The notes beneath the pieces were generated by a model, which saw only the letters and a list, made by a program, of their open reading frames with translations, made no database searches and had not been told where the DNA came from. Source: Gemmatimonadota bacterium (GTDB lineage: Bacteria > JAAXHH01). From it: a stretch of DNA of 42,707 nucleotides. The stretch covers positions 1 to 42,707 of the forward strand of contig JAPOYX010000002.1 of NCBI GenBank assembly GCA_026706345.1, in the 5' to 3' direction. The position numbers and the translations under genes are program-made. Below are positions 1-42,707 of this stretch, one piece after another (positions within the stretch are counted from its first letter, which is position 1; every line of letters begins with the position of its first letter).

Positions 1-262
1 CCAGTCTTACCGGCGTACCCGATTCATTTATGAATTCAAGATCCAAGGGCAGCGGGGCGCCGATCTTCTGCTTGATGCCCACATGCTTGAGGATTTCGGG
101 CGTGGCGCTCGCGTCCAGGCCGGGACCGGCTCCGATATCCTTCATGACCGCCGGGCCGCTTTCGCCTTCCTGTCCGTATACCCCGCCAGGCGACGCAAGC
201 AGGACCGAAACCGCAATGAGCCATGCGGCGTATACGGTATATTTGTATGGTTTGCTCGCCAT
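1..262 (-). CDS. SCO1/SenC-family copper chaperone, N-terminal part (cut by window edge)
   Basis: This is the N-terminal ~87 residues of a secreted or membrane-anchored protein. It begins at the ATG at 260-262 and runs off the window at base 1. The start has a hydrophobic segment (about residues 10-27, signal-like, ending near VYGQE). It is followed by a stretch reading HVGIKQKIGAPLPLDLEF and then a segment like FINESGTPVRL. That pattern is typical of the start of the thioredoxin fold in SCO proteins, which deliver copper to the CuA site of cytochrome oxidase. The CxxxC copper site would lie beyond the edge and cannot be checked. The gene follows the preceding gene by 4 nt (TAG GACT ATG), so it is the last visible member of the alternative complex III operon. 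This position fits the usual order, with oxidase genes following. Confidence 0.72.
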   Translation of the reverse strand, partial: MASKPYKYTVYAAWLIAVSVLLASPGGVYGQEGESGPAVMKDIGAGPGLDASATPEILKHVGIKQKIGAPLPLDLEFINESGTPVRL

Positions 263-266
263 AGTC

Positions 267-692
267 CTACTGTCCTTCCCCGGTTCCCTCCGCCGAGGGC
301 AGCTTGTACCGGTCGTCGGTCGCGATCAGGTGCATGGCCCGCTCGATCGGAATCTGGACGATTTCCGCCGTCCGGATCACCCACCCGTAATTGTTCAGCT
401 TCTTCGCTTCCGCCTCCTGGAGGGCAATCAGGTCTTCCTCGGGAATGACCTGGATCCGGGGTTCGGGCGGAAGCACGTTTTCTTCGATCATTGGCGACGG
501 CGTTTCGAAGGTCATCGCGTTGTAATCTTCGATCACAATGAACATCAGCCACATCAAGACCATGGAAATGACGGCGAGCACCGTCAGGCCGATGCCGAAC
601 TTGATGACCAGGGGCACGTTGGTTTCGAATACTTCGTGTCCCCGCTCGACCGAGGCCTGGTCCACGATGCTATGGTTTTTGCCGTGATTCAT
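267..692 (-). CDS. Small single-pass membrane protein of the alternative complex III cluster
   Basis: This 141-residue protein has a cytoplasmic N-terminus, one clear membrane segment (about residues 28-52, rich in I, V, L and M) and an acidic, soluble C-terminal domain. The C-terminal part contains YGWVIRTAEIVQIPIERAMHL. From memory, short proteins with an IPIxRAM-type motif are found beside act and cox genes in several phyla, but I do not know a defined function. A GAGG Shine-Dalgarno sequence sits about 6 nt before the ATG. It lies 24 nt after actF and 4 nt before the SCO gene, so it is co-transcribed with both. An assembly or accessory role for the quinol oxidase module is inferred from context only. 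Confidence 0.75.
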   Translation of the reverse strand: MNHGKNHSIVDQASVERGHEVFETNVPLVIKFGIGLTVLAVISMVLMWLMFIVIEDYNAMTFETPSPMIEENVLPPEPRIQVIPEEDLIALQEAEAKKLNNYGWVIRTAEIVQIPIERAMHLIATDDRYKLPSAEGTGEGQ

Positions 693-716
693 GCCATCCT
701 CGTATAATACGCGTTC

Positions 717-1928
717 CTATGCCTTTGCCTTCGAGACCGATGCCTTCGCGACGGATTCCACGAGTTCCTCGAATCGCGGATCCTTCTGCGGGATCAGCGG
801 ATTCCTCTTCAGTCGATTCAGCACAAAGAAGAACCAGATGCCAAACAGCCCGAACGGGACGATCACGTCCATCACGCTGACGGCGAATCCGTCAGGGCGG
901 AAATTGGGCGCCACGTGCCAGAAGATGTCGACCAGGTGCATGACCAGGATGAACCAGGCCACGCGCACCAGTCGGCGCGGGTCCCGCTTCCGCGGTATGG
1001 ACAGGAGCAGGAAGAAGGCAATCACGAACCGGCAGAGCACCAGGACGACGGATAGGACTTCCCATCCGCCGTGAACGCGGTGCACGTACCAGGGGTTCTC
1101 TTCCGGCAGGTTCGCCGCCCAGATGATCAGGAACTGGGACAGCATCATGTAGAACCAGAGCAGCGTAAAGGCCAGCAGCAGCTTGCCCCAGTCGTGGAAC
1201 CGGTCCGCGTCGGCCAGTTCCGATATCGGTTCGTGTTTCCGGAGCCAGGTCATCATGATCACGATGAACGAAAGGGCGGCGCCTCCGGCGTTCACGATCA
1301 TCATGACCCCGTAGAGCGTCGAGAACCAGTGCGGGTCGGTGGACATGATCCAGTCGAAGGACGCGAAGGTCATGGTCAGCGCGAAAACCACGACGCCGGG
1401 TCCGCAGACGTTCCGCATCTTGTCCGTCAACCTCGGATCCCCCGAAGTATCCTGGGCCGTGGACCACTTGATCAGCAGGAAGGCAGCGGTGATCCAGATG
1501 GCGAAGTAAAACACGGTCCGCACGAGGAAGAAAGGCACGTTGAGATAGGATTCCTTGTGCTGCAGGATCGGATCGACGGCCACCACTTCGGCGTGCGTCC
1601 AGTGGTACAGGTCGTGCATGCCCAGCACGATGGGTATGAAGAGGACGAGCAGCACGGGCAGCGTACTCATGGCCGCTTCGAGCAGGCGCTGGATGACGAA
1701 GCCCCAGCGGCCGCCGATGAGGTGGTGCAGCATGGTGAAGGCCATGCACACCAGGGTGATGCCCGCGCAGATCATGTAGCCCACCAGGTAGGCCTGGTAG
1801 AACCCGGACATCTCGCCCATAGCGAAGGCGTAGAGCAGTCCGCCCAGCACCAGGATGACGCCGACGGTCAACGCCCGGGACTGAACGCTGCTGAGCTGCG
1901 AGAAAAGATTGTTGGAAATCGTTGTCAT
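717..1928 (-). CDS. actF: Alternative complex III subunit ActF (quinol:cytochrome c oxidoreductase membrane subunit)
   Basis: This 403-residue integral membrane protein has about ten hydrophobic segments. It carries the stretch FASFDWIMSTDPHWFSTLYG, characteristic of ActF. ActF is a polytopic paralogue-like partner of ActC in alternative complex III, which oxidises quinol and reduces cytochrome c or passes electrons directly to an oxidase. The open frame extends further upstream, but the ATG at 1926-1928 is chosen. It overlaps the actE stop by 4 nt (ATGA), and the residues before it are unlike the family. Neighbours on both sides are act genes in conserved order. Confidence 0.93.
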   Translation of the reverse strand: MTTISNNLFSQLSSVQSRALTVGVILVLGGLLYAFAMGEMSGFYQAYLVGYMICAGITLVCMAFTMLHHLIGGRWGFVIQRLLEAAMSTLPVLLVLFIPIVLGMHDLYHWTHAEVVAVDPILQHKESYLNVPFFLVRTVFYFAIWITAAFLLIKWSTAQDTSGDPRLTDKMRNVCGPGVVVFALTMTFASFDWIMSTDPHWFSTLYGVMMIVNAGGAALSFIVIMMTWLRKHEPISELADADRFHDWGKLLLAFTLLWFYMMLSQFLIIWAANLPEENPWYVHRVHGGWEVLSVVLVLCRFVIAFFLLLSIPRKRDPRRLVRVAWFILVMHLVDIFWHVAPNFRPDGFAVSVMDVIVPFGLFGIWFFFVLNRLKRNPLIPQKDPRFEELVESVAKASVSKAKA

Positions 1929-2533
1929 TCTTCCACTTCGACGATTTGTTGAATACGTTGCTGATCCGATTCCGGCAGTTCGGCCAAATTGGCGCCCTGG
2001 CTCATCTGCAGCGCCTTGATATAGGCGGCGATGGCCCACCGGTCGGCCGGGTCGATGCGCTCCTCGTAACTGTACATGTTGCCGAAACCGTTGGTCACCA
2101 CGTCAAAGTAGTGCCCCACCTCGACATCGAGAAGCCGCTGGCTGTGGAAGGACTCCGGCTGCTTCATGCCCCGCTGCACGATCATGCCGAGTCCGTCGCC
2201 CGTCTTGCTGTGGCACGGCGCGCAGTAGATGTCGTACCGCTCCTGCCCCCGCTTCAGCATCCCGATGGTCACCGTGTTCGGAAAAGTCGTCGCCAGCGCG
2301 CCGTCGATCTTGCCCGTGTAGAAATGCTCGTCCAGCCGCAGGTGGCCCCGGGGTATGGTCCCCTCCACCGCGGGACGCACCGACCGCCGGTCGCCGAAGA
2401 AATCGCTTTCCTCGAAGGGCTCGGCGCGCGGCTGGTCGTGCATGTCCTGCCGGCAGGCCGACGCGGCGGCCAGGCACAGGACGCACAGGAAACCGGCGTA
2501 TATGAGGGCCATGGGGCTACGCTTCAACTTCAT
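1925..2533 (-). CDS. actE: Alternative complex III subunit ActE, monoheme cytochrome c lipoprotein
   Basis: This 202-residue protein has a short hydrophobic N-terminus ending in a lipobox-like ASAC (Cys27), which would anchor it by lipid. One c-type heme motif, CAPCH (Cys104, Cys107, His108), is present. A later GNMYSY (Met153) is the likely distal heme ligand. ActE is the mobile-arm cytochrome of the complex, thought to hand electrons on to the oxidase. The gene start overlaps the end of actD by 17 nt. A second possible ATG at residue 8 (base 2512) would remove the overlap while leaving the signal. The end overlaps actF by 4 nt. Both overlaps point to coupled translation. Confidence 0.93.
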   Translation of the reverse strand: MKLKRSPMALIYAGFLCVLCLAAASACRQDMHDQPRAEPFEESDFFGDRRSVRPAVEGTIPRGHLRLDEHFYTGKIDGALATTFPNTVTIGMLKRGQERYDIYCAPCHSKTGDGLGMIVQRGMKQPESFHSQRLLDVEVGHYFDVVTNGFGNMYSYEERIDPADRWAIAAYIKALQMSQGANLAELPESDQQRIQQIVEVEE

Positions 2534-3065
2534 TCACCTCGTGCGGGTTCAACTCTTCGAGAAACTGCCGGGTCGCATCCTTTTCGAAGTACGGGTCTTC
2601 CGCCTCGATGCACAGGAAGAACCGGTCCTGCGTGGCGTACCGGAACCGCTCGATATCGAAAAGCGGATGGTTTGGCCGGGGCAGCTTGTTCATGACCATC
2701 ATGCCGATCAGCGCGGCGAAGGAAGCGAACAGGACCGTGCACTCGAACATGACCGGGATGAAGGCCGGCCAGCTGTTCAGGGGCCGGCCGCCCACGTTGA
2801 TCGGATAATGGATCACGGAGGCGAACCACTGCATGAAGAAACCCACGGCGCATCCGGTCAGCCCGCCGATCAGGATCACCAGCGCCACCTTGTTCTTGTG
2901 GAGGTGCTGGATGTCCAGCAACTCGTCGAGGGGGTAGGGCGTGTAGGTCTCGATATGATGGTACCCGGCGTCCACGGTCTTCTGCGTGGCTTCCACGATG
3001 GCTTCCTCGTTTTCAAACTCGGCCACGAGGCCGCGCAGTTCGGGCTGGGCGGGTCCGTGATTCAT
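2517..3065 (-). CDS. actD: Alternative complex III subunit ActD (DUF3341 membrane protein)
   Basis: This 182-residue protein has an N-terminal soluble part with GLVAEFENEEAIVEA and IETYTPYPLDEL. These are hallmark stretches of ActD/DUF3341. Two membrane helices follow (about residues 60-85 and 100-125) and a soluble C-terminus. In solved complexes ActD packs against ActC with two helices; it has no cofactor. Its start lies 1 nt after the actC stop and its end overlaps actE. Length and topology match the family. Confidence 0.93.
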   Translation of the reverse strand: MNHGPAQPELRGLVAEFENEEAIVEATQKTVDAGYHHIETYTPYPLDELLDIQHLHKNKVALVILIGGLTGCAVGFFMQWFASVIHYPINVGGRPLNSWPAFIPVMFECTVLFASFAALIGMMVMNKLPRPNHPLFDIERFRYATQDRFFLCIEAEDPYFEKDATRQFLEELNPHEVNEVEA

Positions 3066-3066
3066 C

Positions 3067-4461
3067 TCATGCGTCCTTCTTGTTCCGGTGCTTCGGTATG
3101 ATCATCTTCATCTCGGACATGGGGATCATGGGCAGGAACCGGATGAACAGGCACATCATGAAAAGGAAGAAACCGATGGTGCCGATGTACAGGCTCCAGT
3201 CCCAGATCGTGCCCGCGTAGTAGTCCCACGACGAAGGCATGTAGTCGTTGGCCAGGCTGGTCACGACGATGACGAATCTTTCCAGCCACATGCCGACGCC
3301 GACGATCAGGGAGACGATGAACAGCACGAGGGGGCTTCGGCGGGCGCGCTTCCACCAGAGAATCTGGATGCTGACGGCGTTGCAGAAGATCAGCGCCCAG
3401 TAAACCGGCGCGTACTGGCCGGTCATGCGGTTCCACATCATGAACCCTTCGTACGGGCTCGCGCTGTACCACGATATGAAGGCCTCCATGGCATATCCGT
3501 ATACGACGATGAAGCCCGTCGCCAGGGTCACCTTGCCCATGTTCTCCAGGTGGCGCGTCGTGATCAGTCCCTGCAGGCCGAACCAGTGCCGCACGGGGAT
3601 GGTCAGCGTCAGCACCATGGCGAATCCGGCGTAGATGGCGCCGGCCACGAAGTAGGGCGGGAACACGGTGGTGTGCCAGCCCGGGATCAGCGAGACGGCG
3701 AAGTCGAGCGAAACGATGGAGTGCACGGACAGGACCAGGGGCGTGGACAGGCCGGCCAGGATCAGGTAGGCCTTCTCGTAACGGGCCCAGTGGGAGGACG
3801 CGCCGCGCCAGCCCATGGCAAATATGCCGTAGATCCGCGCGACTACAGGATGCTTCGCCCGGTCCCGCAGGGTGCCGAGATCCGGGATCATCCCCATGTA
3901 CCAGAAGATCAGGGAAACGGTGAAGTAGGTGGATACGGCGAAGACGTCCCAGACCAGCGGCGAGCGCCACTGCGGCCACAGGGACATGGTGTTGGGCAGC
4001 GGAAGCAGCCAGTAGGCCAGCCAGGGACGGCCCACGTGGAGCAGCGGAAACATGCCGGCGCACATCACGGCGAAGATCGTCATGGCTTCCGCGAACCGGT
4101 TGATCGAGTTGCGCCAGTCCTGCCGCATCAGGTGCAGGATGGCGGAGATGAGCGTCCCGGCGTGTCCGATCCCGATCCACCAGACGAAGTTGATGATGGC
4201 GAATCCCCAGCCGACCGGCACGTTCAGCCCCCAGATGCCGGTTCCGATCAGCACCAGCCAGGTGATGGAGATGCCCAGCATGCCGACGATGGGCAGCAGG
4301 ACCGCCACGGCCAGGTACCAGCCCCAGGGCGAACCCGATCTAAGGACGATATTGGATATCTTCTGGGTGACGGTGGTGTTGTTGTACTCGGGAGCTACGA
4401 AACCGTCGCCCGTGTACTTATCGACCTTTTCTATGTCGACTGCCTGTTCCTGTTGCGACAA
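3067..4461 (-). CDS. actC: Alternative complex III subunit ActC (NrfD-like quinol-binding membrane subunit)
   Basis: This 464-residue polytopic protein has around ten transmembrane segments and belongs to the NrfD/PsrC family. It contains the family stretches [29 protein letters not shown] and [16 protein letters not shown]. ActC holds the quinol site facing the periplasmic side and passes electrons to the iron-sulfur clusters of ActB. It is the middle gene of the operon, 13 nt downstream of actB. Its N-terminal 40 residues are hydrophilic, as usual for the family. Confidence 0.95.
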
Positions 4462-4474
4462 GGAGCTATTCCTC

Positions 4475-7400
4475 TCACGCCTCCAGGACCGGGTTCGGAT
4501 TGCGTATCCGACCCAGGTACGTCGTGCGCGGCTTGGTGAGCAGGTCCGTCAGCATCCCGTAGTTCAACGGGCTGGCTTTCAATCTGGAAACCTTGCTATC
4601 CTCGTCCTTCGTGTTCCCGAAGGTGATCGCCTGGGACGGGCAGGCCTGCTGGCAGGCCGTCAGGATCTCGCCGTCGGCGATGTCGCGGTCTTCCTTCTTC
4701 GCCTCGATCCGGGCGACGTTGATGCGCTGGACGCAATAGGTGCACTTCTCCATGACCCCGCGGCTGCGCACCGTCACGTCCGGGTTCCGTCCCAGCTGCA
4801 GGCTCGGCGTTTCGAAGTCGGCGTACAGGTAGAAATTGAACCGCCGGACCTTGTAGGGACAGTTGTTGGAACAGTAGCGCGTGCCGACGCAGCGGTTGTA
4901 TACCATGTCGTTCAGCCCTTCCTTGCTGTGCACGGTCGCGCCCACGGGGCAGACCAGTTCGCAGGGCGCGTTCTCGCACTGCATGCACGGCACGGGCTGG
5001 TGGAAGGTCTCCGGCGCGTCGAGGTCGCCCCGGTAGTAGCGGTCGATCCGGATCCAGTGCATCTCCCGGGCGTTGGCCACTTCTTCCTTGCCCACGACGG
5101 AGATGTTGTTCTCCGACTGGCAGGCGATGGTGCACGTATTGCAGCCGTTGCACTTGTTCAGGTCGATGACCATGCCCCAGGCGTTGGACCCGTCGTACGC
5201 GTGGTCGTCGGGATAGAGATTGCGTTCCGGATCGGGTTCCTCCCACATCTCCTGGATCACGTGGGGGTCGTCCTTGAAGGTCTCGATATCGCTCACGCGG
5301 ATCAGGTTCCGGTCGCGGGACATGCTGCCCATGCCCTCGAGCTCCATGGCGTGGTGGTCTTGCGTGCTGTAGATGTCGAAGATGTCTCCCGTGGGGTTCA
5401 CCTCCAGCCCGCCGCCGAAATCAGGACTCGTGGACGGTCGTATGGCATAGGCGTCAAACCCTGCGCCCGTGCCCAGCTGGCCCGCGCGGCGCCGGCCGTA
5501 GCCGAGATGCACCGTCACGGCGGCGTCCGGGTGGCCGGGCAGGATCCACACGGGGGCGTTCACCTTGCGGTCCCGGTAAGCCAGTTCGACCAGGTCGGTG
5601 TTTTCCACGCCCAGTCGTTTCGCCATGGAAGGACCCATCAGCGCGGCGTTGTCCCAGGTGAGCTTGGTCAGCGGCTTGGGCAGTTCCTGCAACCAGCCGT
5701 TGTTGGCGTAGTACCCGTCCCATACGGTCGGGTCCGCCCGGAATATGATCTCCGTGCCGGCTTCGGGACCGGTATCTTCGCCGATTGCCGCGGCGATGTC
5801 GCCGACCGACACGGCCTTCGGCGCCGGCGCGGAATCGCCGATAAACCCATCGTGCACCGCAGTCTGCCAGAAGGTATCGAAGGGCCGGGTTCCATTGTAC
5901 GCCCGCGCCTGCCAGTGCTCGCGGACGATGTCGTACCCTTTTTTCATGGCGTTGCCCGTCAGCGCCGCCACGATTTCGTGCGCGCTCCTGCCCCGGTACA
6001 GCGGGGCGATGAGCGGCTGGACGACGGTGATCGTGCCATCGTAGGACCGCGCGTCGCTCCAGGCTTCCAGGTCATGGGCCATCGGGAGATGCCAGTGACT
6101 CAGTTCGGCCGTCTCGTCGTGATACAGGCCGGCGTGTACGCGCATGGCCACGCTTTCCATGGCCGCGGCGAACTCGAGGTCCGCCGGCGCGTCGTAGACG
6201 GGATTGCCTCCGATCACGACCAGCAGGTCGACCTCGCCGTTCCGCATGTCGTTGACCAGTGAAGTGATCGATTCGGTCTGGTTGACCGGCGATGCTTCGA
6301 TGGACTCGGTGTAGGTGACGGTATTGCCCGTATTACCCAGCGCGTCGTTCATGGCGTGGACGAGGGCATGCACAGCGGGCGACTGGTGATCGCCCGTGAC
6401 CACGAGACAGGCGCCGGCATGGGCGCGGAGATCGTCTACCACCGCGGATATCCAGCGCTGCGTGTCCGTGTCAGCTTCGGCGCCGGCCGTGGCCGATACG
6501 GATGCGCCCAGCCCCGCGGCAATCATCCGGGCTATTCCTTCGATCTCACCCGCGCGGCGGTTGAGCAAATGATCCGCCTGCGCGCCGGTCAGTGACGGCG
6601 TGCTTTCGATGACGTACAGCCGGTTCATGTTGTCGGGATCATTCCCGTCCCTGCGAGAGGCGAAGTCCCGGGAATACCGCACTGCGCCGGGACCGTCCGA
6701 CAGGAAATCGCCGTCGAGGGAGAGTATTACGTCCGCCTTCTCGATATGACAGCGGCGGGACAGCACCTCGCCGAAGGCCAGTCGGGAACCTTCGCGGGCG
6801 TTGTCGAGGGAAATGGGGTCGTACTGGTGCCACCGGGCTCCGGGGTACCGGGCCAGCAGGGCCTCCAACTGCCCATGCAGGCTCGGCGAGGTCACGGTGC
6901 CGGTCAGTACCCGCACGCCGCCGCCTTGCTTTTCCACCTGGTTGGACAGGGCTTCGTTCAGTTCGTTCAGATACGCGTCGTAGGTGGTGATCCGGCCCCG
7001 CCTGATCACCGACTGAGACCGGTCCGGGTCATACATCGTCAGGACTGAAGCCTGCGCGAATATATCCGTCGACCCGAGGCTGGCGGGATGTTCCGGGTTG
7101 CCCTCGACCTTGGTGGGCCGGCCCATGTGGCTTTCCACCAGGATGCCGTTCGCCACCCCGTCATGGACGTAGGCCGAAGCGTAGTACAGGGGCTTGCCCG
7201 GGACGATTTCCTCCGGGGGAAGCACGTAGGGGATGATCTTCTCGGACGGCTGGCGGGTACAGGCGGTGGCGCCGGCCAGGGCGATCGAGGCGCCCATAAG
7301 CTTCAGGAACTTCCTGCGGCTGACGGGATTGGCCTTGACCTCTTCCACGTGCTGCGGGAATTCCTTTTGCATGAAAGCCTGGAACTCGTCCGTATCGGCC

Positions 7401-7495
7401 AGCTGATCCATGCTGCGCCAGTACTCGGGCGCGCCGTTCTTCCCCGCGTTCGATTCACCCGCTTCCGTGATTTTCCGCTCTAAGGTATGATTCAT
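4475..7495 (-). CDS. actB: Alternative complex III subunit ActB (molybdopterin oxidoreductase-like plus 4x FeS)
   Basis: This protein of about 1006 residues has a twin-arginine signal [10 protein letters not shown] (residues 59-68), so the catalytic part is exported folded. A large central domain resembles molybdopterin oxidoreductases, although in known ActB proteins it holds no molybdenum. A C-terminal ferredoxin-like domain carries the cysteine clusters [37 protein letters not shown] and CTYCVQ...ACQQACP, for iron-sulfur centres that carry electrons from quinol to the hemes. The reading frame extends upstream, but the ATG at 7493-7495 is chosen: it starts 26 nt after actA and gives the usual family length. 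It is fused as one polypeptide, as is normal for ActB. Confidence 0.94.
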
Positions 7496-7521
7496 AAGTC
7501 CGTTACCGTGAACCCGTTCCG

Positions 7522-8190
7522 CTACCGATGACAGATGGAACAGTCTTCCAGTTGATCCTTGTTGACCCGGTAGCCCCGGATCAGTTGCGCGCCCAGGGCC
7601 ATCTGATCGGCCGGCGGCGCGTAATCGGGCTGTGATTCGAACTTGTATACGTCCGCCCGTTCCCGAATGAAAGATTCGGGGTCCCGGTGGCACTCCAGGC
7701 ACCACATCATCTGCAGCGATTCCTCTTGCCACATCAGGGCCATCTCGTTGACGGCGCCGTGACAGGACTCGCAGCCGATACCCTTGTTTACATGAATACT
7801 ATGATTGAAATACACGTAGTCCGGCAGATCGTGCACCCGGGTCCATTCAAGCGACACCCCGGTCGCGTAACTGGTCCGCACCGGCTCGAGCATCGGCGCG
7901 TCCGTCCACACCTGCGAGTGGCAGCTCATGCATGTCTTGGTCGGCGGCAGGCCGGCGAAGGCGCTCGTTTCCACCGATGCGTGGCAGTACCGGCAATCGA
8001 TACCGAGTTGATTGACGTGATGCCTGTGACTGAAAGGAACGGGCTGGGGTCTTACCTGATGCTGCCGGGTAACGTAGGAAGTCGAACCGAGGTAGAGAAT
8101 AACGCCTAATGTGGTTGCCAGAAGCAGCGCCCCGCCGACGATACTCGCCTTGAGCCAGGTGTTCGCGGCGGGGGAGAAAATCTGTGGCAT
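7522..8190 (-). CDS. actA: Alternative complex III subunit ActA, pentaheme cytochrome c
   Basis: This 222-residue protein has an N-terminal membrane anchor (about residues 14-36) and five c-type heme motifs: CRYCH, CMSCH, CESCH, CLECH and CSICH. This matches the pentaheme ActA subunit. The hemes receive electrons from the ActB iron-sulfur chain. It is the first gene of the act operon, and a candidate promoter lies about 75-100 nt upstream. The extra histidines (SHRHHVNQLG, YFNHSIHVN) are plausible distal heme ligands. Confidence 0.95.
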   Translation of the reverse strand: MPQIFSPAANTWLKASIVGGALLLATTLGVILYLGSTSYVTRQHQVRPQPVPFSHRHHVNQLGIDCRYCHASVETSAFAGLPPTKTCMSCHSQVWTDAPMLEPVRTSYATGVSLEWTRVHDLPDYVYFNHSIHVNKGIGCESCHGAVNEMALMWQEESLQMMWCLECHRDPESFIRERADVYKFESQPDYAPPADQMALGAQLIRGYRVNKDQLEDCSICHR

Positions 8191-8260
8191 ATGAACTCGT
8201 TATGTCTCTCTATTATCCGTGCTTCACCCTTATATTCCGGATTTTCAACAACAGTCAGTG

Positions 8261-8289
8261 AGGATATACCACTCCACAAGCAAAGTCAA
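8261..8289 (-). promoter_or_regulatory. Candidate sigma70-type promoter of the act operon
   Basis: On the minus strand a TTGACT box (8284-8289) is followed by 17 nt and then TATCCT (8261-8266). The -35 box has 5 of 6 consensus bases and the -10 box 4 of 6. It lies about 70 nt upstream of the actA ATG in a locally AT-rich stretch. This is a sequence match only, and overlapping alternative -10 boxes exist. Confidence 0.45.
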
Positions 8290-8422
8290 TATAAATCGGC
8301 AAATGGAAGCGATTTTTTGACAGGCAGTCCGGCGAGGTGGATTTCCCGCAAGGCGACGTCATCACGGCGCCCTGACCAGCCGGGCGTTTTCGCCTTTCAC
8401 CGCGCTGTTTCCGGGCGTCTGA

Positions 8423-8442
8423 CGTGTCCGGATCCGGACACG
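8423..8442. promoter_or_regulatory. 20-bp perfect palindrome, candidate operator
   Basis: CGTGTCCGGATCCGGACACG reads identically on both strands over 20 bases. It ends 6 nt before the TTGACA box of the promoter for the thioredoxin reductase gene. The absence of a spacer loop and of a following T run makes a dimeric regulator site more likely than a terminator. Which regulator binds is unknown. Confidence 0.5.
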
Positions 8443-8448
8443 GACCGA

Positions 8449-8477
8449 TTGACATGGAGGACCGTTATGGATAGATT
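8449..8477 (+). promoter_or_regulatory. Candidate promoter of the ferredoxin-thioredoxin reductase gene
   Basis: TTGACA (8449-8454, full consensus) is followed by a 17-nt spacer and TAGATT (8472-8477, 4 of 6 consensus). It precedes the chosen start codon at 8550 by about 70 nt. A perfect palindrome sits directly upstream of it. Confidence 0.5.
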
Positions 8478-8549
8478 AAGGTCAGGATGACAGAGTCGGT
8501 AAACAACGAGGGAATGACCGGAGCCGGTACCCATACCAAGGAGTGGTCC

Positions 8550-8951
8550 ATGAACGAACAGCAGCCTTCAGAAAAAAGCATGCAGCGCATGGAAAAGTAC
8601 TGCGAGAAGTACTGGGAGAAGACGGGCACCTCGCCCCATCCGAACGCCGAAGTGACGGACTCGGTAGTCAAGGGCCTCGCCGCCCACGTGGACGAACTGG
8701 GCCGGCCTCTGTGTCCGTGCAATTTCTATCCGGACAAAAAGGCCGAATTGGAAAGAAGCCGCGAATGGGTCTGCGCCTGCGACGAGATGAAGATCTGGAA
8801 GTACTGCCACTGCCTCCTGTTCGTGACGCCCGAGGGACTGCCGATCACCGAATATCTCCCGGAAGACCACGAGGGCCGGCAGATGTACGGCCTGGTCACG
8901 GACCCAACGCCCGACAAGGGGCGTGAGGCGCGGCACCGCGCGCCGGCGTGA
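8550..8951 (+). CDS. Ferredoxin-thioredoxin reductase catalytic subunit family protein
   Basis: This 133-residue protein has the cysteine pattern of the FTR catalytic chain: CPC (Cys55, Cys57), CAC (Cys75, Cys77) and CHC (Cys86, Cys88). By family analogy Cys55, 75, 77 and 86 hold a [4Fe-4S] cluster, while Cys57 and Cys88 form the redox disulfide that reduces thioredoxin with electrons from ferredoxin. The start at 8550 is preceded by AAGGAG with a 6-nt gap; a longer frame from 8487 lacks such a site. An extra cysteine (Cys18) lies in the first helix. No variable subunit gene and no thioredoxin gene is adjacent. Many non-photosynthetic bacteria carry the catalytic chain alone, so its electron donor is uncertain. 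Confidence 0.85.
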   Translation: MNEQQPSEKSMQRMEKYCEKYWEKTGTSPHPNAEVTDSVVKGLAAHVDELGRPLCPCNFYPDKKAELERSREWVCACDEMKIWKYCHCLLFVTPEGLPITEYLPEDHEGRQMYGLVTDPTPDKGREARHRAPA

Positions 8952-9013
8952 CCCTGGCCGGCGTGATCCGGGTTCAGGCCCGCCACGTGGCTTACTTCAC
9001 CACAAGGTATGCG

Positions 9014-9979
9014 CTACATCTTCACGACATTCTGCGGTCGGCCTTCGAGAAAGGCGATGACGTTGTTCACCGCCCCTTCGTTGAGCAGTTCCACACCTTC
9101 GGGCGTCATGTCCGCGCAGTGAGGCGTCAGGACGACGTGTTCCATCTCGAGCAGCGGACTGCCCGCGGGCAGCGGCTCCTCCTCGAAGACATCCAGGGCC
9201 GCGCCGCCCAGACGCCCCGACCGAAGCGTTTCCACCAGCGCGTCCGTATCCACCAGGCCGCCCCGGCCGCAGTTGATCAGCAACGCGCCCGGTTTCATGC
9301 TTGCCAGGGATTCACGATTGATCATGTGCCTGCTGTCGTCCGTCAGCATGACGTGCAGCGACACCACGTCCGACCTCCGGAGCAGTTCGTCGAGTTCCAC
9401 GTAGGAAACCCCGATCTCACTAGCCCTCACATCCGACGGGTTGTACGTCCATGCGATCACGTCCATGCCCACGCTTCCCGCCAGCTTCGCCATCTCTGAC
9501 CCGATGGGACCGGTACCAATGACCCCGAGCGTCTTGCCCCGGAGGTAATAAGCGTCCAACCGGGGCCACTGCCCGGCTTTCATGGAAGCCGTAAAGTACG
9601 CGGCCCTTTTCGCGAGGGCGAACATCAGGCCGAAGGCGTGTTCGGCCACGACAGGCGCCGTCCGTCCGGGCTGGTTGGAGATGACGATCCCGCATTCCCG
9701 TGCCGCCACGAGATCGAAACTGTCGACGCCGATCGAACAAGTCGCGATCATGCGAAGCTCGGGCAGCGCCCGCAGGACGTCCCCGGGCCACTTCACGAGT
9801 CCCCGCGAATTGATCATCACCGCCGCGCCCCTCGCCCGTTTGATTTTATCTTCCGCGGTTTCGGGGCGGTCGGTGTACAGGACGACTTCACCGTGGGCTT
9901 CAAGCCGTTCCAGGTGGGGCGATCCCTGCATCTGCGGCGGATCGTCCCCGGGAATGACGATACGTAAGTGGTCTGGCAT
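9014..9979 (-). CDS. D-2-hydroxyacid dehydrogenase (NAD-dependent)
   Basis: This 321-residue protein has the two-domain fold of the D-isomer-specific 2-hydroxyacid dehydrogenases. The NAD-binding motif GVIGTGPIG lies at residues 152-160. The catalytic triad appears complete: Arg in NCGRGG (residue 239), Glu in DVFEEEP (about 266-268) and His in LTPHCADM (residue 287). Such enzymes interconvert 2-keto acids and D-2-hydroxy acids; the substrate (phosphoglycerate, glyoxylate, lactate or another) cannot be told. An AAGGACT Shine-Dalgarno sequence precedes the ATG. The gene is convergent with the thioredoxin reductase gene and divergent from the methyltransferase. Confidence 0.88.
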   Translation of the reverse strand: MPDHLRIVIPGDDPPQMQGSPHLERLEAHGEVVLYTDRPETAEDKIKRARGAAVMINSRGLVKWPGDVLRALPELRMIATCSIGVDSFDLVAARECGIVISNQPGRTAPVVAEHAFGLMFALAKRAAYFTASMKAGQWPRLDAYYLRGKTLGVIGTGPIGSEMAKLAGSVGMDVIAWTYNPSDVRASEIGVSYVELDELLRRSDVVSLHVMLTDDSRHMINRESLASMKPGALLINCGRGGLVDTDALVETLRSGRLGGAALDVFEEEPLPAGSPLLEMEHVVLTPHCADMTPEGVELLNEGAVNNVIAFLEGRPQNVVKM

Positions 9980-10057
9980 GCATAGTCCTTAGACAGTGGC
10001 GTGAGATAGTGGCATGACTGTTGAGGTCAGTTGGACGAACATGAATGAAGTAAAACT

Positions 10058-10086
10058 GGGACAATAGCGAAATCAACCGATATAAT
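10058..10086 (+). promoter_or_regulatory. Candidate promoter of the methyltransferase pair
   Basis: A perfect -10 box TATAAT (10081-10086) lies in an AT-rich stretch of the 257-nt divergent intergenic region. A weak GGGACA is placed 17 nt upstream. It would give a leader of about 145 nt before the GTG start at 10237. The -35 match is poor (3 of 6). Confidence 0.3.
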
Positions 10087-10236
10087 ATCCATATTTGATT
10101 GTATTGTGTATTGATGAATGGCGCACAAGGGACATGCTGCATCCACCCCGGTGTGTTGTCGCGGATCGTAGTACCCGCGGGCCGTAGTATGCATGCGTGC
10201 AAAACACAGGGCTTTTTTCTCAGAGGAGGTGATCAC

Positions 10237-11019
10237 GTGTCGGAATATGACAGGACGGACGCAGGTATATACGACAGCTTTTCGACTGGACTCGACGGCG
10301 ACGAGGCATTCTACGTGGAGGAAGCCGTCAAGGCGGACGGCCCCGTGCTGGAGATTGGTTGTGGAACCGGCCGGATCACGATGCCGATCGCAGAAGCCGG
10401 CGTGCCCATCGTCGGACTCGACCAGGCGCCGGCCATGCTGGAGGTTGCCCACCGCAAGATCGCCGGACTACCGGAGGAAACGAGACAGCGTATCCAGATC
10501 GTCGAGGGCGATATGCGGACATTCAGCCTGGAACGGCGCTTCCCGCTGGCCATCATCCCGTACCGCGCGTTTCTGCACATGATGACCGCCGACGACCAGC
10601 GCCGGGCCTTTACACAGATACGCGAACATCTGGCGGACGGGGGCAAACTTGTCTTCAACGTGTTCGATCCCAGTATCGAGATCATCGCCGCCTACATGAA
10701 ACCACTCGGCAATGCGATATGTCACATGGGGTCGTTCACGCATCCCGAAACGGGACGCCGCGTCATGGTATCGGGTACGCGCCGGTACGATCCGGCGGAG
10801 CAGACCCTCGAGGAACACCGGTTTTTCGAAGAAGTGGACGACGAGGGCCGGATGCTTGCAAAAACCACTACCCCGGTATATTTACGCTACGTGCACCGAT
10901 TCGAGATGCAGTACCTCCTCGAACGCTGCGGTTTCGAAGTCGGGGCGCTCTACGGGAACTTCCGCCGCGGACCGTTTCAGCATGGTAACGAGCAGGTATG
11001 GGTGGTTAGAAAAGCCTGA
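10237..11019 (+). CDS. Class I SAM-dependent methyltransferase
   Basis: This 260-residue protein has motif I LEIGCGTGR (residues 38-46), an acidic residue for ribose binding in GLDQAP (about 61-62) and a post-motif EGDMRTFSL. These are standard for Rossmann-fold S-adenosylmethionine methyltransferases. The GTG start is chosen because it follows an almost ideal anti-16S match, GAGGAGGTGATC, at 10223-10234. The in-frame extension upstream to 10099 has no such signal and looks non-coding. The substrate is unknown. It is followed after 13 nt by a second, unrelated-looking methyltransferase, so the two probably share a transcript. Confidence 0.85.
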   Translation: MSEYDRTDAGIYDSFSTGLDGDEAFYVEEAVKADGPVLEIGCGTGRITMPIAEAGVPIVGLDQAPAMLEVAHRKIAGLPEETRQRIQIVEGDMRTFSLERRFPLAIIPYRAFLHMMTADDQRRAFTQIREHLADGGKLVFNVFDPSIEIIAAYMKPLGNAICHMGSFTHPETGRRVMVSGTRRYDPAEQTLEEHRFFEEVDDEGRMLAKTTTPVYLRYVHRFEMQYLLERCGFEVGALYGNFRRGPFQHGNEQVWVVRKA

Positions 11020-11032
11020 GAGGAAATATGGC

Positions 11033-11851
11033 ATGAGTCAACATCCCATGCACGAGGCGAATCGCAGGGGTTGGGACGCCGTTTCCGCCGGATGGCAGGC
11101 GGAGATCGACGCCAGAGTGGACTGGCGAAGCATCCCGGCCAATATCCAACTGGTTCTGGACGACGTAGAGTTGAAATACCTCGGAGACGTGTCCGGCCGG
11201 TCCGCCTGTGTGCTGGGCAGCGGGGACAACCTTGCCGCCTTCGCCCTGGCCGCCGCCGGGGCCCGGGTCACTTCCGTGGATATCTCAGAGGTCCAACTGG
11301 ACATCGCCGCCGGAAGAGCCGATGAACTCGGTCTTGCTATCGTCTTTCACCGGGCGGACGTGGCCGATCTGGGCGGACTGTGCGGTCCGATCAGTCCGGA
11401 AAGTCCAGGCGGTCCGCCGGATGACGGGTTCGACATCGTGTACACGGGCGGCCACGTCGCCGTATGGGTGGCCGACCTGTGGCGCTACTACAGCGAGGGA
11501 ATCCGAATTCTCAAACCCGGCGGTCTTTTCATGGTCAACGAGTACCATCCGTTCCGCCGGTTGTGGAAGCATTCGGCCGGTCCGCTTAAGCAGGAATACC
11601 CCTACTTCGACTGCGGTCCCTTTACCTATGACCGGTCCGAGGAACTGCCCGAGGGTACGGAGCCGCTCCCCAGCTATGAATTCCACTGGACGGTTTCGGA
11701 GATGACCCGCGCGCTGCTTGAAGGGGGATGCGAACTCCTGGCCATGGAGGAGTACGGGGACGGACGCCAGCCCTGGGAGGGCGACGCACCGCTGGAGAAC
11801 ATGCCGACCAACCTGGTCCTGGTGGGGCGGAAGAAACCGGTCGCGCCGTGA
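11033..11851 (+). CDS. Class I SAM-dependent methyltransferase with 12-residue low-complexity insertion
   Basis: This 272-residue protein has an atypical motif I, CVLGSGDNLAAF (residues 59-70), and SVDISEVQL for ribose contact. The N-terminus reads HEANRRGWDAVSAGW. The same two signatures occur in the methyltransferase at 14499-15320, so the two are paralogues of one subfamily. Between the motif ADVADLGGL and DDGFDIVYTGGHVAVWVADL it carries an insertion rich in Pro, Ser and Gly (about residues 117-128). The paralogue lacks this, and it coincides with a nine-base DNA repeat. The ATG at 11033 has GAGAGG upstream. The substrate is unknown. Confidence 0.85.
   Translation: MSQHPMHEANRRGWDAVSAGWQAEIDARVDWRSIPANIQLVLDDVELKYLGDVSGRSACVLGSGDNLAAFALAAAGARVTSVDISEVQLDIAAGRADELGLAIVFHRADVADLGGLCGPISPESPGGPPDDGFDIVYTGGHVAVWVADLWRYYSEGIRILKPGGLFMVNEYHPFRRLWKHSAGPLKQEYPYFDCGPFTYDRSEELPEGTEPLPSYEFHWTVSEMTRALLEGGCELLAMEEYGDGRQPWEGDAPLENMPTNLVLVGRKKPVAP
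11383..11418 (+). repeat. Four 9-nt units inside a methyltransferase gene
   Basis: Four consecutive nonamers share a core GTCC: CGGTCCGAT, CAGTCCGGA, AAGTCCAGG and CGGTCCGCC. They fill exactly 36 nt and encode 12 residues that the paralogous gene in this window does not have. A similar nonamer array on the opposite strand lies at 22444-22470. Confidence 0.55.
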
Positions 11852-11883
11852 GATCGCGCTGACCGGCAGTACAGGTTTACAGC

Positions 11884-12459
11884 TTACCTTGCCCGCAGGG
11901 CCTTCTTCAAGAGCTTGCCCCATATCCGGTCGTAGGGATGGACCGTCTGTACCTGCTCGTCCCCGCGAAACACCGGACGTCCCTCGTTTGCCCAGGCAAA
12001 GATCGATCCCTCCAGGTTGTAGACCTTCCTGAATCCCTGCTTCGCCAGGAATTCCGCCATTTCCGAGGAGCGGTATCCCACGGAACAATAGAGCACGACC
12101 GGGCGGTCCGTTGAGGAACCTTCCACCGCCTTAAGCGCTTCTTCTCTGGATGGAGCCGGGACGGCGTCCCGCAGGTGGCTTACCTCGTATTCCTCCCGAT
12201 CCCGCACGTCGAGGAGCAGGGGGCGCTCCGCTTGCCCGGATTCGTCCAGCCAGGTCTGGAGGCTGTCGGTGGAAAGCTGGGCGACTCCGGGGAATTTTGC
12301 ACGGATCATCTTCAGCGTCGTCGACCAGAACATGGTGTTGTCCTCCGCTTCTTCCTGGGCGGTGACGGCAGGTGCGGATACCACAGCGGCGACGCAGACC
12401 GCCAGTTGCATGATACGGTGAAACACAGGTTTGGGACCCGGCAAACCCACCCGACGCAT
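11884..12459 (-). CDS. Exported rhodanese-domain protein
   Basis: This 191-residue protein has a signal peptide-like segment (about residues 16-34, ending VTAQEE) and a rhodanese domain with LLLDVRDREEYEVSHLRDAV. The active-site loop is CSVGYRS, with catalytic Cys125. Rhodaneses move sulfane sulfur through a cysteine persulfide; the partner here is unknown. The ATG at 12457-12459 shares one base with the stop of the upstream ATPase gene (TGATG), which suggests coupled translation. A longer frame upstream lies wholly inside that gene and is rejected. Confidence 0.85.
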   Translation of the reverse strand: MRRVGLPGPKPVFHRIMQLAVCVAAVVSAPAVTAQEEAEDNTMFWSTTLKMIRAKFPGVAQLSTDSLQTWLDESGQAERPLLLDVRDREEYEVSHLRDAVPAPSREEALKAVEGSSTDRPVVLYCSVGYRSSEMAEFLAKQGFRKVYNLEGSIFAWANEGRPVFRGDEQVQTVHPYDRIWGKLLKKALRAR

Positions 12460-13661
12460 CAGGACCCCGTTTTCCAGAAATCCGCTTCGTGAAGCCCGGT
12501 CCAGGGTACCAGCCACCCCGGCGTACGATGTTGGAGCTGATCGCCGCCGTACACCACGGCTATGGAATCCGGGCCGGCTGATCGGGCAATATGTCTTTGG
12601 ACCCTTTGCGCCCCGGCGAACGGATTCGATGATACCGTTTCGCCAGACTTTGCCTCGACGAGGGTTCTATGAGAAGGTTGTTCGACGATGAGATCGACTT
12701 CGGCGCCATTGCGGTCGCGATAGAAACTGAGCCTCGGCGACTCGCCGCGGTTGAGCCTGTGTTTCGTGATTTCCGAGACAACCCAGGTTTCGAAGATCGG
12801 TCCGCGCAGAGGATGGTTCCGCAGTTGTTCGGGCGTACGTATTCCCAGAAGCCAACAGGCCAGACCCGTATCGTAGAAGTGCAGTTTGGGCATCTTCACA
12901 AGTCGCTTTCGCAGATTCGAGTGAAATGCCGGCAGGCGGAACACGAGAAAAGTGGTCTCGAGTATGCTGAGCCACGCCCTGGCTGTTGGTTGTGATATGC
13001 CGCAGTCATTGGCCAGTGACGAGTAATTGACCAGTTGCGCCGTTCTCCCCGCGCACAACTCCACGAATCGTTGAAACGTCGTCAGGTTACCTACGTTATT
13101 GATGGACCGCACATCACGCTCGAGGTATGTGGCAACATAGGACCTGAACCAATCCACCGGTTCCAGTCCGCGATCGAAAACCCGGGGGTACGTCCCGGCG
13201 ACCAGCGTCTCTTCGAGCGTGGCAGGGTACCGGTCGAAACGTACGACCTCACTGCGGCTCAAAGGAAGCAAATGATGTACGGCCGTCCTGCCGGCAAGCG
13301 ACTGGCTGACCGACTCGAGCAAAGACAGGTTCTGCGATCCCGTGAGGATCCAGCGGCCGGGCACTGGTTCTTCGTCGATAACACCCTGCAAATAGGACAG
13401 CAAGTCAGGGACGCGCTGCACCTCGTCGATGATCGCGCCTCCGGCGAACTGAGCCAGGAACCCCCGGGGATCATCCCTTGCAAAAGAGCGGACGTCCGTC
13501 GCTTCGAGGGTTGCGTAGGGATGACTTGGAAATAGTGCTCGGCACAGTGTAGTCTTGCCACTTTGCCGAGGCCCGGTAAGCGTAATCGCAGGGAACTGGC
13601 GTGCCGCTTTCGTCAATTCCTCGGCAAGGTCTCGTTTGATCATAAATTGCAATTTAGACAT
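12459..13661 (-). CDS. AAA (AAA_14) ATPase with DUF4143 domain
   Basis: This 400-residue protein has Walker A GPRQSGKTT (residues 30-38), Walker B GAIIDEVQR (about 75-83) and a sensor-like ILTGSQNLSLL. A C-terminal DUF4143 region contains HFYDTGLACWLLGI and NGAEVDLIVE, the latter resembling a PD-(D/E)xK nuclease-like core. The family is widespread, often in several genomic copies, and its function is not firmly known; a toxin-antitoxin or mobile-island link has been suggested. A second start, MIKRDLAEEL at 13643, is closer to typical family N-termini. Neither start has a clear Shine-Dalgarno. The promoter region is unusually AT-rich for this window, and the gene is coupled to the rhodanese gene. 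Both facts suggest recent acquisition. Confidence 0.88.
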   Translation of the reverse strand: MSKLQFMIKRDLAEELTKAARQFPAITLTGPRQSGKTTLCRALFPSHPYATLEATDVRSFARDDPRGFLAQFAGGAIIDEVQRVPDLLSYLQGVIDEEPVPGRWILTGSQNLSLLESVSQSLAGRTAVHHLLPLSRSEVVRFDRYPATLEETLVAGTYPRVFDRGLEPVDWFRSYVATYLERDVRSINNVGNLTTFQRFVELCAGRTAQLVNYSSLANDCGISQPTARAWLSILETTFLVFRLPAFHSNLRKRLVKMPKLHFYDTGLACWLLGIRTPEQLRNHPLRGPIFETWVVSEITKHRLNRGESPRLSFYRDRNGAEVDLIVEQPSHRTLVEAKSGETVSSNPFAGAQRVQRHIARSAGPDSIAVVYGGDQLQHRTPGWLVPWTGLHEADFWKTGS

Positions 13662-13667
13662 TGAATC

Positions 13668-13700
13668 AGGCTAAATCAAGATTTGATTTTTAATTAGCCT
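13668..13700. promoter_or_regulatory. Nested inverted repeats in the promoter region of the AAA ATPase gene
   Basis: An outer pair AGGCTAA (13668-13674) and TTAGCCT (13694-13700) encloses an inner pair AAATCAA-GAT-TTGATTT (13673-13689). The block is AT-rich and lies 7 nt upstream of the first possible start codon. It may be an operator, possibly autoregulatory. Confidence 0.4.
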
Positions 13701-13835
13701 AATTTGTTTCCGTTCTTCTCGTATCTGACAGACAGGCTTATGCGGTTTGAAAGGCAGGCGCGGAGCCGATGGATATGTACGCTGACAGAGCCGTATTGTC
13801 TACATCGGCGTCTGAGAAGGATCGGAGATTTCCGT

Positions 13836-14435
13836 TCAATCGTCTGCAAGTCCCGACTCCCTTGCAAACGCGTAGATCTCCGTCGTGGACCGGAGCCGGA
13901 TGAACGTGATATGCTTCCAGGCCGGATCCTCCATCAACGAGCGCATGCGCCTGCGCTTTCTCGCCTGCTGGGTGACGACCCACCACAAGAGCGAATCTTC
14001 CCGGTTCCATACCTTGAGGTTGGGCCAGAATCGCTCGTAGTTCGTTCCCCAGAGCAACTCCTTCGACCGCCACCGTTTCCAGCTCCGAATCAGCACGCGC
14101 CAGATAAGCCGGTATCTCGGCAGATCCAGCCAGACGACCGTTTCCACCCTGGGCCAGAATACCTTCCGCGAAAACCCCATGTAGGAGCCGGAGACTATCC
14201 AGGCGTTACCCGACGTCGCGTCGGAGATTCGCCGCTCCAGCTCTTCGGGAGCTCTTTCGGCGAGGCTGACCCATCCAGGTTCCCAGTTGAGGGCGTCCAG
14301 TTCCACGTGGGGGACGTCAAGCGCGGAGGCAATCCGTCGGCCCAGGGTGCTTTTACCGGAACAACTGTTGCCGGTGACGTGGATCCTGCTCCCAAGGGGG
14401 ACACCGCGAAAAGTCGCTCGAGCACCACTGTCCAT
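13836..14435 (-). CDS. P-loop nucleotide kinase-like protein (adenylate kinase/FlaR-type)
   Basis: This 199-residue protein has Walker A GNSCSGKST (residues 22-30) followed by LGRRIASALDVPHVELDALNWEPGW. The arrangement is that of small adenylate kinase-like proteins often labelled topology modulation protein FlaR. Downstream are VWLDLPRYRLIWRVLIR and a basic C-terminal part. It probably phosphorylates a small molecule or nucleotide; the substrate is unknown. A GGGAC Shine-Dalgarno sits just before the ATG. It lies 63 nt downstream of the methyltransferase gene on the same strand, so the two may be co-transcribed. Confidence 0.82.
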   Translation of the reverse strand: MDSGARATFRGVPLGSRIHVTGNSCSGKSTLGRRIASALDVPHVELDALNWEPGWVSLAERAPEELERRISDATSGNAWIVSGSYMGFSRKVFWPRVETVVWLDLPRYRLIWRVLIRSWKRWRSKELLWGTNYERFWPNLKVWNREDSLLWWVVTQQARKRRRMRSLMEDPAWKHITFIRLRSTTEIYAFARESGLADD

Positions 14436-14498
14436 TACCGTCCCTGAGTGAGGGATAGGCCTGTTTCCGGTCGTCGGACCCGACGAACTACCCCGGAA

Positions 14499-15320
14499 TC
14501 ACGCCGGTTTCTGTAGCGCCGCCGAGAGCCAGACCGGCAAGGCGGCCCTCGGATTCTCCTTCCAATCAAGAAGTCGCTTGTCGTTGCAAGACAGAAATGA
14601 GGATCCCTCCCAGTAATTCTCATCACCGGCAGGACGTTCCAGGATTTGGCGAAGGAGAAATCCCGCATCGGCAACCGGGTTCAGCATGTCGCCGAGGGTC
14701 CAGTTGAATTCAAACGTCCCATCTTTCTCGTCTCGAAAAGGTCCGGGTTGCCAGTAAGGCTTGCCGACTTCGACCGATCGGGTCCCGTCTTTCCAGGGCC
14801 TCTGAAACGGATGGACGTCGTAGAAGACGTAGTATCCACCCGGTTTCAGTATGCGAAAGATCTCCTCATAAACCACACGGAGATCCGCGATCCAGACGAA
14901 GAAGCCGTTGGTCGAGCAGACCAGGTCGAACGTGCTGTCACCAAGCGGCTCAAGGTCCATCGCGTCCGCCTGGACGAAGTCGATCTCCAGATTCAGTTGT
15001 TTCGCCCTGTGTGAAGCGGTTTCGAGTTGACGCTCGGAAATGTCTGTGGAAGTGACATGGGCCTTCATGCCTGCGAGGGCGAAGCTGGCATAATTGTCCC
15101 CACTGCCAATGACGCAGACTTGCTTCCCTTTTACGTTGCCGATAAAGGAGCCGATCAACTCGAAGGCGCCGCCCGCGAATCCCAGTTCGGGTTCCTCCGG
15201 ACAACGGCGCCACAGACCGTCCCGCTCGCGCTTTTCGGCCCACCACCCGGCCGCGGCGTCCCAGTGACGGCGATTGGATTCGTGTGGATGACTAGTCGTC
15301 GGATCGGATGGCGGGGGCAT
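14499..15320 (-). CDS. Class I SAM-dependent methyltransferase, paralogue of the one at 11033
   Basis: This 273-residue protein has motif I CVIGSGDNYASFALAG (about residues 69-84), TSTDISERQLE and an N-terminus HESNRRHWDAAAGWW. All three closely mirror the methyltransferase at 11033-11851. The later part, FDLVCSTNGFFVWIADL, also aligns, but without the 12-residue insertion. The ATG at 15320 is preferred over an upstream TTG at 15371; neither has a strong Shine-Dalgarno. The substrate is unknown. The paralogues face each other across the rhodanese, ATPase and kinase-like genes. Confidence 0.83.
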   Translation of the reverse strand: MPPPSDPTTSHPHESNRRHWDAAAGWWAEKRERDGLWRRCPEEPELGFAGGAFELIGSFIGNVKGKQVCVIGSGDNYASFALAGMKAHVTSTDISERQLETASHRAKQLNLEIDFVQADAMDLEPLGDSTFDLVCSTNGFFVWIADLRVVYEEIFRILKPGGYYVFYDVHPFQRPWKDGTRSVEVGKPYWQPGPFRDEKDGTFEFNWTLGDMLNPVADAGFLLRQILERPAGDENYWEGSSFLSCNDKRLLDWKENPRAALPVWLSAALQKPA

Positions 15321-15499
15321 AGGCGAGACCCGGTCAGGATCGCGGAACCGCGGACCAGGATGGTAGAACAACAGGAAGCGTTTCGATTAATATAGGCCAG
15401 CGTGGATCGCCGGCGCAAGTGTGCAGATCCACCGATCCTCCGGCACATCCACGGCATGAAGACCAGACCCTGCTCCACGACTTCATAGTGGGCCGCCGG

Positions 15500-15739
15500 T
15501 TACTTATTCTGTGCGGCTTCTTCGGATGAGCGCAAATGCTCTTCGATGGAAAGAATACGAGCCTCGATCAATTCGAATCGGCGGTCAACCGCGTCGAACC
15601 GGAGGTCAACCGCGTCAAATCGGCGATCGATCGAATCGAACCGGCTGTTAATGGACTGCATACCCTGAAAGAACAAACCCACGGTAAATACCATCGTAGT
15701 GACGAAACCGCCGATCATGATCCAGTCTTTGCGTTCCAT
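15500..15739 (-). CDS. Small membrane protein with heptad coiled coil
   Basis: This protein of about 79 residues starts with a short charged end (MERKDW), then one membrane helix (WIMIGGFVTTMVFTVGLFF). A coiled coil follows, built from heptads of the type RFDSIDR, RFDAVDL, RFDAVDR and RFELIEA. The heptads are also visible as 21-nt DNA repeats at about 15575-15645. A start at 15817 would add 26 residues. The function is unknown; short helix-plus-coiled-coil proteins of this kind are often oligomeric. It has no close operon partner. Confidence 0.6.
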   Translation of the reverse strand: MERKDWIMIGGFVTTMVFTVGLFFQGMQSINSRFDSIDRRFDAVDLRFDAVDRRFELIEARILSIEEHLRSSEEAAQNK

Positions 15740-16051
15740 GGTATTAAACCCGATCCCATCGCGTAGGTCCGCCTGTGGCAAAGGGAGGCGTACCTGTCCT
15801 GATCCACCACTTCCCATAGTAGTCGACAAAAGTCAGCGAATATAGACACATAAATTCAATATTAATGTAAAATGGATGCCGGCATTCAGTTTACGCAGGC
15901 GGCGTCCTGTTCCACGACTTCAAAATCCGCTTGACAGTCACCGCGCGATCATGCCTTGTTAAACGTACAAGCGTATTTGTCATAAACCGGAGTCTACTCC
16001 GGAGGATGGCGCGGCACGGACCATACAACAACTTCCGTGGGAGGAAGTGTC

Positions 16052-16372
16052 ATGGCGAAGTACATGTATCGCACCAAGTACACGCAGTCGGGCCTGCAGG
16101 GATTGCTGAAGGAAGGCGGCACGGGCAGGCGCGCGGCCCTTACGCAGACGATCGAAGGGATGGGAGGCGCCCTGGAAGGATTCTACTACGCCATGGGGGA
16201 CGACGATCTCATCCTGATCGCCGAGATTCCCGACGAAGCGACCGCGACGGCGATCGCCCTCAACGTGGCCGCGGCGGGCGCGCTGAAAGTCTCGACCACG
16301 GTCCTGATTTCACCGGAAACGATCGACGAAGCGGTAAGCAAGGGCGTATCCTACCGGTTGCCCGGCGCCTGA
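16052..16372 (+). CDS. GYD-domain protein
   Basis: This 106-residue protein reads MAKYMYRTKYTQSGLQGLLKEGG...GGALEGFYYAMGDDDLILIAEIPDE, the pattern of the GYD family of small dimeric alpha/beta-barrel-like proteins. The function of the family is not established. The ATG at 16052 has GGAGGAA 6 nt upstream and is preferred over a GTG at 16037. A separate promoter follows the gene, so it need not be co-transcribed with the aldehyde oxidoreductase genes downstream, though same-strand adjacency hints at a link. Confidence 0.83.
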   Translation: MAKYMYRTKYTQSGLQGLLKEGGTGRRAALTQTIEGMGGALEGFYYAMGDDDLILIAEIPDEATATAIALNVAAAGALKVSTTVLISPETIDEAVSKGVSYRLPGA

Positions 16373-16431
16373 GAAAGTCCGGCCGGACTTCGCCGGTAAC
16401 CGATAAATCGAACGATCGTATAGATTTGCTG

Positions 16432-16460
16432 TTGCCAATCCTTTTTCGTGGCATTATACT
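16432..16460 (+). promoter_or_regulatory. Strong sigma70-type promoter before the aldehyde oxidoreductase genes
   Basis: TTGCCA (16432-16437, 5 of 6) is followed by a 17-nt spacer and TATACT (16455-16460, 5 of 6). It lies in the otherwise empty interval between the GYD gene and the ferredoxin gene and predicts a transcript start near 16467. That gives a leader of about 177 nt. Confidence 0.6.
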
Positions 16461-16524
16461 GATTGGTAACCCCTGTAGTTTCTTAGGCAATCATCATAAT
16501 AAAGCACCACATCGCTGCGCTTCT

Positions 16525-16583
16525 CGATGGCGGGTTGGACCCTTCGGTGAAGGCCCGTCAAGCAGGCTATCGTTTTTGTTTTT
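16525..16583 (+). promoter_or_regulatory. Structured leader with terminator-like hairpin (candidate attenuator or riboswitch platform)
   Basis: An outer stem CGATGGC (16525-16531) pairs with GCTATCG (16566-16572, one G-U). It encloses an inner stem GGG/CCC (16532-16534 with 16554-16556) and a hairpin CCTTC-GGT-GAAGG (16541-16553). An unpaired GTCAAGCAG arm lies on the 3' side. The outer stem is followed at once by TTTTTGTTTTT (16573-16583), as in an intrinsic terminator. It sits between the promoter at 16432 and the ferredoxin start at 16644. A molybdenum/tungsten-cofactor riboswitch is one possibility given the genes, but I cannot match its consensus from memory. Confidence 0.5.
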
Positions 16584-16643
16584 AGGACTTTTTCAGGAAG
16601 AAAGGCCTCCAAGCCCAGCTTATCGTTACAGAAGGGAGTCGGT

Positions 16644-17135
16644 ATGGCTAAATCTCTACGCATCATTCCCGAAAAATGTACCGGGTGCATGCAGTGCGAA
16701 CTGGCCTGTTCCTGGGTGCAGACGGGCATGTTTCAACCATCCCGGTCGCTGATCCGCGTGAACATATTCGACGAGCAGGCCAGCTACGCGCCGTACACAT
16801 GCTTCCAGTGCGACGAAGCCTGGTGCATGACGGCCTGCCCCGTGAACGCCATCAGCATCGACGCGGATACCGGCGCCAAGGTCGTGGGCGATGCCAACTG
16901 CGTGGGATGCGGGTTGTGTACCATCGCCTGTCCCTTCGGCACGGTGTTCTACAATCCCGATACGCAGAAGGCCTTCAAGTGCGATCTGTGCGACGGCAAT
17001 CCCGCCTGCGCGGTCGCCTGCCCGACGGGCGCCATCGAGTATACCGAGAGCGAGTCGGCCGACTGGCTGGGCGGCTGGGCCGAGAAGGTCAACGAGTCCT
17101 ACCTGGCATCCATCGAGGGAGGGAACGCGGCATGA
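16644..17135 (+). CDS. Four-cluster ferredoxin subunit of aldehyde oxidoreductase (AorA-like)
   Basis: This 163-residue protein has sixteen cysteines in four sets: residues 12/15/18/22, 53/56/61/65, 86/89/92/96 and 113/116/122/126. They would hold four [4Fe-4S] clusters. It resembles the HycB/AorA type of electron-transfer subunit. In the three-subunit aldehyde oxidoreductase of Aromatoleum such a subunit relays electrons from the tungsten protein to a FAD subunit and can polymerise into a filament. An AGAAGGGA Shine-Dalgarno precedes the ATG. The stop overlaps the next gene's start by 4 nt (ATGA), so equimolar synthesis with the first catalytic subunit is likely. Confidence 0.88.
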   Translation: MAKSLRIIPEKCTGCMQCELACSWVQTGMFQPSRSLIRVNIFDEQASYAPYTCFQCDEAWCMTACPVNAISIDADTGAKVVGDANCVGCGLCTIACPFGTVFYNPDTQKAFKCDLCDGNPACAVACPTGAIEYTESESADWLGGWAEKVNESYLASIEGGNAA

Positions 17136-18979
17136 GCAATGGCGGATGGACAGGCACGATCCTGCGCGTCGATCTGACCACCGGTCGGATCTCCAAAGAG
17201 TCCCTCAACATGGACTGGGCCAAGTCCTTCGTGGGCGGGCGCGGTCTCGCGGCCAGGTACCTCTATGAAGAGATGGACCCGGCGGCGGACGCGCTGGACC
17301 CGGACAACAAGATGATTTTCGCGACCGGTCCCATGACCGGCACGAACGCCTCGACGAGTTCACGCTACATGGTGGTCACCAAGGGGGCGCTGACGAACGC
17401 CATCACCACGTCCAACTCGGGCGGCCACTGGGGACCGGAACTGAAGTTCGCCGGCTACGACATGCTGATCGTGGAAGGCCGGGCGCCGGTTCCGTCCTAC
17501 ATCTCCATCTGCGACGACGACGTCCGGATCTGCTCCGCCGAGCACCTCTGGGGAAAGACGGTATGGGAGACGGATGATATCGTCCGGGAGGAGTCGGGGC
17601 AACACGATACGGTCGTTACCTGTATTGGTCCGGCGGGCGAAAACCTCGTGCGTTTCGCCGCCATAGTCAATGACCGGCACCGGGCCGCCGGACGATCCGG
17701 CGTCGGCGCGGTCATGGGTTCGAAGAACCTCAAAGCCATTGCCGTACGCGGTACCGGGGGCGTGCCCATCGCCGACCCGCAGAAGTTCATGTCGGCCATG
17801 TGGGAGATGAAGAGCAAGCTGGTCGAGCATCCGGTAACGGGTGAGGGTCTGGCCGCATACGGCACCGCGGTGCTGGTCAACATCATCAACGAGAGCGGCG
17901 CACTGCCGACGAACAACCACCAGGTCTCGCAACTCGAAGGCGCGGACAACATCAGCGGGGAGACCCTGGCCGATACGCGGCTGGTGGCCAACAAGGCGTG
18001 CTTCGGCTGCACGATCGCCTGCGGCAGGGTGTCTCAGCTGCCGGGCGAGGCGCAGGACAAGTTCACCGTGACCACCCGGCCCCACAACTGGAAGATCGCG
18101 GTGGAGGGACCGGAGTACGAGAACGCCTGGGCCATGGGTGCCGACTGCGGCATCAACGACCTGGACGCGCTCATCAAGGCGAACGCCATGTGCAACGAAC
18201 TGGGCATGGACCCGATCTCCTTCGGGGCGACGCTCGCCGCGGCCATGGAACTGTACGAAAGCGGCGCCGTGAGCGATGAGCAGACCGGCATGCCGCTGAA
18301 CTTCGGGAGCGGTGATGCGCTCGTCGCCATGACGGAAAAGGCGGCTTACCGCGAAGGCTTCGGCGATGAACTGGCCGAGGGCTCCAAGCGCATGACCGCC
18401 AAGTTCAACCGGCCCGAGTTCTTCATGGGCGTGCGCGGTCAGGAATTCCCGGCCTACGACGCCCGGGCGATCCAGGGCATGGGTCTGGGTTACGCGACCT
18501 CGAACCGGGGCGCCTGCCACCTGAAAAGCTACACGGTCGCCCCCGAGATCCTGGGCATCCCGGAGAAGATGGATCCGGCCGTGACGGAAGGCAAGGCGGA
18601 GATCACCAAGATCTTCCAGGACGCCACCTGCACCGTGGACGCGTCGGGCCTCTGCCTGTTCCTCACCTTCGGCGTGGGACTGGACGAAATACAGCCCCAG
18701 CTCGAAGCGGTGACCGGCATTTCCTACACCGTGCCCGAACTGCTGGAAGTCGGGGAGCGCGTCTGGAACATCGAACGCATGTGGAACCAGCGGGCCGGCT
18801 TCACGGGCAAGGACGACACGCTGCCGAAGCGGCTGCTCGAAGATCCGATCCCCGATGGCCCGACCAAGGGCGAAGTGAACCGGCTCGGCGAGATGCTGCC
18901 GGAATACTACGAACTCCGCGGCTGGAACGCGGAAGGCGAACCCACGCAGGAGAAACTGGCGTCGCTGGGACTGGCGTAG
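17132..18979 (+). CDS. Tungsten-type aldehyde oxidoreductase catalytic subunit 1 (AorB-like)
   Basis: This 615-residue protein of the aldehyde:ferredoxin oxidoreductase family has the N-terminal signature LRVDLTTGRI and the conserved GGHWGPELKFAGYD (about residues 97-110). The cluster ligands are CFGCTIAC (Cys290, 293, 297) with a distant Cys508 in DASGLC. These match the four cysteines of archaeal AOR. Members oxidise aldehydes to acids with a bis-pterin tungsten (occasionally molybdenum) cofactor. The frame is open further upstream, but the ATG at 17132 is set by the 4-nt overlap with the ferredoxin gene and by family alignment. It is clearly a paralogue of the protein at 19091. Confidence 0.9.
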   Translation: MSNGGWTGTILRVDLTTGRISKESLNMDWAKSFVGGRGLAARYLYEEMDPAADALDPDNKMIFATGPMTGTNASTSSRYMVVTKGALTNAITTSNSGGHWGPELKFAGYDMLIVEGRAPVPSYISICDDDVRICSAEHLWGKTVWETDDIVREESGQHDTVVTCIGPAGENLVRFAAIVNDRHRAAGRSGVGAVMGSKNLKAIAVRGTGGVPIADPQKFMSAMWEMKSKLVEHPVTGEGLAAYGTAVLVNIINESGALPTNNHQVSQLEGADNISGETLADTRLVANKACFGCTIACGRVSQLPGEAQDKFTVTTRPHNWKIAVEGPEYENAWAMGADCGINDLDALIKANAMCNELGMDPISFGATLAAAMELYESGAVSDEQTGMPLNFGSGDALVAMTEKAAYREGFGDELAEGSKRMTAKFNRPEFFMGVRGQEFPAYDARAIQGMGLGYATSNRGACHLKSYTVAPEILGIPEKMDPAVTEGKAEITKIFQDATCTVDASGLCLFLTFGVGLDEIQPQLEAVTGISYTVPELLEVGERVWNIERMWNQRAGFTGKDDTLPKRLLEDPIPDGPTKGEVNRLGEMLPEYYELRGWNAEGEPTQEKLASLGLA

Positions 18980-19015
18980 CGCCCGATCCGGCTCTTGGAG
19001 CCTGGGTTTTCCGCA

Positions 19016-19052
19016 GGGCGCGCTCTTAAGCCAGATGACTGGAGCGCGACCC
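19016..19052 (+). promoter_or_regulatory. Intercistronic hairpin between the two AOR genes
   Basis: CGCGCTC (19019-19025) pairs with GAGCGCG (19042-19048) across a 16-nt loop. A flanking GGG (19016-19018) can pair with CCC (19050-19052). No T run follows, so termination is unlikely. It could affect transcript processing or stability between the catalytic subunit genes. Confidence 0.3.
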
Positions 19053-19090
19053 CACATCACCCGGCTTGAGCCGAGGAATGGAGTTTCTTC

Positions 19091-20920
19091 ATGACACACG
19101 GGTGGGCCGGCCATATTCTGCGGGTGGACCTGTCGCGGGGCAAGGCGACCAAAGAGCCCCTGAGGCTGGACTGGGCCGAGGAATACATCGGCGGCCGCGG
19201 GTTGGCCGCCCGGTACCTCTACGAGGAGATGGACCCCTCGGTCGACGCCCTCGGTCCCGACAACAAGCTGATCATGGCCACCGGACCGCTCACGGGCACC
19301 AACGCCTCGTGCGGCTCCCGCTACATGGTGGTGACCAAGGGTTCGCTCACGGGCGCCATCACGACGTCCAATTCAGGCGGCCACTGGGGCCCGGAGCTCA
19401 AGTTCGCCGGCTACGACCTGGTGATCGTGGAAGGCCGGGCGGATCGTCCCTGCTACCTCCTCGTCGACGATGACCGCGTCGAGATCCGCGACGCCGGCGG
19501 CGTGTGGGGCAAAGTGATCTCGGAGACCGAGGACGCCATCCGCGACGAAACCGGCATGCCCGAACTGCGGGTGGCCGGCATCGGACCGGCGGGCGAGAAC
19601 TTGGTGCGGTTCGCGTGCATCGTCAACGACAAGCACCGGGCGGCCGGCCGTTCCGGCGTCGGCGCCGTCATGGGTTCCAAGAACCTGAAGGCCATCGCCG
19701 TACGCGGCAACCAGGGCGTGCGGATCGCCCGTCCCCGGAATTACATGTCCGCCATCTGGTCCTACCATGATCACCTGGCGGAGAGTCCCGGCCGGCAGGG
19801 CCTCACGGAACTGGGCACGGCGCCCACGGTCGACCTGGTCAACACCTTCGGCGGCCTGCCGACACGCAATTTCACGGCCGGCCAGTTCGAGGGCACCGAG
19901 GCGATCAACGGGGAGAGCATCAAGGATAACTGGCTGATCGCCAACAAGGCCTGCTTCGCCTGCAATATCGCCTGCGGCCGCGTGACCCAGGTGTCCCCCA
20001 ACGCCGACAAGTACATGGTCAACATGCATCCCCGCAACTGGAAGGTAGCCGGGGAGGGACCGGAGTACGAGAACCTCTGGTCGCTGGGGGCCGACTGCGG
20101 CGTGGACGACATGGACGCCATCGTCATGGCCAACTACCTGTGCAACGACCTGGGCATGGATCCCATCTCCATGGGCGCCACGCTGGCCACGGCGATGGAG
20201 ATGTACGAGCGGGGTCTGTTGAGCGATGAGCAGACGGGCATGGCGCTCCGGTTCGGAGACGGCAAGGCCCTGATCGCCATGACGGAAGCCACGGGTTTCC
20301 GGGAAGGATTCGGCGACGAGCTGGCCGAAGGCTCCAGGCGGATGACCGAGAAGTTCGAGCATCCGGAATACTTCATGGGCGTCAAGGGACAGGAGTTCCC
20401 CGCCTATGATCCCCGGGGATTCCAGGGCATGGGCGTGGCCTACGCCACCTGCAACCGCGGCGCCTGTCACCTGAGGGCCTGGACGCCCGGCATCGAGACT
20501 TCCGGAGAATACGATCCCCACGGTACCGACGGGAAATCGGTCTGGGTGGCCGAGGAGCAGAACCGGACCACGGCCCACGACGCCACGGGCATCTGCATGT
20601 TCACCACGGCGGGTGCGCCCCTGGAAGACCTGATCCCCGTGCTGTCCGCGGCCACCGGCGTGGATTACACCATGGACGACTTCGTGCACATCGGCGAACG
20701 GATATGGAACATCGAGCGGCTGTGGAATCTCAAGGCCGGCCTCACCGCGGCCGATGACACGCTGCCTAAGAGACTGATGGAAGAAGCCCATAAGGAAGGA
20801 CCTTCCGCGGGGGTGACCGTCGACCTCGACGCCATGCTGCCGGACTACTACGCGGCCCGGGGCTGGACGGCGGACGGACGGCCCACCACGGAAAAGCTGA
20901 TAGAGCTGGGACTCGCGTAA
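19091..20920 (+). CDS. Tungsten-type aldehyde oxidoreductase catalytic subunit 2 (AorB-like)
   Basis: This 609-residue second copy of the catalytic subunit aligns with the protein at 17132 along its whole length; long stretches such as GGRGLAARYLYEEMDP and NSGGHWGPELKFAGYD are identical. Cluster ligands are conserved: CFACNIAC (Cys288, 291, 295) and Cys502 in DATGIC. Differences concentrate in about residues 210-320 and 465-500, where substrate-pocket and surface residues would be expected. The copies may therefore differ in substrate. A GGAG Shine-Dalgarno sits 7 nt before the ATG. It lies 111 nt after the first copy and 108 nt before the FAD subunit gene. Confidence 0.9.
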   Translation: MTHGWAGHILRVDLSRGKATKEPLRLDWAEEYIGGRGLAARYLYEEMDPSVDALGPDNKLIMATGPLTGTNASCGSRYMVVTKGSLTGAITTSNSGGHWGPELKFAGYDLVIVEGRADRPCYLLVDDDRVEIRDAGGVWGKVISETEDAIRDETGMPELRVAGIGPAGENLVRFACIVNDKHRAAGRSGVGAVMGSKNLKAIAVRGNQGVRIARPRNYMSAIWSYHDHLAESPGRQGLTELGTAPTVDLVNTFGGLPTRNFTAGQFEGTEAINGESIKDNWLIANKACFACNIACGRVTQVSPNADKYMVNMHPRNWKVAGEGPEYENLWSLGADCGVDDMDAIVMANYLCNDLGMDPISMGATLATAMEMYERGLLSDEQTGMALRFGDGKALIAMTEATGFREGFGDELAEGSRRMTEKFEHPEYFMGVKGQEFPAYDPRGFQGMGVAYATCNRGACHLRAWTPGIETSGEYDPHGTDGKSVWVAEEQNRTTAHDATGICMFTTAGAPLEDLIPVLSAATGVDYTMDDFVHIGERIWNIERLWNLKAGLTAADDTLPKRLMEEAHKEGPSAGVTVDLDAMLPDYYAARGWTADGRPTTEKLIELGLA

Positions 20921-21028
20921 CGAAGCACCAGCAACGCATAAACAAATAGACCGTAAAGGACGATAACCGAACCAAACCACGGATGACCCGTACTTCGTTT
21001 TTGGATTCTTTCTCTGAAGGAGCGGATT

Positions 21029-22399
21029 ATGGCTACAGAACACGTGATTATTGGCGGCGGACCGGGCGGGATGAACGCCATCGAAACGATCCGGGGTTAC
21101 GACGCGGACGCGTCCATCACCCTGATCTCCGATGAGCCGGCCTATTCCCGCATGGCCCTGCCCTACTACATCTCGGGGAACATCCCGGTCGAACAGGTCA
21201 ATACCGGAGACGACGACTATTTCAGCGGGCTGGGAGTGAAGACCCGCTTCGGGGCCAGCGTCACCGAGGTGAACCCCTACGCGAACATGATCACGCTCAG
21301 CGACGGTTCGATGGTGCCCTTCGACAACCTGCTGATCGCCACGGGGTCGTCCGCCCAGAAGCTGAACATCCCCGGCGCGGACGGCGACGGGGTCCACAAT
21401 CTCTGGACCGTGGCGGACGCGGAAAAAACCGTGAGCGCCCTCGGCAGCGATGCCGAGGTGGCCTTCATCGGGGCCGGGTTCATCGGTTTCATCATCCTCA
21501 ACGCGATGCATAAGCGCGGCGCCCGCCTGAAGGTGATCGAACTGGAAGACCAGGTGCTGCCCCGCATGCTGGACGCCCAAGGCGCTTCCCTGGTGGGCTC
21601 CTGGCTCGAGTCCCAGGGCGTCGAAGTCCACACCGGCGTGAGTGTCCAGGCCATCGACCACGGCCACGACGGCGTCAAGACCCTGCAGCTTTCCGACGGT
21701 TCGTCCACCCGGGCGGACGTGGTCATCGTGGCCACGGGGATCAAGGCCAATATAGGCTTTCTCGAAGGATCGGGCATCGAGACCAACCAGGGCGTCCTGG
21801 TCAACAACCGGTGCCAGTCCAACGTAGCCAACGTGTATGCGGCGGGCGACGTGGCCGAGGGACCGGACCTTTCCACCGGCGGACAGGCAGTGCACGCCAT
21901 ACAGCCCACCGCCGTCGACCACGGCCGGATCGCGGGCGCGAACATGGCCGGTCAGGACGTGGAGTATCCCGGCAGCCTGCTGATAAATATCCTGGACGTG
22001 TGCGGGCTGCAGTGCGCCAGTTTCGGCGACTGGTCCGGCGACGGCGACGTCACCGAGGTCATCAACGCCAACCGCCCGGTCTACCGCAAGCTTATCTGGG
22101 ACGGCTCCACGATAACCGGCGCCATCATGCTCGGACCCGCGGACGACGTGGCCATGTTGAACGACATGGGGATGATCAAGGGGTTGATCCAGGCGAAGAC
22201 GGACCTGGGCGCGTGGAAGCAGCACATCCAGGCGAACCCGACGGATATCCGGCGGCCCTACGTAGCCACGAAGACCGCGGAGAAGATGCTGGCTCTTACC
22301 TCGCTCGGCAAACCCTCCGAGCACCGCGCATACCAGCATACGAAGGATGCCGGAAAGGACCGCAGCGCGCACCAGGTATTCGTCGATTCCGTGGGATAG
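21029..22399 (+). CDS. FAD/NAD(P)-dependent oxidoreductase, AorC-like subunit
   Basis: This 456-residue protein of the pyridine nucleotide-disulfide oxidoreductase class I fold has an FAD motif IIGGGPGG (residues 7-14) and LLIATGSSAQ. An NAD motif is AFIGAGFIG (about 145-153), and a second FAD contact is VYAAGDVAE (about 269-277). No redox-active CxxxxC pair is present, so it is more like NADH:acceptor or ferredoxin reductases. By analogy with Aromatoleum AorC it would pass electrons between the ferredoxin subunit and NAD. AAGGAG precedes the ATG by 6 nt. A C-terminal domain of about 100 residues carries DVCGLQCASFGD, as in other reductases of this type. Confidence 0.85.
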   Translation: MATEHVIIGGGPGGMNAIETIRGYDADASITLISDEPAYSRMALPYYISGNIPVEQVNTGDDDYFSGLGVKTRFGASVTEVNPYANMITLSDGSMVPFDNLLIATGSSAQKLNIPGADGDGVHNLWTVADAEKTVSALGSDAEVAFIGAGFIGFIILNAMHKRGARLKVIELEDQVLPRMLDAQGASLVGSWLESQGVEVHTGVSVQAIDHGHDGVKTLQLSDGSSTRADVVIVATGIKANIGFLEGSGIETNQGVLVNNRCQSNVANVYAAGDVAEGPDLSTGGQAVHAIQPTAVDHGRIAGANMAGQDVEYPGSLLINILDVCGLQCASFGDWSGDGDVTEVINANRPVYRKLIWDGSTITGAIMLGPADDVAMLNDMGMIKGLIQAKTDLGAWKQHIQANPTDIRRPYVATKTAEKMLALTSLGKPSEHRAYQHTKDAGKDRSAHQVFVDSVG

Positions 22400-22443
22400 G
22401 GCGGGGATGGCGGACCGGGCTGACCGATTCTGTTCGGCGAGCC

Positions 22444-22470
22444 AGGCGGACCAGGCGGACCAAGCGGACC
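22444..22470. repeat. Three 9-nt tandem units after the aldehyde oxidoreductase locus
   Basis: AGGCGGACC is repeated twice and followed by AAGCGGACC, in the gap between two convergent genes. Read on the other strand the core is GGTCCGC, close to the nonamers at 11383-11418. No other feature is seen in this 108-nt gap. Confidence 0.5.
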
Positions 22471-22507
22471 AGCAACTTCGAACCGGCCCGCGTAACGCCA
22501 TCTCGCG

Positions 22508-23419
22508 TCAATTTCCAAACAGAACACGCACGTTCAGCGTCAGGGACCAGTGGTTCGTGGCGCTGAACGTGTTTAGGTTTGTAAAAGAAGGGTCCGTCTC
22601 GAAGTAGGGATGGTATTCATACGTTCCGGTGTGCTCGACATCGTCCACCCTGGAGTACGCCACCTTGAGGCCTATTGCGGCGCGGTCGTTCAAGCTGTAG
22701 TCGGCTCCCGCGTATACATGCCCCGCGAATACCGTATCGGATAATCTGGTATCCTGCTTGCTGTTGTAGAACGACAGGGGCGGGTCGTAGAGCGTGCCGG
22801 ATCCCGATGGATCGCTGTATTCGATCGAAAAGAAGATCCGGGTCAGTTCCACGAACGCTATGCCGGTTCCCACGCCCACGTAAGGCGTTATCCTGCGTGG
22901 GCCAAAGGGAAGATCGTAGTACGCGTTCAGGGTCACCTTGCTCGTCACGAGGTCTTCGAAGAAATTCGTGCTGGCAGCCTGCGCCAGGCCAAGGGAAGAA
23001 CTGGCTCCCGCGGACGTGCCATCCAGGTAGGTTATCTCAATCAGCGCCCCCTGGTCGACGTTGTTTCTCCGATGTGCGAATGAGACCTCGAGGCGAGTGC
23101 GGTCGAACACCCGTCCGACAGCGGCGTCGAAACCGATACCCCGGTCGGTGGACGGGTCGTAACGCCACCGGTAGCCGGGAATATCCGGGCGTAAAATCAA
23201 ATCGAAGCAGGCACTGGTGGGATAACACGTGGATTCCGTGTTCCAGCCCACCTGATCGAGCCCGGAGACCAGGCTGCCGCCCAGTCCGACCGAAACGTAC
23301 CAGCCGGAAGTCCTCCGATCCTGGGCCTCCTGGGCCGCCGCCTCGGTAACCGAGACGAGGATCAGGCAGATCGTCATCGCGCACGCGACAACTATCGGTT
23401 TTTGTGCGTTCATAATCAT
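22508..23419 (-). CDS. Outer-membrane beta-barrel protein
   Basis: This 303-residue protein has a signal peptide (hydrophobic to about residue 28, TEAAAQE). A series of alternating amphipathic strands follows, with typical barrel phrases such as GWYVSVGLGGSLVSGLDQV, ITPYVGVGTGIAFVEL and YAGADYSLNDRAAIGLKVAYSRVDD. The last strand ends with WSLTLNVRVLFGN. It resembles OmpA-type or porin-like barrels without a clear family. The ATG at 23413 is a possible alternative start. It lies 150 nt downstream of the larger outer-membrane protein on the same strand; function unknown. Confidence 0.78.
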   Translation of the reverse strand: MIMNAQKPIVVACAMTICLILVSVTEAAAQEAQDRRTSGWYVSVGLGGSLVSGLDQVGWNTESTCYPTSACFDLILRPDIPGYRWRYDPSTDRGIGFDAAVGRVFDRTRLEVSFAHRRNNVDQGALIEITYLDGTSAGASSSLGLAQAASTNFFEDLVTSKVTLNAYYDLPFGPRRITPYVGVGTGIAFVELTRIFFSIEYSDPSGSGTLYDPPLSFYNSKQDTRLSDTVFAGHVYAGADYSLNDRAAIGLKVAYSRVDDVEHTGTYEYHPYFETDPSFTNLNTFSATNHWSLTLNVRVLFGN

Positions 23420-23569
23420 GTGTCCCGGTTTGTTTTACTATGATTGGACGGCAGGTTGGTCAAAGCAAGCACAAAGTTGCCTTCCCATTTAAACGAGCCG
23501 GGTTTTATTCAGTTCCCTGGCTTGATTGATGCTCAGGTATGATTCTGGTCCCGCCCGGATGGAAGCAGC

Positions 23570-26134
23570 CTACAGGTTAAACAGGTAGGAAACCTTGGCG
23601 ACGATCTGCTGATCCCGCAGCCTGAGCGGCGTCCTTTCAAAGGGATCGAAAGACAGATCGGTATCCAGATCGTCGTCGCGGAATTGATTGAAGGCCAGGA
23701 AAAACGAGTGACCGAAGGGCGACCGGTAAGCCAGCAGGAGATTCATGGTGACCGTGTTCAAATGATAGTCGTCCGCCTCCGCGTGCCGGTCGGCGTTGAA
23801 CTGGATGAAGGACGAGAAGGACAGGTTAGGTGTGAACGAGTAGTTCATCCGAACACTGGGGATGAGTCGCGTGTTGTGGTCATACTCGTCGGCCTCGAGA
23901 CCCGCGCGGCTTCCCCGGTCGAGCCGACTTCGGGTGATACCCGGTTCGAAAGCGAAGCGGGGGGTGGGCTTGATCGAGAGCTCGCTGGAAAGGCTGAGCA
24001 GGTCCGCGCCGTAGAACCTCCCATAACGTACATTACCCTGAAGGGAGATCCTTCTTCCGCTGTCTGTAAACAGGAACACATTCCCCGCGTTATACGAATA
24101 GGAACCTGCAGGAAAATGGACCCCTCCGATTCGCGTGGTCTTGTCGAGCGTATCGAATCTCATATCGTACGAAGCCGAGATCCACACCCCGCGTTCCAAC
24201 TCCATGAAGAAGTTGGGTGAAAGGGACCAGGAGTCCGCATCCATGAAATCCGTATCTTTCTTCGTGATGTAATTGCTGCGGATTCCCCCGTTGAACCTGC
24301 GTATACCCCACCGGCGGACGAAGTTGTTCGTATTGAACCCGAGCCCGATCCGCTGCAGGCCCGTTTCCCGGACGAAACCGGTGTGGGAGATGAAATCGTC
24401 GCCGATATCCAGAAAGGACATGCCGTAGCTCATCCATCGATTCTGCCAGCGCTCGATGATGCGAAAGGTCCAGTCCTGGTTATCGGTGCTCAGGGAATCC
24501 GTCCAGCTCTTCGCAAAGGTGATCTGCCCCTGGTGGTTGGTCCGCTGCGAAGCCAGGTTGAGATCGAAACCCACGACCCGGTTGTAATCCTCGCTGGCGT
24601 AACGGGGGATGGCCATGCCGACTTTGTCGTTGAACCGGGGGTTGGGTTCCTTGAATGTGGCCAGCATGCCCATGCTTGAGCGGGTACCGAGGTCCCGCGA
24701 GATTCTCAGGGCCTGCCAGTTGGTGAGCGGTTCGATCTCCATCTCGCCGTCGTCTTCGTACTCCGTTTCCCGGGTCTGAACGTTCAGGAACCCGACGGTT
24801 GTCCGCCCGATTTTGCCTGTCAAACGCATGCCCAGGTCGATGGGAACCACCTGGCCATCCGGCAACTGGCGGCCGACGCGACGACTGAAAAACAACTGGG
24901 GCGTCCGATCGTTGTTGCCCCTTCTGGGTCCGCGTCGCGGTGGCTGCTGGTTAAGCTTGAAGATATCGCTGCGTTCCAGGAAGAAGGGCCGCTTCTCGTT
25001 GAACTGGAACTCGAACCGGGACAGGTTCACCACCTCGTCGTCCGCTTCCACCTGGGCGAAATCCGGATTGATCGTGGTGTTGAGTGTTACGCCGGACGTG
25101 ATGCTGACCTTGAGGTCGCCGCCCCATTGCCGCAAAAAGTCGTTGGCCGTGTGCGTGGATGCGATCGGGGTCGCTGGAGTCGGCGGCGAATCGGTGTGAC
25201 GGGAGGACTGGCCGCCAAGCACGGTGAATGGAGTTATCTGGGCCCGTCCACCGGGGGTGATGTTGGACAGGGCGGTCAACCGCCCCCCCTTGCCGAAACG
25301 GTAAAGCGCCTGGTCGCCGTCTTTCAGACTCAGCGGAACCCAGTAGGATTCCTCGCGGATACGCTGAATCCGCCGGCCGAAGTTGATGCCCCAGGTCTGA
25401 TGCTCGCGTTTCGGAAAGCGGAGCGTATGAAAAGGAATCACGTATTCCGCCGTCCATCCGTAGTCGTAGACCTGGCTTGCCGAATTCCAGAATCCGTTCC
25501 AGTCCCGGTCGTCGTTACTTCCCTCCCGGCTGACGAAGGCGTCGGAGCGCGCGCCGTTGGGATTCGTCTGGAATTCGTAGGCTTCGCGGTACTGATCGAG
25601 CGAAGCGATCACGACCGTGACCATATCGTTCGAAAAACCCATTCGCGTATCGCGCTTCATATCCGGCGCCATGATATGTTCCGGGTGAGGTTCAAAGCAA
25701 ACGAATCCTACGTACAGGTTCTTGTCATCGTAGAGCACCCGGACCTCGGTCGGATGGGTCGCCGGGTCGCCCTCGGCCGGTTCGAGCTGGAAGAAATCGC
25801 TGGCAACGTCCGCCTGCTGCCATTCGATTTCGTCCAGATGGCCGTCCACCTTAATGGAGGAAGCCACTCGTTCCGCCGTGAGCATGTAATCTGAAGGATC
25901 GAGGTTCTGATAATCGAAGGGCGTCTTGGACACGGGCAGGGGAACGCTGAACGGTCGCGGGTCCGACGTCCGGTCGGTTTCTTCCGACATCGCCGCTTCA
26001 GTTTCCGATATGGTCGTTTCAACAGAGGCATGATCTCGCGGAGATTGGGCCCGCGCGATATCATGAAGCAAAAGCAGACAGGCAAAGACGCAGAACAGAC
26101 CGCCACATATCCGGGCGGACACGCGAAACGACAT
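23570..26134 (-). CDS. CBM9-like/DUF5916 outer-membrane protein
   Basis: This 854-residue protein has a signal peptide (to about residue 29, ARAQS). A domain at about residues 85-290 begins IKVDGHLDEIEWQQADVASDF and contains YVGFVCFEPHPEHI, as in carbohydrate-binding family 9-like domains. A long C-terminal beta-barrel region then follows (INFGRRIQRIREESYWVPLS, FNEKRPFFLERSDIFKLNQ, ending KVSYLFNL). This architecture is that of the DUF5916 family, common in Bacteroidetes-like and related lineages. Its role is not established, though binding or uptake of a polysaccharide or other substrate is plausible. A weak promoter (TTGAAG, 17 nt, TGTAAA) lies at 26202-26230. Confidence 0.85.
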   Translation of the reverse strand: MSFRVSARICGGLFCVFACLLLLHDIARAQSPRDHASVETTISETEAAMSEETDRTSDPRPFSVPLPVSKTPFDYQNLDPSDYMLTAERVASSIKVDGHLDEIEWQQADVASDFFQLEPAEGDPATHPTEVRVLYDDKNLYVGFVCFEPHPEHIMAPDMKRDTRMGFSNDMVTVVIASLDQYREAYEFQTNPNGARSDAFVSREGSNDDRDWNGFWNSASQVYDYGWTAEYVIPFHTLRFPKREHQTWGINFGRRIQRIREESYWVPLSLKDGDQALYRFGKGGRLTALSNITPGGRAQITPFTVLGGQSSRHTDSPPTPATPIASTHTANDFLRQWGGDLKVSITSGVTLNTTINPDFAQVEADDEVVNLSRFEFQFNEKRPFFLERSDIFKLNQQPPRRGPRRGNNDRTPQLFFSRRVGRQLPDGQVVPIDLGMRLTGKIGRTTVGFLNVQTRETEYEDDGEMEIEPLTNWQALRISRDLGTRSSMGMLATFKEPNPRFNDKVGMAIPRYASEDYNRVVGFDLNLASQRTNHQGQITFAKSWTDSLSTDNQDWTFRIIERWQNRWMSYGMSFLDIGDDFISHTGFVRETGLQRIGLGFNTNNFVRRWGIRRFNGGIRSNYITKKDTDFMDADSWSLSPNFFMELERGVWISASYDMRFDTLDKTTRIGGVHFPAGSYSYNAGNVFLFTDSGRRISLQGNVRYGRFYGADLLSLSSELSIKPTPRFAFEPGITRSRLDRGSRAGLEADEYDHNTRLIPSVRMNYSFTPNLSFSSFIQFNADRHAEADDYHLNTVTMNLLLAYRSPFGHSFFLAFNQFRDDDLDTDLSFDPFERTPLRLRDQQIVAKVSYLFNL

Positions 26135-26468
26135 TTAATCCTCCAGCATCGAACGTTGCGTTTAAATCCAACGGCTTTAGAAGTTTACTTCCATCTTACT
26201 TTTTACAATCCAGCGAATCTAAACCTTCAAGTGATCCGCCTCGATTCACGGCGGGCGGAATATAGGCATTCATGGCCGGGTTGTCCAGTAAGCCGTTTTT
26301 CTTTGACAACCGGGGCGGATATCCTGCGTGCTGTTGAAGTTGAAATCGCTTGACGCCGGGACTTCGAAGAACAGATTGTGATGAAGGGAAACGGGCGGAT
26401 CACCGGTCCGCAAACGATGATCGGCCGAATGTCGCCATCAGGGGCGCAGGGATCAGACTGGAAAAGCG
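26135..26468. other. Intergenic region between divergent genes
   Basis: These 334 nt hold no convincing gene. The left third is AT-rich and has the weak minus-strand promoter for the DUF5916 gene. A TTGACA lies near 26303 on the plus strand, but I see no matching -10 box. A short imperfect inverted repeat, GCGGATC/GGTCCGC, lies near 26395-26411. Confidence 0.5.
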
Positions 26469-27428
26469 ATGCTGATCACACTGGAAGAAATAGAACAGGC
26501 CCGGAAGGAGCTTCCGCCGGAAATCGTCTACACGCCCGCCCTGCGGTCAGCCGCGGTTTCCGATCAGATCGGCGCGGACGTCTGGTTGAAGACGGAAAAC
26601 CTCCAGGTGACAGGATCTTACAAGACGCGCGCGGCCTATACCATCCTGAACCGCCTTTCCGAGGGCCAGAAGAAAAAGGGCGCCGCGATTTCCTCCTCCG
26701 GAAACTTTGCGACGGCATTCGCCTTCATGGGTACGCTGCTGGGGATTCCGACGGCGATCGTGATGATGAAAAAGACCTCGCCCTACAAGGTGCAGCGCAC
26801 GGTGGACTACGGCGCCGAAGCGGTGATGTGCGAAAACCACAACCAGGCGAGGTGGGACACGCTGGAACAGCTGGGCAGGGAACGGGGCATCACCGCGATA
26901 AACACCTGGGAAGACGAGAACGTCGTTCGGGGCCATGGCAGCATAGGCGCCGAAATCATGGAACAGGCGCCGGACCTGGACGCCGTGATCGTCCCCGTGA
27001 GCAGCGGGGGCCTGATCGGCGGCATCGCCACGGCCGTGAAGACGTTGAACCCGGCGGTGAAGGTGATCGGGGTTCAACCCAAAGGGTCGCAGGCGGTTTA
27101 CCAGTCTTTTCTGAAGAAGGAGATCTGCGAGGTGCCGGAACCGGACACGGTGTGCGATTCGCTCGTAGCGCCCCGCCCGGGCGACTTGACCTTCGAACAC
27201 GTAATGGCCTACGTGGACGAGATGGTGCTGGTTTCCGACGAGCAGGCGATCGACGCGGTAAAGTACCTGATCGGGACGACCAAACTCGTGGTCGAACCCG
27301 GAGGCGCAGTCGGCGTCGCCGCGCTATTGAACGGCATCGTTTCGCTGGAAGGCAAGAAGGTCGTGGCGCTGCTCAGCGGTGGCAACATCATGCCCGGGCA
27401 ACTCGCGGGGTACCTGGGCGCGTCCTGA
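26469..27428 (+). CDS. PLP-dependent serine/threonine dehydratase-family enzyme
   Basis: This 319-residue fold-type II PLP enzyme has the cofactor lysine in GSYKTRAA (Lys52), a substrate loop SSSGNFATAFA, a phosphate-binding loop SSGGLIGGIA and a C-terminal SGGN. The family includes threonine ammonia-lyase, serine racemase and hydroxyaspartate lyases. The usual motifs read GSFKxRGA and SAGNHAQG; here the first has Tyr and Ala and the second has Phe. The substrate may therefore be unusual. There is no regulatory ACT domain, so it is not a classical IlvA. The Shine-Dalgarno is weak. It is convergent with the DUF4097 genes. Confidence 0.82.
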   Translation: MLITLEEIEQARKELPPEIVYTPALRSAAVSDQIGADVWLKTENLQVTGSYKTRAAYTILNRLSEGQKKKGAAISSSGNFATAFAFMGTLLGIPTAIVMMKKTSPYKVQRTVDYGAEAVMCENHNQARWDTLEQLGRERGITAINTWEDENVVRGHGSIGAEIMEQAPDLDAVIVPVSSGGLIGGIATAVKTLNPAVKVIGVQPKGSQAVYQSFLKKEICEVPEPDTVCDSLVAPRPGDLTFEHVMAYVDEMVLVSDEQAIDAVKYLIGTTKLVVEPGGAVGVAALLNGIVSLEGKKVVALLSGGNIMPGQLAGYLGAS

Positions 27429-27465
27429 CCCGAAAAGTCAAGGCTGCACGCGGTTGTGGCATGGC

Positions 27466-28803
27466 TCAGGACGACACCTTGCGAATCTGAATATCGCCGC
27501 CACTGGTTTCGAGCTTGATGCGATTGCCACCCCCGTTAATGTCGCCGGTGGCTCTTATCGTCCTTCGATTCCGCGTCTCCTCTTCCTGTTCTTCCAGGTC
27601 GAAATCCGAGTCGATTCGATATTCCTTGTCGCGGCCGAACCAGGACCGCTCAAGATGAATCTCCGCCTCAAGCGTGGCCGGCAGATCCTCGGGAATCTGA
27701 ATAGTCAGTTCCCCACCGGACGACTGCAGTAACCAGTCTTCTTCCAGTGCGTTTACGGTCGCCCTCAAACGGGCTTCGATGTCGCCGCCCGAGGTAGTCG
27801 CCGTGACACCGCCGCCCGTCGCATTGCCGATCGCGATATCGCCGCCCGACGTGCCCGCCTTCAGGCTTCCCTCAGCACTGTCGATGGTGACGTCGCCACC
27901 CGAGGTATGCACATCCACCGCGCCATTGGCGCGCTCGATCGTGATATCGCCGCCCGAGGTCTTCGCCGTCACCTCTCCCGTGGTATGGCCTATCCTGATG
28001 TCGCCGCCCGAGGTAGTCGCCTCTGTGTTTCCCCCGGCTTGATCGATTTCGATATCGCCTCCGGAAGTTCTCACCGTCACTTCGCCGTCTGTACTGCCGA
28101 CTGTGATGTCGCCGCCGGAGGTCTTCGCCGTCACTTCGCCTGCCGCGCCGCCGATCGTGACGTCACCGCCCGAGGTGGATACATCCACCTCGCCCCGGGC
28201 GTCCCGGATCTCGATATCCCCGCCGGAGGTGGACACCTTCGTCTCCCTTCCGCCCCCCTTGATGGTCACATCTCCACCTGACGTGTGAACACGGATCACG
28301 GCGTCCGTTACGTTGCCGACGTTGACATCGCCGCCCGAGGTGCGGGCAAGCACGTCGCCCCGCAGGTCTCCGACATCGATGTCGCCGCCCGAGGTCTTGA
28401 GGTCCAGGCTGTACGATTCCGACAACCTGACCCGTATATCCAGCGATACGTTGTCGAACCCGTAATTCCGATCACGGTCTATCCGGACGTTTACGTCGTT
28501 CTCCTGTTGGGAGATATCCACGGCAACGTCCCTGAAGGCATCGCGCGCGCTGTCTTCGCTGATTCCCGTCCGGCGTTTTTCAATCTCGACGTCGACTTCA
28601 TCGTTGGACCAGCTTTCGACCCGGATCGAACCGAAGTCGGCGTCTACAGTCAACGTGCCAGCCCCATCCACCGTATACTTCTGGTGGGTTCTTTCTTTGA
28701 AACTGAATCCGTCTCGCATAAATGTGGTCTCCTGCGCGCCGCATGCATAGGCCGAGGCAACAAGCAGACTGACACCGACCAGGTTCAATAACAAACGCAT
28801 CAT
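27466..28803 (-). CDS. DUF4097-family repeat protein 1 (TSGGD repeats)
   Basis: This 445-residue exported protein has a signal peptide (SAYACGAQE; lipidation at Cys21 is possible but the lipobox is weak). A DUF4097-type N-terminal part contains TVDGAGTLTVDADFGSIRVES. Twelve units of 18-19 residues then start with TSGGD, at residues 137-345. A unique region with EIPEDLP-like strands follows, and it ends with another TSGGD. The units should stack into a beta-solenoid (inference). It is the last of three tandem paralogues on this strand, 48 nt after the second. The function of the family is not firmly known; a cell-envelope role is likely because all three are exported. Confidence 0.85.
   Translation of the reverse strand: MMRLLLNLVGVSLLVASAYACGAQETTFMRDGFSFKERTHQKYTVDGAGTLTVDADFGSIRVESWSNDEVDVEIEKRRTGISEDSARDAFRDVAVDISQQENDVNVRIDRDRNYGFDNVSLDIRVRLSESYSLDLKTSGGDIDVGDLRGDVLARTSGGDVNVGNVTDAVIRVHTSGGDVTIKGGGRETKVSTSGGDIEIRDARGEVDVSTSGGDVTIGGAAGEVTAKTSGGDITVGSTDGEVTVRTSGGDIEIDQAGGNTEATTSGGDIRIGHTTGEVTAKTSGGDITIERANGAVDVHTSGGDVTIDSAEGSLKAGTSGGDIAIGNATGGGVTATTSGGDIEARLRATVNALEEDWLLQSSGGELTIQIPEDLPATLEAEIHLERSWFGRDKEYRIDSDFDLEEQEEETRNRRTIRATGDINGGGNRIKLETSGGDIQIRKVSS
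27769..28395 (-). repeat. Twelve 54-nt coding repeats, TSGGD units
   Basis: The period is 54 nt (18 residues), with two units of 57 nt. The first bases of each unit are highly conserved at DNA level: the plus strand shows CGCCGCCCGAGG or CGCCGCCGGAGG in many units. This points to recent copying within the gene rather than only protein-level selection. Confidence 0.85.
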
Positions 28804-28851
28804 TCCTCCCGATTTGTCAATACTTGCGATATTGTCATCGCCGAAGACCTG

Positions 28852-29625
28852 TTACGTAGAACCGACCCGGACTTTTCCACCCAGGGTCTTGGCCGACACT
28901 TTCCCTGAAGCGGCTTCAACGATGATGTTTCCGCCCATGGTGTAGGCGGTCAAGTCACCTTCTGTACGTCCGACTCTGATGCTTCCGCCCAGCGTCTTGG
29001 CGTCCACATCCCCCTTCGTGTCACCTATATCGATACTTCCGCCCAGCGTCTTCGCATACACGCCCCCTTCCGTCGGGCCGATGCGGATGCTTCCACCCAG
29101 CGTCCTGGCGTCCACGTCACCTTTCGTGGCGCCTAGCCTGATGCTTCCGCCTGCCGTCTTCGCCATGATCTCGCCGTCCAGGTCCGCGATTTCGATGCTG
29201 CCTCCTGCCGTATTGATGTCCAGGTTGTATGTATAGGGCACCTGGACTATAATCGCTATGGACACCCTGTTGCGCTTGAACCATCGCGATTTGTCGACGC
29301 GGACATGCACGTCGTTGTCCTGCTGTTCCGTTGTTACCTCCACTTCGTCGAAGGCGCGGCGTGCCTGGTCTTCGGTGCCTTCCTTCCGTTGCTTTTCTAC
29401 CAGGATCTCCAATTTGTTGGTGGTCGCGGTCTCGATCCGAACGGATCCGATGTCGGCATCGATGGTCAGCTTGCCGCCCGGATCGACCGCGTACGTCGCA
29501 GTGATGTTTTCCACGAATCCACGTTCAGTTCGCATCATCTCGGTATCGTGCGAATCTTGCGCGGCTGAATTCAACATTACCGTTATGCACAGGCTAGCGA
29601 CCGTCAGCTTCCAAAACGCATTCAT
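28852..29625 (-). CDS. DUF4097-family repeat protein 2 (T[AL]GGS repeats)
   Basis: This 257-residue protein has an N-terminal hydrophobic signal (to about residue 22, NSAAQDS) and the same DUF4097 start, VDPGGKLTIDADIGSVRIET. Seven units of exactly 18 residues follow at residues 139-256, with a consensus like TLGGSIRIGxTxGxVxAK. The protein ends directly after the last unit; the unique C-terminal region of paralogue 1 is missing. It lies between paralogues 1 and 3 and its repeat consensus is distinct from theirs. Confidence 0.84.
   Translation of the reverse strand: MNAFWKLTVASLCITVMLNSAAQDSHDTEMMRTERGFVENITATYAVDPGGKLTIDADIGSVRIETATTNKLEILVEKQRKEGTEDQARRAFDEVEVTTEQQDNDVHVRVDKSRWFKRNRVSIAIIVQVPYTYNLDINTAGGSIEIADLDGEIMAKTAGGSIRLGATKGDVDARTLGGSIRIGPTEGGVYAKTLGGSIDIGDTKGDVDAKTLGGSIRVGRTEGDLTAYTMGGNIIVEAASGKVSAKTLGGKVRVGST
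28855..29211 (-). repeat. Seven 54-nt coding repeats, TLGGS units
   Basis: The period is exactly 54 nt for all seven units. On the plus strand the string CTTCCGCCCAGCGTC and near variants recur. The consensus differs from that of the neighbouring paralogues, so each array appears to have been homogenised on its own. Confidence 0.82.
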
Positions 29626-29661
29626 GGGACCCGATTCCTGGTGTGGTTTGGTTAATGTCCA

Positions 29662-29752
29662 TCAAGCTGTCTGTTCTGCGATTAAGACTCCGGCGATGAG
29701 GAAAAGGTTGTGTCGCCTCTCGAGGTTTCCTTCTGCCGTGCTGGCAACGGCG
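29662..29752 (-). pseudogene. Decayed 3' end of DUF4097 paralogue 3
   Basis: Downstream of the stop at 29753 the repeat pattern continues in other frames. Dropping one A from the AAA at 29772-29774 (minus strand) restores ...GNITTGTIDGNAVASTAEGN. A second shift then gives ETSRGDTTF before a TAA, close to the ETSGGDIQI end of paralogue 1. This looks like a former C-terminus broken by two indels. Confidence 0.45.
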
Positions 29753-30640
29753 TTACCGTCTATGGTACCTGTTTGTGATGTTGCCGCTGAGCGTCGTGGT
29801 TTTCAATTCTCCTTGCACATAACCGGTTTGGATATTTCCAGAGTTCGAACGGACCGTCGCGTCACCATTCACGGGACCGATCTTGATGTTACCACTTAAG
29901 GACTTGGCGTGCAGGTCTCCGTCTATGGTACGTGTTTCTATTTTGCCAGAGTTCGAACGGATCGTCACATCACCATCCACTAGGCCGATGATCTCGGTAT
30001 TCCCACTCAGTGTAATGATGTGCACCTTGCCTACTACGCGACCAGTCTCGATATTCCCGCTGTTCGTCTTTATGCTCAAGTCACCTTCGGTTGGACCGGT
30101 CGAAACGTTCCCGGAAAGGGTCTTAGCCGTCACGTTTCCTGCGATGTTCCCCGTCTGGATATCACCGATGATAGTGCTGAGGTCGAGGTTGTATTCCACG
30201 GGCACCAGAACCTCTATATCTACAGAAACCCGATCCGGCCAGTCCTGCCAGAACCATCGCGTGTACGTGACGTTCCTGATCTGATCGACTTCGATTCGTA
30301 CCCCGTTATACGTCTCTTTGATTTCGACTTCAACATTACTGAAGTCTTTACGCGCCTGGTCAGCATCGGTTGTCCTTAATCGTTTTCTAACCAGAACATC
30401 TACTTCATTCTTATTTGAGCTTCTGATGTGAATTGCCCCCAATTCGGCGGCAACGATCGCCAGTGTACCACCGGGGTCCACCTCGTATTTCTGCCTGGTG
30501 CTTTCGATATAGTCCCGCCCGTCGCGCTCAAATTCGATCTCTTGCCCGTCGCGCTCAACAAATTCGATCTCTTGCATGCTGCACGCACTTGAAATCCAGA
30601 TACATGCATATAAAACCGCGAAAACTCCAGTCCGGTTCAT
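29753..30640 (-). CDS. DUF4097-family repeat protein 3 ([LN]SGN repeats), probably frameshifted at its end
   Basis: This 295-residue protein has a hydrophobic N-terminus with SSAC (Cys20), a possible but weak lipobox. Just after it is a small internal duplication (QEIEFVERDG, QEIEFERDG). The DUF4097 part contains VDPGGTLAIVAAELGAIHI. Eight 18-19-residue units at residues 156-288 then alternate between TLSGN and xNSGN types, giving a 36-residue super-period. The last residues (TNRYHRR) break the repeat pattern. The ATG at 30640 with GGGGGAG upstream is preferred to a TTG at 30652. It is the first gene of the tandem trio. Confidence 0.8.
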   Translation of the reverse strand: MNRTGVFAVLYACIWISSACSMQEIEFVERDGQEIEFERDGRDYIESTRQKYEVDPGGTLAIVAAELGAIHIRSSNKNEVDVLVRKRLRTTDADQARKDFSNVEVEIKETYNGVRIEVDQIRNVTYTRWFWQDWPDRVSVDIEVLVPVEYNLDLSTIIGDIQTGNIAGNVTAKTLSGNVSTGPTEGDLSIKTNSGNIETGRVVGKVHIITLSGNTEIIGLVDGDVTIRSNSGKIETRTIDGDLHAKSLSGNIKIGPVNGDATVRSNSGNIQTGYVQGELKTTTLSGNITNRYHRR

Positions 30641-30884
30641 AATCTCCCCCAATCGCTATATTCAGAATCGGAAAAGTGTACTGCGATTCTTAAACATTAG
30701 ACTAATGCGACGGGAATAATGTTTCGGGGTCCCGAGGAATGTCCTACTGAGGTATTGGATTCTTCCAGGCAGGTATATCCGGCTAGAGCAGACCTGGTTC
30801 AGGTCAACACCATGCCGAAGATGCAATGCGACCTTGAACACGCCATGGAAATTGATCGGAGGATCTTAAAGGGTATACGGAATC

Positions 30885-31679
30885 CTACTCCACCCAGTGG
30901 GACACGAGGGGCTTCAACTCACCGGGCAGGCTGTCGAAGACGTCCTTTGGAAGGGTGGGGACCAGGTTTTCCGTTCCGCCGGTCTCGTCCACCAGGATCC
31001 TACGGTCTTCCGAGCCGGGCCTCAGCACGTTCAGGTTCAGCCACCAGGGCGCGTAGCGGACGACGACGGCCACACGGGGGTCCTGAGAGGTGTTGGCGGC
31101 CGTGGAATGCCAGAGCCGGCTGTCCATGACAAGGACGCTTCCCGCCTGGCCGGTCACGTTCAACTCGTTCGGATGGGGGGCTTCCGCCGGCACCCCGTTG
31201 TGCCCGGTCGGGTTGTTGGCGGCGCGGTGGCTGCCCGGGACGATGAGCGTTCCCCCGTTGGCCCCGGTGAAGGAGGAGAGCATCCAGATGGTCGTGAGGT
31301 GCATGACCGCGTCCGGGTAAGGAGCGGGCACATGTCCCGCGTTCCGCTGGTTGAAGGGCCAGTCCGCGTGCCATCCCCCGCGGTCGTTCCCGGGCTCGTT
31401 GATGGTGGCCGTAGTGAAGGAGATGCGGAAATGGCGTCCGAGCAGCGCGGCGGCCAGGTCGACGATACGCCGGTCCGCGAGCCAGGGCGCCAGCGACTGG
31501 TCGTACTTCAGGAAACCGCTCACATGGCCGATGTTCGCGGGTGCGTCGGGATTCCGATGACGGTTCGTGGAGGCGATGACCCGGTCGCGTATCTCGTCCA
31601 GCCTGTCCCCGGGGAGAATGTTGTCCAGGACGCACCAGCCGTCGAGATGCATGCGTTGTTTCAGCGTCTCCAATGTCAT
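30885..31679 (-). CDS. Phytanoyl-CoA dioxygenase (PhyH)-like Fe(II)/2-oxoglutarate oxygenase
   Basis: This 264-residue protein has the iron ligands HxD in GGWHADWPF (His104, Asp106) and a distal His191 in DSRLWHSTAAN. Arg202 in DPRVAVVVRYAPWW would bind 2-oxoglutarate. The GANGGTLIVPGSHR stretch is typical of the PhyH family. Such enzymes hydroxylate varied small molecules; the true substrate cannot be told. AAGGAC lies about 8 nt before the ATG. It lies 95 nt beyond the end of the epimerase gene on the same strand, so the two could be co-transcribed. PhyH-like genes are expanded in several uncultured marine phyla. Confidence 0.87.
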   Translation of the reverse strand: MTLETLKQRMHLDGWCVLDNILPGDRLDEIRDRVIASTNRHRNPDAPANIGHVSGFLKYDQSLAPWLADRRIVDLAAALLGRHFRISFTTATINEPGNDRGGWHADWPFNQRNAGHVPAPYPDAVMHLTTIWMLSSFTGANGGTLIVPGSHRAANNPTGHNGVPAEAPHPNELNVTGQAGSVLVMDSRLWHSTAANTSQDPRVAVVVRYAPWWLNLNVLRPGSEDRRILVDETGGTENLVPTLPKDVFDSLPGELKPLVSHWVE

Positions 31680-31774
31680 GCAGTTTGTCCTTTAAGGATG
31701 ACCACAGGTCAAGGACTGCTGAAAGGATAGTTTATTGAGATACGATTCAGCGTGGTTCGGCAGACTGTGGACAT

Positions 31775-32752
31775 CTAACCCTGCAGGTCGTCGGTGCTCA
31801 GCGTGCCGGCCTCCTGATGCCGCCGGAATACGTCCCAGGTCTCCCTGATCCCCTCGTCCAGCGGCGTGTAGGGGATCTCGCCCACATCCTCCTGGATGGC
31901 GCGGTCATCGAGGTCCGGCGCGATGGGCAGGTTCATGTCCAGGTGGGAGATGAGTCCGTCCGATCCGGGCACGACGCGCTCGATGGACGCGATCACCTCG
32001 TCGATGGAAACGACGTCTCCCCGGACGCTGTAGGCCCCGGCGCCGGTGGTTTCCGCCTCGGCGCAGCGGATGAACGTGCGGGCGGTGTCGTTCACGTACT
32101 GCATGTTGTTCCGTCCGCCGTACCCGATCACGTACGGACGGTTCAACAGGGCGGCCTTGACCGCTTTCGTGGGATCGGAGGTCAACCCGAAGTCCCGGCC
32201 CGGTCCGTACACGGTCCATGGACGCAGGCCTATGCTGGAAATGCCGTGATCCAGAAAGTACACCCGCGCGTTCGCTTCGTTGCACTGCTTGAAGACGCCG
32301 TAGTGGGTAACGGGCCGCAGTACCGCGTCATTGTCGACCGGACCCGAATCGTAGTCGTCTTCCATGCCGTAGACAGCCGCGGAACTCGCATAGACGATGC
32401 GTCGTACGATATCGTCGTGGGTTTTTGCCGCTTCGAAGACGTTCAGGGTGCCGATCACGTTAACCGTTGCGCCCTTGATGGGATCGGCCTTGCACACGGG
32501 CACCTGCAGGCCCGCCAGGTGGATGATGCGGGACGCGCCCGTTTCTCCGACCACCCGGGTGAAGTGGGGTCCGTCGGCGATGTCGCCCTCGATGAACCGG
32601 ACCCGGGCGATCTGTTCCTCGTCCATGATCAGCGCCATGCGGGCGGTGTGTTCCGCCAGGTCGTAGATCGCGACATCGTGTCCGTCGTCGATCAGGTTCT
32701 TCACGATCCACGAACCGATACAACCATATCCGCCGGTGAGCAGATACTGCAT
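31775..32752 (-). CDS. NAD-dependent epimerase/dehydratase (extended SDR)
   Basis: This 325-residue protein starts with the dinucleotide motif LLTGGYGCIGSW (residues 4-15). It has the catalytic set Ser123/124 (YASSAAVYG), Tyr151 and Lys155 (HYGVFK). It resembles UDP-sugar epimerases and related dehydrogenases; no sugar-specific residues could be assigned. The open frame extends 63 codons further upstream, but the ATG at 32750-32752 starts the fold directly and is chosen. The gene is divergent from the DUF6785 membrane protein and upstream of the PhyH gene. Confidence 0.86.
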   Translation of the reverse strand: MQYLLTGGYGCIGSWIVKNLIDDGHDVAIYDLAEHTARMALIMDEEQIARVRFIEGDIADGPHFTRVVGETGASRIIHLAGLQVPVCKADPIKGATVNVIGTLNVFEAAKTHDDIVRRIVYASSAAVYGMEDDYDSGPVDNDAVLRPVTHYGVFKQCNEANARVYFLDHGISSIGLRPWTVYGPGRDFGLTSDPTKAVKAALLNRPYVIGYGGRNNMQYVNDTARTFIRCAEAETTGAGAYSVRGDVVSIDEVIASIERVVPGSDGLISHLDMNLPIAPDLDDRAIQEDVGEIPYTPLDEGIRETWDVFRRHQEAGTLSTDDLQG

Positions 32753-32960
32753 GAAGACAGGCCTTTGGAACGGGAAACAAGGGCAGAAAATCTCGTCCAT
32801 TGTATGGCGCGTGGGGGCTGGTGTCAAGGGAAACAGCCGCCTGCCGGCCGCGGTTTTAGTCCTTGATCGGACCCCGTCCGGAAAATACATTGTGCGCATC
32901 CGGGACGACCGGAACAAGACCCGTAATCCTGCTGATTTCATCCCTACAAGCGTTTATATC

Positions 32961-34958
32961 ATGAGTGTTCGACCGCGGTCTTCCCCGCTGTCCGGGAAGC
33001 CGGATTCCCATTATCCCGTTGGAGGTTCTCCCGCCGGAAACGGTGGGCTTGCTTCGGGCATGACCCTTCGGGCGGTGGGTCTCGGACTCCTCCTGTCCGC
33101 GTCGATGGCATGGTGGGTCGTGCATTCCGCCTTCGAAGCCCATTCCTCCTACCTTTCCATTACCCACATGCCCATGGCGGCGCTCTTCCCCTTCATGCTG
33201 GTCGTCTTCGTGATAAACGGCCTGTTGAAGCGATTCGCGCCCACGAGGGTCTTCACCGCGCCGGAACTGATCATCGTCTTCTTCACCGTGTTTACGGCAT
33301 CGGCCATTCCGGGGTGGGCCTTTACCACCTACTGGGTCGCCATTCCCTCCATCCCCCACTACTACGCCAACTCCGAGAACAGGTACGTCGAGTTGTTCTT
33401 CGAGTACCTCCCTGCCTGGCTGATCGTCCCGGACGATCGGAACGCGGTACAGTGGTTCTACGAGGGGCTGCCATCCAGCGGCATGATCCCCTGGCGGGAC
33501 TGGATCATCCCCATGGGCTGGTGGGGCACCTTCTTTCTGGCCCTCTTCTTCGCCAGCGCATCGCTCATGGTGATCCTGCGCAAGCAGTGGATCGAAAGAG
33601 AGCGGCTGACCTTTCCGCTGGCCCGCGTGCCGCTGCTGCTCATCGAAGAAGACGAAAGCGGTTCCGTGCTGCCCCGCATCGCCCGGTCCAAGGTATTCTG
33701 GTACGGTTTCTCCATCCCCCTCTTCATCATCCTGTGGAATATCGTCTCGTACTGGGACGTCGTGCCGCCCATCAAACTGGGCGGGGATTACCGCGTACCG
33801 ATTACCCTGGCCGAATCCTTCCCGCCGATTCAGTTCAAGATCAGTTTCGCTTTCATCGCCATTGGATTCTTTACCGAATTGAACATCCTGTTCAGCATTT
33901 GGGTATTCTTTCTACTGGCCACGATCCAGATCGGCATCATGAGCCGGTTCGGCATTCCGAAGACGGCCGAAATCGTAACGGCACAACACCTGGGCGGATT
34001 CTTCATGTTCACCCTCTTCGGACTCTGGATGGCCCGCCGCCACCTCTACGACGTGGTGAGAAAGGCGATCGGCAGAGGCGACGACATTGATGACTCAGGG
34101 GAGTTCTTTTCTTACAGGACCGCCATGGGAGGCGTGGTGATCGGCATCCTGTACATGTTCTTCTTCCTGATCAGCATGGGCATGTCCCTTGCCGCCGCAG
34201 CCACGCTGCTGGCCACCTGCATGCTGCTCTTTCTCGGGGTTACCCGCGTGGTGGCGGAAGCGGGGCTGATCTACCTGGATCTGCCGTACAACGCCCATGA
34301 ATTCACGGTTTTTTCCTTCGGATCGGCGAATCTGCACCGGGCGGACCTCACCATTCTGACCCTTTCACAGACCTTCTCGAGGAACTGGCGCACGCTGGGC
34401 ATGTGCGCCATGGCCCACGTCAACAAGGTCGGCGATGAGATCGGCGGCGCCCGGCGAGGCATCTTTCCCGTCATTGTGTCGGCGCTTCTCATGGCCGCGG
34501 TCATATCGGTCGTATACACCGTCTTCCTGGGTTACGCGACCACGGGGGCAGATGGGTTCGAGGACGCCTTCGGCAACGCAAAGCGAGGTTACGAGACGCT
34601 CGCGTCGTGGATCAATAACCAGACGCAGTTGACCGGCGGCGAATACGCCGGCCTCGGGATCGGCGCATTGGTCGCCTGGCTGCTGATCCTGGCTCACCAC
34701 AATTTTCACTGGTGGCCGCTGCATCCTATCGGCTGGGCCGTCGCCAAAACCTGGGCCATTGGGATGATCGCCACTTCGATCTTCATCGTCTGGCTCATCA
34801 AGGCCGTGATCCTGAAACTGGGCGGCACGACACTATACCGCAAGGCGCAGCCCTTCTTCATCGGCATGCTGGTGGGCTACGTGCTGGGCGTGGCGCTCTC
34901 CTACTGCGTCGATGTGATCTGGTTTCCAGCCTCGGGACATATCGTGGAGACGTGGTAG
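32961..34958 (+). CDS. DUF6785-type polytopic membrane protein
   Basis: This 665-residue protein has around fourteen hydrophobic segments. Segments such as RVFTAPELIIVFFTVFTASAIPG, IPWRDWIIPMGWWGTFFLAL and RKQWIERERLTFPLARVPLLL are shared with the partial gene at 41876, making them paralogues. I recognise the pattern as the DUF6785/DUF6784 group, which is loosely transporter-like; no substrate is known. The start at 32961 is uncertain: a later ATG at 33060 (MTLRAVGLG) would begin just before the first helix, and neither has a clear Shine-Dalgarno. A short rhodanese gene follows on the same strand. Confidence 0.8.
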   Translation: MSVRPRSSPLSGKPDSHYPVGGSPAGNGGLASGMTLRAVGLGLLLSASMAWWVVHSAFEAHSSYLSITHMPMAALFPFMLVVFVINGLLKRFAPTRVFTAPELIIVFFTVFTASAIPGWAFTTYWVAIPSIPHYYANSENRYVELFFEYLPAWLIVPDDRNAVQWFYEGLPSSGMIPWRDWIIPMGWWGTFFLALFFASASLMVILRKQWIERERLTFPLARVPLLLIEEDESGSVLPRIARSKVFWYGFSIPLFIILWNIVSYWDVVPPIKLGGDYRVPITLAESFPPIQFKISFAFIAIGFFTELNILFSIWVFFLLATIQIGIMSRFGIPKTAEIVTAQHLGGFFMFTLFGLWMARRHLYDVVRKAIGRGDDIDDSGEFFSYRTAMGGVVIGILYMFFFLISMGMSLAAAATLLATCMLLFLGVTRVVAEAGLIYLDLPYNAHEFTVFSFGSANLHRADLTILTLSQTFSRNWRTLGMCAMAHVNKVGDEIGGARRGIFPVIVSALLMAAVISVVYTVFLGYATTGADGFEDAFGNAKRGYETLASWINNQTQLTGGEYAGLGIGALVAWLLILAHHNFHWWPLHPIGWAVAKTWAIGMIATSIFIVWLIKAVILKLGGTTLYRKAQPFFIGMLVGYVLGVALSYCVDVIWFPASGHIVETW

Positions 34959-35058
34959 CCGGCTTTTCCGCCCGTAAGAGGACGACAACAGCGACGATGG
35001 TAAAACAACAGCATCGACCTATGGCCATTTTGATGAGTTGAAATGAAAGGAGTTTTAC

Positions 35059-35505
35059 ATGAGCGTGGAGCAGGTCATGCCCGACGAGGCGGCCAGGCTG
35101 GTCGAATCGGAAGGGTACGCATACATCGATGTCCGGTCCGTTCCCGAATTCGACCAGGGCCATCCCGCGCCGGCCGTGAACATCCCGCTATTGCACGCGG
35201 ACGAGCAGACCGGGCAGATGACGCCGAATCCCGATTTCGTCCGGGTGGTGAAGGCAAACTATGCGGAAGATTCGAAGCTGGTGCTGGGCTGCCGGACCGG
35301 CCAGCGGTCCAATCACGCCGCCCAACTGCTGCAGTCTATGGGATACCAGACGGTGGTCAACATGCGCTGCGGGTTCAGCGGGGAGATGACGCCCTTCGGC
35401 CAGGTCGTCAATCCCGGCTGGGAGGAAGTGGCCCTGCCGGTGAGCTACGAGAGCGGTGAAGGCGTGAGTTACGCGTCGCTGGAGGCGAAGTCGGAAGAGG
35501 ACTGA
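35059..35505 (+). CDS. Cytoplasmic rhodanese-domain protein
   Basis: This 148-residue single-domain rhodanese has YIDVRSVPEFDQGHPAPAVNIP (substrate-domain hallmark) and the active loop CRTGQRS with Cys78. It lacks a signal peptide, unlike the rhodanese at 11884. It would carry sulfur as a persulfide for transfer to an acceptor. AAAGGAG lies 7 nt before the ATG. It lies 100 nt after the DUF6785 gene and is convergent with bshA. Confidence 0.87.
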   Translation: MSVEQVMPDEAARLVESEGYAYIDVRSVPEFDQGHPAPAVNIPLLHADEQTGQMTPNPDFVRVVKANYAEDSKLVLGCRTGQRSNHAAQLLQSMGYQTVVNMRCGFSGEMTPFGQVVNPGWEEVALPVSYESGEGVSYASLEAKSEED

Positions 35506-35578
35506 TGGGTGGCCGTGGAAACAGAACGGCCCGTTTGGTGACAGCCCGTTTGGCACCTTGGGTTTTCGCGGCGGCAGG

Positions 35579-36700
35579 CTATCCCCGCAACACCTCTTCG
35601 TAATAGGATTCATACTGCGGGACGACGGCCTCTTCCGCGAAGTTGTCCAGCACCCGCTGCCGCGCCTGCCTCCCGATGGTCTGGCGGAACGCGTCGTCGG
35701 ACAGCAGGACCGTGGCGTGCCGGACCATCTGCCGGATGTCGCCCACTTCGGTGATGTATCCCGTCTCCCCGTGGTGCACGAGTTCCGGCAGGCCTCCGGC
35801 GTTGGCGCCGATCACCGGGACGCCGCAGCTCATCGCCTCCAGGGCCGACAGGCCGAAGCTCTCCTGTTCGCTGGGAAGCAGATAAAGGTCGGAACAGGAG
35901 AGGATCCGGTCCACCCCTTCCTGCTCGCCCATGAAAACAACGCCGTCCTGAAGTCCCAGTTCCCCGGCCAGTTCCTGCATGGGGATACGCTCCGGTCCTT
36001 CCCCCACCAGCAGCAGCTTGCACTTGACCTTGCGCCGGACCTCCGCGTACATGCGGATGATATCGCCGATACGTTTGACCGGCCGGAAATTCGAGACGTG
36101 CACGATGACCTTCTCGTCCTCGTCGACGAAGTTGCTGATGTCGCAGTGGCCGTCCCCCCGGCGAAACCGGTCGACATCCACGAAATTGGGAATCACCCGG
36201 ATGTCCTGCTCGATATCGAAGAGGGACAGCGTGTCGCGCTTCAGGGACTCGGATACGGCGGTGACTCCCTGGCTTTCCTCGATGCTGAACCGGGTGACCC
36301 GGTAGAAGGACTTGTCGCTGCCCACGAGGGTGATGTCGGTGCCGTGCAGGGTCGTGATGACTTTGATGTCCCGCTCGCGCAGCATGTGCCGCGCCAGGAA
36401 GGCGCAGGTGGCGTGGGGCACGGCGTAGTGCACGTGCAGGATGTCCAGTTCCGCCTCGGACGCCACATCGGCCATTTTCGCCGCGAGCGCGAGGGTGTAA
36501 GGCGGATACTTGAACAGCGGGTAGGGCATGACCTCCACGTTGTGGAAGGAGATGTTCTGGCTGTACTCCTGCAGGCGGAAGGGGATCGAATAGCTCACGA
36601 AATGGACCATGTGCCCCTTCCGGGCCAGCGCCTGTCCCAGTTCGGCGGCGATGGCGCCGCTTCCTCCGTAGGTCGGGTAACACGTAATGCCGATGTTCAT
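35579..36700 (-). CDS. bshA: N-acetyl-alpha-D-glucosaminyl L-malate synthase BshA
   Basis: This 373-residue GT4 glycosyltransferase performs the first step of bacillithiol synthesis, joining GlcNAc from UDP-GlcNAc to L-malate. It begins NIGITCYPTYGGSGAIAAEL, the BshA signature, and carries TTLHGTDITLVG and HVSNFRPVKRI. It also has the sugar-nucleotide E-x7-E motif in EQESFGLSALEAMSCG. It is the last gene of the operon; its ATG overlaps the bshB1 stop by 4 nt. Confidence 0.95.
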   Translation of the reverse strand: MNIGITCYPTYGGSGAIAAELGQALARKGHMVHFVSYSIPFRLQEYSQNISFHNVEVMPYPLFKYPPYTLALAAKMADVASEAELDILHVHYAVPHATCAFLARHMLRERDIKVITTLHGTDITLVGSDKSFYRVTRFSIEESQGVTAVSESLKRDTLSLFDIEQDIRVIPNFVDVDRFRRGDGHCDISNFVDEDEKVIVHVSNFRPVKRIGDIIRMYAEVRRKVKCKLLLVGEGPERIPMQELAGELGLQDGVVFMGEQEGVDRILSCSDLYLLPSEQESFGLSALEAMSCGVPVIGANAGGLPELVHHGETGYITEVGDIRQMVRHATVLLSDDAFRQTIGRQARQRVLDNFAEEAVVPQYESYYEEVLRG

Positions 36701-37428
36701 TTGATCTCGCCTCTACCCGCGAAGTGAGCCAGCGGATCGTCGATCGAGAGGTATTCCCGGACGACGAAGGGCTCCCCGTACCGGGCGCCGATCAACTGTC
36801 CGTAGTAGCGGCTCTGGGCCTCGACCTCTTCCAGGAACTCCGGACGGCTGATGAACGTTTCGGGCTCGGTGGACTCCGGGTCGTGGAACTGCGACCGGTG
36901 GGCCTTCACGGCCTCGATCTTGCGGCCGAACGTCGAGGTGATGTCGACGATGAACGATGGACGGGGCTCCTGGTAGCGGTGGTGAGTGAGGTAGAAGACC
37001 AGGTACCGGGGCCGGAAAGCCGGGTGTTCCGTTTCGATCTTCTCCAGGCCGGCCAGGAAGGCCGCGTCTTTCGCCAGCCGGGCGGTGGCTCCGTGATCGG
37101 GATGACGGGCGATTTCGTGGGGAACGAGCAGCAATTCGGGCCGGAATCGGCGTATGGCGTCCACGAGGGCGTCGCGGTGGGTCTCGCAGGCGCCGATGCG
37201 GGCATCCGGCAGTTCGAGATTCAGCCTTTCGGACAGCTCCAGGATCTCCGCCGCTGCCGCAGCCTCCCGGGCCCGCTCGTCCACTGTCCCCCGGGTCCCC
37301 TTCTCGCCCCGGCTCATATCGACGATCCCGGTGGCATACCCCAGGTCGGCGAAACGGATCATCAGGCCTCCGCAGTGCAGTTCCACGTCGTCGGGATGGG
37401 GGGATACGGCCAGGATGTCCAGTTTCAT
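36697..37428 (-). CDS. bshB1: Bacillithiol biosynthesis deacetylase BshB1 (PIG-L family)
   Basis: This 243-residue zinc-dependent deacetylase removes the acetyl group from GlcNAc-malate. The metal ligands are in SPHPDDVELHCGG (His11, Asp14) and in ARHPDH (His112), with the acid/base Asp13 beside them. The stretches DMSRGEKGTRGT and KAHRSQFHDPE are typical of BshB1. It overlaps bshC and bshA by 4 nt on each side, so the three genes are translationally coupled. Confidence 0.93.
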   Translation of the reverse strand: MKLDILAVSPHPDDVELHCGGLMIRFADLGYATGIVDMSRGEKGTRGTVDERAREAAAAAEILELSERLNLELPDARIGACETHRDALVDAIRRFRPELLLVPHEIARHPDHGATARLAKDAAFLAGLEKIETEHPAFRPRYLVFYLTHHRYQEPRPSFIVDITSTFGRKIEAVKAHRSQFHDPESTEPETFISRPEFLEEVEAQSRYYGQLIGARYGEPFVVREYLSIDDPLAHFAGRGEIK

Positions 37429-39059
37429 AGGAGCGTGATCCTGTGTCTGAAATCGGTCTCGTCAGTGGCCTCGAAGAGCGTCCTCATGACGTCGAAGCCG
37501 TGTAGGGCGACATACTGCCAGATGTTGGCTATCCGTTCCTGCAACTGTCCGTTCGGATAGAGTTGGCGGTCCGCCCTGATAATCTGGCTGCGCATGACGC
37601 CGTCCGCCTTCTTCAGGGCCCGGAGGGTCTTTTCTTCCAGCCTTCCCAGGGCGAAGTTGGTCTTCCGCTCCGAGGCTTCGACGATCCGGATCAGCCCGGG
37701 GTCGATGGTCGTCATGTGTCCCTTCAGGTTCCGGTAGTGGGCTTTCACGTCTCCCCGGGCGGCCCGTAATCCCTCGGTGATATGCACCGGCATGTCATCC
37801 CGCAGTTTCCGGTCGACCACGGATTCGATACCCTGGACGAAATGGGAAAGGGCCAGGCCGTGTTTCTCCAGGACCCGGGCGGTCCTCGCGCCTACCAGCG
37901 TATGGGACGCGCGGGGATAGACCACGGGGAAGGGCAGGCCGTACTGGCGGTACACGCCGCCGAGTTGCCCGTAGTAGGCGATTTCCGCCGGACCGCCGAT
38001 ATAGGTCAGCGTCGGAAACAGCGTGTCCTGCACCAGGGGCCGGGTGATGACGTTATGGGTGAATCGCTCGGGCGCCTCATCGAGCAATTCCAGCAGGTCC
38101 TTTTCGGTAAAGGACAGACTGCGGTCCCGGTTGCTGAACCGTTCGTTCTCGTAGCGCAGGGCATTGCGCTGCCCGTCCTGGTACAGAAACAGGTTCACCG
38201 CGTCCGGGGACCGGGAGACCTGGGGTTGGAACCCGGCTTCGGCCAGTTTGCCTGAAACCGCCAGGACCGAGCGCGTGGATGCGAGCGGGTCCCGGATTTC
38301 CCGTTCGAAAACGGGACTCATATGGAATTTAAGCGCCGGGTCGGTGGGGTCTACGAGGACCAGGCCCTGTCCCCGGAAGAGCAGTGTCATGAGCCGGGCG
38401 AAGGCATCGGAAAGCGTGATCTCGGCGGTACAGTGCTGCCGAAGCGCGTCGATAGCGGAGGGGCTGTACTCCGAGTCAGGCAGGGCCTCCTCGAATCGCC
38501 CGAGCAGCGGTCCTATCCCCGGACCGAGCTCCCGGTCGCTTGCGGACCGGCGGTCATTGGGGTCGTCGGGACTCAATTCGAACCGAAGCGCCTCCCCGTC
38601 CGCCCGGCAGACGTGGACGTGGTTGATCTCGGCGTAGTCGTGGTCGTCGGCGGCCATCCAGAAGACGGGCACGGCCCGTACGCCGGTTTCCTCCGACACC
38701 CGCCTCGCCAGCCTCACGGCCGTGACGGCCTTGTAGATGGTATAGAGCGGCCCGGTGAACAGTCCCGTCTGCTGTCCGGTGGAAACCACGTAGGTATCGT
38801 CCACGGCGAGGGACCGGGCGTTGTCGAGTACCGTCTCGTCCGCGCCGTACCGGGTGTTCTGTTCCTCCAGTATCCGGGAGAGGACCTTTCGCGGCGGGGG
38901 CGTTGTGCGGGACCTTACGGCCTCGATCGCGCGGGGCCAGACATCCGGATCGCGGGGATCGTAGGCGTAGAACGGCCGCAACGACTCGAAATCGTCGAGA
39001 AAGGCATGCAGCAGGGGTGCAGGCAACACCTGGCAGTAGTCCACTGCATAAGAGTTCAT
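37425..39059 (-). CDS. bshC: Bacillithiol biosynthesis cysteine-adding enzyme BshC
   Basis: This protein of about 544 residues adds cysteine to glucosaminyl-malate, the last step of bacillithiol synthesis. Family hallmarks are STGQQTGLFTGPLYTIYKA, VFWMAADDHDYAEINHV and a long coiled coil (KAHYRNLKGHMTTIDP). The ATG at 39057-39059 gives the normal length and N-terminus (YAVDYCQVLPAPLLHAF). A GTG at 39116 would overlap the permease stop by 4 nt (GTGA) and add 19 residues. The 3' end overlaps bshB1 by 4 nt. Confidence 0.94.
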   Translation of the reverse strand: MNSYAVDYCQVLPAPLLHAFLDDFESLRPFYAYDPRDPDVWPRAIEAVRSRTTPPPRKVLSRILEEQNTRYGADETVLDNARSLAVDDTYVVSTGQQTGLFTGPLYTIYKAVTAVRLARRVSEETGVRAVPVFWMAADDHDYAEINHVHVCRADGEALRFELSPDDPNDRRSASDRELGPGIGPLLGRFEEALPDSEYSPSAIDALRQHCTAEITLSDAFARLMTLLFRGQGLVLVDPTDPALKFHMSPVFEREIRDPLASTRSVLAVSGKLAEAGFQPQVSRSPDAVNLFLYQDGQRNALRYENERFSNRDRSLSFTEKDLLELLDEAPERFTHNVITRPLVQDTLFPTLTYIGGPAEIAYYGQLGGVYRQYGLPFPVVYPRASHTLVGARTARVLEKHGLALSHFVQGIESVVDRKLRDDMPVHITEGLRAARGDVKAHYRNLKGHMTTIDPGLIRIVEASERKTNFALGRLEEKTLRALKKADGVMRSQIIRADRQLYPNGQLQERIANIWQYVALHGFDVMRTLFEATDETDFRHRITLL

Positions 39060-39112
39060 GTTGGCCGGCCTTGTTCGACTCGTTCCCTGACGGTACGGCA
39101 GCGAAGGCGGTG

Positions 39113-41653
39113 TCACGCGGCGGGGACCGGCTTACGCGGTTCCGGCACCCTGTTCCCCGTCCGCTTTTCCATGATGAGCAAATAGGCCGGCAGCGCGATC
39201 AGGGCCGTCGTCAGCGTGGCGATCTCTCCCACGTTGGCCATGATCCCGAAGGAATGCAGGCCCCGGTTGGACGTCAGCATCAGCGAGGTATACCCGATCA
39301 GCGTCGTGGACGAACACATGACCAGGGCCGCGCCCGTATGCTGTACCATATTATGTATGGAACCGCGTCCGTCAAGGCGGTAGCGTTGATACAGGTTCAC
39401 GCTGTAGTCCACGCCGATCCCCAGCGTTGTAGGTATGACGATAAAGTTGAAGAAGTTCACCTTGATGTCGAAGACGGCGATGACCCCGCCCATGACCAGC
39501 ATGCCGCCCAGCAGGGATGCCAGGATCACGACCGACGCGTGGATGCTTCGGAAAGCCAGTACGAGGAGCGTGATCACGCCCACGAAACAGGCGACCGTGG
39601 CGATGGGGCCGTCGCGGTCCACGGCCTTCAGCATGTCGGCGAAAACCACGGCCTCGCCGGAAGAATAGATGACTTCGTCGTCTGGCAGACGATTGGAACG
39701 GACGACTTCCGCGAACCGGATCAGATTTCTGCCGTTCCAGAGTCCGGCGTCCGATCTCGGGTAGACGTAGACCAGTCTGCCCACCGTCCCGTCCCGCTCC
39801 TCGAAGGGACGCGTAAGTGCCTGGGGCAGGTCGTCCACGGTGATCTCTTCCAAACTGAGGTTGTCGCGGAAATCGTTGATCCTGGCGAGCTGATCGGGCG
39901 GAATGCCGAGTTCGTCGGGCGGATTCGTGTCGAGCATGTATTCGATGTCCCAGAGGACGTCGATCTTGTCCTCCTGGTCCTCCGGAAGCAGGTCGAAAAT
40001 GGTCCGCACGCGGTCGATGGTTGGGTTCGGGACTTCCTTTTCCGCTTCTTTCTTGCCCAGTACTGCCCGGCGTATGCCCGGAACCTGATCCAGCCGGTCC
40101 GCCAGGATGACCGCGGGCGACTGCGATATGCCGAACAGGGCATTTACGCGGTGGTTGAGAATTCGCTCGTAGGTGTCGCCCCGCGGCTCGTTTCGAAGTT
40201 TCGAGAAATCGTACTCGAAGGAATTCGGAAGCCACCACACCAGCAGGACGGCACCCAGCACGACCAGGGAGATACTCGTGCCCACTACTGCATGGGGAGC
40301 CCGCTGGACCAGGTTGGCGAGACGGGTCAGCGCCCTGCCCCGGGATACTCTCCGGGTCCAGGTCTTCCGCCCGAACTCGGTACGGTCCCAGAGCATCAGC
40401 AGCGCGGGGAGGATGGAAAAGGTCGAAAACCAGCACAACAGCATGCCCAGGCCGCCGATGAAACCGAAATGATTGAAGCCCCGGAAATCGGTGATCATGA
40501 GGGTACCGTAGGCGAGACCGGTCGACAGTGCGGAGGTGATGGTCGCAGTGAGGGTGTTTCGGAAGGCGATCTGCACGCCGTCCCTGGCGTTTTCGCCTCG
40601 CAGCCGTTCTTCCTTGTACCTGGCCATCAGGATCAGGCCGTAGTTGATGCCGTTCCCCACGATGATGGCGCCCAGGAAGGCGGTCTGCATGTTCAGGTAG
40701 CCGATGCGGAAAAAGGTAATGCAGAACGTCCAGAGGATGCCGACGACCACGACCAGCGTGATGTTGATGACCGGGACGATAGTCCGGAAGTAGAGAAATA
40801 TGGCCAGGGCGACCAGCGTAAGCGTAAAGGCCGCGGAAGAGAAGATCTCCCGCTGGACGGACGAATACTGGTCGAGGATCAGGCGGTACTTGCCGGTGAG
40901 GCCGACCTTCAGCGACGGGTGGTAGGACGCGGGGTCGAGGCCTTCCGCGATGGCCATGACCCGTTCGCACAGATCCCTGGAGAAGGACACGCCGGTCGAC
41001 GAGCCGAAGGGTTTCAGGACCATGACCAGAAACTGCCCCTGGTCGTCGTGTCCCGTGAAATACCCGTCGACCCACTTGTCCAGCTTCTCCGACGCCTGTT
41101 TCTCGTACTTCTCCTCCAGGTCGCTCACCGTGAACGGCTCGTCTTCCACCTCCAGACCGAGGTCTTCCTCGGAAACGAAAAGGGGGTTCTGTTCCAGTTT
41201 CTTCTTCAGGATCTGCCGGCTCAGCCGGCTCTGGATCTCTTCCAGGTCCTCCAGGTTCGCGTACAGGTACTTGTGGTCTTCGTAGAACCGCTTCTCGTCG
41301 TCCACCCTGTACTCAATGTAGCGGACATACCCTTCCGGGAGATCGGACCGGAGCCTGCCGGCGAGGTCGTCGGCGTACCGCTGGGCGGCGGCCAGGTCTT
41401 CCGTCTCTATGACGACGGTCAGGTTGCCGATGCCGCCGACGCGCTCCGTGAGCCGGTGTATGTCGTCGACGCTTCGGTAGCCTTCGGGGAGCAGTTCGAC
41501 GAAGTCGGTTTTCAGCTGAAGCCTGGAGGCGAAGTGGACGGAAAGCAGGGCCGTTATCAGCGCACCAAGGACGATCTTCGCCGGATGGCGGCAGATGAAG
41601 GCGATGTACCTGTTCAGAAAGCGGTCTATGGCGGCTCTGGTTTCGGCCTTCAC
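39113..41653 (-). CDS. RND/MMPL-family permease
   Basis: This protein of about 846 residues has two sets of membrane helices, each after a large periplasmic loop: helix 1 (KIVLGALITALLSVHF), then helices from about residue 280, and a second set from about residue 660. The sequence VIPTTLGIGVDYSVNLYQRYR in the second set is typical of MMPL/sterol-sensing permeases. Such proteins export lipids or other hydrophobic molecules using the proton gradient; the substrate is unknown. The GTG at 41651-41653 has GAGGGG 6 nt upstream and is preferred over a TTG at 41686. It precedes bshC on the same strand; the link to bacillithiol may be no more than shared transcription. Confidence 0.85.
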   Translation of the reverse strand: MKAETRAAIDRFLNRYIAFICRHPAKIVLGALITALLSVHFASRLQLKTDFVELLPEGYRSVDDIHRLTERVGGIGNLTVVIETEDLAAAQRYADDLAGRLRSDLPEGYVRYIEYRVDDEKRFYEDHKYLYANLEDLEEIQSRLSRQILKKKLEQNPLFVSEEDLGLEVEDEPFTVSDLEEKYEKQASEKLDKWVDGYFTGHDDQGQFLVMVLKPFGSSTGVSFSRDLCERVMAIAEGLDPASYHPSLKVGLTGKYRLILDQYSSVQREIFSSAAFTLTLVALAIFLYFRTIVPVINITLVVVVGILWTFCITFFRIGYLNMQTAFLGAIIVGNGINYGLILMARYKEERLRGENARDGVQIAFRNTLTATITSALSTGLAYGTLMITDFRGFNHFGFIGGLGMLLCWFSTFSILPALLMLWDRTEFGRKTWTRRVSRGRALTRLANLVQRAPHAVVGTSISLVVLGAVLLVWWLPNSFEYDFSKLRNEPRGDTYERILNHRVNALFGISQSPAVILADRLDQVPGIRRAVLGKKEAEKEVPNPTIDRVRTIFDLLPEDQEDKIDVLWDIEYMLDTNPPDELGIPPDQLARINDFRDNLSLEEITVDDLPQALTRPFEERDGTVGRLVYVYPRSDAGLWNGRNLIRFAEVVRSNRLPDDEVIYSSGEAVVFADMLKAVDRDGPIATVACFVGVITLLVLAFRSIHASVVILASLLGGMLVMGGVIAVFDIKVNFFNFIVIPTTLGIGVDYSVNLYQRYRLDGRGSIHNMVQHTGAALVMCSSTTLIGYTSLMLTSNRGLHSFGIMANVGEIATLTTALIALPAYLLIMEKRTGNRVPEPRKPVPAA

Positions 41654-41738
41654 TATGATCCCCTCGTGTGAAACGGGCACATCCAAGGTATGGAAATATC
41701 CCCGTAAACCACTGGGGTGTCAACCACTAAAACCATTG

Positions 41739-41775
41739 AAACAGCGACGCTGCAGGACATTCGGGGACGCTGTTT
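41739..41775. promoter_or_regulatory. Inverted repeat between divergent operons
   Basis: AAACAGCG (41739-41746) and CGCTGTTT (41768-41775) are separated by 21 nt, in the gap between the permease operon and the DUF6785 gene. A TTCTTT run follows on the plus strand, directly before the TTGACT box. It may be an operator or part of the permease leader. Confidence 0.3.
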
Positions 41776-41779
41776 TTCT

Positions 41780-41808
41780 TTGACTTATCCCATGCGCGTC
41801 CTTACATA
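41780..41808 (+). promoter_or_regulatory. Candidate promoter of the second DUF6785 gene
   Basis: TTGACT (41780-41785, 5 of 6 consensus) is followed by a 17-nt spacer and TACATA (41803-41808, a weak -10). The predicted transcript start lies downstream of the in-frame ATG at 41792, which favours the ATG at 41876 as the real start. Confidence 0.3.
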
Positions 41809-41875
41809 TTCTGGACCCATTCTATCGTGCAGAACCATTGCTCGAAATTCGCATAATCTGTTTCCAGCCTCTTCC

Positions 41876-42707
41876 ATGGCCTCAGTACAGCAAAGTGTTT
41901 CCACCTCCGCCGTCCCCGTGAAGGCGACTCGGATAATTACGCCGCGATCCATTCTTCTGGGGCTGGCGAGCGTCGTCCTGATTTCCCTCATCGTCCCCTA
42001 TTTCCAGTACACCATGGCCTCGTCCCAGCTAGGCGCGGATCATCTCCACATCGGCGCGCTGTTTCTGGCCTTTGCGTACCTGGTCATATTCAATGTGGTG
42101 CTGGCGAGGTGGAAAAAGGACTGGGCCCTCACACCCTATGAGTTCGTCATCCCCCTGGCCATGGGCATGGCGGCTTCGGGGTTGACGACTAACGGCATGG
42201 GCGCCCCGTTCATCTCCACGCTGATGGCCCCCTACCTGCTGGCGACGCCCGAGAACCAGTGGGCCGAGTACTTCTACCCGTATCTGAAACCCTGGGCGAC
42301 CGTCACGAACCAGGGCAACGCCCTCACGTGGCTGGTAGACGGTATGCCGCCCGGCGCGTCCATACCCTGGAGCGTGTGGGGCATTCCGCTGTTCTGGTGG
42401 CTGACCTTCATCGTCCCGCTGATCTTCATGGGGCTCTGCCTCGTGGTCATCCTGCGGAGACAGTGGGTGGAACACGAGAAACTGGTCTTCCCCATGATGC
42501 AGATCCCCCTCGCCTTCACCCGGGGCATGGAATCGCCAAGCCGAATCCCGGCCTTTCTCTCGGAGAAGCGGTTCTGGATCGGGTTTTCCATCCCATTCTG
42601 CGTGATGATGTACAACATCGTCGGGTTCTTCACCCCGGTCGTGCCCCAGTTCCCCTATTTCGGGTCGGCGCCGCCCATTGTATTCGGCGAGGGATTCCCG
42701 CCGCTGG
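41876..42707 (+). CDS. DUF6785-type polytopic membrane protein, N-terminal part (cut by window edge)
   Basis: I translated this frame by hand; it is open from 41876 to the window end (277 codons). It begins MASVQQSVSTSAVPVKATRI, then hydrophobic ILLGLASVVLISLIVPYF. It has the same landmarks as the protein at 32961: IPWSVWGIPLFWWLTFIVPL and RRQWVEHEKLVFPMMQIPLA, and an ending EGFPPL that matches AESFPPI. It is therefore a second member of that family. An earlier in-frame ATG (41792) exists but lies inside the likely promoter. No clear Shine-Dalgarno is seen. Function unknown. Confidence 0.82.
   Translation, partial: MASVQQSVSTSAVPVKATRIITPRSILLGLASVVLISLIVPYFQYTMASSQLGADHLHIGALFLAFAYLVIFNVVLARWKKDWALTPYEFVIPLAMGMAASGLTTNGMGAPFISTLMAPYLLATPENQWAEYFYPYLKPWATVTNQGNALTWLVDGMPPGASIPWSVWGIPLFWWLTFIVPLIFMGLCLVVILRRQWVEHEKLVFPMMQIPLAFTRGMESPSRIPAFLSEKRFWIGFSIPFCVMMYNIVGFFTPVVPQFPYFGSAPPIVFGEGFPPL

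Follow-up and report, generated by a model that had tools for sequence, protein, structure and literature searches.

AorABC of Aromatoleum aromaticum, a tungsten aldehyde oxidoreductase (PDB entry 8c0z, PMC10413684), is built from the same three subunit types that are encoded by the operon considered here. Among described leader RNAs, the Moco motif is reported to lie upstream of molybdenum- or tungsten-cofactor genes, accompanied by terminator or ribosome-site platforms (PMC2408646). This Moco/Tuco RNA (RF01055) and the leader described below are alike in preceding genes of molybdenum- or tungsten-cofactor enzymes, whereas our leader has no covariance match, no recognised multistem core and a distribution confined to one genus. 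Attenuators that rely on an intrinsic terminator offer a second comparison, with a promoter, a leader, a hairpin and T-run, an alternative pairing and an operon all present at this locus also. In contrast to those systems, the T-run and closing stem are unevenly conserved here, and no sensor domain or leader peptide was recognised in the leader. The single likeliest reading, which we favour tentatively and at somewhat less than an even chance, is that the operon, of the aorABC type, is preceded by a genus-specific leader working as a leaky attenuator.

The window, by which we mean the whole 42,707-nucleotide stretch of DNA that was analysed, derives from a metagenome-assembled genome of an uncultured genus in a small phylum, and isolate names suggest that the genus is probably sponge-associated. 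The + strand of the window carries genes for an aorA-like polyferredoxin (16644..17135; 8c0z_C, E 1.2e-54), two aorB-like aldehyde ferredoxin oxidoreductases (copy 1 at 17132..18979, with Pfam AFOR_N and AFOR_C; copy 2 at 19091..20920; 8c0z_A, E 3.3e-195) and an aorC-like FAD/NAD oxidoreductase (21029..22399; 8c0z_E, E 2.7e-77), and the three operon proteins searched against the PDB found their best matches in the A, B and C subunits of AorABC. The operon differs from Aromatoleum AorABC in having two aorB copies in tandem; this pair, spanning 17132-20920, is flanked by a single aorA-like and a single aorC-like gene. The spacer that separates the copies (18980-19090) contains GGCTCTTGGAGCC and then TGGGTTTTCC; the T-run is missing in the relatives compared. 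A GYD-domain gene (16052-16372) lies on the same strand as the operon, directly upstream of the promoter and leader.

The same leader was recovered from eleven other genomes of the genus and from one stray contig, giving 13 sequences including the window. That contig (L021; WTFX01000013.1, 1-3344) is titled Microthrixaceae and carries an aorA 99% identical to that of the genus together with the genus leader; judged by these sequences, it was probably mis-binned. Alignment of the leaders divides them into clade A (the window, G008, G004, G005 and G010) and clade B (the rest). The nearest relative, G008, is 96% identical to the window over leader and aorA, and leader identity to the window is 0.61-0.75 in all other relatives. 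A covariance model of the leader, R1, hit each of the 10 genus genomes scanned once and only once, with no match in six more distant genomes or in 72 other aorA-like loci, and BLAST returned no second copy in the window's own genome; within the collections scanned, the leader is therefore limited to one operon and one genus. Across the genus, four-fold degenerate sites of aorA (16644-17132) show 82-95% identity and so exceed the leader in conservation, which suggests codon constraint or recombination and makes these sites unusable as a neutral yardstick.

The preliminary description had proposed a TTGCCA-17-TATACT promoter followed by a 177-nt leader, and both agree with what we find. The promoter is present at 16432-16460 on the + strand. 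A hexamer match alone is at chance level, with 5 found against 4.2 expected in 15 kb, but all 12 hexamer bases are invariant in the 13 genus sequences while the DNA upstream fails to align well between clades (0.2-0.5 identity, gaps counted), and for this reason sequence conservation supports the promoter well. Its spacer is 17 in 5 sequences (clade A) and 16 in 8 sequences (clade B), and TTGACA-17-TAGAAT occupies a comparable position in another genus of the same family. A promoter scan gave no further + strand site from the promoter to aorA. The untranslated leader, whose start is predicted, runs on the + strand from 16467 to 16643 (177 nt; 171-177 nt in the genus) and is followed by the ATG at 16644.

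Of the multi-stem structure that had also been described, one conserved hairpin and a set of possible alternative pairings are seen; taken over its full length, the leader folds no better than shuffled sequence (z +0.84). The main hairpin, P2 (TGGCGGGTT ... GGCCCGTCA, + strand, 16528..16560), keeps all five of its core pairs (16529-16533/16555-16559) in 11 of the 13 sequences. Its arms are more conserved than its loop, with identity between clades A and B of 0.79 for the 5′ segment comprising P1 and P2, 0.71 for the P2 3′ arm and 0.42 for the P2 loop. Alignment pairing analysis identified an alternative helix, P1, with its 5′ arm CATCG at 16510..16514 (+ strand). Most consensus helices share a hub segment, CGATGGCGG in the window (+ strand, 16525..16533; consensus CGATGACGG), for which three mutually exclusive pairings are possible: with the CATCG at 16510-16514, with 16555-16559 plus 16568-16572 in the terminator stem, or with 16620-16625, just upstream of the Shine-Dalgarno site. 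In P1 and P2, 96% of cells are paired; one-sided changes account for four additional pair types, and two-sided compensatory changes are absent from the 13-sequence alignment. Conserved pairing among orthologous leaders, by which the preliminary description would have the switch judged, is seen as retained P2 pairs and not as two-sided compensation. From column permutation, 4.0 (sd 2.3) consensus helices would be expected, and 8 possible ones were found; none of P1, P2 and the long-range helix is individually above permutation, and the predicted probability of P1 in the window itself is at most 0.05. The mutually exclusive pairings of the hub would give the leader a switch-like anatomy, albeit one lacking such compensation.

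As had been stated, a T-run, TTTTTGTTTTT (16573-16583), lies 60 nt before the ATG. It directly follows a terminator-like closure ending at 16572, the whole site occupying 16513..16583 on the + strand. A simple terminator scan of the window did not report this site because the strong P2 stem (GGCGGGTT/GGCCCGTC, 16529-16536/16552-16559) leaves a gap of 13 nt to the T-run, which is reached only if the closure is extended, with interruptions, to 16572. A d'Aubenton-Carafa-type score was computed at every leader position with interrupted and branched closures allowed; this generic model from the literature was not re-fitted, and its values serve as relative measures only. For the window, d comes to roughly +6 to +12 according to how gaps in the tail are scored. 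The best-scoring site falls just after the P2 hairpin in 13 of 13 leaders; only the score of the window is positive, and in the relatives d at this site ranges from -9 to -38. Per 100 dinucleotide shuffles, the observed score was reached by 0 for the window, 1 for G011 and 3 each for G009, G004 and G005, and by 22 for G008, 17 for G006, 13 for G001 and 10 for G010. The window site is unusual for the organism, since d of at least 0 occurs at just 3 of the 46 convergent gene ends scored in its own genome, a base rate taken from 278 kb with a crude ORF-based gene call. Among the leaders of other aorA-like operons, 1 of 71 has d of at least 0 against 2.8% of shuffles, showing no excess of terminator-like sites above shuffles. 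By these scores the window has a strong site, and the relatives have weak to moderate ones. The terminator-like hairpin that had been claimed is accordingly retained in part: it lies downstream of the promoter and beats 100 of 100 shuffles, and it is formed by an interrupted closure that is weak in the relatives.

In the leaky attenuator that we favour, transcription would start near 16467, as the conserved promoter indicates, and the nascent leader would fold the P2 hairpin, a step supported by the alignment. A free hub (CGATG) would then join the closing stem, forming a terminator with its stem ending at 16572 and its tail at 16573-16583, at which part of the transcripts would stop. Were the hub instead paired with the upstream CATCG (P1) or some other partner, the closing stem would fail and transcription would read through into aorA; conceivable triggers are a small molecule, a protein, translation or the speed of transcription. 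The terminator-like site is inside the leader, past the promoter of the operon, and would therefore affect transcripts of the operon itself. Stem and T-tract are found in the window through the interrupted closure only and are weak in the relatives, and the antiterminator pairings found are possible ones, individually not above permutation. Conditional read-through, as first suggested, keeps the position of the site, the conserved hairpin and the alternative pairings in its favour, and is weakened by the poor conservation of the T-run and closing stem, a stretch whose identity between clades (0.49) is among the lowest in the leader.

Known modes of control were also considered. None of 4227 Rfam models matched the leader at gathering or relaxed thresholds, and the only two sub-threshold matches near it (SAM-V and TtnuCD4) are on the opposite strand with E 5-8. 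The Moco model RF01055 found nothing in the window or in the 11 genus genomes run; across 15 genomes of the phylum its one sub-threshold hit, in G014, scored 20.3 bits where the cut-off is 36. The suggestion of a molybdopterin or tungsten cofactor riboswitch of the known class is therefore not supported. Leader-peptide attenuation was rejected because the short frames are not conserved in the genus alignment; in the window, a frame of 7 codons starts with the ATG at 16527, but it is different or absent in relatives and has no ribosome site. A CsrA-controlled leader was likewise set aside, as no CsrA gene was found in the genome.

Second to attenuation, and possible if somewhat unlikely, is a plain structured leader with no switch, in which the promoter and Shine-Dalgarno region are under selection, the hairpin is passive or stabilises the mRNA, and the window alone has acquired its long T-run, recently and by accident. 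The T-run is indeed broken in the nearest relative (ATCGTTATCGTTTCC in G008) and absent in several others, the lack of two-sided compensatory changes agrees with such a leader, and conservation of the leader is no higher than that of the inner operon spacer between the two aorB genes (identity 0.53-0.78). This explanation is at odds with the recurrence of a stem and T-rich tract at the homologous position beyond permutation. When columns of the 3′ flank were permuted with relatedness kept, the observed mean was reached in 3 of 150 permutations (7 of 150 without the window), and permutation of the whole region reached it in 0 of 150, which lends modest support to a recurrent terminator-like site.

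Control at the level of translation is unlikely. Here the hub and the CUUC before it would pair with UUAUCG or UCAUCG and GAAG, upstream of and into the Shine-Dalgarno site, so masking it, and P1 would free it. The most conserved block of the leader (+ strand, 16600..16643) does contain both the Shine-Dalgarno GGGAG (16634-16638) and the long-range partner of the hub, TTATCG (16620-16625), and identity between clades over the corresponding alignment columns 131-183 is 0.89, the best in the leader. The long-range helix (columns 61-66 with 160-165) is kept with four further pair types, and several predicted full-length folds place the hub in long-range pairs. Set against this, the pairing is broken in G010 and imperfect in G004, and the helix alone does not exceed column permutation.

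A little less probable again is that a DNA-binding regulator controls the promoter and the leader is incidental. Its possible operator would be the dyad TTGCCAATC-N20-GATTGGTAA (16432..16469), which overlaps the -35 and +1, is kept in 5 of 5 clade A sequences and occurs as a single copy in the genome, with 0.08 matches expected in the window at no more than 3 mismatches; clade B, however, keeps the promoter and not the dyad. We consider it improbable that the leader is an undescribed, genus-restricted RNA that senses a tungsten-enzyme or aldehyde signal and controls both termination and ribosome access through the three-way segment. Least probable is that the hairpin is just the terminator of the GYD gene. 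That gene is the upstream same-strand gene in 11 of 11 genus relatives tested, at 88-99% identity, and tblastn did not detect it in the three loci that belong to other genera. As the preliminary description had held, the site is not merely the end of that transcript: it comes 200 nt after the stop codon of GYD, is 3′ of the conserved promoter, would hit the operon's own transcripts too, and keeps a nearly constant distance from the promoter while the distance from GYD to promoter varies between clades.

On present evidence the leader is a candidate worth a termination assay and not yet a discovery. If confirmed, leaky attenuation at this site would mean that an AorABC-type tungsten enzyme is controlled at the RNA level, in uncultured bacteria whose gene regulation has received little study.
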